A stretch of 64,000 bases of DNA from Cladochytrium replicatum (Eukaryota > Chytridiomycota > Chytridiomycetes > Cladochytriales > Cladochytriaceae), in NCBI GenBank assembly GCA_025526935.1, contig JAHLKD010000015.1, positions 434,001 to 498,000 of the forward strand. The letters run 5' to 3'. How positions within the stretch are numbered: position 1 is the stretch's first letter; every line of letters begins with the position of its first letter. Made by a program: the position numbers and the translations under genes. The notes under the pieces were generated by a model. The model saw only the letters and a list, made by a program, of their open reading frames with translations. It ran no database searches and was not told the origin of the DNA. Of the stretch, positions 1 through 64,000 are shown in pieces.

Positions 1-173
1 GTAAGCCACAAGCAGCACTCTCTCACCACCAACGAAAGTGTATTGCCAGCTTGATTCGATCGATACCATCGCAATAACTGGCTGTTTGGCAGCTCTTGAT
101 CACGACACCACAACTTGAGCTATTCCCGTCCGATGGTTCAAGATTCTTCCAAATCCCTTATAGTGTCCGTGCA

Positions 174-1900
174 ATGAACCATCAAAGCGACTCTCATAAA
201 CACCGATACCGGAGTCCACGCACCAGCTTTGCTGGTGATGACTATTCCTCCCCAATACGATCCAGGACCTACCGCGAACGATCCTGGTCAAGAAGACGAG
301 AGGATTCTTCGACTCGACACCACAGTCGGTCCAGGTATTCACGCAGTCCGTATTACGATTCCGATAGAGACAGAGGGCGACGCTCGCACCACGACAGGGG
401 AAGGAATTCTAGCCGAAGCAGGAGCCGATCGCCACGAAGAAACAGGTCTTCTAGCTATTCTACAAGCGACACGGGATCCAGCAGCTCAAGATCTAGTAGC
501 TCATCGAGTGGATACAGCGCTGGTTCCAGTAGCTCTCGCGGACGACGGAAAAAGGTAAGACTAAGAAATGAAGCAGTCTCATGCTGCTTTGATTTTTACA
601 ATTATTGAAAGATCATTTCGACGGAAAGGATGAAGTGAACGACTGGAGATCGACACGGGACGGTCGGAGGTCGAGGTCACGAAGGCGTCGATCATCGACT
701 GAAAGCGATCGCTCCAGAAGCCCACGGCGTCGACGCTCCGCTGGAAGCCCGCGAGCAGGAGACCAGAACGGAAACTCTTCTAACGCCGACACCAAATCAC
801 CACCGAAACCGAGGAACGACTTGAACGAAGGCGGACGAACCAGTGATATCCCGAAAACGTCAAATTCGAACACAACCGAAAAAATGGACCTAGATTCGTC
901 CATTACGAAAGCACACGCCAATCACGCTCCAGCTCCGTCACTTTCTCATGTTTTGCCACCACTCAGCCTCCCAAATACGGTGAAGGACTTGATCCAAGTC
1001 TTGGATCAGGTCAGCGGATCATCTTCATTGTTAACGCCAACAAGTACTCCACTATTGCAAACCACCAGCTCTGAGCTACAGAAAGACTCGTCGAATCATC
1101 AAATGCCGTCTGGAATGGACAATACGGCTAACAGTGGTTATAACCACTCTCCTCATTCCAGCTCCGCTTCAGCAAACGATAGAACCGACCATCAGCACAA
1201 CGCAATCGTCAGCCATTTATTCGAGCAGAAAGAATCATCAAAAGAACGGTCTCAAAATGAAAGCGAGCCCTCCAACTTGTCGTTCAAGCTTGGAGATGCA
1301 GTTCCAAGCCGAAGAACCTCGTTCCCGCTCCCGAAAAAACCATCCCATCTGGTGTCGAATTCGGTAGAACCTTCAGCAAAAAAGCTTGGGAGTTCTGTAT
1401 CAGCCCACGCGTTTTTCTCACCACCAAAGAAGGCGGAAACAACGAATTCAGCTCAGACGGTACTAAGAGAATCGAAACCGCTGGAAAAACGACAACAAAA
1501 CAAACCAACAAAGCCTGAAAGTTCAGAGAAGCGCGCCAAAACGGAAAATGGAATCCTCAGTTCAACCAAGGCTTTACAGCCAACGGAGACTCCTATCAAC
1601 CAAAATCCTCTTCACTCATCAACATCCAACGCGGGTACTAGAACGTCGTCGGACTTGCCGGCAGCGAGCGGTTTACCACTAACGCAGTTTGCAACTGTAC
1701 CCCGATATGATCCCCGACTGGAGCTGATGGTGACATCGCAATGGGGAAGTAGCGATCTGCTGAGTCTTGCAATCCATGGTCGAAACGGAACTGTTGAAGG
1801 GCTTTACGAGGAGCTGTGCGAAGATGACATCGAAGAGGAAGGAATCGACCACAGGAACTTCGCAAAGGCAGGTTTGGGGGCCCGACACTTTCGCTGGTGA
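174..1900 (+). CDS. RS-domain (SR-like) protein of unknown role
   Basis: Two-exon model. Exon 1 is 174-554 and exon 2 is 629-1900, joined in phase over a 74-bp GTAAGA...AAAG intron, giving about 550 residues. The start is the ATG at 174; the reading frame is open further upstream but without another ATG before the window edge region. Residues 1-170 are packed with Arg-Ser, Ser-Arg and poly-Ser runs (for example SRSRSPRRNRSSSYS), as in splicing-factor RS domains. No RRM domain is visible. The middle is low-complexity Ser/Pro/Asn-rich sequence, and the last 70 residues look more ordered, with an acidic stretch (EELCEDDIEEEGID). RS domains usually act in the nucleus in splicing or mRNA export and are phosphorylated by SR kinases; applying that here is inference. 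The intron position and the family are not confirmed. Confidence 0.6.
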
Positions 1901-4900
1901 ATTTATCGAATGGGAGCCTCACTTATGATCGACACGTCTCAAACCGGAGATTAAAATGCAGTCTAGATGCAAATGGGAGTTTTTATCTGTGAACTAATTT
2001 ATGATGTACTTACAGTTACAAAATGATGCTGAGTATCATTCACGCTCACAACAAAAAGCTCATCCTTCATTTCCAAGTTGATCCCCAAGCCAGGCAACAA
2101 CGTCAGAGCTTAGAGGACTTCAGAACCAGGTTCCTTATTCGCTTTATCACTACCTACGTTGATGCAATGCCGATTGGTTTATGCATCTCATTCGTTACCC
2201 AAACACGATTTATGTTGTTTTGTGACATTTTGTTAACGATATCCCCTACAGAGAGTAATTGAGAGGCTTCATCGGCATGAGCATCGAAGATGGCATTACC
2301 CTAGGTTGCTGTCAGGACGGAAGCATATCAGCTTCCGCAATGATCCTCCATGTCCTCCTTTCATCACGCACCGTAAACTCTCTGGAATTCAAAATAGACA
2401 GTGGTTGTGCCTTCAAAAAGTCCAACACTGGCGTCCCAATCTGTATGGATCGAATCTTCATCCAAACCCCGCAGATCACTCACAGACAAGTTTGCGACAA
2501 TGTTGCGATCACCCTCGTGCTCAACGACGGCAACACACGAAGTGCGATGCATGTACATGGTTCAAAACCAGCCATGGCGGAGCGGTCCGGTGTGACTTTG
2601 ACGAGGAAGGTGGCGATCGACGGTGGAAACTGGCAGAACCGGATCCATTGACTGTTATGACGTGCGGCTTCCATCACGACGTTTGCTGGAGTGGACCTGA
2701 TGGATTCCACTTGTTTTTGGGCTTCAACAAAACTTTAGATGTTTCTGAAACACAACTCACGAGCGATATCAGAAAGCGAGATCAGAGTAACCTATAATTT
2801 AGCGCTTCAATCAAAACATGGTGTAAAAGGTTCCGACCTGGCACCGTGAGCGACAGCAGATCCCAAATCGTTGTTTCTTTTCCGTCAGATCCTGTTGTCC
2901 GAATGTAGCGCACAGTGGAAGACTACGAGCTCGCGCCAAGCATGTCCTTGAGCGGACTTCCAAGCAACCTAGGTTCAGATACTTTGCTTGATAAGTGAGC
3001 CCGATGGTGTGGTCGAAGTGCGCGGTCAGAGCCTCTGTTTCTTTCTCGGTGTCCTTGTGCAGCTCGTCCGTTTCAACTGTCGAAAAGGTCCACAAATGAG
3101 ATCCAGATCATCTTTGCTGACTTGCTTGGCAGGACATTTTGGACTTTTTATGTTCATGCCCAAACGAGTTTGTCTCCCACACTTAAAGCTCACTTGAAAT
3201 TGCAGCGGTCAATCAGACGCTGACGTAAACAATGAGCTCAATAAAGCAAACAGGCTTGTAAGGTTTATTTGACCACAAATCAACCTTCAGTGGCCCTCCG
3301 CGTTCTCATTCTCGTCCTGCATTTTGCACTGATTTGGATTTGCGCAGAGGTCCTTCTTGGCAATGAGATCCAGAGACTATGAAAGGCAAGATTCACAAAT
3401 TGACGTAAAGCTCTTGGCTGGTCCTTACCTCTCGGACGAGGATGGAGATCGACTCTTCAGGTGCACGGTCGGCTTTCACAGCTGCCTCCGAGATCGAAGC
3501 GGCTTCATTCCAACCTGTGAAAAGTTGTTCATTCAGAGAATACAATCAAAGAACAGAAAACCAAAGACTTCTACCCTCTGCGTTCGAAATCACTTGGACA
3601 ACATCGCCCTCCAATGTTTTCTTCTTCTCGCGATCCAAGATGTCAGGATCTGTGTCATTAACCCGGTATTTAAGAATCGGCTCCTTTGGTTGGGAGGTAC
3701 AGCAAGCCGAAGGAAAAATCCACGCTTCAGCATTGTGAATGGAGCGCAGCTCAAGTTAAGACAGCTATATCCAGAAAACCATGTCTCCCTGTAAACTCGT
3801 TTCGTTAGTCAGTTGGTTTTGACCATTTCGTTAGTTATATTACTATATTTGGACTAATGTGCGACCTCAACTTTCACCGCGTTTGTTTCTATGTCTGCAA
3901 TTCAATATCAGAAGTTGCCAACAATCACCTCCCATACCCGAGATAGCGAACCTTGCTGACTTTGATGGCACACTGGCCCTGCATAATCTGAGTCTTGCAT
4001 TTTTCCTTTCTATGCCGGTGAAACTGGGAAACGAACTTGCACCGAAAGCAAAAAGAGCAGAGAACCTGTGCGGAGGAGTGTCTCAAGATGGCTCTCTTGA
4101 AAACGGGCAGCCACAGAGGCAATTTGTGTATGAGCTTGGAGCACCAAGATTCCAGTTCAGATTGGTCAGGTATTCTGATTGAATTGTGGTTCAAAAGCTA
4201 AAAGCTTATTCAACAACGCTGCTCATTCCCCACTCTATAGATTAGGCGGTGTGGTTGTCGATGCCATCCGAGAACCTCAAAAGCCTCCCATTCACTTCAT
4301 CGGTAGGCAAGACCTTATGCCTTGAACGGCTCAGCCATAAACGATCAAATGATAGCACGGGAGTAATCGCAATCGCAAATTCTCGTCGCTGGTTCTGGAT
4401 GCGAAAGTTGGAAGCACAATTCATGTGGTGGGCCAAGTTTGCGAGGGAGCTCGAGGTCAACCGAAGTAGGAAGCCGATGGATTTTTTTCATGGTATTCAA
4501 AACATCTCACTCATCGTACCCAGCGTTATTAATGTCTTCATCTAGCAAGGCTTGAGAATTCTTGCACGAGAGGTGCAAATCTTTAAGTAAGTTATACAAC
4601 AGAGTATTATTTCTCGGATTGGTTTCGGTCAGTATCAACGTCGCACAATTCAAATCAATCTCTTGGATCTCGGCAGCGTCAAACTCCATACATACGGGGT
4701 TACATTAATCATTCCTCGTCCAACCAAGAACCATGCAGAAGTGATCAAATTTCAAGCCCCACGCTCTTCAGTCAACCTCCCGAATTCACCATCAGCGCCT
4801 TTGAAAGGACGAGGAGATGGATTAAATGCAGGCAAATTGGGACTAAAACGATACACAAAGCAATTAAAAAACTCCGATGAAGCAAGCTTTGTCGAATCAC
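1901..4900. other. Gene-poor stretch, no supportable gene
   Basis: Short open frames occur on both strands, but none shows a recognisable domain, a sustained coding frame or a chain of phase-compatible exons. Some plus-strand frames around 2250-2790 and 4200-4550 read like protein for 30-60 residues and then hit stops, which would fit decayed exons. I could not assign them to any family. Confidence 0.4.
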
Positions 4901-4910
4901 TCTAGTCTCG

Positions 4911-5340
4911 ATGATTGCTATCCACCGCAGACTAAACCTATGGCTATCTTCAATTCAGAGAACTATTGGAAGAACGGGGAAGGTCAAAATCATACTCAGA
5001 ATGAAGCAAGATGACAATGACATGGCCTTCATTTTTGAAGTTAAAGAAGGTTCAGCTGGCTCCGATTTTATCGCTGACGGTCAAGATAAAGCTGTGACTA
5101 GCATGAGCGACGACATCTCGAACAACATATGTTCAGCGCTCTCAAATGCTGGCTCGATGACATTGCCGGAATTACTTCAACAATTTCCTGACTGCTCCCA
5201 GAAGATCTGAAGAAGGCAATCACTTCGGTATGTATTTTGAACAATAAGGAGACCTAATCCTTGACTGCGTTGCCTTTTGTTTCTGCAGCTTGCTCTTGGT
5301 GGAATGGTTCACGAAAGCAGCAACCGCCGCATCTTTGTTA
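4911..5340 (+). pseudogene. Possible decayed gene end with winged-helix-like sequence
   Basis: A frame from about 4980 to 5200 reads through a helical stretch (DISNNICSALSNAGSM, then TLPELLQQFPDCS) and breaks at 5198-5201. One missing C in the CCC run there would continue it as PEDLKKAITS up to a good donor at 5229. A 60-bp intron ending in CTGCAG then joins in phase to LALGGMVHESSNRRIFVI and a stop near 5342. The combined 70 residues resemble a small winged-helix fold, but I cannot name the protein. The single-base break could be a true frameshift or a sequence error. The 5' part is not resolved. Confidence 0.3.
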
Positions 5341-5478
5341 TTTAACATTTCACAGACAATAGGTAATGTTGAGCGTTTTTGTTCAGCTCCTACGGAACAT
5401 GAAGATGGAGATAGGGAAACGGATCGACCTGCAAATCTGTTCCTATCGACCAACTTGAATGTACACCAGTGCTGTTAA

Positions 5479-7708
5479 GCATCACGAACCCCAAATCAAA
5501 CTTTTACGATGCTAAAACACTGATTATCGGATATGCTATCTGGAGCGGGCTGTTTTTTTTTGTGTTTTCACTTCCTTAAATGCAAATAAAATCGAAAGAG
5601 CTACCCAGCTGCAATGCTTCACCCTCGTGCAAAGCGCTTTCAGCCATAGAAAATTAACCTGAATATCCTTCCACAAAACCAAGCCTACCCAGACCTCAAC
5701 AAAAGGGAAGCAGAGATTAAATTGTACGGTGCTCCCAAAAGAAACCAAAACGAAGAAAGGAAGAAAATGGTAAGACGGAAGAAAGGGCCACGATTTTGTC
5801 ACAAGAAAGCTACGACGAAACAGTGAAAAGGGCAATAAACCTTTGCAATGGCTGGGAAGCTATTTAACCAATACCATGTGCATGAACCGGCAATTAGATC
5901 GATGCCGTTTGAAGGAAAAACTACAAGAGCTACTGCGATCAAAAAAACTATTTTCTAAAACTATGATGAGGAATACTAAGAAGGAAACTTGGGAAACAGA
6001 AAACCAAACCCGTCGTTCAAACGCAAATAAGAGGTAAAAAAAGGAACGACTGGTAACCTTCACCAATAATATCACTCTAAAGAACAGGGGTAAACTGGTT
6101 CCCACACCACCTGTCAAAAGTGAACTTGGTCCAGACCTGTTCTAGACCCCACCCCTGCACCAGACCGATCAGTCGTCATCCGTCAAGCAAAAGCAAAAGA
6201 CAGAAACCGTGCCACCATCGCCGCAACCGAAGGATTCAAATAGGCGACGAAATCCCTCCCGCCGTCAAACCCACCACAGCAGCAGAAGCCCCAGAATGAA
6301 ACATCAATATTCTCTCTCTCCCGCAGAATGCTCTTTCCACAGTTCGAGTCCTCCTTAAGAGCCCAGAAATAACGAGACATTAAAAGTTGCAGCGCAAGGA
6401 ATTGTTTTAAAAAACTTCGTACTGCAGGAAGATTGAATCGGAGGAGAATGGATAAAAACGGAAGATTTCCAGTTCAACAAAGGGGTTCTTTCTTGCGCCG
6501 AAGATACTGCATTCATTCAAAACCAACCAAGATTGACCAATGGTTTCCAGCGAGAAGTTTTGATAAGCAGTAAAAATGGTCTAATCGATGTGCACAAATG
6601 AAAGATGGAAGATAGTTGGGAACAAAAACCAAAACGAAGCAAAATACACGCACGGCAAAATGGAAAAATACTTGGGGAGAGAAAACGTTGGGAAAAAGGA
6701 AGAAAATTGAAACCAAACACGCAAAATAAAGCAAAAAAAGCAAAACTGACAGTAAACCAAAACATACCGCCAACCATCCTGCTCCGCCCACCACCCATGT
6801 TTGTATGTAGCCCAACCCGCCGCCTCCACGACTACCCATACCACCAAATCGCCGCATCTAACCCTATCTCGAGACCACCGTGACCTCAAACAAACGACCA
6901 CCCCACTCAATACACATGGCCCCGTAAGCGGGCCGCTCATGTCGTATTTCTCCACGTCGTCCATCTCCCTGTCAGATTCTCGTAATGCGTATCCATAAAT
7001 GTTGTTTCCGTTTACAAAAGTGTCCCGGTCGTATAAAATTGAGTGGTGGTGATGCGTATGTGCACGGTTGTTCTCGAAAAAGGAATAATTCGTCAAATAC
7101 CAACTCTCTGAAATATGTACAGAAAGGGGCGGTGCGAAATTGGGGCAAAAAAAGAAGAAAACCGAGGGCGGAAAAAGTCTTCGCTCAGGGTGGAAAAATC
7201 GCAAAAAAATTACGAAACAACCGTCTTCCCACCAACATAGAAAAGCAAAAGGCACATAAAAAGGAACCAAGGTAAATGTGTGCGTGTGTTCGAATAGAGA
7301 AAAAAGGTGCAAAAATGAGGAGCTTCAGCTACCTTCCAAATGGGGAATCGACAAAGCACCAGCAGCACCAGTCATTAAACCAAAGCAATGCCCCAATGGC
7401 ACCAAGCCCTTCATAGTATATGTGTGTACGTAGCAGCTCATCCACACAGGAACTGCCCGTCAAAAACTTCCTCTGGAGTCGAATCGCCTTCTCCGGGAAG
7501 TGCAAAAACGGTTCCACAAATAAATATAAAAATAACCGTCCAAATAGGGCCAGATTCAGACGGTAGCAGAACTGTAACGGAAAAAGACTAACTGGCATCA
7601 TCCTGTGCGGTAACAACCACACTGGAAGACAAAAAATGGTCGAGTAAGGACACTGCAAAATGTGATGTGCAAAGATGGAACTGGCATCAGAGTTGCAGCA
7701 CTGACCCA
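5479..7708. other. Low-complexity flank without a clear gene
   Basis: The plus strand is A-rich and poor in T (runs such as AAAAAGAAGAAAA), so the minus strand is pyrimidine-rich. The long minus-strand frame at 6581-7312 is Phe/Leu/Cys-rich and fits compositional bias better than a gene. The region lies just downstream of the minus-strand gene ending at 7709 and may hold its 3' untranslated region; that is inference. No RNA gene was recognised. Confidence 0.35.
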
Positions 7709-10700
7709 TCAGTGACCCTGCGGCGGGAAGAACTGAGGCTGCGACTCCGCGTCCGCGGCGTAATAGACTATATCAGGAGTCGGCATCGCCTGCACGAGCA
7801 TGTAGGAGCCAGTGACAGGGGTAACCATGATCGGGGTAGCGGCGTTGGGCAATGACGAAGGTCCCGATTGTGAACCAGAAATCGACATCTTGTGAATACG
7901 CTCGTTGAGGCGTCCGTTTGCCTGACGCTGTATGGCATCTTTCAGTTCCACCGTCAATGAGTTCCAGTCCGCATCCTGAAGTACTGGGAGGGAGTAAGCC
8001 AGGCTTGGATCATTCTGCATGTGTTCAATCAGATTAGATTAGCTTTGGCAAGAACAGGAACATAACACTTTGTACAAACCTTTTGCGTTTTCTCGACCAC
8101 ACTTCGCAAGATTTCTGCAAACGACCCGCTTTGGGATTCCTCTATGGCGGACGCTACATCGTCTACCGCAGATACATTGTGTTTGCTGGGGTTCGAAAAC
8201 AATCGCTTCCTGAGTCCATTCTGACTACTGCTTGATTTCGATTGTGGGGACGCTGGCTCATGGTGGCACGTGCATGTCGCTGCTGATATCGCCCCGGGTA
8301 GGAGTGTCCCTGAAGCATGAGAGCAGTGGATGTGGATGGTCTGGTGCACCATGTGAGCCGTCTGGATGTGAGAAGTTGCCGTTGTGATGTTTTGAGCTGT
8401 CCCTGCAATGATCTGGTTTTGCAAATTAGATGGAGCAAGCATCATCGGTCCTGCGGGAACCATTCCCATGAAACTCGGGTTCACCATCCCATGGTTGAAC
8501 TCGTGAGGGAAAGTCTGGCTGACTACCATGTTGTTGTAGCTGGTAGTCATGTTCGCGTTCGAGAAACTAGCCACGGGGACCTGAACAGGGAACAAAGTGG
8601 CATTCATAGTTGGTGGAGCGACAGGCACGAGTTGAGCTGTACTCGGACTAATCGGAAGTCCGAGTCCAACTGCCTCCGGGATGGGCGTTCCGCGCAAAGT
8701 GTGGTCCGAAAACGACGGAGTTGGTGTTTCCCGTGCTTTCAGAATGAGCTCTTCTCGAACCGTGGCCGTGTCTTGATCTAAGTATGCCGGTGTCATCTCA
8801 CGAACATCTTTTCCCAAAGGTATGTGCTTGGCGGTTGAAAACGACCCCGCCGGCATCGCCCCTTCATTCGTCCGATGCTTCTTCCGGAACCTGCTGAAGA
8901 TGCTTCCAGTTGGTGACGATTCCCCAGGCGAGTCGGAGTCCAAGATCAAATCTTGATCTCTTGGTTGCCAATCAACAGTGTGATTGCGCAACTTTCCTGA
9001 AGTGCGACTTGACATCGTTGACCTTTGCAATGTCGGATTCGACCCAGTTGAAATTGTTGATTCGGACAGGCGCCGAATTGCGGCATATCTGACTCGAAGC
9101 TGCTCAGAGTCGACTGACTCATGCTTCTTGTGAGATTCGGTCTTGTGTCTGCGGAGTGAGGGTGGGCTTTTCTCCGTGTCCGTTGATGAGAGACGGCGTT
9201 CCGAATGCTCTGAGCGATCAGTTGTGTGCCGGCGTGGAATAGTCCATTCAACAGAACCTGTTGACAAGGACAGCGTGGACGCACGACGGGAGGGGGTAAG
9301 TTCGAGCTGTTGTGAGATGGAGTTTGCAATTTCTCTGCCGTATGAGCTTTCGACAGAGGTAACGCGGCTCGAAGCCGTCGACAAGAATGGCGTTAATGAG
9401 GTATTGACAGGAGGCACTCTTTGCTCAATGAGGGAAGTTAACGATCGGCTCTTGTTCGCGATGAGGTTTGGATAAACAGTCTTCGGTTTAACGTATTCTC
9501 CTGAACAGAAGATTTGGTCAAACGAAAATCGAAAGATGGATACATCAATGCGTACCATCGAACTGGCCGTCGTCATGTTCGATGCCTGCCTTGCTTTGCT
9601 TATGAGGTGAGTAGATGGTACTTGAAGAGTCCTGGGCGTCGTCTTCCGAGTACTCATCGTCGTCATCGTAATCATCGTTATCGTCATCGTCGTCGTCGTC
9701 CTCCGCGTAGCTGAGCCGACTGCTATTCCGATGCACATCATCCAACCAGGGATCACGGCCCGTTCCGGGCTCCTTTCCCGGTGGCGGTGGCGTTGGAGCG
9801 GCGGAACCGACTCGCCAATGAAGGAGTGACTGAAATAATCCAGCCTTCGGTTTCTTCTCTTCATGGGCAGCACCGGGAATGGGAGACGGTGAAGGGGTCA
9901 ATGGAAGGTGTGTAGTTGAGAACCAGCGATGACGGGCAAGCGTTGCCTTTGCCAAAGGCTCGGGAGTGGGAGTTGCGGAACGTGACGCCGGAGAATTCTT
10001 GTCCCCAAGTCCGAAGATGCGCAAAATCGACATTTTGCGCGCAGGAGGTCGATTTTGCGCATCGTCCGTAGACTTCCTGAGTGAAACCGCTGAGAAGAAA
10101 CGTGTACGACGGTTGGCATTCAGATGGAAGCTCTCGTTCAAGTCACGGGAAGATGGAGAGAATGGCTCGTCATTGGTTAGCTCATGATGGCCATTCTCTG
10201 GCTTGTCTGGGCGATTAAGAGAGCTGTGGGGCGAGAAGTGTGCTGGTGTGGACAATGACCGATCTCTTGACGAGAAACGAGCTGGAACTTTACGCTATGT
10301 TAATGACGAAACGGTTACAATTTGTGCTTCACTCACCAAAGCTTTCACGGTCACCCGGATGTGCAAATTCGGGATCTGGAACTTGTTCCAGCACTTCTTT
10401 CATAAACTCGAATGCAGCTGATGGTGTTCTAGCACGGCTGCTCGCTGAGTTGAACGTACGAAGAGCCGCCGTCGTTCCAGAAGATCCCGAAGACCTGCTC
10501 TTGTCAGTCAGCTCCGGAGTTGAGGGTGGTGTCCCGTGCAGACGTTGGCTTTCGGACAGCAATTGATCGAATGTTGTTAGGCTAGTGCGTTCGATAGGGG
10601 GAAGTTGTGGGGGAGAAGATCCCGGCGTTGGGGAATTTGCGGCTCTCGTGAATGCTTCGATGGCCCTTTCAGGATCTTCCGACTTCAGCGCTTGCTGAAC

Positions 10701-11336
10701 TTCCTCAGACTCGTATCGAGCTTGCCGAAGCGGATCTTGGAACATGGTGTCACGATTCTTCTTATTGAATGGAGACGTGAACTGTCTCCGTTTAATTGAT
10801 GGGGAATGGGAAAGGGTTGTTGCTGGTGGTGTTGCGGACCGAGATAGTGTGGAATTTCCAACTGGTTGTTGTTGTGTATTGAACCAGCGAGGAGTCTCAA
10901 AGGATATTTTGCGAGGTGCACCTCCTTGGATCTGAAGGCGACCTTTCGCAGGGAGAGACGCAGTACGAGTGAGGGACGGTGCTGGTGGTAGGGGGGAGGT
11001 GCTCCCTTGCTCACCCGGATTGCTATTGACAAGTAATGAAGAGTCATTGTGAGCGAATTCAGCGGGATGAAACTGTATAGAATTTGTTGGAGAGGGCATG
11101 TCGGGAGTATATGGTTGAACTGGAGAGCTTTGGATGGATGAGGATTGGTGCTCTCGTATGACTAATGAGCCGCTACTGCTTCTGCTGGTGTTGCTCTGGC
11201 GGTTAAGGATGTTGTTTGCTGCATAGTAGTCGATCTCTGCAGCATCAGGTTTGGACGTAGCCGTATCGATGGCGACTGATAGTGGTGACACCATGGCGGT
11301 TGTATGGGGGGAGGTAACGTCTGAAGGAGTCTGCAT
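7709..11336 (-). CDS. Large disordered Ser/Pro-rich protein, function unknown
   Basis: Four exons read on the minus strand: 11336-10337, 10281-9556, 9500-8080 and 8014-7709. All junctions keep phase across introns of 55, 55 and 65 bp. The product is about 1,150 residues and almost wholly low complexity: Ser/Thr/Pro-rich, with many SP and TP sites, RSxSxP-type basophilic sites, and an acidic run of about 20 mostly Asp residues encoded near 9650-9710. A more ordered, His/Cys-containing patch (IHIHCSHASG...TCTCHHE) lies near 8250-8340. The last 100 residues contain a predicted helix around DWNSLTVELKDAIQRQ. I chose the first in-frame ATG at 11336, but the frame stays open to about 11460, so an upstream exon is possible. 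Such profiles suit a phosphoregulated scaffold; no family is recognised. Confidence 0.6.
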
Positions 11337-11459
11337 GGGGCAGGAAAGGGGAGAAGGTGCCGACTCAACGTACGAGTTTGGTACCCAGTTTGGCTTTGGC
11401 AGAGGCCACCGACCGTCAGTAATATGAAGGAGCGGATTGAGCCAAGAATGGGAAAACAA

Positions 11460-12320
11460 AAAAACCCGAGCGGGGATGGGGGCGGTGTGGATAAGTTGGT
11501 TGAAGAGGTTGACGGAATCACCCAGGGAAGTTTGACGGGATCACACCCGGATCACAGATTAAAATTTGAGGGCGATGTAAATGGCAGCGGACGCACTCCA
11601 GGAGATAGCAAAGCTAGGGTACTGAAACAGCATTATTATACTGCTAGCATGGGAGGCTGGGGAGTGCTGTTTCGGTAACTGAGCACATGCTTAACATATT
11701 CAACTCCGTGTGGTTGTGCAAACTGACAGTGTGTAGTTTGCAATGCAAAGAAGATTCGATGTTATTCTGTTATTCGGACATTCTCAACGACCCCATTTTC
11801 GGCAAACAGCCAGATCGCGATTATCTTTTTAATTGCTAGGCAGACCTCTGCTGTTGTAGCCTATGCGGACCCTGCAGACACACTTGGCAATCCGTCTTCC
11901 TGAGCTCCATTTCCCATTAGAAATGAACGTGCCACGATGTGCCATCCTGAAACAAGAGGCGAAACCAATTTACCCTCGGCTCATAATCCGTCAAAACACG
12001 ATCACGTGTGCACGCGTCGGTTGAGTCTCTATCAGACGTGCGTATAAGCATTAATAAACAAACACATCTGTGTGGAAACCGCATTTTCGCTTATTCGTGG
12101 CACCTCTAGATCAACAAAGAAATTTACTCAGTTTGTGGGTGCCTCCATGTACTCCTCGATCTCGGGACTATTCTTTTCTTGTTGTTCAGTTGGAACTGGT
12201 TGAATAGGGTCTGCACGAGTCAAATCGAGTCAAATATTTTGCTATTTTTTTACTCATGACCATTTGTGGCCTCCTTTGATTTGACTCGCTATTCAAATGC
12301 CAGACTTTCCATTTGACTCG
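11460..12320. other. Intergenic, nothing recognised
   Basis: No frame longer than about 85 codons and no domain-like sequence. AT content rises towards 12200, where the mobile-DNA island begins. Confidence 0.4.
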
Positions 12321-12325
12321 CCGAA

Positions 12326-12422
12326 TATATGATATGTGATCCCTTAGGACACTCATCCAATGCTTTACAAATATTTGATATGCGATCCTGTAGGACACTC
12401 ATCCAATGCTTCACAAATATTT
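12326..12422. repeat. Two-copy direct repeat of about 49 bp
   Basis: A unit containing GGACACTCATCCAATGCTT followed by ACAAATATTTGAT occurs twice head-to-tail with few differences (TGATCCCTTAGG versus CGATCCTGTAGG). It lies in AT-rich DNA at the left margin of the transposon island. Confidence 0.7.
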
Positions 12423-12504
12423 GATTAGCCTGAATCTATTTGACAAATAGATATTTGCCTAGTTGATTTGTCAAGTATGTGCAGAATGTTTGCTATTCGC
12501 CAAA

Positions 12505-12835
12505 TAGAGATCACTCAAGTACCGTCAATGAGTTAAGAAAGTATCTGGGTGGACAGAATCTTATTGCTAGTAACATTGGTAGAGAGGTTAGTTGTACTTG
12601 ATAGAGATCACTGAAGTACCGTCAATGAGTTGAGAAAGTGGCCGGGTGGACAGAATCCTGTTGCTAGTAACATTGATAGAGAGGTTAGTTGTATTGGATA
12701 GAGATCACTCAAGTACCGTGTCCGGGTGGACAGAATCCTATTGCTAGTAGTATTTGTAGAGAGGTTAGCTGTACCTGATAGAGATTACTGAAGTACCGTC
12801 AATGAGTTGAGAAAGTGTCTGGGTGGACAGGAAAT
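12505..12835 (-). repeat. 97-bp satellite array, block 1
   Basis: About three and a half copies of the 97-bp unit that recurs through the island. The copies carry the core GTACCGTCAATGAGTT followed by GAGAAAGTGTC and GGGTGGACAGAATC. One copy is shortened, running from ACCGTG straight to TCCGGGTGG. Strand is given relative to the block at 18025-18880, taken as plus. The block leads directly into a terminal sequence shared with 22150-22454, so it looks like the right end of a second, otherwise missing element. Confidence 0.85.
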
Positions 12836-13132
12836 ACATCCTCGATGTCTGTTGTGATGCAAATTGTTTGATACATACAAAACTTCTATTGCGTCTTCTT
12901 GGAAAGTGTCCGCGTGGACAGAAAGAACAATTGCTTCGTTTTAGCTTCCCTATCACATCGGGTTTTACCCAGGTCTGATTCTCGACCCGAGAAGGGTTTT
13001 CCTACTTGACCCGAGACCCGACCCGGATCCGACCCAAAAATTTTTCATGAAAACCCAGCAATCGGGTTGGGTTAGTTTGGTCAATGGACCCGGACCTGAC
13101 CCGAAAGACCCTAAAAACCCGCCGATCCTTAA
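12836..13132. mobile_element. Solo right end of a hAT-like element
   Basis: This stretch matches 22150-22454 almost base for base. It shares the TTTGATACATACAAAACTT region, GTCCGCGTGGACAGAAAGAA, a segment dense in ACCCG/GGGTC motifs from about 12956, and the terminus CCGCCGATCCTTAA ending at 13132. No transposase lies to its left, so I read it as a truncated relic of the same family as the element at 15622-22454. Confidence 0.7.
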
Positions 13133-13196
13133 CCATTATAGTTGGCCTTGTATCAAGTGCAACTCACGAACTGTTGTGGTTGACCGGAAAACCGAT

Positions 13197-13445
13197 GGCC
13201 CAGTTTCCCAGTTTTGCAAGGTACATACCTGGAAAAATCACGTGACCCCTTGAGTGGGAGCAGGAACAGATCTGTTCCAGCTTGCCAGACTCGGTATACC
13301 AACAGTGGTCTACTTCTTCTGTTAAGCTTTTATGAGTTGCCACTCCCATGAGTGTGGTTGGACGGGAAACTGACTCCAAAGTTTGTTAGGTACATACCTC
13401 AAAAACCCACATGACCCCTTGAGTGCGAGTGGGAACAGTGGAACC
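13197..13445. repeat. Diverged local duplication, about 180 bp apart
   Basis: Two related segments (around 13215-13275 and 13385-13440) share AGGTACATACCT followed by TGACCCCTTGAGTG and GGAACAG. The surrounding 13133-14070 stretch has short frames on both strands, none recognised. It lies between two repeat-family fragments and is probably old transposon filler. Confidence 0.6.
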
Positions 13446-14070
13446 ATCAACCAAACACTCACATACCACAGTCTTCCTGGTTACGCAATTCCAGCCTTGA
13501 TTTGTATTGGCCACAGAGGGCTTGTGTGCAGAAAGGAATTTTGCTTTGACATCACTTCATATTCACCTGGGCCAAGAGACAGAACCTGGAGCTGTTGTAC
13601 TAGCTACAACACAGCTAAAAAGGCTCTCCTGCTGCTAGGAGAGGCGCTTGGTTTTTAACCTGCTTGCCATGACTGGCTGCTGCCATAACAAAGCATCCTC
13701 CCTACGCTCCAAGAACAATCCACTGCTTGATGATAGTTCAGGCTACATGCTTCAACAATCCTCCAAATTTGCACTCAAAGTTGATGGTCCTGCAATATTA
13801 GAGCTCAAAATGCTGCCGATGTAATTGAAGCACTTCTTGCTTCGAGTTGTTGTGTGGCCCATCTTGTTGCAGGAGCTGCAGCGAACGTCTGTGCGTGTTG
13901 TGAGCGTGATCGAGGTTGTCCAAGGTTGCTTCTTGTCATGCTGCTTCCAGTCTGACCATAGGTAAGATACTGTGATTGATCATGATGTTGATAAAGGGTG
14001 CGTGTTGCGAGACGAATTGTGTATGGTAGGCTCTGAGGATCGAGATTATAGCTGGGAACACTTTTGGACA

Positions 14071-15107
14071 TCAGCTATTTGGGAACAATTTTGTTAATAG
14101 GATGTAGAGGTGAAGAATTGAATGAGACTTACCAAGTAGTCTAGGAGTTGTGGTGGGAAGAAGACACAGACACCGGGGTCGGGTCCGGGTTTCAGTGGTG
14201 ACCCACACCAAACCCTTTGGGGATTTCCATTGTGAAATCTCCTGGGAAGTTGCCTGCTTCTCCCTTTCCATTGCAGCAGTGATCTCCCTGAATCTTGCTA
14301 GCTCTTCGTGCTCGCCGTGCTGAATCAATTCACCCGCCCTGACCAATTCATCAATGAGAGCCTTCTCTCGCACTTCTGCTGCGATACGGAATCGTTCATT
14401 GCAGTCTCTTCAAGATCTTTTGTCATGTTCAACAGTCGTTCTGACTGTTTGAGGACCTGTTTTGTCCTTTCACGGTCCTCATCTGCTTGTTTGATGGTCG
14501 CTTGGAACTCGTCAACCTTTGCAGTGACAGGCATTCCTCTGTAAATGCCGTACTTGTGTCCCTGCCGCCTGTAAAAGTCCAGAAATATTGTTTCCTTCTG
14601 AAAGGAAGAGCTTTTCAAGCACTCCATACGATAGGCGTTTGCTGCTGTTATGAACTCCATTCGTCCACTGCATTCATCGTGAATTTCGTTCAGGGCTTGA
14701 CGAACTAGCTTGCTGTCAGAGTTAAGTCGGTCGATCAACCCTTGAAGAACAAATCTTGGGCCGCATTCATCACGATTTGTTTGACAGTTGCTGATGAAGT
14801 CCTCCGAGTCGTAGCTGTGGCCGCTTGCTTTGAATTTTTGATACCAAAGTCGTATGTCTGAAGCAGGACAGAGTCCGTCGATGAGCAAATAGTCAGCATC
14901 CCCTTTAGTACCATGTCGCGCCGGTTTCTTTGAAGGAGCTGTCGATTTGACATCTGTCGATTTGACATCAAGGCCAACTTCTGCTTCTTCCACTTCAGAA
15001 CCCGATCCCAGAGATGTTTCAGGTGCAGTCACAGGTTCTGCACTTGATTCTCTTTCAGATGATGGTCTGGATTGTTTTAACGCTCGCTTCTTTGTAGTTC
15101 GAGGCAT
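14071..15107 (-). pseudogene. Broken copy of the element's accessory ORF
   Basis: From about 15107 down to 14216 this is a near-identical copy of the 5' half of the 560-residue ORF at 15923-17605, including the start (MPRTTKKRALKQS). A deletion of about 7 bp near 14390 relative to the intact copy shifts the frame inside the coiled-coil region. At 14216 the gene sequence stops and joins a GGGTC-rich end (14175-14215) of the kind found at 15635-15690, so the 3' half of the gene and everything between was lost. The promoter region and flanking satellite (15108-15400) are duplicated with it. Confidence 0.8.
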
Positions 15108-15242
15108 GGTGTTTGTACTGTTTGTCGTGGGAAGATACTGGCCCGGTGTTCTTAGCCGGAATGTTACAGGAATGTATGCTATAATACTTCCCTGACACTA
15201 TAGTTTTCTACCCGATCTGAAAATAACAATAAGCTAGGGAAG

Positions 15243-15621
15243 AAACTGGCTAGTAACATTGATAGAGAGGATTCTGTCCGGGTGGACAGAATCTTATTGC
15301 TAGTAAAATTGATAGAGAGGTTAGCTGTACTTGGTAGAGATCACTGAAGTACCGTCAATGAGTTGAGAAAGTGTCCGGGTGGACAGAATCGTATTGCTAG
15401 TAACATTGATAGAGAGGTTAGTTGTATTGGGTAGAGATCACTGAAGTACCGTCAATGAGTTGAGAAAGTGTCTGGGTGGACAGAATCCTATTGCTAGTAA
15501 CATTGATAGAGAGGTTAGTTGTATTGGGTAGACATCACTGAAGTACCGCCGTCAATGAGTTGAGAAAGTGTCTGGGTGGACAGAATCGTATTGCTAGTAG
15601 TATTTGTAGAGAGGTTAGCTA
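15243..15621 (-). repeat. 97-bp satellite array, block 2
   Basis: Nearly four copies of the 97-bp unit in the same orientation as block 1. The first 150 bp is almost identical to 17748-17890, showing that the duplication of the accessory ORF carried its satellite along. The last unit is cut after GGTTAGCT, directly against the left terminal repeat at 15622. Confidence 0.85.
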
Positions 15622-15800
15622 TTAAGGTTCGGCGGGTCCGGGTCGGGTCCGGGTTTCAGTGGCGACCCGCACCAAACCCTTTGGGTCGGGTCGTGTTTGT
15701 CTGGGGACCCGCAGGGTCACTGACGGGTACAAAGGGAATACCCGGACCCGAAGTGGTTGAAACCCGTACCCGACCCTGACCCGCCGGGTTTTTGCTGCCC
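15622..15800 (+). repeat. Left terminal repeat and GGGTC-rich subterminal region
   Basis: It starts with TTAAGGTTCGGCGGGT, the inverted counterpart of the right end. It is followed by repeated GGGTCC/GGGTCGGG motifs and their complement (GACCCG, ACCCG) up to about 15795, ending GACCCGCCGGGTTTTT. Arrays of short GC-rich subterminal motifs are typical transposase-binding regions of hAT elements; binding here is inference. Confidence 0.65.
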
Positions 15801-15922
15801 AGGAGAGGATTGATTGAATTTTGAGTTAGACCACGGATATTTACATGAACACTTTGTGTCTGTGTGGACAGTGTGTATTTTAGAAACACTATCGTTAAAA
15901 GAAACAAAACTCCACTGAGCAA

Positions 15923-17605
15923 TCACAAGTTGATAGGTGGAACAGCCCAAATCAGCTTCTGTATCTGGTTCATATCGTCAGAGTCCCATCCACCACTGGT
16001 TACGTCCTTCGCCAACCCAGTCCTGATGAACCGATCAATGTCGTCATTTGAAAGCATGAAATCCTTGGCTAAACCTGTCTTCCAAGGTTTCCAATCCACC
16101 TCAGGGAGCGTTATGGACGAAAGATGCCCGATGTATGCCGTCCAGAACCTTAGCCACTCAGAAGGATATGCATCCACTAATGCCCTGAACATGCGATAGA
16201 TAGTGGCAGACGTACTTAGCGAATTATTGTGCCGTATCCAGTTTCCGAGCAAAATGTGCACCCTAAGAAGAGTAAGGCTGCTCCGAGAACTGCTACTTGA
16301 AGTTAATATTCGGCTTGAGCGGTCGTCTGATTCAACAAATATGGGCCGTAAAAACTCATTTCGGGAGAGGACTTCGTAGTTTACATTGACGTACTTGATT
16401 GATGGTGGAAGAGACGGCAATTTAAGGTCATAAATAACCTCATTGATCTTATGCATCTGGAAGCAGATACCCTGGATGACCTCTTTCACCAAAAGGATAG
16501 CCGTACGACGATGCTGCTGCAGGCTAAGCAATGCAAGGGAACTCGTTGGAGAACTGGTTCGATGTACCTTCGGAATTCTACCAATCCCCTTGATAGCCGA
16601 CGATATGCTTATTAGGCCGCCTGTTGATGTTGGCGCCGCAGGTGCTGCAGCTTCTGAATGACCAGCCTGTCGTTTCAGAGCAGCAAGCTCTCCCTCCAGG
16701 GCGGTCACACGTGATTTCCATTGTGAAATCTCCTGGGAAGTTGCCTGCTTCTCCCTTTCCATTGCAGCGGTGATCTCCCTGAATCTTGCTAGCTCTTTGT
16801 GCTCGCCGTGCTGAATCAATGCACCCGCCCTGCCCAATTCATCAATGAGAGCCTTCTCTCGCACTTCTGCTGCGATGCGGGTCCTTCTCTCGTTCATTGC
16901 AGTCTCTTCAAGATCTTTTGTCATGTTCAACAGTCGTTCTGACTGTTTGAGGACCTGTTTTGTCCTTTCACGGTCCTCATCTGCTCGTTTGATGGTCGCT
17001 TGGAACTCGTCAACCTTTGCAGTGACAGGCATTCCTCTGTAAATGCCGTACTTGTGTCCCTGCCGCCTGTAAAAGTCCAGAAATGTTGTTTCCTTCTGAA
17101 AGGAAGAGCTTTTCAAGCACTCCATACGATAGGTGTTTGCTGCTGTTATGAACTCCGTTCGTCCACTGCATTCATCGTGAATTTCGTTCAGGGCTTGACG
17201 AACTAGCTTGCTGTCAGAGTTAAGTCGGTCGATCAACCCTTGAAGAACAAATCTTGGGCCGCATTCATCACGATTTGTTTGACAGTTGCTGATGAAGTCC
17301 TCCGAGTCGTAGCTGTGGCCGCTCGCTTTGAATTTTCGATACCAAAGTCGTATGTCTGAAGCAGGACAGAGTCCGTCGATGAGCAAATAGTCAGCATCCC
17401 CTTTAGTACCACGTCGCGCCGGTTTCTTTGAAGGAGCTGTCGATTTGACATCTGTCGATTTGACATCAAGGCCAACTTCTGCTTCTTCCACTTCAGAACC
17501 CGATGCCAGAGATGTTTCAGGTGCAGTCACAGGTTCTGCACTTGATTCTCTTTCAGATGATGGTCTGGATTGTTTTAACGCTCGCTTCTTTGTAGTTCGA
17601 GGCAT
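15923..17605 (-). CDS. Unrecognised 560-residue transposon accessory protein
   Basis: A single uninterrupted frame from ATG 17605 to TGA 15923. Residues 1-65 are a basic, Ser/Glu-rich disordered leader (PRTTKKRALKQS) that could hold a nuclear localisation signal. Residues 75-210 form a compact region with several Cys and His (LIDGLCPASDIRLWY, SNCQTNRDECGPRF, NEIHDECSGR). Residues 210-320 are Glu/Arg/Lys-rich heptad sequence, a coiled coil. Residues 340-560 form a second mixed region with FWTAYIGHLSS and a Trp-containing tail. I do not recognise any of these. The gene lies 1.3 kb downstream of the hAT transposase on the same strand, inside the same terminal repeats, and a broken copy sits at 14071-15107. 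By position it resembles the second gene that some transposons carry; its function is unknown. Confidence 0.7.
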   Translation of the reverse strand: MPRTTKKRALKQSRPSSERESSAEPVTAPETSLASGSEVEEAEVGLDVKSTDVKSTAPSKKPARRGTKGDADYLLIDGLCPASDIRLWYRKFKASGHSYDSEDFISNCQTNRDECGPRFVLQGLIDRLNSDSKLVRQALNEIHDECSGRTEFITAANTYRMECLKSSSFQKETTFLDFYRRQGHKYGIYRGMPVTAKVDEFQATIKRADEDRERTKQVLKQSERLLNMTKDLEETAMNERRTRIAAEVREKALIDELGRAGALIQHGEHKELARFREITAAMEREKQATSQEISQWKSRVTALEGELAALKRQAGHSEAAAPAAPTSTGGLISISSAIKGIGRIPKVHRTSSPTSSLALLSLQQHRRTAILLVKEVIQGICFQMHKINEVIYDLKLPSLPPSIKYVNVNYEVLSRNEFLRPIFVESDDRSSRILTSSSSSRSSLTLLRVHILLGNWIRHNNSLSTSATIYRMFRALVDAYPSEWLRFWTAYIGHLSSITLPEVDWKPWKTGLAKDFMLSNDDIDRFIRTGLAKDVTSGGWDSDDMNQIQKLIWAVPPINL

Positions 17606-17747
17606 GGTGTTTGTACTGTTTGTCGTGGGAAGATACTGGCCCGGTGTTCTTAGCCGGAATGTTACAGGAATGTATGCTATAATACTTCCCTGACACTATA
17701 GTTTTCTACCCGATCTGAAAATAATAATAAGCTAGGGAAGAAACTGG

Positions 17748-17996
17748 CTAGTAACATTGATAGAGAGGATTCTGTCCGGGTGGACAGAATCTTATTGCTA
17801 GTAAAATTGATAGAGAGGTTAGCTGTACTTGGTAGAGATCACTGAAGTACCGTCAATGAGTTGAGAAAGTGTCCGGGTGGACAGAATCTTATTGCTAGTA
17901 ACATTAATAGAGAGGTTAGCTGTACCTGATAGAAATTACTGAAGTACCGTCAATGAGTTGAGAAAGTGTCCGGGGGGACAGAATCCTATTCTACCC
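17748..17996 (-). repeat. 97-bp satellite array, block 3
   Basis: About two and a half units lying immediately upstream of the accessory ORF. The first part duplicates 15243-15400. It is followed, after roughly 28 bp of unique sequence (around 17997-18024), by block 4 in the opposite orientation. Confidence 0.85.
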
Positions 17997-18024
17997 AGAC
18001 AGACACAGTGACACTCAGTCTCCC

Positions 18025-18880
18025 AGATTTCTGTCCACCCGGACACTTTCTCAACTCATTGACGGTACTTCAGTAATCTCTATCAGGTACAGCTAACCTC
18101 TCTACAAATACTACTAGCAATAGGATTCTGTCCACCGGACACTTTCTCAACTCATTGACGGTACTTCAGTGATCTCTACCCAATACAACTAACCTCTCTA
18201 TCAATGTTACTAGCAATACGATTCTGTCCACCCGGACACTTTCTCAACTCATTGACGGTACTTCAGTGATCTCTATCCAATACAACTAACCTCTCTATCA
18301 ATGTTACTAGCAATACGATTCTGTCCAACCGGACACTTTCTCAACTCATTGACGGTACTTCAGTAATCTCTATCAGGTACAGCTAACCTCTCTACAAATA
18401 CTACTAGCAATAGGATTCTGTCCACCCGGACACTTTCTCAACTCATTGACGGTACTTCAGTGATCTCTACCCAATACAACTAACCTCTCTATCAATGTTA
18501 CTAGCAATAGGATTCTGTCCACCCGGACACTTTCTCAACTCATTGACGGTACTTCAGTGATCTCTATCCAATACAACTAACCTCTCTATCAATGTTACTA
18601 GCAATACGATTCTGTCCACCCGGACACTTTCTCAACTCATTGACGGTACTTCAGTGATCTCTGTCAAGTACAGCTAACCTCTCTAATAATGTTACTAGCA
18701 ATAAGATTCTGTCCACCCGGACACTTTCTCAACTCATTGACGGTACTTCACTGATACTTCACTGATCTCGATCAAGTACAACCAACCTCTCTACAAATAC
18801 TACTTGTAATAGGATTCTGTCCAGGCGGTCACTTTCTCAACTCCTGGACGGTACTTCAACAGATGAACAGTCTAAACAAC
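18025..18880 (+). repeat. 97-bp satellite array, block 4 (inverted)
   Basis: Nearly nine units; the period of 97 bp was measured between GATTCTGTCCA starts at 18220, 18317 and 18414. Units fall into a few alternating subtypes: ATCCAATACAACTAACC with TATCAATGTTACTAGC, or ATCAGGTACAGCTAACC with TACAAATACTACTAGC. This points to amplification of longer multi-unit blocks. It ends 10 bp before the hAT stop codon, so the transposase transcript's 3' untranslated region probably runs into it. Confidence 0.9.
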
Positions 18881-18889
18881 AATTTATAT

Positions 18890-21334
18890 TTAAAAGAGTG
18901 GGTTATCATCAGTTGCTTCCAACTCTAATACCACATCAAAATCCTCGCCAAAATTATGCACCTTTACAAAATCCTCACTAACATCACTTTTTGAATCTAG
19001 GGAATCATTTTTGAACGGTTCTTCAGCACTCAATTGATGCAACCAGTCATGACGGCACATCAACGCATTTATTGTTCTTGGAGCAAGGCGGTTGCGAGTT
19101 GCAGGTACCAAATCAACCCCGGCTGAAAACTTTCGTTCGACTGGAGCGCTTGTTGCTGGTATTCCTAAATTAGTCCTATTGCCATCTGGCTTAGGGCTGG
19201 AAAGTTCAGCACTTCCAACGGTCTTCCACCAGTCCATAATATTATTGATTGGCTTCCCATCAGAATCAATACCGCGGAGTACCTGATCGCCAAGGTAGCG
19301 ATCCAGCTCATCTTTTTCCTCAGGAATCTCTTCTTGCCAGATGAAAACGGATCTAATGGCTCTCAAGCGTTCAGCGTCCATTTTTTTCTGTCTATCACCG
19401 GAAGCTCCGCTCGAATCGTGTCGACGTGCTGGCGTGTTTCCAAAAACATCGGCACCACTGTTCTTGATTTTCCGTGACTTATACGATTCCTCCCAGACTT
19501 TCCGCACTAGGGTGACCTGATCCCTTCCTACATCTTTCTCCCAAGCCTTTGAAAATCGATAATATTGATCCTTAAAACGAGGATCGAGTACCGTAGCAAC
19601 TGCTAAACACGGGCTCTTAGCGATTGAGTAATATATTCTCAGCTTATCTAGTGCATTTCGAAATGCTTTGGTGAAAGTTTCATCCAATTCTGCCTCCTCT
19701 AGGTCCTCCAGTTGATCGATAAGATCTTTGTAAAATGGAATAACAAGCCGAAGTGTTGGATATCTAGACCCCTCGATTGCCTTTGATATAACCTCGAAAA
19801 CACTTAAACCATCCCGGATCTTCTGTAGGACCTCCCATTGCTTTGGATTTATTGACCAATCTTTCAAAGAATCTTCAATCCAGCATATTTTGTCCATTGC
19901 CTCTCGTAGCTGTAAGGCTCGTTTGACCATATAGAACGTGCTATTCCAGCGAGTTGTCACATCGATAATTGGTAATAGAGGAACCAGTTTCACAAATCGG
20001 CACGAATCAATAAATGAGCTTCGTCGTTTTGGGGAAGACCGGATTCCTCTGACTAGCCGTCGAAGAAGGTTTATGACATTAACGCCGGAGTTATCGTCAT
20101 TTGCGACTGTGTCCCCTGCGGGCGCGAATGTATCGATAAAATCCTTTGCTGCAAGATTGATAATGTGTGCCATACACCGCATGTGTTGAGTTTCTGCAGA
20201 CCACGCAATATCCCTATCTTCCAAGAGCGTCTCCAGCTTAGCACTCATGGTAAAGTTGTTTGAACCGTTGTCGGTTGTAATGCACAATAAGCGTTCACCC
20301 GATAGCATGCCAAATTCATCCAGACACTTGACAAGCTGACTAGCCATGGCGACGCCTTCATGCTTTCCAACCATCGGAATCATCTGCAGCAGCAAGTCCT
20401 GCGGCTCCCATTCTTTCGTGATGAAGTGGGCAGTAATTCCAAGAAAAGAAATCTGGTTCTTCGATGTCCAATAGTCAGCTGTTATTGATACTTTTGAAGG
20501 TGAACCAACAATCAGACCTTTAATGAGCTCCTTCTGCCTATCGTAAAGATCGATCATCTCCTTTTGCTTCACTGCTTTTGCCGTCTTTGGTGTATTGTTT
20601 GGCTGAAAAGTCTTCAGCATGCTGACAAAGAACTCGTTCTCCACAACAGTAAATGCCTGATTGTCTGCAGCAATCCAGTCCAAAATTGACCGCCACGCTA
20701 CGTCTGGATTGAACACAAAGTTTTGCTCCTTCTCCTGCGAGCCGAAATTCAATGTCTGTTGTCCCTTGGGGACGATGTCCAACAGTCCAAGCGACCTGGC
20801 AATACTTCCATGGTGGTTTTTCAGATGCCGGAGGAAGTTTTTTGTTGATCCCGTCTTATCGACCTTCTGGCTCCACTTGCATTTCGCAACCAAACATGTT
20901 CTCAGACCATTATCAACCTTATAGTAATCCTTCGCTATGCCGCCTCGACTACCTCTACAGTCCGACATGCTATCAACATCTGCGTCTGATGAAAGCATTG
21001 ATGGTTGAACTGATCCAGCTGCAGGCTCCTGTCGCACTGAAGAGTCAGCAAAACTAACGTCGGCAGGAAGCTCTGGTGCATGCTGAGAAGCCAGGCCCAA
21101 CTCGCTGGAGTCATTGGAAGAAGATGTGGAGCTCGGCTCTCGAGCGCTGTTGTTGCCACCGTGTCCTGATACACGTCTGCGTTTGTCCTGCATGCTGTTC
21201 CCCTCGCTGGATGCCTCTGAAATTTGGGGGGCTGGCAGACTTCGCTTCCGTGTGTCAAGCGGATGACTGTCCACAAGTCTTTGGCTTGCGTCGGACGCTG
21301 CCTTACGCTTTGGTTTAACAAAGGCGGCGTCCAT
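18890..21334 (-). CDS. hAT-family transposase, apparently intact
   Basis: One uninterrupted frame of 814 residues from ATG 21334 to TAA 18890. Residues 1-130 are a Ser-rich basic leader. A BED-type zinc finger follows (CLVAKCKWSQ...FLRHLKNHH, about 145-178). The RNase H-like catalytic fold shows the first Asp in SITADYWTS (about 287), the second in CITTDNGSNN (about 351) and the family's CxxH in MRCMAHIINLAA. The C-terminal hATC dimerisation region runs from DRYLGDQVLRG through NLGIPATSAPVERKFSAG to LMCRHDWL. All expected landmarks are present with no internal stop, which suggests a young, possibly active copy. The gene is flanked by satellite blocks in opposite orientations. The protein should act in the nucleus, cutting and rejoining the element's ends. 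Confidence 0.93.
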   Translation of the reverse strand: MDAAFVKPKRKAASDASQRLVDSHPLDTRKRSLPAPQISEASSEGNSMQDKRRRVSGHGGNNSAREPSSTSSSNDSSELGLASQHAPELPADVSFADSSVRQEPAAGSVQPSMLSSDADVDSMSDCRGSRGGIAKDYYKVDNGLRTCLVAKCKWSQKVDKTGSTKNFLRHLKNHHGSIARSLGLLDIVPKGQQTLNFGSQEKEQNFVFNPDVAWRSILDWIAADNQAFTVVENEFFVSMLKTFQPNNTPKTAKAVKQKEMIDLYDRQKELIKGLIVGSPSKVSITADYWTSKNQISFLGITAHFITKEWEPQDLLLQMIPMVGKHEGVAMASQLVKCLDEFGMLSGERLLCITTDNGSNNFTMSAKLETLLEDRDIAWSAETQHMRCMAHIINLAAKDFIDTFAPAGDTVANDDNSGVNVINLLRRLVRGIRSSPKRRSSFIDSCRFVKLVPLLPIIDVTTRWNSTFYMVKRALQLREAMDKICWIEDSLKDWSINPKQWEVLQKIRDGLSVFEVISKAIEGSRYPTLRLVIPFYKDLIDQLEDLEEAELDETFTKAFRNALDKLRIYYSIAKSPCLAVATVLDPRFKDQYYRFSKAWEKDVGRDQVTLVRKVWEESYKSRKIKNSGADVFGNTPARRHDSSGASGDRQKKMDAERLRAIRSVFIWQEEIPEEKDELDRYLGDQVLRGIDSDGKPINNIMDWWKTVGSAELSSPKPDGNRTNLGIPATSAPVERKFSAGVDLVPATRNRLAPRTINALMCRHDWLHQLSAEEPFKNDSLDSKSDVSEDFVKVHNFGEDFDVVLELEATDDNPLF

Positions 21335-21454
21335 TTTTGCTGTGGTGTGGCTGGAACGTTACCGGCTCTAAGTGTCCAGGTGCACAGAAAGCACAGCTCT
21401 CGAGGTCTGTCGTGGTAGAAATTGTTTGTTACAGAACTTCCGTTGTGACTTCTT

Positions 21455-22150
21455 GGAAAGTGTCCGGGTGGACAGAATCGTATTGCTAGTAACATTGATA
21501 GAGGTTAGTTGTACTGAGTAGAGATAACTGAAGTACGTCAATGAGTTGAGAAAGTGTCTAGGTAGACAGAATCCTATTGCTAGTAACATTGATAGAGAGG
21601 TTAGTTGTATTGGGTAGAGATAACTGAAGTACGTCAATGAGTTGAGAAAGTGTCCGGATGGACAGAATCTTATTGCTAGTAACATTGATAGAGATGTTAG
21701 TTTGTACTTGATAGAGATCACTCAAGTACCGTCAATGAGTTAAGAAAGTGTCTGGGTGGACAGAATCTTATTGCTAGTAACATTGATAGAGATGTTAGTT
21801 GTACTTGATAGAGATCACTCAAGTACCGTCAATGAGTTAAGAAAGTGTCTGGGTGGACAGAATCTTATTGCTAGTAACATTGATAGAGATGTTAGTTGTA
21901 CTTGATAGAGATCACTCAAGTACCGTCAATGAGTTAAGAAAGTGTCTGGGTGGACAGAATCTTATTGCTAGTAACATTGATAGAGATGTTAGTTGTACTT
22001 GATAGAGATCACTCAAGTACCGTCAATGAGTTAAGAAAGTGTCCGGGTGGACAGAATCTTATTGCTAGTAACATTGATAGAGAGGTTAGTTGTATTGGGT
22101 AGAGATAACTGAAGTAAGTCAATGAGTTGAGAAAGTGTCCGGGTGGACAG
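21455..22150 (-). repeat. 97-bp satellite array, block 5
   Basis: About seven units upstream of the hAT start codon, oriented opposite to block 4. Four consecutive units between about 21680 and 22060 are practically identical (TTAAGAAAGTGTCTGGGTGG variant), showing recent local amplification. Together with block 4 it makes long, imperfect inverted flanks around the transposase. Confidence 0.9.
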
Positions 22151-22454
22151 AAAATACATGCCTCGATGTCTGTTGTGATGCAAAATTGTTTGATACATAC
22201 AAAACTTATATTGCGTCTTCTTGGAAAGTGTCCGCGTGGACAGAAAGAACAATAGCTTCGTTTTAGCTTCTCTATCACATCGGGTTTTACTCGGGTCTGA
22301 CTTTTGACCCGAGAAGGGTTTTCCTACTGGACCCGATACCCAACCCGGACCCGACCCGAAAATTTTCCATGAAAACCCGGCACTCGGGTCGGGTACATTT
22401 GGTCAATGGACCCGGACCCGACCCGGAAAGACCCTAAAACCCGCCGATCCTTAA
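22151..22454 (-). repeat. Right terminal region of the hAT element
   Basis: A unique segment with TTTGATACATACAAAACTT and GTCCGCGTGGACAG, then ACCCG-dense sequence from about 22280, ending in ACCCGCCGATCCTTAA at 22454. It is nearly the same as 12836-13132. GTCCGCGTGGAC echoes GTCCGGGTGGAC of the 97-bp unit, so the satellite may have grown from the terminal sequence. Confidence 0.65.
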
Positions 22455-22774
22455 TGAGACCTCATGAACAAATCGTCATTGTCCTCCTCGAGGTGCCTTG
22501 ATACTTCCATCACGGCATGGACAATGTTGGGTCTCGTTCCCAACATCGAAACCATCAGTGACCCCACCACCTATCCATACAGATAGCACCCTGGTGTGAT
22601 TGGCGTTTGCTTCTTGTCTCTGTGGTGAAAGTGTTCATCAGAGCATCAGTATTTGATGCGTTGCCAGGCTGGGAAGTTGGCTGAGGACACCGCTGCCGCC
22701 GTTGTGGGAAGTGCTGGCGTTGCCAGAGAACGTTCCGTGGGAGACCTCTCCGGCATGACTGGGCCTTGGGGGCG

Positions 22775-23285
22775 GTAGATAGCGAGCCTGAGGTACCGAC
22801 GTTGGAGGTAGCAACGGCATCACCGTTTCGCGCAGAGTGGATAGAGGCGATACAGTTGGAAAATGCCGAACTCACAGCGATGGGAGTTTTCAAGATTGTT
22901 GACCTGCCGCCGGAGAGAAAGTGGTAAAGGCGAAATGGGTGGTGAGAAGGAAGACACATGCGGACGGGAGGAACGACAGGTTCAAGGCTTGACTAGTCGC
23001 AAAAGGCTTCTCACAGCAAGCAGGCGTGGACTTCGATGAAACGTTTGCATCAGTGCTGGACTTTGCAACCCTCAGGCTGATCTACACGCTGGCCCCGACT
23101 TTCAAATGGAAGATCAAGAAGGGAGACATGAGGACACCCTACCTCAGCGCATTACTCAAACACAAGTTGTACATGGAGATTCTGCCAGGGGTCGAAGGAT
23201 ACAAAACAGGAAAGGTATATTTGGTCTTGAGGGCTCTATATGGTTTGCGGCTGTCGGCATTGGAGTGGAATCAGAAGTTTGACTG
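22775..23285 (+). pseudogene. Ty1/copia reverse transcriptase, N-terminal piece
   Basis: The reading gives FRAEWIEAIQLENAEL, then FKIVDLPPERK, AKWVVRRKTHADGR, LVAKGFSQQAGVDFDETFA, KWKIKKGDMRTPYL and ALYGLRLSALEWNQKFD. These are the ordered landmarks of a copia reverse transcriptase up to the first half of the palm. It is broken by a one-base shift near 22920 and a TGA where KARLVAKGF normally has Arg (near 22992), and the frame ends just after WNQKFD. The rest of the enzyme continues in inverted pieces to the right. Confidence 0.85.
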
Positions 23286-23286
23286 A

Positions 23287-23548
23287 GATGACCTCGAAAC
23301 CTTTTTGCCACCAGTGCATCATCCACAAATACCGCTACCAGTGCTGAGTTTGCTAAGCTTCCTCCCCAGAGGACGTAGATGCATGAGTCGCTTTGCAGTC
23401 GTCGCAAACCCGCCTCTCTCATTGCGCGAGCGAAGCTCTTCTCCAAAGAAACTGGCATGGTGGGACATGATGATTCTCCCTGTGTCCCAGTGGTAAAACA
23501 ACCACATTCCTGTCTCATCAATCCCAACGAAGATTGTTCGCCAAGCAC
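23287..23548 (-). pseudogene. Ty1/copia reverse transcriptase, inverted catalytic piece
   Basis: Read on the minus strand it contains FARAMREAGLRRLQSDSCIYV followed by ALVAVFVDDALVAK. This is the part holding the catalytic VDD (usually YVDD) that should directly follow WNQKFD of the plus-strand piece ending at 23285. It is therefore a segment of the same gene turned around in place. Confidence 0.8.
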
Positions 23549-23584
23549 TATCGCCCATCTTTCCTTCTCTCGTCTTTTCTGGGA

Positions 23585-23866
23585 TCAGTACATCGGATTT
23601 GCATCGTTCATCTTGAATTTCTTCAAAATCTTCTGAACGTAAGCGGTTTGGTCAAAGCGCAAACTTCCTCCCTTTTCTCGAGTGACTCGCATCCCTACGT
23701 AGCTTTCAACATCTTCCTCCTCACTGATTGAGATTGCTGCTCGCGTCGCAGCCGAAAACTTGGGCTGGGCTGATGTCTGGTTTCTTCCCACACCAGCACT
23801 CGGCCTTGCGACTTCTTTGGCAATCAGTTTGTAATAAAAACTGCGTATGCCATGGCAAACACCCAA
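23585..23866 (-). pseudogene. Ty1/copia reverse transcriptase, inverted C-terminal piece
   Basis: The minus strand reads EEEDVESYVGMRVTREKGG then SLRFDQTAYVQKILKKFKM, the copia segment that follows the catalytic VDD piece. In plus-strand order the three reverse transcriptase pieces remain in sequence, but the second and third are each inverted separately. Confidence 0.8.
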
Positions 23867-24040
23867 TATTTCCTAAGAAGATTGGCGTGGTGTAACATGC
23901 AACGGGCCGTGCCAATACAGACCGATTCGTGTGCTCAGCAACTCATCATGTTTCCACGCACCAAGGAACTGATGGAGTTCCTGTATCAGCTCAAGGTGTG
24001 GCATGTGAATGTGGTGAATAGACAGGTCTTCGCCTAAAGA

Positions 24041-24145
24041 TCATGAGGGTTGACAGCGAGTTCGCAATAGTGATCGCATACTATGCAAGACAGGACGGCA
24101 TTGTCTTGGAGCCCATGGAGCCGTACACACCAACACAGCGGAGCA
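24041..24145 (+). pseudogene. Ty1/copia integrase fragment
   Basis: The plus strand reads KIMRVDSEFAIVIAYYARQD then GIVLEPMEPYTPTQR, which matches the copia integrase core around the second catalytic Asp (RxDxGxEF...GI...PYTPQQNG). Only about 35 residues are recognisable. In a normal element this lies upstream of reverse transcriptase; here it is downstream, so the order is rearranged too. Confidence 0.65.
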
Positions 24146-24311
24146 TTTGTTGCAGTCTCATTTGTAATGCCCAGACTCCTGCTCCCACTTGATTGACCAC
24201 CATTCCCATCCTCATGCACGTAGAACCCATGCTCCGTCGTTCCACCACGTGTCAAATCCACAGATGTAACCGATCCTCCACCATGTCCAACGTTCTTTCG
24301 TTTGCTAGTAA

Positions 24312-24917
24312 TGCATGAATAGTCACCCCAAAGTTCATTTTGATCTGTTCCCGCAATCTCGCGATGATCTGGGCCAAGATCTATTCGTCCTTCATGGAAT
24401 CCGCGATGATCTTATTCGCCTGCCGGGCGAGTGAACGCACACGGTCCCACCATTGCTGGTACGACTCCTCCTGAGCCTTTTGTGCATCAGTGAACTTTTC
24501 TCGCATGATGCCGTGCAGCATGTCACACTTATCTGCATGGGCCTTCTCCAGCTTCTGCAACGCGGTGGCGGCTGACCGAATGCCCTCGATACGACAAAGT
24601 TCTGTCGTGTCAAGCAATTGCACGATGTATGAAAGTGCCCTTCGGCTTGCTTACTTGTCTTCCTGCGTAGACTTGGCGTAATCTGTTGCGTTGTTGGGGT
24701 CGATCACCTTTTCGATGACCTCGTCCCAACGATCCTTGCTTTGGAGGAAAATCTCCAACCTCCAGATCCAGGGATAGTAGTCGTCCCCTTTTAGCAAAAT
24801 TTGGAGGTGTCCGCCCGTAGTCGTCGCGTCCCGTGCGTGAGCTCCGATCTTGGGGTGTAACACAGCCCAATCAGCGCACACAACTAATGCGATCGATCTA
24901 TGATGAGATAAATACAA
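24312..24917 (-). pseudogene. Ty1/copia gag remnant
   Basis: The minus strand reads LLKGDDYYPWIWRLEIFLQS then DRWDEVIE, a typical copia gag start. It is followed in frame after a stop by ALSYIVQLLDTTELCRIEG and a long charged helical stretch ending near a second stop before ILAQIIARLREQIK. At least two in-frame stops make it non-functional. It lies back to back with the kinase gene starting at 24991. Confidence 0.7.
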
Positions 24918-24990
24918 TGATCGGCACTGATAGTTTTCTGGAGCACTTCTCTATCAGAGCTGCTACATCGTCATTAGTCATATTAAAGAT

Positions 24991-27635
<2,645 letters not shown>

Positions 27636-27863
27636 TTGAAAAAGAGTTAGCATTCATTATTTCGTAAATACATCGGGAACAAATAAGAATAAAACAAAAC
27701 GGTCAGGCAAGGTACGTCGTACGGTGGTGATGAAGCAGGCGTACGGTAAAAGGTCAAATAGCACAACTAAATGAATGCGAAGAATCTACACTTCCCTACG
27801 TCTTTGAATCGAAGCATTGGCCAGAACTGAACCGCCATAATGATTACGATATAGTATCCTGTA

Positions 27864-30059
27864 CTAGTGGCTGCCTTTTGACTCCGTTTCGCCGGTTGCT
27901 TCGTGATATGCAACGTCCCAATCCCAAACCCAATCAACCCCTTCTCGTCCATCCACCCACGCATTTGGATCTTCGTCTTCCCACACGAAACTTCCGTCGC
28001 CATTAAGCCTTACAACATCTCCGCTAGGTGCACGATAAGTTCGGATGGGACGGGCTCGCTCATCAAACCCAATTCCTTCGTCAAACGTCCAATTGACCCC
28101 ATCGGCTGGATAACGAAGCCAACGTTTTAGACAAGAGCCTACGTTGAAGTCGAATGTATCTTCTTCTTTTGGGCATTGGCAGATATATTCGAGCTCCCCT
28201 TCCTCTGCACAGTGTAGAAAATCGTCATGTTTGTATCCGATATCGTGGAAGTAGTGTACTCGCGATTTCGGTTGCGTTAAAGCGACGTAGATGCTGTGAA
28301 CTGGTGCATCGCCCCATCTGGAGGCCGGAAAAGGGGTCAGAGGTGTAAATCATAGTGCCGTTTAGAGACATTACCGCTCGTAGTAGAATCCCCCCCATTG
28401 GTCAAGGTAGTTAAAGTAGTCCTCATATTGTGGATTTGCCCACAAGTCAACCCTGGCTATCTCAAAGTTGCTCCAGAAATGGCAACCATTGTACTCGCCG
28501 TTTTCATCAGCAAGAAATCCGAGTAGGGTAGCGTTCTCAATTCGCCGTTCGTATGCGTAGTAACGAGTCAATGGCCAGAGTGATGGGATTGTTTCTCTGA
28601 TCTCGAGTAATGCGACCGTGAAGCCGTAGACTTTATCATTATTTTCCATGAAGACGAAAGGGTCGTACGTAATATCACAATAGTACGAAACTCCGGGTTC
28701 AAGTCTCCAGTACCATTCATACTTGGAAACAAGAGGGTGCCTGTGGAACCAGCCCGAATACCTGTTGACTGGGTTAGTACAGCATACCAAAGATATAAAT
28801 CAGGCTTATTACCACCGGCACATATGGCGGTACGGAACAGATCCACCGTACATGATCCCATCCTCTTCCATCTTCTTTCTACAAAAATCCATCACCGTTG
28901 AGTTGATCCATGTAGGTATTTCCCAGGTTCCTGGTTCAACCACTCCAAACTCCGCTGTAGAAGTTATTGCAGTTCGGATTCGCAATTGAAATTCCTCAGA
29001 AAACGGAACGTCGTTGATGAAAACATAAGGGTACTTATATCTGCGATTGAATCGGTCCTCAAACATGCGAATGGTTCTAAGCATGTCACGCAAGTCTTTG
29101 TTTTGGCAAAGAATCAAAATACATGCAATCGCTCGCTGATGGAGCGGAGTAGACGGTAACTTTTCGTATGATGACATGTCCACTGGCCAGTCTTCGCCGA
29201 GGTTTTGTGTCGACAAGCCATCGACGACGTCTGGCGGGTTTCTGCCATTGTTTAGATTAAAGACATCCTGAAACTTTAACGAGGAGTCTTCTGTGAATTC
29301 TCTGATCTGATTAGCGTTTGGTTGATTCTCTTTCTCTGATTGATCCATTGTCGAAAGCCGGTGTGCAATGTCCAATACCTCTCTAACATGCGTCGTGCTC
29401 ATCTTTTCCATCTCTTCAACAGCTTGGTAAATCAATTTCCTTCTGTCGTGAAATTCAACAGCCCTCATGTTTTGTACTTTAATCACATTTCGTGGTGGGG
29501 GAACAGGTTTTTCTACTGCGACCCATTCCCACGAATCATCAGCGATCGGATCCGTAACCTTCTTTTTGACTCTCACTTTCCGGGTCGAGTACACATCGCA
29601 ATCTTCGTTCTGATCAGCTTTACTCATGGCGATGCTATTGAGGCGATCCAACGCAGCCACGTGCTCAGCAGCGGCAGCAGAATTCTTTTTCGCTCCCAAG
29701 TTGTATGATTGCAGATCATTATTCAACTTCCTACGTCGTTTTCGTTTTCCCTTCATGACCTTCACCGAATCTTCCTTCGGCTGCACAAGTGATCGAGCTC
29801 GTCCGTACCACGGGTCAGAAGGTGGACGCTCCGTCTCCGGCATAACCATGGGTCGAGAGAGGCTCTGATGAGGTAATCTAAATCCAGTGTTTGTAACTCC
29901 TGGAACTGGTTTGATGGGGCCGCTCCGCTCCGCCTGCGCCGAGCCACTTTTAAAGCTCCCTGATTCGGATATCCGAGGAAGGGCTAGCTGGAAGGCCATC
30001 CATTTAACAGCGTAGAGCACGCAGGCGACCACCAGCAACACACGGACGATTCGATCCAT
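27864..30059 (-). CDS. KTR/MNT1-family alpha-1,2-mannosyltransferase (GT15)
   Basis: Three exons: 30059-28816, 28761-28375 and 28317-27864, joined in phase over 54- and 57-bp introns (the first has a TACTAAC branch site), giving 694 residues. It is a type II Golgi protein: short basic N-terminus, membrane helix at about residues 5-25 (VLLVVACVLYAVKWMAF), an unusually long disordered stem of nearly 300 residues, then the GT15 catalytic domain. Family landmarks include RAIACILILCQNKDL, YKYPYVFINDVPFSEEF, YRHMCRYSGWFHRHPL, WYWRLEPGVSYYCDI (metal-binding region), FWSNFEIARVDLW and FDEGIGFDERA. It should add mannose from GDP-mannose to O- or N-linked glycans. It is divergent from the Aurora kinase gene with 253 bp between starts. 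Confidence 0.93.
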
Positions 30060-30312
30060 CCACTAACAAGCCACCCAAATTGGTGGGATTTCACATACAA
30101 AAATCAATCTCTGTTTGTAAAACATAAAATAAGCTGATCATGCATTTCCGGCAACAGCACCTTCATTGTTGGCATCTGATAATGGTTAAAAAAAACTGAT
30201 GTTCACATCAGTCATCGCAATTTTGACCAGATTTGGGATCGAGAAACACGGGGAATTCTGGCTGTTTCTGTGTTGCGCTTGAGCCTGTGCACTTTGTTCC
30301 TCAACCGCGCAC

Positions 30313-32175
30313 ATGGCAAACTCCACCATATCTAGACACCTTGAGTCGCATATGGCCGGCTTGAGCTTGAAGGAGCACAGCGATGCTGGATTCTTAAAGG
30401 GTTCAGAAAAGGTGGGATTCCAAAACTCAGTTCGCTGGATGCATCTCCGAATTGCATCGAGCCTTTTTTGAAATGATGCAGGCTGATGTTGTTTCCAACT
30501 AAATAATGGGTTCTCTCATCTGCAGCAACCACCTGTACGGCCACAACGCATACCATTGTCCAAGTCAAGCATTAACCACAACACCTCTGTGGCAAGTGAT
30601 GTTCGGGTTGCCGGAGAGCTCAGATCAGGTGGAGAATTAAGGGCCGCCAGTGAACTGAGAGTGGCCGGCGAACTTCGCAGACCGCCCCCAACAACAAACA
30701 CACTACACTCTAAGCCAATCCACGGTGCAGCTGGAACTATTCGTCCAAAACCAGTTCAGAAAAAAGATTCCCAACCGACTTTTGAAGTGATCACTACTCC
30801 ACGGATGAGTGCGAACACTTCGCAATTGCCAAAACCGAACACAACGACCCGAGCTGAATCCAATCAGAATCAATCCGTCTCTGGTAACGGCAGTAAAGGG
30901 CCGACTACTCCGATTGACAGCAATCCGTTTGATAATTCGCCATGGTCTCGCCCAGCTTCCTATGGAAAGGAAAATTCAAATTCACAAAGTGAGAGCAAAA
31001 CGTTACTTAATGACGTATCGAGGTGAGAATTGCTGTTATGATATTAAAATTTGGAGGTTAATACTATCTCAGTGGACCCGGTGATCGGCGTTGGTCGCTT
31101 GCAGACTTCGATGTTGGGAAAGCTCTCGGAAAGGGAAAGTTCGGGCGTGTTTACCTCGCTCGCGAGAAGAAGAGTGGCTATATTGTAGCATTGAAGATTC
31201 TTTTCAAGCAAGAACTTGTACAAGCTAAAGTCGAGAAACAGCTTCGCAGAGAGATCGAAATTCAAAGTCATTTGCGGTAAAAATCAAACTTGGTGTGCAC
31301 GCTATCGTTACTCACATCAATCGTTAGCCACCCAAATATTTTGAGGTTATTTGGCTATTTCTACGATGCGAAGAGAGTTTATCTCATTTTGGAGTTCGCG
31401 GCGGGCGGCGAGCTATACAAGCACTTGCAAAAGGATGCACGATTCAGTGAAAGGAGAGCATCACGAGTATGTATTCCCATTCATAGATATCCAACAACCT
31501 CATTCCTGGTTATTGTGTCAGTACATTGCTCAAATGACGACGGCGCTTAAGTACCTCCATAAGAAGAACGTCATTCATAGAGACATCAAACCAGGTTGGA
31601 TTAAATTGGACAAAGTTATACTCAACTGACTCAAACTTTTGTTTATATTTTAGAGAATCTTCTTGTTGGAATTAACGGAGAGCTCAAGATCGGCGATTTT
31701 GGATGGTCTGTGCACGCACCTAACGCACGGTACGGTACAAAAGTCAATAACAAGTGTCATGCTTTAGCTGAAGGCTCAATTTAATAGCCGAACAACGTTG
31801 TGCGGAACACTTGACTATCTTCCTCCTGAAATGGTTGAGGGAAGGGAGCACAATGAGAAGGTCGACCTATGGTCTCTCGGCGTATTATGCTACGAGTTTC
31901 TTGTCGGAGTCCCACCCTTCGAAGAAACAAGCTCGTTTCGGGCAACATACAAGCGCATCGCGGATGTGGATCTGTCCATTCCGGACTACGTCAGTTCTGA
32001 GGCAAAGGATCTGATCATGAAGGTGGGTACTAATCATATTATTGGTGACTTTAGGCTTATTCGCATTTAGCTTTTGAGGCATAAAGCCGAAGATCGGCTT
32101 CCACTGGATGCCGTGTTAAATCACCCGTGGATCACTAAGTACAACATGCCACAAGAGTCGGGCCTGGATCGCTGA
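30313..32175 (+). CDS. Aurora-type mitotic kinase
   Basis: Eight-exon model: 30313-30411, 30526-31022, 31073-31276, 31328-31466, 31522-31594, 31654-31729, 31788-32022 and 32071-32175. All phases agree, giving 475 residues. Exon 1 and its weak GTGGGA donor are the least certain part; exon 2 has no ATG of its own near its start. The N-terminus carries a short internal repeat (GELR repeated four times). The kinase domain covers about residues 205-465: [38 protein letters not shown], activation loop [16 protein letters not shown] with the expected Thr, and [25 protein letters not shown] and the RTTLCGT loop are Aurora signatures. It acts at spindle poles or centromeres in mitosis. The activity normally needs a TPX2- or INCENP-like partner, not seen here. 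Confidence 0.93.
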
Positions 32176-32359
32176 TGATAGGATCAAGATAACTTTCTGT
32201 TGATGCTGGCTATGATTTCATTTGTCGTTCCAATTGTGCGATGTTAACGAGCTTATTTTCCAAACATAGTTCTGGATTTGCAGATCTGTGACCCTGCCGA
32301 TCAAAATTGTACATATTGCACATGTGCACATCCTGGAATGGTGATATGAAACGCCCCCC

Positions 32360-32366
32360 TATAAAA
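32360..32366 (+). promoter_or_regulatory. TATA box of the glycine-rich RRM gene
   Basis: TATAAAA sits 35-40 bp upstream of the ATG at 32401, between two runs of C (GCCCCCC before, TCCCCCC after). The short leader fits a strongly expressed gene. Function is inferred from position. Confidence 0.55.
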
Positions 32367-32400
32367 AGGCGGATCCCCCCTAAACAACAAACCCAACCCG

Positions 32401-33317
32401 ATGGCCGAAGCAAAGATTTTTGTTGGAAACCTCTCTTGGGGCACCACTGACGAAAGCCTTCGTCACACTTTTGGCCAATTCGGCGAGATTACGGATGCTG
32501 TTGTCCTTCGTGACCGTGAAACTGGTTAGACTTGTGTGCCCACTTTTTGTTTGGTGTTTGAGCGTTATTGGCGTATCCGAGTTTTGTTGTGAGCTTCCGT
32601 ATGGATCCACAGGTACCAATTGGGCCGGCAACACCTTCTGGCGACCTCAAGACGATGCTTGAGTGCTGGTCTCGGCTCATTACTTCTCTATTTCCTCAGT
32701 CTGTGTGTGTGCTAATGATTGTGACTCTCTTGTGTATGTGCCCGACTTGCGTCCGTGGTTTGTCTCCTCGTCATATCATCAAATATATGATTTGTGGTCT
32801 ACTGCTTCGTCTTTATGTCGCGTTCCTGGTTCTGTCTGGCCCAATAATAACGGTTGGTTGTTCGTGTGCTTTTTTGTATTGAACTGTCTGTGTGGTGCTT
32901 TGCTCCCAGGCCGTTCCCGTGGCTTCGGTTTCGTTACCTTCGCCACCACCGAGAGCGCTCAGGCTGCCGTCGACAACATGAACGAGCAGGAACTTGACGG
33001 CCGCAACGTGCGCGTCAACCTGGCCAACGAACGCCCTGCTGGCGGCGGAGGCGGCGGAGGATACGGCGGTGGCCGCGGTGGCGGACGTGGTGGTTACGGC
33101 GGTGGTCGCGGCGGCGGACGCGGTGGTTACGGAGGTGGTGGATACGGCGGTGGATACGGCGGCGGGAACAGCGGCGGCTACGGTGGAACCGGAGGTGATT
33201 ACGGTGGTAACAACGGCGGTTACGGCGGGTATGTAGATTGCCTTTTGTTCCCCTTTTTAGCTTAACAACAATTCCTTTGTTTTGTTTAGCGGTGGATACG
33301 GCGGCGGAGGATACTAA
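32401..33317 (+). CDS. Glycine-rich RNA-binding protein (single RRM)
   Basis: Three exons: 32401-32524, 32910-33228 and 33290-33317, in phase, giving 115 residues. One RRM occupies residues 5-80 with RNP2 KIFVGNL and RNP1 RGFGFVTF. It is followed by a tail of Gly with Tyr and Arg ([15 protein letters not shown]). This is the class of small cold- and stress-responsive RNA chaperones (plant GRP7, animal CIRBP). Intron 1, which splits the RRM between RNP2 and RNP1, is 385 bp, roughly seven times the local norm. In the relatives an intron at this place is used for autoregulated splicing; whether that applies here is inference. Confidence 0.93.
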
Positions 33318-33639
33318 AACTCTAGTGCTATAAGCGACACCCGTTGGGAAACCAAGTCTTCTTTCCGCTCCCTCCCTTTTTGTGTTGTAGTCACACTTCA
33401 GCAAAAAATCGATTTTTCGTCTCCGACACTTTCACACAGTCTGCTCTTGTCCGTAGTCGTCTCTTGGCCTTCCAGCTCGACATCTTCAGCATAGCAGTCC
33501 GACTCCTGTTCTCTTTGTTTACCTCTCTCGATTGATTTACCTTGTCTGTCTGTGATGCGTTAATTTTGAAGTTATCTGTCAATCTTCTTTTAAAATAAGA
33601 TCATTGCCTAAGCGCTGTTATCAGCCAAACCATACTTCT

Positions 33640-34470
33640 GGAACGATGAGCCATAAAGGAAAATCAACTTACAAGGTTGTGACAAGCGTGTTGAAAGAGC
33701 TTTGCATCTTCCTGGTGTCCTTGAATGTGCTGTTTTCCACAAGAACCCTCGTTAGAGCATAGAGATATCAGAATTCGCCACCTTGCTCATCTCATTTGGT
33801 AAGTTGAGGACCGGAAGAGTGATTCCAACGATTACAAGAATGACCACGGTCATGGACACTAATCTTAACCCATATTGCGCGACCGGCAGAGCGCATACCG
33901 CTGTTATATAGTTCATGATGAGGAGATATGGTCGTGAAAACAGGCTCCCAGTCCTTTCCGAACGTCGAAAAATGAGCCACTACAAACTCCGCCTTCCAAA
34001 TTTTGTTTGATTTTGGGCAGGATTCCTTAATGGCATAAGTGAAAGTATATTTGGTCTGGATCGGTTTTGTATACAGGTTAGGACCGGGCCAGAACGGTCA
34101 AGCAGAACGATCACTAAATGTTATGTCTCCTCCGTGTCTTACCTGCAACACCAGTGGTGGAATCTACAGTGCTTAAGAAGCCGTCGCTGAAGCTTTCGTA
34201 GTTTCACCAGGACAATGTGTTTTGCCAAACACTCCCGACCAAAACACTGTCATCCGCGTCGGATGGAGCGTCATTGTTGAGATTTTAATGCTGGAAGAAC
34301 ACTAGAATCTAGTGAATAAGCGCTAACATACGATATCTGGAATAATACGTTTCAACAGTCATCAATCTTTCATTTTTGTCCATGGTGGACAGCAATTTCC
34401 TTATTAAAGTATTCAAAGAACCTCACAATAATCGGATTCCAAATTCTCTCAACAGTAGCGGTGGGTATTA
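33640..34470 (-). pseudogene. Unidentified decayed or unresolved membrane-protein gene
   Basis: Several protein-like stretches occur in order on the minus strand but in different frames: ATVERIWNPIIVRFFEYFNK (near 34400), YESFSDGFLSTVDSTTGVA followed by a GTAAGA donor (near 34150), TKYTFTYAIKESCPKSNKIW and VVAHFSTFGKDWEPVFTT (34060-33940), and a hydrophobic segment (LVSMTVVILVIVGITLPVL, near 33830) typical of a membrane helix. I could not link them in phase without stops. This suggests an old gene with frameshifts. The arrangement recalls an extracellular sensor domain ahead of a membrane helix, but no family is assigned. Confidence 0.3.
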
Positions 34471-34623
34471 ACGCACAATACCTGAACCAAAAAGAGAAAG
34501 ATAATATCGAAAGATAAACAACATCGAAAGATAATGATGAACAAATCAAGTAAGAAATAAAGACGTCCTCGCAAGTCCCAACCCTGGGCGCAGAGCCAGC
34601 TACACCACATAAGTGAACTCAAA

Positions 34624-36290
34624 CTACACCCGGACGCACGCAGGTGTCAAGCTGACTCTTATCGTTTCAGAACCACGTAGAACCTTTTCAAACTCTTGCT
34701 CACGCTGAGACTGTGCTGAACTTCCTCCTTCGCCATCTGTCATCTTCGACAGAGTGTCGCCGACGCGTTGGATCTCAAAGCTTGTCGTTGTGCGCACAGA
34801 GCTTGTTTGGCTTTGAGTACGTGAGAAATTGGGGTTTGGGGATGGCGCCCGGCTCCGCGATGGTGAGAAGACTCGCGATTTCAACAAGTTCTTAAGCGGT
34901 TTTCCAGCTGATTCGGTAGGCGACTGCGGATTATCCAAATCCTCCATCCCAGAATGGTGCTCCTCAGAGTATGGGGCAACATGTGGAGCAGACGCTCTCC
35001 TAAAGTTCAAAGTTGCGTTCACCGGGTTAGCGGCGGGGCGGAGATCGGCGTGCGAGCGAGCTGAACGAGGTTGGGCATTGTTCGGGCTTTCTGGTTTGAA
35101 TGCTTTTCGAAGCGCCGCCAGGGTTGCACGGGCGAATGGCTTTCGCGAAGTGTCGCTTGGCTGTTGATTTTCGACCTCATCAAGCGAGCCAGGCCAGGTG
35201 GCCAGTGTGTTCTCGGCAACAGCTTTTGCGGGAGGCGACATTGATCGTACTGAGTGCGAAGGCTTATCAATCAGCAAGAGAGGGGGCGGAGGAGGCGAGC
35301 GTTGACATTCCAAACTTGACCGATATCCGTTGTCAGAAAAGTCTGGAGGGGGTGATACGGATCGACTCAGAATGGGTTTTTCGATATTGGTGTTGCTCTG
35401 ATATGAAGTTGCAGGCTGATGGTGAATCTGCCATCGGGGAGAGAAGAGCGTGGGATCTTCGAAAACGGGCGCGTTGCCAGGGAGCGCCCGGTTGCTGGCC
35501 GATGGCGGGACATGTGGGACGATTACTTTGGGAGGAAGTGGATAATTAGCGTTCATGATCGGAGTCGCCACAAACGCAGTCTGCTGATCCGGTATCAAGG
35601 TGGCAAGTGACGCGCGACGGGCAAACATTTTAGGCGTTAGTGACTGAGCAGCCGAAATGTCTGCTGAAGGGCGACGCAAAAAACCACCAAACATCGGTCT
35701 GGAGGATGTTGAAACGAATGGGCTTTGCTGCTGGAACGGCTGGCACATTTCGGGCACTGGCAAGAGAGCTGGTGTGCTGGGTCGGCGGTGCAGAGACGCA
35801 ACCGCCGCTCCCCCAACAGAGCGAGACATTGAGGATGAAGAGACCGAGTGTTTTAATTGACGATTTGTAGGCGGTGCTGCAAACGGGCGATATGGGTTGG
35901 CACTGCCTTGAAGACAATGCGGTTCACCGGGGACACGTAGCTGTGGTGACGTTGGCCTTGTGGGGCGAGAATTTTTCACGTTTAGGGAGTTTTGGGTAGA
36001 AGGACAGCGGGAAGCAGCAGCGACGGAGAGATCCATCTGGGTGGGGAGCGAGGGCGGCACTTTATGTAGCGGCTGGCTGGGTGTGTCAAAGATGGGAGGT
36101 CTGCGCCAGGGAGGTGCACAGACCACCAGCACACGTGAACAGACTGGGCATTCCCACGCTGGAAGTTTATGCAACGGTGCAGCTGAGGGTGAGAAAATGA
36201 ATAAAAGTTTAGCTCTCTTCAGCGACGGCTTGGTGCAGTGCCTCCCGCAGCCCTTCCAGGTCTCAATCCCACAGGTGAAGATGGAGTAAA
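34624..36290 (-). CDS. Ser/Pro-rich protein with an N-terminal Cys motif
   Basis: An open frame on the minus strand runs from about 36360 to the stop at 34624. The first in-frame ATG is at 36036 (470 residues). However, the sequence ahead of it is protein-like: FTCGIETWKGCGRH near 36260, and PAWECPVCSRV near 36150. TWxGCGxH followed by a CxxC is a motif of a small, poorly characterised fungal protein family, so the real start probably lies in an upstream exon I could not place. The body is disordered, with many RSxSxPP-like and SP sites and Pro runs; the end reads GSETIRVSLTPACVRV. The upstream part overlaps, in another frame, the tail of a kinase pseudogene. Function unknown. Confidence 0.5.
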
Positions 36291-37480
36291 TCAGCCCACA
36301 AACCCGGACTTGGGGAGCACAGCCGTCCCAGAAGTAAGTGGTCCGGCTACTATGCGCTCATTGGTTGCCTGATAAGAAAATCCAGCAAACTGCTGCTGCA
36401 CAACGTCTGATAGCTGTGATCCCTCTGACATTGAGTCCATGGGTGTTTTCGAGTAAACTTCATCAAAGTTGGACGTATTGGGTGGCAGATGTCTAAATAA
36501 CTATAAAATCAGGAAGGATTCATTGTAAAGACATGAATATAGACATACCACTTTAGGTCGGAAGAGCGGTTGGTATTTGCGAGCAGGTACAGCTTCTCTG
36601 CAGTTTGGAAGGAGAGCTTCAGCGGAAAATGAAAGGATGATTCAACTTTGCCAATACGGCGCGCTCTGCAAGGATGTGCGACACTTCGGCACGCTCTACA
36701 ATGTGATCTTTCTTTGCGGATGATCTTCATCGCGTATATACGGTTGGTGTCACTTCTATCCATCACCGCACCTTTCCAAAGCTTCCTTTCCCAATGACTT
36801 TGAGCAGCTCAAATTCTTCCATGGTCAACGGTTTGCATTCTGCATCGACAAGCCATATTAATCGGGCGTTTCCACGTTCCCACCGATTAACCTTACGGCG
36901 ATTTTGTAATACACGGTCTGGACAGGTATGTCTCCCTGCTTGGCAGTGCTTGCTGTCTTCCACGACGAATCCCGACTGCAAAGATAGCCACTCATCGGCC
37001 ATTTGCTGTTTCATTACAAAATTCAGCAACCAGATGGAAAGTTTCAAAGTTAACATCCCACCTGGTCAGCGAACTTTCGACGATACCGACATGTCCAATC
37101 AAGCTATCATGAGCGCTGTTGATTCGCTCGTATACCGATAGCACGACATCAGTCTCTGTACTCACATCACTTCACCCACCCAAAACCATGGTGGATCGAC
37201 CAACGACGATTTAAGATAAATCTCCCCCGACCATTGATTGCTAAGTTTGGACGAATATACGGTGGTTTTCCTACATTTGGAACACATGCGACAGCGTGAG
37301 AAGGTTGCGGAAACACTCTACTTCCGTTTTCCGGCAGAGGTATGAGCCATTGCAAGATCCTCCTTCTCTTTCCACTTCGCAATGGCCCCCAAATTCTCCG
37401 CTGATGCCTCTCGAGCTTTTGGTGCGACGGCACGACTTCCCAGCTCTTTTCGTTTTTGCAATGTTAATACAGCTGTCCCA
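36291..37480 (-). pseudogene. Sch9-like AGC kinase lacking its catalytic core
   Basis: Order on the minus strand: a C2-like stretch (PPWFWVGEV, ERINSAHDSLIGHVGIV) spread over different frames (37300-37010); then FELLKVIGKGSFGKV and RIYAMKIIRK (36800-36720). The frame then shifts: the following sequence reads DHIVERAEVSHILAERAVL and LNHPF in a second frame and PLKLSFQTAEKLYL in a third. The next recognisable parts are LFRPKV, a short intron, and the AGC tail SNFDEVYSKTPMDS with hydrophobic motif FAGFSY, ending at 36291. Everything from the catalytic loop to the APE region is absent. C2 plus AGC kinase plus turn and hydrophobic motifs is the Sch9 layout. Shifts and a missing active site make it non-functional. 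Confidence 0.75.
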
Positions 37481-37499
37481 TAATCCCTTCAACTACAGC

Positions 37500-38079
37500 A
37501 ACTAGGTCAAAAAACTCATGTTGAATCGGCCCAAACTCTGCCGAGCTGCTGTTTGCTCCTTCTACAATGTCTTCATGAACGCTGACATCCCCTCAATCGC
37601 TGCTCCAATCCCCTTCTCCCACGAGACACGCATTGAAGAAGTGGCTCGATCCACGAGAAATCAAACTCTGCTGACTGTCCTCATATATGCTCTCGCGGAG
37701 AAATGCAGGTTATGATACACGACGAAATCAAGGTGCATCAAATCAGAGAACGAAACGTTGGCTGCGCTTCCGGAACCTTTGCGGTCGCCGGGAACACCAG
37801 CCCAGATCGCTGCCATTGACTCGGGGCTCAAGCGAGACGAATGGCATGATGCTTAGGGCATCTAGCCGCTACGTGCGATGCCTCCAGCGTCCGCGTCGTT
37901 TGTCCGCCGCGAGCGCTCAGGTAGAGGAAAAAGGAAGGGCGACTCGCGTGTGGTTGTGCGAGATGAAGGAAAAGCGCACTGCAGAGGGCTTTGATTCCTT
38001 TCCAGATCTCCGGCAGGCGAGAATGTTGCATCGCTCGAACGCATTCGGTTCCGGTCGTCGTTCGCTTCCGATTTCCTTC
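37500..38079. other. Unassigned stretch between pseudogenes
   Basis: Short plus-strand frames read like protein in places (SIAAPIPFSHETRIEEVARS near 37590, ETLAALPEPLRSPGTPAQI near 37755) but are interrupted and unrecognised. It lies between two decayed genes and is probably decayed itself. Confidence 0.3.
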
Positions 38080-38235
38080 CATTTATTCTCATCTCGACCA
38101 AGCCTGCTAGGTTCATCCGTGCGGGTATTGCGGAGCGATCGATGAGCAGCTCGAGGTCCACCATGACCTCCTCCAGCTGCTCCCGGACGTTCTTCACCGC
38201 TTGAAGTGCGCGGATGTGCAACGATCCTGCGCCAT
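38080..38235 (-). pseudogene. DEAH-box helicase C-terminal fragment
   Basis: The minus strand reads SLHIRALQAVKNVREQLEEVM, matching the helicase C-terminal segment after the conserved Cys-x-x-x-Phe block (typically NFLxxRALxxAxxVRxQL). It lies on the same strand as the helicase core at 38860-39830, but the segment that should lie between them is inverted. Confidence 0.65.
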
Positions 38236-38297
38236 CCCCGCCCTCGTGGCAGTCTTCAGAGATACACGATTCTCTCATCTCCTCTGAAGAATTTTTG

Positions 38298-38577
38298 TTA
38301 TTCCACAAGCGGCCGCGGCACGGAATCGACGTCACGGGTTTCCAAAGAGCATCGCAAGTCGTCCCACCGCCGGAGACGAGATGACAGCTTAAGCGGGGAC
38401 GATAGCGAAGATAAAAAAGATGAATGTGGTGCGTTGAAAAAGCACCGAGCTTTCGCGGACGCGTCAGGGGACCACTGGACGCTGTACAACGTGTACGAGA
38501 GTTGGAGGAATGCGTCAAACGAACTGCATCGGGGGAACGAAGTTCGTTTGTCGAGATCGTCATTGTGGGGATGTTGA
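38298..38577 (+). pseudogene. Inverted DEAH-box helicase middle fragment
   Basis: The plus strand reads ALKKHRAFADASGDHWTLYNV then YESWRNAS, which matches the GDHLTLLNVYxxW block after the helicase-associated domain of DEAH RNA helicases. Its neighbours on both sides (38080-38235 and 38860-39830) are on the minus strand. A short piece of the gene was therefore flipped in place. Confidence 0.7.
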
Positions 38578-38859
38578 ACTGCCGGCACCGTCGCACCTAG
38601 CGCGGATGCAAAAGTGCGCGTGAGAGGAATGGCGAGATTGGGAATCTTGCCATAGGGTCGCCAAGCGGTGTTAGCTCCTTGGCCTCTTTTAACGCACCTT
38701 TAAGTTAATACTTATACAATGAAGAAACCGGTGCGACTTACCGAGCGTTTCTGGATCCATGTTTTCGAAAGCATCGCGTGAATATAAGTTATAACCTTTT
38801 ACTGCAGCCGTCCTAATAAACACTGAAATGGGTAATCTAAAGTCAGGTAACATTTAGCA

Positions 38860-39830
38860 TTACATTCTCGCTCTTTGTGCTGCAGTCGCTTGACTAACCA
38901 CCAGCAAGGCATCCATCGAAGCCTGCGGATCAGCCACTTGCCACTTTCTGCCTAACAAAGCCAGTGTCCACAACATATCGAAACAAGAAGGGTTGAGAGA
39001 CATCTGATCGAATAACCAAAGTATTTCTAATCCCAGGGATTGTGACGGTAGTCTGTCCAATGTTTGTGGCGGATACAACTTTCCTCACTCCCTTGGCGGC
39101 GGGATCAAAGATTGAGCGATGTTCCCGTAGATCGCATGAGCATTTAGGCCACGGCCCGTGTCGTAATTAGTTACATCGACGCCGTAGTCGAGCTCCGCGT
39201 GCAGCTGTTTGATTCAGGCATAGTCGATTTCGATCTCTTGTTGACCTGTAAGGAAAACTAGACTGAAAGTTGGGAGTTAATATACTATCGCGGAGATGAA
39301 GATAGTTTAATTTACATATAACCTGGTTCCTCTGTCTTATGGATGTGCATAACTGTCTGTACTGATCGCGACAGGTATGAAGATTTGAGAGCACCTAGTT
39401 TCATCTTCTTCTGCCAGTAAATGTCCACTTCGTACATACGACCGGCAACACTGAACACTGGGCACTGGTCAAAGAAATCTGAGAACTTTGGACGTCCAAG
39501 TTGCACTCATAATGATGATTTCAAAGGCTTCAGTGGTTTTTTTTAGCGACGAATCATCATTTGCACCTCCTGCTCTTCGGTACGTTTCATCCTCTTCTGA
39601 GTTGCTCGCTTCAAGTGTCCCAATACAACATCTGTCTCCAAGCTTGCCTCGTGAGCTTCCTCAAGCAAAACCGCATCGTAATCACTCAATATCGGTTTAA
39701 TGATTGCCTCCCGCATCAGCACACCATCGGTCATGTAGATAGCACGGTGGATAATGTGATGGAGCGATCAAATCGGATCTTGTATCCAACGAGACTTGGC
39801 ATTTGTGCGATCCATTAAGATCATGTTGCT
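38860..39830 (-). pseudogene. DEAH-box RNA helicase core remnant
   Basis: In minus-strand order: VGYKIRFDRSIT, YMTDGVLMREAIIKPILSDY, AVLLEEAHEASLETDVVLG (LEEAHE where an intact enzyme has DEAH), FSDFFDQCPVFSVAGRMYEV, YLSRSVQTVMHIHKTEEPG, then [19 protein letters not shown] and TTVTIPGIR, and finally [13 protein letters not shown]-like sequence. These are helicase motifs Ib to VI in order. Frames shift between several of them and stops intervene. The loss of the catalytic Asp in motif II and the broken frame show it is dead. It resembles spliceosomal or ribosome-biogenesis DEAH helicases; the exact relative is not determined. Confidence 0.8.
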
Positions 39831-40130
39831 GAGCGGGTTGGTGTTGCTGCGCCTGTCATCGGCGCTTTCCCACGACGCAAACTGGTGTTCCCCCCCCGTA
39901 TTTTTTACCCTTTTGTGAGTTTCCTGCCCAGCTGCTTCTCTGCCAACGTCAATCCACCCTCACTTCCAGTCAATCCACCACTTGCTTTTTCTCTGAGAAA
40001 TCTACCTTATCCCGCCCGCACTTCCGCTCCGCTGTGTTCCCACAGTGCTCCCATTCCAAGTCTTGTCGGCCCGTTCTCTCCATCGAAAAGCTCATTTTCG
40101 CAAGTTCATCCCTTTCATCTCTGTCCATCC

Positions 40131-42776
40131 ATGTCGTCCCCGCTCCTACGTCTCGCCGCTGCTTTAGAGAGACATTCAAACCTTGAGTCGTTCGACGACC
40201 GAACTCGACCATGGCGACACCGCCTTTCAACCAATCCACTCTCGAAGATGTTCAAACGCAAAACCAACAACGCAGAGCAAGCAACCGGATCGAATGAGAT
40301 GGATCAACCCACTTCTGGTGATGCTCCGTGTACAGAACATGCATCATCCCCACCCAGCAAGAAGAAGCTTTTGAAAGGATTCAAATTCTGGAAGTCTAAG
40401 GACGCCTCGAAACTCAAATCTGAGAGAAACTCCCAATCCACTCGTCCATCCATTCGGGAAATCGTTGTGGACGCTCCTCCTCGAACCGAATCAGACAATC
40501 ACCAACCTGGGGGAATCATTGCGACATCTAACGAAGGTGATCCATCCGTACAAGATGGCCCCGCACTTGGTCAGGGCGTTTTGTACCCACGAACCAATGA
40601 TGCTGCTCCGACCACTGGAAACTCCGCCCACAGTCGCGTGGCTTCTCAAACAGGGGAGCAGCACGAATCCCTTGAAATTCTTCGGGACTTGAACTTGTCG
40701 CGTTCTGTCGCGCCATCTGAGGGATCAATGCGACTCACTACTGGGGTTGGTAGCAGCCGGATCGCAAAGATATTCATGACCAAAACTGTCACGCGTTTTG
40801 ATCTGCAAGTTGAAGGAAACAAGACCGTATTTTTGCCAGGCGAGCATGTAGACGGTGAGATTTCATCTTCTGAAGCTTGAACGCCACCTGACTTTGTTCG
40901 ATAGGTCAAATTACCTTGTCGCTCTGCGCGGCAACAGATGTTAAACTCGTCCGTGTTCGATTCGCTGGGTACATTGTAGCTAACAAACGACGAGTCGAGG
41001 TTAGGTAGGTGTTCGCACAAAACTTCGTAACCGCTATGTTGACGATATCTCCGAAGCTTTCTAGAGCAAGTTGTGCCGAGTGACACCACCGCCACTATTT
41101 TTAAAGAACTACATACTTATATCGGTAGCGATGTGTCCTCAGACCCTCAAGTTGCCTTGTCGGCCGGTGATCACGTATACCCCTTTTCGTTCAGAGTTCC
41201 CGCAGCCCACCTCCCGGCTTCATTTGAGGTTTAATTAGGTAGTAAAACAGATTGATTTTGCTGATTTTCTCTTCTTAGGGAAATCATGGCGCCGTTCGCT
41301 ACGAAGTATCAGCTGTGCTTATCAGGAACGGTCACCCTAATCGTACATGTTGTACTATGCTGACAGTGCCATCGACCGTTGATGTTTCAGAACCTGAGTA
41401 TGCACGACCGATCGAAGTACACGCTCGAGTTCCTATTGGAATGTGGAAATGGCAGGGAGGACATATGGACATCATCACAAGGATTCCCCGAAAGGCATAC
41501 ACAAGCGGTATGGAGTCAACCATCACATTATCCAACAGACCACGATGTTCATTTTGATCCAACTAGATGACGTGATTCCCATTGGACTCACCATTCTGAA
41601 TAATTCGATTGCCGGAGCTAAAGTTCGAGAAATATCATTGAAACAGAAGGTTATCTATCGGCTTGATAACGATCAGTACGTACAGCAGTTGCATTTTGCT
41701 ACACTTGCTGATTGTATTTGTTTAGCCGCCGTGGTCCCATCACCGAGAAGATTCACAAGTTAGATTTTAGCGAGACATATTCACCAGACACCAGAAGTGT
41801 CTCCCGCATGATCAATTTCGCAGTGCCCGGTGCAAACGTGCTCGCGCCATCCATTCGCACTTCAGTCATCGACGTGCGACACTACCTTTGCATAAAAGTG
41901 AGCACAATGTCACCCTCTAACGCACGTCGTGCCGCACAGATGGAGCGAACAAGATCACAACAAGGATCGTCCTCTCAATCACACAACCCACCGTCTATGG
42001 AGCGGTCAGCCACACATACTTTTGGATGCACAGGGGAGGAAGAATTCGAAGGGAGAGCAAGTGAAGATAGTGCGCACGCAAATGTCGGCCAGGGTAGCAC
42101 TTTTGCTGTGCCGCCCTCGCGACCCGTTGATAGCGGTCCGCCTAGGACAAACCGTATCGTCGCTGGGCCGAACCGCACTGCAAAGATTGTGATTCCCATC
42201 ATCATTGCGGGCTTTCCTATTATCCCGATGGATGTGGATCCGTTTAGAATCAGCATGGACGCGTTGCCCATGTACAGCGCCAAACCAATGGCAGGGGAGC
42301 GCGTTCTCGAATCAGAGTACGAGGAACCAAGTGAAACCGAGCCGGATGCGACGGTGATCACAGGAGACGAGATTACGGCAATAGACGAAGCGGAGCTGTA
42401 CGCGATTCCTATAGGAGAAGTTCAGATGCTTTCTGAAATTATAGACACACACCCTGAAACAGAATCAGCCTTTGGTTCACCAGAATTGTTGAGCGGGAGC
42501 GTAGAAGAGATTGGAAACGTGGACGAGCATGTTGAGCTTCTGGAAGTTCCAGTGGACATTCAGGACGGCCCAGCGCACTCGAATGCTTGGGATGCGCTTA
42601 AAGAAGAGTTGGATGCGTATTGTCATGCTCGACATTCATCAGATCCCGATATGAGGTTGCAGAACTTAGAAATAGTCAACGTGGGAGACAAAGGGACGAC
42701 TATTCAGGATGCTGGATCGGTGCGGGACGCGATCGGCACTTTGTTCAAGAAGAATAGCGTGCATGGTTCGCAATAA
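40131..42776 (+). CDS. Arrestin-like trafficking adaptor (alpha-arrestin type)
   Basis: Six exons: 40131-40854, 40905-40999, 41067-41228, 41279-41507, 41567-41675 and 41726-42776. All phases agree, giving 789 residues. I chose ATG 40131; the ATG at 40248 is an alternative. After a 200-residue disordered, basic N-terminus come arrestin-fold segments: TRFDLQVEGNKTVFLPGEHV, GQITLSLCAATDVKLVRVRF, then HVYPFSFRVPAAHLPASFEG, and a C-lobe with DDVIPIGLTILNNS and GPITEKIHKLDFSET. The C-terminal 200 residues are acidic. Fungal alpha-arrestins link nutrient transporters to ubiquitin ligases for endocytosis. No PPxY motif is evident in the parts read, so the ligase link is not shown. Confidence 0.82.
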
Positions 42777-42886
42777 ATCGAGGAAAGTCCGTGTTAAGTT
42801 CCAGTTCACAAGTTGCTTGACGCATAATTATTTTTCTTCTTTATATATATTCCCTTCTCCAGATGTGCTGTTTACTTCAGATGCTC

Positions 42887-42892
42887 AATAAA
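42887..42892 (+). terminator. Polyadenylation signal of the arrestin-like gene
   Basis: AATAAA lies 110 bp after the stop at 42776. The convergent DUF4436 gene ends at 42956, leaving 179 bp between the two stop codons. Confidence 0.45.
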
Positions 42893-42955
42893 CTAAGTGA
42901 TCCAATGTCGTTTTGTTTGATAACCCGTGTCTATCCATTCCATTTACTGAACCAT

Positions 42956-44175
42956 TCAGTTTGCCTTCTTGGGGGCAACGAGCTTATCACCCTTGTAGGT
43001 CTTGAAGAAGTGAAGGAGAGTTGAAAATGCTAATAAGCATTCACAATAAGTCATTAATTCCAAACTCTGTTGGGCCGTTGTAACATACCACAAAGTGCCG
43101 CAATTGCGACTGCCCAGTAGAACGAAGCGAGGTCACTTGATGATCCAACAGGTGGTGCACCAGGCTGCACATTCCTGAATGCTGGAAGCGCGAATAGCAA
43201 TGCGACGCTTGCGGCAAGGATCGGAGGCTCAGGTTTCGATCCCAAGAACCACAGAGAAATGCAGATAGACGCTAGCGAAAGCGATACGATCCACATGAGT
43301 GCTCCAACAAAGATGGAAAACACGATGACCGTATTTGCACGCGTGATAGTCACATCGAACCAAGCCGTATTGACAAACTCCGAGACGATGCTCAAGTCTC
43401 CAGGGATACTAGTGGATACTGCGTAGCCTGGGACTACGCCGTACAGGTATACGTTGATGACGAATGGAGCGGAGCTGCGGTTGGCCGAAGTGTCGGAAAT
43501 TGAAGCGGAAAGGACGACGGCTTTCTCGTAGCGGTCGATGGGGTAGTTAACGGGGTCGTCGCGCTGAGCGGCAAAGTTTGTTGTACTCGAGTTCAGGATC
43601 GCGCTAGAATCAATAAGGTTGACCGAAACTTCTTGCGACGGGGTGAGGAGCGCATTGTTGTTTCCCACGAATGTGACGGTCTTGTCATTGATGCTCAGCG
43701 TGACGGTGCGGTTGGTCCCGAGACTGGATCCACCAAAGTTTGGGGAGGCGATGAGCGGTGCGGGGTTGAGGTTAATACTGAGCTTGAGAAGGCCAGTGGA
43801 GGGGTCAAAAGACGTCATCTTGATGCCCAGTTCCACACCATTGACGTCTGCGGTTGTGTTTGTGCTGTCGTAGCGCATGATAACGCTCCCATCGGTACTT
43901 CTCTTCACAGCATTGCTCTGACTGTTGGTGACGGAGAGGTAGATGGCAATAGCTACAAAAAGCGCAGCGAGAGCGGTAAAACCTAACTTCACAAACAACC
44001 ATGTCCGTGCGGTGATGCCCTTTGGCTGTGGTTTTTGAAGCGAGGGAGACTCTTTTGCTGCAGTTGGCTGCTCGACATGGACGATGGTGTGTTCATTGTT
44101 GGGAACCAGGTTCCCATTGGATGATGTTCCGGCGTTTCCGGTTTGCGAACGGACGGGCTCGTATGCGGTGGCCAT
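42956..44175 (-). CDS. DUF4436 membrane protein, copy 1
   Basis: Two exons: 44175-43089 and 43029-42956, in phase over a 59-bp intron, giving 386 residues. Layout: a Pro/Asn-rich N-terminus of about 60 residues; membrane helix 1 (LFVKLGFTALAALFVAIAI); a beta-rich domain of about 180 residues with several NxS/T sites and the family hallmark DDPVNYPIDRYEKAVV; then two or three more helices (FSIFVGALMWIVSLSLAS, ASVALLFALPAFRNVQPG, FYWAVAIAALCA) and a basic C-terminus ending KKAN. ALPAFRNxQPGAPPVG is typical of DUF4436. Function unknown. First member of a tandem triplet; all three share the intron position at the Leu-Cys-Ala/Gly codons. Confidence 0.88.
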
Positions 44176-44457
44176 AAGTAAAAGAGATAGAGGATATGAT
44201 CTGTTCTTGCAAGAATCTTAAATAGCTAGTTGTCTCGTTTTTTTTCACTCCTGTTTGTCATTCTGAATTACTTGGTGTGCAAATTTTTTTGTCCGAGACA
44301 CCCGATGTCTGTCCGAAAGTTGAAAATTCACTGCTTTTATGGCATGGGGTGGCTGATACCCTGGGAGATACATTACAGAGCGTAGCAATCACAGCAGAGT
44401 TGAATGATTAGATCTATTGTGATGAGCTTCTGCCCAAATGCGTTGACATGGCATTGT

Positions 44458-45713
44458 TCAGACTTCCTTCTTCGGCGTGACCGGTTTATCTCCTTTGTAG
44501 CATTTGAAAAAGTGCATCAATGTTGAAAATGCTGAATAGAAGATGATAAGCATAAAGTTGAAACCCATAAAACACGATATGAAGCATTACCGCAAAGGGC
44601 CGCAATGGCGATCGCCCAGTAAAACGAAGCAAGGTCACTGGACGATCCCACAGGCGGAGCACCAGGTTGCACGTTCCTGAAAGCGGGGAGGGCAAACAAG
44701 AGTGCAGTGCTTGCAGAGAGAACCGGTGGCTCTGGCTTGGAGCTGAGGAACTAAAGCGAGACGCAGATTGACGCGAGAGAGAGAGAGAGAGAGAGAGAGA
44801 CGATCCACATCAAAGCCCCGACAAATATTGCAAAGATGATGACCGTGTTACCGCGCGTGATGGTGATGCCGAACCACGCTGTATTGACATATCGATTAAT
44901 GATGCTTAAGTCCTCCGGAATGCTGCTTCTAATGGCGAAACCTGGAACTACACCGTAGAGGTATGCATTGATTGTGAATGTAGCGGAGCTCCTGCTCGAC
45001 GATGTGTCGGTGATGGAAGCAGACACAACGATGGCCTTATCGTAGCGGTCGATGGGGTAGTTGACAGGATCGTCACTGTCTGCGGAGACGTTGGTGTCAT
45101 TGGCGAGCAGACTCGATTCGAGGAGACCAACAGAAACGTCTTGCGAGGGAGTGAGAAGCGCGCTGTTGCTTCCCACAAAGGTAGCCGTTTTATCGTTCAC
45201 GCTGACGGCGACCGTTCGGTTGCTACCAAGACTAATTCCTCCAAAGTTCGAAGATGCGAGCAAGGGATCAGGGTTGAGGTTTATGTTCAACTTGAGGAGT
45301 CCAGTTTCGGGATCAAAACCAATCATTTTGATCGTAAGCTCCACACCGTTGAGTCCCGAAGGAGGGCTGGCGCTGTCGTAACGAACAATACCGCCTCCCT
45401 CGGTGCTCCTTCTCACAGCGTTCCGCTCGCTGTTAGTGACTGAGGTGTAGATGGCAACCGCGAGAAGGATTGCCGCTAAAGAAGCAAAGCCGATCTTAGC
45501 GAAAAGCCATTTTTGCGCGGAGAGCCCAGCTTGCTGGGTTGGCGGCGGTGCAGAAGGAGCTGGACTCATCGGAGCGGATTCTTTCGGGGTTGGAGGCTCT
45601 ACCTGAACGACTGTTTGATCTGGAACGTTCCCGCCGGTGAATGGAGATGACCGCTCATACACAGATACCCCGTTTCCACCTTGTAAAGCATTCGATTGCT
45701 GCCCAGTAGCCAT
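44458..45713 (-). pseudogene. DUF4436 membrane protein, copy 2, with premature stop
   Basis: Exons 45713-44591 and 44531-44458 match the other two copies in phase and layout, except for a TAG at 44751-44753 where both paralogues have TGG (Trp in SLWFL). A four-residue expansion from a GA microsatellite (44775-44800) sits just before it, turning VSLSLAS into VSLSLSLSLAS. Translation would stop after 321 residues, before the last membrane helices. The downstream exon sequence, including the conserved AFSTLMHFFKCYKGDK end, is still clean, so the break is recent, or the stop is read through or is a sequence error. I chose the ATG at 45713 (MATGQQ), matching copy 3, rather than the one 36 bp upstream. 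Confidence 0.75.
44775..44800. repeat. GA microsatellite inside DUF4436 copy 2
   Basis: Thirteen GA dinucleotides on the plus strand. The corresponding place in copy 3 is 12 bp shorter and imperfect (AAGAGACAGCGAGA), so the expansion kept the frame. Confidence 0.9.
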
Positions 45714-46375
45714 GATGCAAACGGTCCGTGTGCTTTGAGAGAATGCCATCTTAGGTTATGTAGCAACGATCTGTTTCAGTTGGTCAGTGCGTCTTCAATC
45801 CGAGGGTGTCTGCGTATCAAGGCATTGTCATGGTTCAAGTTCTGAGACTGCGAGAGGCAATAATTAAGAAGATTATTTAGAATGTATGTGGAACCTACCA
45901 TTTTGGGGTGGCTTTCCCACGCCGCAATATGAAACAATCATCCACACCTCGACCAATCCGGCTCGGGAGGTATTTGCTCGATAATTTTTCAGGAGCGCTT
46001 TTCCTTTCACACCAAGTCCGAGCATTACACCTTCAACAATGACTCCAGCAGTATAAGGAGAACATGGTCTTTGTTTCCATCAGTTATAGGCCCAGAATTT
46101 CAGAGAGAATCATCTATGTTGAATTTTCAGCCCGGCAGATTAAGTACTCACAAGTTTGGTTGGATATTGCCTGGTGGCTCAATAGTAATCGTTGTCAAAG
46201 GACGAAGAGATGGAGAAACACCTTTCCCCCTTATTTTCTACAAAAACTTCACCTAATTCCCCCTCTTCGAGAACATGCAGAGTGTAGTAATGTGATTTGA
46301 TTTAATGAAACACAACTATACATAAGATTTTAACTCAACAACCTAAAAAACATTGTAGGAAGACCCCATAATGAG

Positions 46376-47645
46376 TCAGTTATCCTTCTTCGGAGTAATC
46401 GGAATATCTCCCTTGTAGTTCTTGAAAAAGTGCAGGAGCGTCGAAAATGCTGCAAGGAAAGCTAAAATGAGAAATCAACCTCAATGTAACAATTGATCGA
46501 GCCTTACCACAAAGTGCTGCAATGGCGATTGCCCAGTAAAATGAAGCCAAGTCACAAGAAGCACCAACAGGCGGAGCACCGGGCTGTATATTCCTAAACG
46601 CCGGGAGTGCGAACAGAAGTGCGGTGCTTGCGGCCAGCACCGGAGGCTCAGGCTTTGAGCTAAGGAACCAAAGCGAGATGCATATCGACGCAAGAGACAG
46701 CGAGACGATCCACATCAAGGCACCGACAAAGATTGAAAACGCGATCACGTTATGAGTGCGGGTGATGCTGATGTCGAACCACGCGGTGTTGACGTACTTT
46801 GTGATGATGTTGGAATTCCCAGGGATACTACTGTGGATTGAGATGCCTGAAACTATACCAAAGAGGTAGGCATTGATTATGAAAGGTGCGGAGCTTCGGT
46901 TGGCTGAAGTGTCGGTGATGGAAGCAGAAATCACGATGGCCTTATCGTATCGGTCGATAGGGTAATTAACAGGATCATCCCGGTCTTTCACCACATTTGA
47001 GTTGTCGGTTCTCAAGCTTGATTCGAGGAGACCGACAGAAATGTCCTGAGAAGGTGTCAAGAGTGCGTTGTTGCTTCCGACAAACGTGACCGCCTTGTCG
47101 TTAACATTAACGGTGACCGTTCGGTTGATGCCTAGACTTTGGCCTTCGAAGTTGGGAGACGCCAGAAGCGGAGCAGGGTTGAGGTTAATGTTCAGCTTCA
47201 GCAGTCCAGCGGTAGGATCAAAGCCAACCATCTTGATCGAAAGCTCCACACCGTTGAGGCCAGCAGGGGGGTTCGCACTGTCGTAGCGAACAATACCGCC
47301 CCCTTCCGTGCTCCTTTTCACTGCGTTCTTCCGACCGTTGGTTACGGAAATGAATATGGCAACCGCAACAAAAATTGCCGCTAAACAAGAAAAGCCGATT
47401 TTTACTAAGAGCCATTTTCTTGCCTTGAGACCTGGTTGCTGAGTTTGTGTGGGTTCTGGTGTTATAGGCGTCATCGGAGTAGATTCCTTTTGGGCCGGAG
47501 GCTCAAGCTGCACGACTGTATGATCGGAAGTTCCATTGGCTCTTCCGTTGCCGTTGAGTGGAAGTGGCCTCTCGTAAACTGGACCTCCATTCCAGCGAAC
47601 GTCATTCCAACCCTTTGCTGCGGTTGGTTGTTTTCCGGTGGCCAT
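46376..47645 (-). CDS. DUF4436 membrane protein, copy 3
   Basis: Exons 47645-46508 and 46449-46376 are in phase over a 58-bp intron, giving 403 residues. The intron happens to be open in one frame, so an unspliced reading is also possible, but the spliced end (AFSTLLHFFKNYKGD) matches the paralogues. Layout as in copy 1: Pro-rich cytosolic leader, helix 1 (LLVKIGFSCLAAIFVAVAI), glycosylatable beta domain with DDPVNYPIDRYDKAIV, then FSIFVGALMWIVSLSLAS, ALLFALPAFRNIQPGAPP and FYWAIAIAALC. Copies 2 and 3 are closer to each other (shared MATG start and GGGIVRYDSA) than to copy 1. Confidence 0.88.
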
Positions 47646-47909
47646 GGTACGAACTTGAAAATTGTTGGAGAGGATGGCATCTTGAGTTTATGTAGCAATT
47701 CATAATCGTTCAGCTGGCCGATTGTCTACAATCCGAACCTAGGCGTGTCCACGGAAGGTTCGAAAATGGTTGTGGGAATTTCTGCTGATGGAATGGACTT
47801 TTCCGCCGGCAACTGATGTGGGGCGTTGTTAAAATCTGCTTAAATCAGAATAAATGGAACCACTCCTTTTATTAAAACACGGAAAAGTTTCCGTTGGCTC
47901 AGGTTGGAG

Positions 47910-49540
47910 CTAAATAGCACCTTCTTTGCTCTTGTTCAAATCTTTGATGGTGTACTTCCCATAAATTTTCGCAGCATCAAAGACTTCCCAGCGACTTGCT
48001 GGGAATATGTGCTTTGGAGAATATTCTCAGAAACGACAAGTCCTCGAAGTTATTTGAAGTTACCTTGTTCTTTTCGTACCATGCTCGCTCTATCAGTTTC
48101 CCAGCATGTGACTGAACACAATAATTCAACCTCAGCAAGTCTTCCCGGACATTACAGACATAGACATACCTCTTCAGTCTCGACAGTGGCGTCCACCGTA
48201 AGGCGTACATCATCGTGAACGTCGAAAGAAAACAACGGCCCCGACTTTCCTCTCGTTTTATTCACAATAAAATCGTAAAAGGTGTAATGCTTTTAAATGA
48301 TGGTGGATGTAAACTCCCTGCTTGTGGCTTCTCCTCGACATACTTACATGGGGGATAATCAAGTCTTCCTTAACATACATAAGGTTGTCCACGTTAATGT
48401 TCCGCAGTTGATGCCACTGCTGTCTGCACGCCTCGATAAACGCCCCAATGGTATCGCCCTTCTTCACTTCAACCTCTTTTCGATGCCCAGTACCATCCCA
48501 GTAGCTGTAGGTGATAATGATCTTTTCCTCTGGAAGATTGGGTATTAAGGACAGACCATGGCACAATTTTCGATGCTTACGCTTGATCTTCTCTTGCGCC
48601 TCCAGCCATTGTTCTTGCAGTTCATCTCGGGCTCGGCGTTCTTCCTCGTCGCGCTCCCGATCGAATAGGAAACTGGTGTCGACAGAGGGATCCTTTCGAA
48701 TTTTCACCTTTTTGTCTTCCCAAGATTTCGGATCCACTGGCTTAATTTCTGCAAAATAAAGTCAAAACTGAGATAAATACTCAAAACGCTCAGAATTCTG
48801 ATCTCTCTCTCGCCGTCCCCTCAGCGAGAAGATTTAATCCATCATTTCATTCCAATCACTCCGATTTCTTGAGTCGAAACCCACGAGCACGGAGCGATCA
48901 GGATTCCTCCTTTCGGATGGAAATTCAGATTCACAATATCGATACAATTTGTTTTCATCATTGGGGGGCGAGGTCGATGCACAGCGAAATTCCATACCTG
49001 GTCCTGGGTCGGCACTGCCAAGTACATCTTCATCTTCAAACGACAGCTTGGCTTTCGCGTTATTGGTTTTCTTCTTCTTCTTGGGATGTCTAGATCAACC
49101 AGCTGGAGGAATAAGTCCCCGCGAAAGTGATGAATTGTCAGGGCTCACAATTTCGCAGCCTCTCGATCCATTTCCTCTTTACGCTTGTTCTCAAGAGCGT
49201 CCTTGATCCTTTCAAAGTCTTCAAGTCTGACCAACCCAACAGTGTGCTTCTTGAGCTCATTTTCTCCCACGTCATTTTGGGCCACGAATTTTTCTGATCC
49301 TATTTTGACTTGGGTGTCCTGTCGACATTTTCAGATTTGAAATCTATAATTAACGGATGGAGTGCTTACTTTTGTAATTTGCTCCTTTTTCTTTGCGATG
49401 TCGTCGAGCATAGTCTTCCGCTGCTTCTCTAGGATAGCCTGTCGCTGTCCCTCCAATTGTCCTCTTAGTTCCATGGGTTTCGTTAGTCAGTGAATCCAAC
49501 AACCCTCCGTGCTCCACTCCACTCACCCTTTGTACTCCAT
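47910..49540 (-). CDS. XAP5/FAM50 family nuclear protein
   Basis: Eight exons: 49540-49527, 49463-49370, 49318-49149, 49089-48998, 48748-48348, 48289-48170, 48111-48064 and 48011-47910. Every phase agrees, giving 346 residues, the size of animal FAM50A. The tiny first exon encodes MEYKG, matching the family's MAQYKG-like start. Landmarks: [18 protein letters not shown], a Lys run then [101 protein letters not shown] and KYTIKDL. In other eukaryotes these proteins are nuclear and linked to spliceosomes, circadian timing, or ciliary gene expression in algae. Intron 4 is 249 bp, four times the others. The gene shares a 104-bp promoter gap with the GH5-like gene. Confidence 0.95.
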
Positions 49541-49644
49541 CGCTTCTTGACAACGTGTGGCTTGCTACGGTGGGAATCTGTACCAGTTTGCGATATAATT
49601 ATTTGTTGCCCCTATTGCAGAGTTGCTCACGCGAACGTGACATC
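49541..49644. promoter_or_regulatory. 104-bp divergent promoter, XAP5 / GH5-like gene
   Basis: The start codons at 49540 (minus) and 49645 (plus) are 104 bp apart, so both transcripts must begin in or near this gap. No TATA box is evident. If the GH5-like gene has an upstream exon the gap would be larger in effect; the sequence TTGCCCCTATTGCAG at about 49608 could be an acceptor. Confidence 0.5.
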
Positions 49645-51660
49645 ATGGCCTCCAACCAGACTGTCCTACCCTTCCTCGTACGCAACGGCTCGGTGTGGTG
49701 GGACCCGTCTACAAATGCGCCGTTTCGCTTCTTTTCATTCAACATTCCCAACCTGTTTATGATAGAGGACGACTCGTGGCGCTTGCCGGTAAGCAGAAAC
49801 TGCCGTAACTTTGGCCGCTCTTCTCATTCAAGCTCCTCTCAGGATACATGGGAGCAGGAAGATGCCCTGAAATCTCTCTCGCTCATGGGACCTGGAGCTC
49901 GGTTGACTCGCACCTACTGCCTTTCAGTTGAAACGGGTTTGGATTTTAAGGACTACCTTCGGCATGTGCGAATAACTAAGCCTTTAAATCGGACCGTGAC
50001 CACGGTCCAGGGAGCCTCAAAGCCTCTCTACCTGGACGAGGAAGCGTTTGTAGCATTAGATAATGCGCTGGCAATCGCCAGCCGCTACAAGATATACGTC
50101 ATGATTCCCATTATTGATCGTTGGGAGTGGTGGGGTGGCATTGGGTCGTTCGCGCGCCTCTTCAACGGAACTTCCTCAACGAATGAATCTATCGACGACG
50201 CTGGCGCTCGGTTCTTCAAGGACCGCACGGTTCGCGATGGATTTAAGGCTTTCGTCACCGCTGTTATGAACCGAAACAACACAGTGACCGGAAAGAAGTA
50301 CTACGAGGACCCAACCATCATTTGGGAGACTGGAAATGAGCTCTCTATGCCCTCTGGCGATCGAGTCCCTTCGGACTGGACACTGGAGATTACAAGCATG
50401 ATCAAAGGCATCTCCAAGGGGAAGCAGCTCGTCGTAGATGGCTCGTACGGAAAGTTTGGGTGGGATGACCGTGTTCTCACCGATGCGAACATCGACGCCT
50501 ACACCGACCATCTCTACATCGAAGTGCCGGCTACGGAGACATTAGTGGGGTATGGCTCTCTGCTGGTTTTTGCTCTCGTGGCCATCGTTATCGCAATCGT
50601 TGCCGTTGCTTTTCCGAAGAAGCTGCTATGGAATCGAACCCGTTCAGGCAACCATTCTTCCGACATTAAACTGGAAGACTTAAATGATGAACAAGCCCAA
50701 GGGAAAGCTGGAAAGCGTCGATGCTGTGGTGAATTTCTGAGTTCGAAGGTGGCCATCATCACCGCTGTGGTGTGCACAGTTGTGGCAGCTGTTTTCATTG
50801 GTGTTTTCGCCAACTATGCAATCACTTATTTGACGGATCCCCCCTACACTGATCGATGTGTGGAGTCATCGAACAAGGTCATCGGAAGCTATCAGAAGCC
50901 GTTCTTTATCGGAGAAACTCTCGGTCCGGTGACAACCACGCTGAACAGATTGGCACAAACAACTGTAGCCGATGGAGCTAACATCAAGAGTCTGACTCCT
51001 GTACAGAAAGCCTCTGGTGTTATGATGTGGAGTCTTCGATATCACAGTTCCAAAGGTGGATTCTGTAAGTTCCCAATGCACACCAGTATTTCTACCGGTT
51101 AATATCTTCACCACCCACTAGACACCCACAAAGAGTTTGATGACTTCTGGTCTTTCCAATTCCCCGGACTTCCCGCCAATGTTGCCAACGGATTCGCTGC
51201 CGACTCCATTTCAATGATTAACCTGGTGCGAAATGCTGCAGCGTCGATCTACAACCAAGCTCAGAACGTAGTTGGAAATTCCGCTTCTGTTGATGTTCCA
51301 GTTCCGCTGCCGACACCCGACCCACCTACGATACTCAGCGTGAAGTCGAACCTAACAGCAGTCGCAGGATCACTTCATGTGAATGTTACCATGAGAGGAT
51401 CCACCGGGGCTCAGTACTACACAATTTTACGAGCCTCGAATGACGATATTGCAACAGCACCGTCAACCGAGAGTTTCTCCACAGTTGCGAGCTCCGTGTA
51501 CGAGAACGGCGGTGTGGAATCGCCAATCTTTACTGACAAAGTCCAAACTTCGGCCAAAGTGCTCTGGTACAGGGCTATCGCTCATAACGTGCCAATCCCT
51601 GGGTCGACAAATGTACAGTCTTCTGGAGCTTCTGCAGCCGTCTCGATCAAACTAGCTTGA
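49645..51660 (+). CDS. GH5-like mannanase-type glycosidase with internal membrane hairpin
   Basis: Exons 49645-49788, 49843-51064 and 51122-51660 give 634 residues in phase. Intron 1 (54 bp) is open in frame, so it could be retained. Family-like features: FLVRNGSVWWDPSTN, LTRTYCLSVE, YKIYVMIPIIDRWEWWG, the presumed acid/base Glu in IIWETGNEL (about residue 214), DAYTDHLYIE, and the presumed nucleophile Glu in KPFFIGETLG (about 406). Between the two Glu residues lie two membrane helices (about 283-305, LLVFALVAIVIAIVAVAF, and about 351-378, AIITAVVCTVVAAVFIGVF) joined by a basic 45-residue loop. Several NxS/T sites occur. No signal peptide is seen at the chosen start. Activity on beta-mannan is an inference from family resemblance. 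Confidence 0.78.
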
Positions 51661-51799
51661 AATTCTTGTTGCGGGACGTTTTCTTCTCTTCCTACATTCC
51701 AAGTTATCATTGTTTTTATTGGACCTAGTGTGGTTGAAAGAATTGAGCATTTTGCGCAACTGTATTTACTTCGCAGCTAGTTTAAGTAGACAGCTCTTT

Positions 51800-54700
51800 C
51801 TACCCAGAATGTTGCTCAATCCCTGAAATTTGCTGCCCGCCAGACTGTTGCTGGACCGGAGGCAAGCGAAGGTCTCCCTTCTCTTCCGACAAAGCGCTTT
51901 GTTTCGTCGCAGCATCAGCCCTTGACTTAGACCCTCTCAGATCTCTGCGTAGCTGATTGATCTCTTTGATGAGCGCGACGTTCTCCTGCATAATGCGCAC
52001 ATTGTCCGCCCGATGGATTCCCTGATCCTTTGTAACCTTCTTTCGGAGAGATGCGGCTGTCCTTTCGAGATATTCACGCTGCCTTGCATATTCGTGCTGA
52101 ATGTCCACCTCCATAGTCTCCTCATCGCGAACTGCCTCTTTACAATACTTCTGGTACAATCTTTTCAGGTGTGCCTAACTCTTTCATTTGAGTTCCCGTG
52201 AAATGTTTGGGAATGTTCAGCTCACCTTCAAGAGCTTAGGCTCTTGGATGAATTGGACGCACTCGTTGAGATCAACTTTAAATCTCCTTACTGTTGCAGA
52301 GCAAGCTTTGACCTTTTCTCTTTCCTTGGCAACCTCTTTCTCCGCAGCCTTGAGCTTGAGCTTCAAATCTGAAATTGCGAGGTCAAGGTTTGAGTTTGCT
52401 TTGTGGTAATGCTCCAGTTCTAGATCCATTTCCTGACCAAGGAAACCAAGTTCCGGTCACACTTTCAAGATGACATGTCGCAGAGTACCTTAATCTGATG
52501 AGACATTCCCTGTATATCCTGCTCGCGAGGCTCGATCTGCCTTTTCAGTTCCTTAATTTTGTAGTCCAGCACGAATTTGAACTTCTCAAGCTCTTGATTC
52601 TTCTTTTTCAGATCGTAAATTCGCTTCTCTTTGTCCTGAATGGTTTCATCACGCTCTTGAATCTGAGATTGAAGGTGTTCAACTTAATCCCTGAAACATA
52701 TTAGCCACTTACTTCCTTCTTCAAGCCTGCAATGTCCTTCTCCAAGCTTTTTATAACCGTGTGAAGCTTTTTCTCTTCAGCGTACATTTTTGCAATGTCC
52801 GCTTTATGAGCATCAATCTCGGATTGCAAGGTGTTGAACTTTTTCCTCATGATCCCGTTTTCTCCCTTTAGTCTCAGTCCGACTTCTCTCTCCTCTTTCA
52901 GTTTCTTTTCGTACCGATGTTTTAGCTCAAGAATTTCAGTGTCAGCATCCTCCTCGGTCTCCCTTGTTGTTTCCTCGAATTCTTTGTGCTGTTGAAGCAT
53001 TTCGTCTTGAAGCTGAAGGTTCAAGGTTAAGCGAACAGGATCACACAAAGCGACCCAACAACAAACATGCCTGATCAATTTCTGCCTGCCGCTCACGGAT
53101 TTTGGCTTCAAAGTGTGTCGAAAGTTCGTTCAGCGCTTTCTCTTTCGACAGTTGCATCTCTTTCATCTGTCGCTCCCACTGGCTCTGCAACTCCACTGTA
53201 CGAGTCTGTAACTCTTGATACTTTTCATATTCGGCCATAAGCTTTGCATTATGAACGGTTTCAAGTTCCTATCGGCGAGCTTATTAGTTGGGAATAAAAT
53301 GGAAATCTCTAGAAATATACCAGCAACTCTTTTGAGTGAACTTCCTTCTCTTCAGCCATCTCTTCCTCGTGTCTGACTTCCTCTTTCTCCTTATCCGTTC
53401 GCAAAACAGTGGACGTGATCTTCAATGCCTCAATCTCTTGCATGAACTTCTCCGTCACTTCCTTAATCTTCTCGTTGAAGTTCATGTCCTTGAGCCTAAG
53501 TTGATACTCGTTCTCCATCTTTAGTTCTTCAACACGAGTCTTCAATTCCGCCATCATGGTATTCTTTTCTTCAAGGTCTGATTTTGTCACCAGAATCTGT
53601 AAAATGTGAGCGGATTACGAAAGCTTAGAAAGGCTCGCAAAGCTCAAGGAAGTCCCAACCTCATCGGCATAAACAATTTCACGCTCCCGTTTCAGCCCTC
53701 GCCCCTCTTTATCACTGATTTTGAAAACGTACAGGCATCCATCCTCTGATGCGGAGAAGAGATATTGATCATCATAAGAAACACGCAGTTTCGTGATGGG
53801 GGAAGAATGCCCTTGATGCTCCTGAAATTCTCCAGGCTCATTGGCAAGCGGGAACTTCATGGAGCGAATGGTGCCATTCGTTGTTCCTATGAAGGTGGTA
53901 ATATCAGACATCAGCGAAAATTGACGAATGTTATTTCCAAACTGTACCTGTGAACATCATTCTGCCAGAGTGGGACAAGCTGACTTGCGTTAGTACTGCG
54001 TCGGACTCGATTTCTCGCACGATCTGGGAGTCGATGATCTCCTGCGACAGCCAAGAAGACGTAAAATTTAAAAAAATGCTCAAGTTCAGTACTTTCCGAC
54101 AAACCTTGAGTGTTTTGTCACTCCCCACTGCGTAAATCGTCTTACCGTCCGGAGTTGCCACGGCGCAGGTGTAGGAACAGCTTTTGAGAATGCTCTCTCC
54201 TTCTCGCTTAACCCCACCGCTTCCACTTCCTCCCGTCAGATCTTTAAGTCCCCAATCGTAGATTGCTCCATCCATTCCAGCAGTAACAATCTTAGAATCA
54301 TCTTGTGTCCAGTAGATCGATCTGACCTTTCCATTGTGCCCTTTTAGGTTGCCCAGGTTCTCAAAGTTCCATGTTGAGTAAATTTGTATTGTGTTTCCAT
54401 GCACTGCGGCAAAGTATTGACCACCTGAGCTAAAGCGGCACTGATGGGAATTAGTAAGGGATGCGCGAATGACATGACATCCTTGTGTCTGTACCTCTCT
54501 GCAGCCGCGAATTGTGAACTCTCGGAACGGTCTTATATCGTCAATGAGTAGGTTCATCAACCGCAATTTGTCAGAAAATCCGACCAGAATGTAAAGGCCC
54601 GAAGGATGAATGGCGACTGAATATGCCTCCTCCGGAAAGTATTTGACAAGCTCTGATGTATTCTCAAGATAGTTCCATACTCTCACAGAGCGATCGGACG

Positions 54701-56261
54701 AACAAGTGGCAATCAAGGGCTTTCTAATGCAAGTATCCATCCCTGTTATTTGTCCATGATGAAATGGTTGTGATAATGCCTCAAACTTTGCATCATCTCC
54801 CTGTGGAGTTAGAACAGAATCATTTTGTGACCTTCACCCGCTGGTTTTAAACGCTGACCTTCACTTCTGTTCCCGAGAGTAAAATTGAGACCACTTGACT
54901 GTTTTCCAAGCTACACACAAGTGTCTCTTCGGTTGGACTCAAAGCCATGTTTATCACCTTTGCGTTCTCATCGTGTAGCGTAAAGTCTCTAGATTTGCGA
55001 TAAAGTTCAAAGTGGGATAGTTGCTGACCCATTGTTTGATTCTGTTGAGCTCCTCCGACAATCGTGGGTCCGTTAACGTCATCCCCTTTCTCATACACAA
55101 CAACAGACCCACCAGAACCTCCACAAACAAACCCTTTGGAATATGAGACCAAACTGTAGACACCCCTGGGAGAGTTCCCCGCTCCATGCAGGTTACTCAG
55201 CTCCCCCTTAAGATCGCCGTTGGACTCTACAATTAATAGTTTAGCATCATCAGTCCCAACAAGGATCCGGTCGTCGGCTGTCCAGCAATGGCAAGTGAAG
55301 TTCTTTTCGACCAATCTTGGTTAGTGCAATTGTTTTCGGGCGCCTCTTTACTTACCTTGGTTTCTATCTTTTGAAATGTCAATGGCTTCAGGGTCCCTTC
55401 TTGGTAACGGAACATTTTGAAGATACCGTTGCCAACGACGCACAATTGGGTATTGTCATTTGGGTTGAAGCTGACTTGATACACGACACTTCCGTGCCAG
55501 CCTACACCCCCACCAGCTGAAAGGACTACCGACGAATTGAGCCCAACTCCACTGGCCCCCAGTAATACTCCACCAGGCGACAACATAGCACCGGTGGTAG
55601 ATGGACTTTGTCCTGCTTGCTGTGCCTGTTGCAACTGCATTGAGCTTGCATGCTGTTGTTGCATTTGAAGCGACATCGGTTGAGATTTTTGATCCATGTT
55701 TGCTGTGCGTATAGATGCCATCAGCTTCGTTTTCTCCCACGTCCAATAGTAAAGCGTCCATTCGGGAGCACCAGACTGGGCTATGATGTATTTGGAGTCA
55801 CTTGAGAAAGCGATACAAACAAATTCCTTACAAAGACAAGCCCGTCATTACTTTGGTTATCTTCAAAATTTGATGTATTGACAATCACCTTTGATTCAAT
55901 GTCGGGAGCAGAGAGTATTTTTCTCCTTCTCAACGTGTGGAGATCATATATGGCAACAATTGGCTTGTCGCTCTTCCGTTCTGCAATCGCAAGATACCGT
56001 TTAGAAGGACCTGAAATTGCCATTGCCGTTATCCCTTCGCTACGGTCCGTAACCGGAATGAACTTTTGTGTCTTGGTCTCAGTGCTATAAAGGACTGTGT
56101 TTGCACCCGCAGGATAGAAGACTGTCTGTTCATCGACGAATCCCACATTGTCCTTGACATCTCCTTTCAGACCAAATACATGTCTAAACAAGAATTTCAG
56201 AGCGAAGACTGATGCAAGCGGGGATCACGAGCTACCGGTGGGCGACCGCTGCGATGGACAT
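51800..56261 (-). CDS. CFAP57: CFAP57 (WDR65), cilia- and flagella-associated protein
   Basis: Fourteen exons, all in phase: 56261-56236, 56183-55889, 55826-55356, 55302-54859, 54800-54495, 54440-54105, 54041-53948, 53886-53660, 53596-53321, 53268-53071, 53012-52713, 52662-52489, 52432-52226 and 52174-51800. The product is 1,242 residues; the human protein has about 1,250. The first exon encodes MSIAAVAHR, close to the animal start, and continues as HVFGLKGDV. The N-terminal 650 residues are WD40 repeats ([72 protein letters not shown]). The C-terminal 590 residues are continuous coiled coil. A Gln/Met/Ser-rich insertion of about 55 residues interrupts the second blade group. Intron 10 (53013-53070) is GC-AG. 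The protein builds inner dynein arm contacts in the axoneme. Confidence 0.96.
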
Positions 56262-56414
56262 CTTTCGTCCCAGGTGCCCAGAGTCAACAAACTGTGATCT
56301 GGGTGCTTTTCTACAGGTGTCTGGTGGATCGCGTTGCACCTGTCGTGATTCGTCGTGGTGGCTGGTGGCAGTGGTTGATCCCTGACACCCTTACACAAAC
56401 CTGACTACTTTTGG
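56262..56414. promoter_or_regulatory. 153-bp divergent promoter, CFAP57 / kinase-WD40 gene
   Basis: Start codons at 56261 (minus) and 56415 (plus) leave 153 bp. A ciliary structural gene and a kinase fusion therefore share one regulatory gap. No known motif, including an RFX-type X-box, was recognised by eye. Confidence 0.45.
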
Positions 56415-59256
56415 ATGGCAGAGCGGCTGAAGGCATCAGACCTCGTCTTCCAGCCTTCAACCGACTTTCTTGCGGAGGGAGGCACTGCGGTGGTTTTTAA
56501 GGCTCACTGGCTTGGTGCCCGCGTCGCTGTTAAAGCTTTGAAAGTCGGACTTCTTCCCCATGCAACGCCAAAGAACGTGAGCAAGAAGTTGACAGAGGAT
56601 TTCAGAAAGGAGGCACTATTGTGGGGGAATCTGAGACATCCAAATGTTATTCACTTGTTTGGAATCGTCATACCTGAGAGCTTCGAGAGGAGGATTTCGG
56701 AAAGCGATGGGCAACAGGATTCTAATTCGGCGTGGGCAGTTAATGGAGAAAATTTAGGTCGGTCTTATACTCAGTTGAAGTTCGAGTCACTACCCCTGAT
56801 GGTGATGGAGTACGCCCAGTGTGGCAACCTTGCAAATGTGAGTTTGAATGAGCCTTTGCCGGAGAAACCAAGCTAATATGTGTCAATGACCTGTTCACAG
56901 TACATGCATTCATATCACCAAAAACTGGATGTACTCGAGCGCGTAAGAATAGCGTCAGAAATTGCAAGTGGAATGCGATATTTACACAGCCAAGATCCTC
57001 CAATGTTGTGGATACGTACTGGGTTGTGATTAATTGGCTCACTATTTTTTTTAGATATCACGGAGATCTAAAACCAGCCAATGTTCTGATCATGGCTGAC
57101 TTGACTGTCAAGTTGACCGACTTCGGATTTTCCAGAGTAAAGACCTTTTCAGTTCAATTACAACCTGGAGCTTCCACTCTGGTTGCGGGTACACTTCGAT
57201 ATATGGCCCCAGGTTTGGCGTTTATCAATTGAAAGGCCAAATTTACTCAATCTATTGATAGAACGTATGGAGGGGTATCCCGTAACCGAAAGGACGGATG
57301 TTTATTCGTACGCAATGACGCTTTACGAGCTCCTCACAGGGAAGACTCCGTTTGAACTGGATGGATTGGATTCCGATCCGTTGGTAGTTGCAGCGGTTCT
57401 GATTAAGCGCCAGAGGCCCAGAATTGTACACGGTCTTCCACACGCAGCAGACAGCATTTTGCGCTTAGTGGAAGTATGCTGGAGAGATCATCCTTCTCAT
57501 CGACCAGCATTTGGGCAGATAGTGAAGGTGTTGGGACATAAATGTGTACGTGATACAAACTTGACGGGGGATCAAGCATTGGAATGCGTCTCAGAACTTT
57601 TAGGCGAAAGGAAAATGGTGGAGCTGAAAGCACCATTACCTCCGTCGTTGAAACCGCCCGATCACCCGACCTTGGAACAACCAAAAGCGGATGACTCGTA
57701 CGACTTCGCAGCACCGCTGGCACTCGAGGTTGGGTTGGGCGCAATTGAACTCGCAGTGATCTCTCATACTCAGACGAGTGAGAAATCATCTCCGACAAGG
57801 GAGGAAATCATACGCAGGGAGTCTGAGAAATCGGAGCGCAAAGACTTCAAACACGCTGCTGTGTCTGGTGAGAGTCTAAATTCATGATACCATTTCGAAC
57901 ATTTGCTTATGCACTGTATGCCTTACCTAAATAGGAATAAGAACAGTGTACCAGTTTCTGTCAGTGCCTTTGTTTCAAAGACAGCCACGGTGGATTTTCG
58001 TAGTCAGTTTTATTTGCTTCGTACTTGGGGTTGTGTGCAGCTATTTGGTTTCCCGGCCTCTAATTATCGCCTCGTGTGCCTTTGGTCCCTCCCTGAGCAT
58101 GGAAAGGCAAACAACGATCACACAGGCGCATTACGCCTTTAATCACTCTGTAGCCGTTTCTGCGTTGACACTATCAGAGGACGGAGCAACCCTTTTTACT
58201 GCCGACCGTTCTGGATACACACATATGTGGGATTTGGCCAGTGTCAGGCCACTACGCACATTTTCAAATGGGACAGATAGAATTGGGGCAATGGCGCTGA
58301 CAAGAGGTTCTCAATACCTTTTGGCTGCCGCTGGGAAAGTGTAGGTTATGTCGATCTTCATCACTTACCTTGTTCCTCACCACTCTCGTCAGCATTTACA
58401 TTTGGAGCGTCTCAACGGGAAAAATTGTTCAAATATTTCAAAGTCATTCAACACCGATAAACGCTATGGCTCTCACTGAAGACGGGAACTTTTTGCTCAG
58501 CGGTTCCGGACAATCTGCTAGTGAAGTGGACGGTGATTACGACATTCGACGGTGGTTTGTGAACGACTCTCTCACCAACGGATCATCTTCGAACGCTACG
58601 CTATTTTTCAATAATTGGGGAGGGTGAGTTGAATAATATGCTAATCGAGTTACACCAGCTCAACAACTTTCCTTTCCGTATATTTCTTATTGAAGGATAA
58701 CAGGTTTTGCGGTCCATAAAAATGGGAATCACTTTTTTAGCTCAAGCTTTGATCGAACGATTATCATGTGGGACGTCACAACTAAGACCGCCGTTCGCAC
58801 CTTTCATGGCCATACCACAGGCGTAATATTATAATGTACTCGCAAATACGTATATTTACCTCTACATTTAGGTGCTTTGCATTGCGCTATCTTCAGATGG
58901 AAAGACACTCTACAGCGGGTCAATGGATAACACTGCGATGTCGTGGGATGTCGAGACGGGGTAATTGTGCCTGATGCGGATTCATTGTTAAGTTAATCTC
59001 CTCTTCCAGGAAACGTCTGATGACATATTTTCACCCAAACTGGGTAACTTCAATCGCCGCCCATCCAAAAATCTCCACACGTTTTGCGACAGGGAGCATT
59101 GACTCGTACGTGCGGGTTTGGGATGCGGATAGCACTGTTGGAACGGTGTTTGCCGGACATTATCCTCACCCCGTCAGTGCCGTCACATTTCATCCTGAAG
59201 GTGAATCGCTTGTTTCGGCATCGACGGATGGCAAGGTTTACTTGTGGGATCTATAA
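56415..59256 (+). CDS. TKL-like kinase fused through a membrane helix to WD40 repeats
   Basis: Nine exons: 56415-56837, 56901-57007, 57055-57212, 57262-57867, 57935-58340, 58393-58623, 58696-58822, 58872-58960 and 59010-59256. All phases agree, giving 797 residues. Kinase domain, about residues 10-330: EGGTAVVFKAHW, RVAVKALKV, YHGDLKPANVL (HGD where most have HRD; catalytic Asp kept), LTDFGFSRVK, GTLRYMAPER, DVYSYAMTLYELLTG, CWRDHPSHRPAFGQI. A 100-residue disordered linker leads to a membrane helix at about 451-471 (WIFVVSFICFVLGVVCSYLV). WD40 repeats fill the rest (YTHMWDL, IYIWSVSTGK, SFDRTIIMWDV, MDNTAMSWDVE, SYVRVWDA, GKVYLWDL). The link rests on the 57868-57934 intron, whose removal joins kinase tail and helix in frame. 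Two separate genes remain possible. Confidence 0.75.
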
Positions 59257-59596
59257 CCAAAGACAAAGTTCAGAAAGCCAAATGAGAATTATCTTTTGCT
59301 ATGTATTCAAATTGTTTGCATTGTTTGTGTTTTAGTTTTGTAATTTTCTTTTCTTGATTACCTCCAATCTTTCATCCGCATGCTATGCGTTCGAACTTCG
59401 TTTGGCTTTGTTATTCTGAGCGCGGTACATTTCACCAACCCCAGACAGAAATGCTGCTCGATTGCATCCATGTAGTGTAGCCGAAGGTTTAATTGTTAAT
59501 TTCTTGCTGAAAGAGATTACTCTTACCTATGTACTTGATCAAAAGCAGAAGTTCGATAGCTTTTCAAAAAAATGCCAAATATTTAACATTATTAAA

Positions 59597-59838
59597 GAAA
59601 TAGTAAATACCAGTAGCTGAAAGAGGAGTTCTTGTTTCATCTCATTTGGAATCGTTGATTTTACCATATATGGAATGAAATAGTAAATACCAGTAGCTGA
59701 AAGAGGAGTTCTTGTTTCATCTCATTTGGAATCGTTGATTTTACCATATATGGAATGAAATAGTAAATACCAGTAGCTGAAAGAGGAGTTCTTGTTTCAT
59801 CTCATTTGGAATCGTTGATTTTACCATATATGGAATGT
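59597..59838. repeat. Three-copy 80-bp minisatellite
   Basis: An 80-bp unit starting GAAATAGTAAATACCAGTAG and containing GAAAGAGGAGTTC and ACCATATATGGAATG is repeated three times with no visible differences (unit starts 80 bp apart at TAGTAAATAC: 59601, 59681, 59761). Such perfect copies mean recent tandem duplication. It lies in the gene-free stretch 59257-60600 downstream of the kinase-WD40 gene. Confidence 0.95.
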
Positions 59839-60599
59839 TTGATGTGGAACTGGTATTTATTAGATAATGTGTTGGAGACGGACATCCTGGAGGTAAGATC
59901 CAGACGGATATGAAGGAGCTGTAATCACTCGTAGTCTAGATATACTTACATTGAGTCAGTTTTCCCTTCTTCTCTTTTGTACTGGGCTTTACTCATACTG
60001 AGTAGTACTTACCTTTAAATATTGGGGTTCATCACACTCGGCGTGACCACTCGCTACCAGTGAAACTAATACGCCAAACTGGCGTTGCAGCCTGTCTTTT
60101 CCTCGACTTCATCCTTTCAGAAAAGCCTCAAATTTGACGAAGGTGAGCTCCTCCGCCTCCACCATCCAGTTTCTTCAAAACGACAGTCTCGCAGTACCGG
60201 TGGGGGGTGTTGGGATTGGTCGCGGCGAAGTATGGGCGGAGTCATGGTCAACACCGACGTCACCCTCAAATATGTCATTACACGTCTCATGCCTCTCGGT
60301 CGACGTACTCTTCCGACCCTTTCGGCAGTAACGAGTTGACAGACTCAGAGATAATATCAATCAAACTCCTGAAATGGAAGATGGAAGGAACAGTGACGGA
60401 TACGGCATGCTCACAACTTCTATCGATGAACATCTTGAATGTCCCTAAAAAGGAGTTGCTCAGTTTTCACAATTTGAAAAAGCTTTCGCTTGAACTAGTC
60501 GTGGTTGAATCCATGCCAATACATTGCTGTGTCAATGTTGTTTATGAAGTAGTCCGCTGATTTGGACCACCTGCACTATTGATCAGATCAAGGGAGTTA

Positions 60600-62270
60600 A
60601 GAATCAGGAAAATCACGATTGCATCAATGGAGCATTGTACCAATACCTAGCAAAAGACAGGAAACTGTTTCAGAGCAAATAAGACATCGCTTTCACTGTT
60701 TCCACATATGGTTTCCAGCTATTTTGAAAAACAATTTCGATTGCTGGCCCCTTCTCAACATGAACCTCCCACCCATTGAGCAGGCGAAGCGGCATAACAT
60801 GATCATCTGCGGTGACATGAGCTCTTTTTTGCAGTCACTTGTGGAATGGTACGTGCACGAGATTGGTGCTGTTGTAAATCTGTGAATTTCTTCCAATTAA
60901 TGACACATCATTTGTGTTATATCACAGATGGTTTCGAGTTTACTCTTCCTGACAACAAGAAGACTATATCTTGTAGCACATTATTATGATAACAGGGGAC
61001 CTCCACTCTGTTTCAACTCTGATTTGCATGAAGGGAACAAACAGGAAACATCCATGTCGATATTGCACAATGTGGAATTGCGAAAAAGAACTACACGTAC
61101 TTTCCAATGACTCCTCCACACGACTACGATTGTGTACAACCTCCAACACATCGGGAAGCAGCAAACCAACTGGATGGTGTCCGCCAAACCTTCAGAGCGG
61201 AGGACTGCATCAGAGGGCCATCTGAGTCGAACTAGACACATTCAAACTGTTCGACAAATACAAGCGACTGGGACCCGGACAAAAAGGCAAAATAAAGGAT
61301 CTTGAGACAATGACTGGTAAGTGCTTGAAGCTTCAAGCATGTTGTGAATGGAGACCGGACACGGATCTGCAGGATTCAAAGCGTGCTCATTAATTTTCTG
61401 TACCGCACTAGGAAAACAACAGGAAAAATCTGTATTTCATCAACTGTCTAGTGGGCCATTTGTGGTAAGCAGAACTGGCGATGCGGGATGAACCGAACGT
61501 TGAGTTAAGGTGCCAGAATACACGCTTATTTCGACACCACAAAAGGTGTTAGTTCATCTAGACAGCAGGACGGTGGCCATGGAAGTCGGAATCCGCTAAG
61601 GAGTGTGTCTATCGTATGGCCGCATTTGTTCCCTATCGATGCAATGCATTTGTTTGTTCCTAAATGTGGAAAGAGATATGTTCAACACTGGAGAGGCATT
61701 TTCGTCAGATCACCGGAGGTCAATCATGAATGGGAATTTGTGCTTTCCGACGCTCAATGGAAAGATATCGGCCTGGCAATGGAGAAGGGGCGTCATCATA
61801 TCCCCACTTCTTTTGGGCGTCCTTCTCGGAATATTGATATCCACTGGAAAGGGTTCAAGTCGGAAGAATGGTCGAAGTGGATGACAATGTTTTCTGTTCC
61901 ATTGCTCGAAAACAAACTGCCCAACGAACATTGGAAGAAATGACCAACTTTGTGAAAGCAGTCCAGCTTTGCTGCAAAGATGATATGCTGACTAGAGCCG
62001 ACATCACATCAATCGAAACGGCATTCCTCGCATTTCAAAGCCATTATGAGAAGCTATTTACCTATACGAGACAAGGCGACTGCGGGTTGCTAATCAGTGT
62101 TTCACTACCTGGGTCATTTTGTCAAGACAATTCGAACTTGTGGACCGCCTTAGGCGTACTGGCAGTATCCAATGGAACGGCTTTGTGGGCTGCTTGTGCC
62201 GTTGGTTGGCAAGTTCCATACACCAGCTTTGTCAACAACGTCAAATTGTCTTCTAGGCTTTAATAAACAA
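60600..62270 (+). pseudogene. Tnp2 (CACTA/En-Spm-like) transposase remnant
   Basis: In plus-strand order: MITGDLHSVSTLICMKGTNR followed by HPCRYCTMWNC (60985-61075), YFPMTPPHDYDCVQPPTHRE in another frame, LFPIDAMHLFVPKCGKRYVQ with HWRGIF (about 61625-61715), HIPTSFGRPSRNIDIHWKG, SEEWSKWMTMFSVPLLENK (61795-61915), and HFVKTIRTCGPP and YWQYPMERLCGLLVPL (about 62110-62200). These are the ordered landmarks of Tnp2 transposases, including the IDxMHL motif. Several frame changes and at least one stop break it up. The 60085-60560 frames may be its N-terminal part but are not recognisable. No terminal CACTA repeats were found. Confidence 0.72.
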
Positions 62271-62755
62271 CTATGGGAGCCATTTTCGTGACAGCAACAT
62301 TGAAACAGTAACAAAATCGAGCGCATCATCGTCGACTTGATATGTTGGTGAACCGCTTTCCCATCTTCATCTAGTTTTGTTATGAAGGGCAAATTTATCG
62401 CGATACACATGATTTTTCTTATTTCTCCAGAGAACAACCAAGAAACGGAAGAAAATAGCCCTACACAAAACGAAAACCATTTCGGGATCCGTCCTCGTTA
62501 AACAAACGAGTCAAGCGGTTGAGCTCAAAACATGATAAAGATAAAGAAGTATTAAGAAAAGTCAAGAAACAAGAAAAAAAAAGAAAAGAAAACATGGACC
62601 TCTAAAAGAGAATAAGCATGGAAAAAGCAATCTCACCCCAAACGTATCCTACAAATGCGGCAATTGGGCCGTCTCAGGTCACAAAAAAACTATGAACAAT
62701 TAAATAAGACATAGTTTAAAAAACAACACATCCAAAAGGGGCAACTGCTCAAAAA

Positions 62756-64000
62756 CTATGCCTTTCCAATGTCCATAGCAGCAACCTGCTGCCACCGTTG
62801 AGACGATGACGACAACGACGATCCAGATGCCCTCAACCCCGCCAAATTCTGCCAACTCCTCTTTGTCTGCAATAAAGGCTGCGAAACGTTCGAACTCCCG
62901 GCCGTACCCGTGAATCCCCACCTCGCTCCAGATCCAGCTCCAGGTCTCCCCCTCCAACGCCCCGCAACACCGCCAGCAGTCACATCCACAACCCACAACA
63001 GCATCCCCTGCACCACCGCACCGGAAATCAGCGCCAGATCATGCGAGCCCACCGATGCGTCCGAAGAAGCCCAAAAGAGCCCGTTTTTGCTGCTCATCGG
63101 TTGTGGCGGCAGAGATGGAGTCACGGAGGGCACTCCAAGCCTCGTCCCGTCCTCCTCCTTGATAACCACTTCCGGCTCCTGCTTGCCCACCACCTTCCGT
63201 GAAATCGGTCCTGTTTCCCGTACCGCTGAAGAAACCGAACGCATCGGTGTAGTACTCCAGCTTGACGCCCACAACGTCCGCTGCGGGGACGTAAGCACGC
63301 CCTTTCCAAACGAGTTCAGAGCAGTGCCTAAACGCACGCTGCGCGATCGCGTGTCGACGAACGACGGGATGACAAAGGCATCCGCGTCGCCGAACGCAAA
63401 CTGCAGCGGCTGCTTGGCCTGCAGCTGGTTTGAGGACATAGCAACATTCGATCCAACACCGAACGAGCCGTCATCCAGGGACTCGGTGGGGTCACCACCG
63501 GCTCTCCTGGGCGACTCGCTCAGGGGTCTCGAGAAGCTACTTGCCCGTCGTACCAGGGAGGAACTGTGAGGTGAGAGCATGCCTGCGAAATCGACTTCTG
63601 CTGAGTCGGCTTGCGAAGCGTCAAGTACAGGGGATTGGGACAAATTTGTAGAAGATGGGGGTGATGGCAGGAGGGAATGGTTGGATTTGGATGCCATTTG
63701 GGCGACGAATTGACTAGCGAGCATCTCAAGGCGGGATTCAAGGAGACGATTCTTGCTTTCCGAGTGACGGAGGCGAGCTTGAAGCTGCGAATTTTCTGAC
63801 TGGAGGTCTGCGGTCATGCTCTCAAGGTTCTCAACGTAGCGCTTCTTCTTGTCGCGAGATTCCTGAGCGGCAGCACGGTTTCTGAGCATTCTATTTGAAA
63901 CTGTTAGTAAGAACTCATAAAAATTGTTCTCAACAAGAGTTTACCTCTCTTTCTGCTTCTCCTCCTTCTCTTCGATGGTGAGCGCCTTTCGGCGCTTCGT
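62756..64000 (-). CDS. HacA/XBP1-like bZIP transcription factor (5' end beyond window)
   Basis: The gene enters from the right edge: a visible exon 64000-63945, a 54-bp intron, then exon 63890-62756 (unspliced reading, in phase). The basic region reads KRRKALTIEEKEEKQKERM and LRNRAAAQESRDKKKRYVEN, followed by a leucine zipper (LESMTADLQSENSQLQARL). EEKxxxxxERMLRNRAAAQxSRxxKK is close to HacA, the factor of the unfolded protein response. After Ser-rich sequence, the frame passes through a perfect CCGCAGC stem-loop (63274-63292) and ends with a hydrophobic stretch (LALISGAVVQGMLLWVV) and a stop at 62756. A second frame, entered if about 2 mod 3 bases are removed near the loop, reads VKLEYYTDAFGFFSGTG and stops at 63039. 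Confidence 0.85.
63274..63292 (-). promoter_or_regulatory. Candidate Ire1 cleavage stem-loop in the bZIP transcript
   Basis: On the transcript strand ACGTCC-CCGCAGC-GGACGT forms a six-pair perfect stem around a seven-base loop. The loop sequence CCGCAGC is the same as the 5' Ire1 site of animal XBP1. A partner loop was not found with confidence, so cleavage is inference. Confidence 0.5.

Follow-up and report, generated by a model that had tools for sequence, protein, structure and literature searches.

A two-gene hAT transposon family of Cladochytrium replicatum with an orphan coiled-coil gene and internal arrays of a dyad site

The window, a stretch of 64,000 nucleotides, corresponds to positions 434001-498000 of contig 15 in the genome of Cladochytrium replicatum (50.5 Mb, 198 contigs). 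It contains a transposon copy spanning 15623-22453, with ends TAAGG...CCTTA, in which a hAT transposase gene and a second gene of no known family (ORF560) are accompanied by arrays of a 97-bp unit (Table 1). The limits were set at these positions because the outermost base differs among copies. The left and right tips are inverted over 15 bp with a single T/A difference, so that the terminal inverted repeat (TIR) of the first-pass annotation stands, but at 15 bp and not at the 16 bp that it had given. The two ORFs, the arrays and the inverted tips were recovered where that annotation had placed them, on stronger evidence than it had claimed, including the 97-bp blocks in opposite orientations around the transposase, with eight inverted units behind the gene and seven forward units upstream of it. 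Its "satellite-bearing ends" were not retained, since the arrays are internal and the outermost one on the left is part of a neighbouring copy.

Table 1. Features of the element and of the adjoining remnants (window coordinates).
Feature	Position	Strand	Evidence
Left tip, 15-bp terminal inverted repeat TAAGGTTCGGCGGGT	15623..15637	+	458 exact tips in genome, control 0
Left subterminal ACCCG/CGGGT-rich stretch	15623..15821	.	Motif count vs shuffles
Isolated dyad TGTCTGTGTGGACA, 235 bp from left tip	15857..15870	.	In 28/28 left-end rows
ORF560, 560-aa accessory gene, predicted helical, coiled coil ~205-316, no known family	15923..17605	-	ORF, Pfam, AlphaFold
P1, region upstream of ORF560	17606..17761	-	Locus comparison
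97-bp array, 2 units, upstream of ORF560	17773..17990	+	Repeat finding, locus comparison
Inverted 97-bp array, 8 units, behind hAT gene	18029..18858	-	Other copies 2 to 34 units
hAT transposase gene, 814 aa, open frame, dimerisation domain altered in window copy	18890..21334	-	ORF, Pfam
Dyad TGTCCAGGTGCACA, 1 mismatch, upstream of hAT; start of type-B unit	21373..21386	.	
97-bp array, 7 units, upstream of hAT	21456..22152	+	Repeat finding, locus comparison
Isolated dyad TGTCCGCGTGGACA, 212 bp from right tip; end of type-B unit	22229..22242	.	≤1 mismatch in 27/29 right-end rows
Right subterminal ACCCG/CGGGT-rich stretch	22245..22453	.	Motif count vs shuffles
Right tip, reverse complement TAAGGATCGGCGGGT	22439..22453	-	Tip search
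Neighbour remnant: 5' part of ORF560 copy (14222-15107), its upstream region, 3 array units	14222..15618	-	
Neighbour remnant: 3 array units and right end, 92% identical	12544..13131	+	

Read along the plus coordinates, the general order is left tip, ACCCG-rich stretch, ORF560, its upstream region, array, spacer, inverted array, hAT gene, its upstream region, array and right end. The number of units varies among copies, with usually two (1-4) in the ORF560 array, 2-34 in the inverted array and 1-11 in the array on the hAT side. ACCCG/CGGGT motifs are dense at both extremities, with 14 in each of the left 200 bp and the right 210 bp. Across 2000 mononucleotide shuffles, the left stretch averaged 0.68 motifs and never exceeded 4, and the right averaged 0.46 and never exceeded 5. 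Another array, at 15275-15618, is not part of the element and adjoins the truncated neighbour copy of ORF560 (14222-15107). The remnants at 12544-13131 and 14222-15618 amount to at least two further copies to the left of the element, forming a nest of siblings.

Analysis of ORF560 with Pfam revealed no family above cut-off and no recognisable DNA-binding domain, and comparison with PDB sequences gave nothing above cut-off and one coiled-coil match (E 0.76). The single-sequence AlphaFold model is all-helical with a mean pLDDT of 46.3, the confidence being low outside a coiled coil at about residues 205-316, which reaches pLDDT values of 75-89 over about residues 220-310. Modelling residues 62-205 alone brought no improvement (mean pLDDT 47.6). 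If ORF560 dimerises through the predicted coiled coil, such a dimer would suit a dyad site. For the transposase, the solved structure matching by sequence is Hermes. The element shares with Ac, Hermes and Tol2 of the hAT superfamily an 8-bp target-site duplication (TSD), short TIRs and a C-terminal dimerisation domain, and differs from them in its second gene of no known family and its long internal arrays of dyad units. For the RNase-H-like catalytic core, PF14372 scores 25.1 and 23.6 bits, under the cut-off of 27, with the acidic residues judged by eye; for an N-terminal BED zinc finger, a C/C/H/H pattern at residues ~147-174 was also read by eye, and no Pfam BED match was obtained at E up to 1.

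The 15-bp tip TAAGGWTCGGCGGGT occurs exactly 458 times in the genome and the exact satellite core 2296 times, with no occurrence of either reversed control pattern; the family is present as hundreds of young copies. Besides the window, 29 loci were fetched, of which 20 were the best matches to the window's left end and the 3' part of ORF560, a choice that favours copies retaining ORF560, while the other nine were taken among 100 tips listed, partly for their short or unusual length. An exact 8-bp TSD was found in 13 of 26 tip pairs, one of the pairs being a mis-pair and L014 being counted with a 4-bp offset. At L014:1190-1200, the left tip is separated from the target duplication by an additional TAAG. 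Loci L015 and L017 carry both genes at full length between their tips, and when their flanks are rejoined with one TSD, the joined sequence is uninterrupted, with 99-100% identity, at all 40 scored places for each, out of 208 and 249 candidates, respectively. Because of the TSDs of the family and the empty sites of L015 and L017, the hAT gene, ORF560 and the arrays can be said to move as a single unit. Tips, TSDs and empty sites thus place both genes and the arrays in one mobile unit, with deletion and gene-free derivatives on the same tips. The target duplications and empty sites that the first-pass annotation had proposed to seek at other loci were therefore found there (the duplication being absent from the window copy), and its main claim, a real hAT transposon whose one pair of tips encloses both an unrecognised second gene and satellite units, is borne out.

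Copies were also observed within one another. L011 is inserted into the array region of a sibling and L032 into a divergent hAT copy, each with a TSD. Tip flanks lie inside sibling copies in 10 of 57 cases (five in hAT, four in array units, one in ORF560), at L011, L013, L019, L021, L024, L031, L032, L037 and in the window. On this raw count, self-insertion may exceed the share of the genome occupied by siblings. The hAT gene is inverted in the rearranged copies L018 and L020.

A conserved 30-mer of ORF560 has 303 copies in the genome and one of hAT has 266 (both with ≤2 mismatches). Exact matches were listed to 100 per gene, and pairing was counted among those on contigs C1-C37, 99 for ORF560 and 82 for hAT. 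Among these listed matches, 56 of 99 for ORF560 and 56 of 82 for hAT have the partner gene in the expected order and strand at a distance of 3.4-8.2 kb, compared to controls of 1/99 on the wrong side and 5/99 on the opposite strand; transposase copies consistently lacking the second ORF, as envisaged beforehand, are hence not what these matches show. The unpaired matches among those listed (43/99 for ORF560 and 26/82 for hAT) are, where fetched, deletion derivatives or rearranged copies. Both genes or parts of both are present in 18 of the 25 true tip pairs, ORF560 without hAT in four (L009, L010, L031 and L032), hAT without ORF560 in one (L037, bearing two right tips) and neither gene in two (L029 and L030). 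The four copies without hAT have lost the stretch between the array regions and end in the tips of the hAT element, and no other termini for ORF560 were seen among the fetched loci, so that the ORF was not found alone with ends of its own. In near-full-length fetched copies, the frame is open in 10 of 20 for ORF560 and in 12 of 20 for hAT, and four siblings besides the window copy have both frames open.

The window copy itself has no 8-bp TSD at its tips. Its transposase, described in the first-pass annotation as intact, does have an open frame, but its dimerisation domain departs over a short stretch from that of its siblings, PF05699 scoring 36.4 bits compared to 72.7 in L021 and L027 (cut-off 21.4). 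A reading of this copy as an intact active element is not supported, in view of the missing TSD and the altered dimerisation domain; with a neighbour array at its left as well, it is not the best example of the element. Adjoining its right tip, the stretch at 22900-23330 resembles a broken Copia-type pol fragment, judged by reading.

Each 97-bp unit bears a dyad of the form TGTCC-N4-GGACA, and on sequence grounds the "satellite" is an array of this dyad site. Allowing one mismatch, three dyads occur outside the arrays in the element (at 15857, 21373 and 22229), and none in the remaining 53 kb of the window. In every one of the 28 left-end rows, an outer dyad is located 235 bp from the left tip. 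On the other side, its counterpart is 212-214 bp from the right tip in 27 of the 29 rows, and an older right end accounts for the exceptions, L013 and L029. At least one dyad within one mismatch is retained in all 25 true tip pairs, a single one in L029, and the gene-free L030, only 534 bp long, keeps two perfect dyads 86 bp apart. A second unit type of 86-93 bp, type B, adjoins the arrays and is also found in gene-free copies. Types A and B have 14-17 of 18 core bases in common, of which 10 positions were pre-selected because the type-B units came from the dyad scan, while their spacers are 0.51-0.62 identical, compared to 0.54-0.57 in shuffles; B spacers among themselves reach 0.64-0.78. Within type A, conservation is in slight excess at the dyad (0.978 versus 0.941 in the rest of the unit, 109 distinct units). 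On the sequence, the arrays multiply the dyad, the only part common to the two unit types, which also stands alone about 212-235 bp from the tips. A 97-bp "satellite" can in this way travel as cargo of a DNA transposon to hundreds of places. Type B was found at 55 genomic places. It characterises a sister group that is older and diverged, whose gene-free copies measure about 530-630 bp and for which no autonomous partner was found.

Among 20 copies of each gene, C>T changes are 14.9 times as frequent at CpG as elsewhere in ORF560 and 7.0 times in hAT. Such an excess is the usual mark of CpG methylation, a mark that the genome bears. The decay per 100 CpG sites is 4.45 in the right end, 3.48 in P2, 2.84 in ORF560, 1.48 in the left end, 1.45 in hAT and 1.34 in P1; within the arrays, it affects 4 of 622 sites in the spacer and 18 of 622 in the dyad. 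Protection of the arrays from decay is what an anti-silencing role would predict, and the region-by-region comparison revealed no consistent protection near them. ORF560 substitutions found in at least two copies comprise 16 nonsynonymous, 19 synonymous and one stop, compared to an expected 23.4, 10.6 and 2.0 (p 0.004), with p values of 0.03 for all 158 substitutions and 0.29 for the 122 singletons. The corresponding values for hAT are 0.08 (all 172), 0.07 (153 singletons) and 0.45 (19 shared). Since one of the six tests is strong, selection against amino-acid change in ORF560 can be called likely, though not certain.

VANDALs are Mutator-like elements, whereas hAT domains are found here, and ORF560, with no Pfam match above cut-off, is set apart from VANC by the Pfam comparison. 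The likeness to the VANDAL/VANC system lies in a short motif in non-coding tandem arrays and a host that methylates the element; in Arabidopsis, according to the available text of the source, non-coding tandem repeats carry many copies of the short motif, and this motif recruits the anti-silencing protein (PMC5735166). VANC on VANDAL elements is thus the nearest working analogue. Two-gene fungal hATs are already in print, since Puccinia hAT7 families with a TET/JBP gene and 7-bp TSDs are described in the text available of PMC12730594, which treats the fungal TET/JBP carriers as holding candidate anti-methylation genes of putative function. Therefore, the "undescribed architecture" of the first-pass annotation is unsupported in its broad sense. 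The present element resembles the TET+ hAT7 elements as a fungal hAT with a second gene, theirs being thought to oppose methylation, and differs in that ORF560 has no TET/JBP Pfam match in place of a TET/JBP dioxygenase and that the TSD is 8 bp instead of 7 bp; tandem arrays are not mentioned for the Puccinia elements in that text ("tandem repeat" occurring 0 times). Like Galileo/Foldback, the element has tandem repeats in variable number inside a DNA transposon and rearrangements between copies, but as far as the available text of PMC4168063 goes, Galileo is of the P superfamily with its repeats in long TIRs, compared to 15-bp TIRs and internal arrays here. MarorhAT-10 of Marasmius oreades, an agaric hAT, has gene-free relatives of 597-631 bp (534 and 626 bp here), and is itself 3,396 bp long; the accessible part of PMC9674265 describes its transposase but neither arrays nor a second gene. 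Its sequence and domains class the element as a hAT outside TET+ hAT7, VANDAL/VANC and Galileo/Foldback. What differs here is the orphan gene together with the dyad arrays; among the open-licence PMC papers listed in the literature searches, none describes a hAT that combines an accessory protein of no known family with such arrays.

The reading that we place foremost, while stopping a little short of calling it probable, is a two-gene cut-and-paste hAT in which a coiled-coil dimer of ORF560 reads the dyads, keeping the element expressed or its ends assembled. The hAT protein would cut and join the tips, and it probably reads the ACCCG-rich subterminal stretches. The ORF560 dimer, held by its coiled coil, would bind the dyads that precede the two genes and those within the ends, and by coating them may maintain expression in a methylating host or aid end assembly, in a VANC-like manner. 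The arrays also double as recombination substrates, to judge by the hAT inversions of L018 and L020 and by the middle-deleted copies. That ORF560 would be a sequence-specific anti-silencing protein, independent of VANC, in a fungal hAT lineage, lifting CpG methylation and silencing through the tandem dyads upstream of both genes, with protein and unit co-evolving, seems to us somewhat unlikely.

The main alternative, possible if doubtful, assigns the dyads to the N-terminal zinc finger of the transposase, so that the arrays would be amplified subterminal repeats and ORF560 would serve in host contact, target choice or the like. It has a precedent in Hermes, whose BED domains bind a quasi-palindrome cooperatively, and in the binding of subterminal repeats by hAT transposases (both from the available text of PMC10368747), and the tips and two perfect dyads of L030 are what transposase sites would leave in a gene-free copy; however, the ACCCG/CGGGT motifs, 14 at each end, are a more ordinary candidate for the transposase, the dyads are placed ahead of the two genes, well away from the tips, and Pfam gave no BED match even at E up to 1. 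It is distinctly unlikely that the arrays have no binding role and grew by slippage and unequal exchange as mere recombination substrates, a view under which ORF560 may still matter. Their variable unit counts (inverted and next to hAT), the hAT inversions of L018 and L020 and the loss of the inter-array stretch in L009, L010, L031 and L032 would all fit, but the dyad core persists amid unrelated spacers and in derivatives without genes, and it also stands at a fixed distance from each tip.

Even less is to be said for ORF560 as a functionless passenger of the transposon, such as a gene captured from the host, a view that we consider very improbable: its copy number is near that of hAT (303 versus 266), its shared substitutions point to constraint, and it is retained with its own array in four fetched derivatives without hAT (in a sample whose query partly favoured ORF560), against which stand the lack of a known domain, an open frame in just 10 of 20 fetched full-length copies and singletons without constraint. 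That an independent ORF560 repeat, a satellite and a hAT element came to be nested by chance is scarcely credible; two neighbour remnants do make the window region a nest, but the same order recurs in 18 or more of the 25 tip-paired loci, and the empty sites of L015 and L017 rule out separate repeats. Most of what is known of anti-silencing proteins of transposons comes from VANC, in a single plant lineage. Here, a young and abundant two-gene hAT family multiplies a putative binding site in visible arrays within a genome marked by CpG methylation, and because of these properties the convergence of anti-silencing systems would be directly testable.

Elsewhere in the window, three similar membrane-protein genes lie side by side on the minus strand at 43054-47645, one of them matching DUF4436, and a Glyco_transf_15 protein is encoded. 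At 59597-59837, an 80-bp tandem unit is present in three identical copies.
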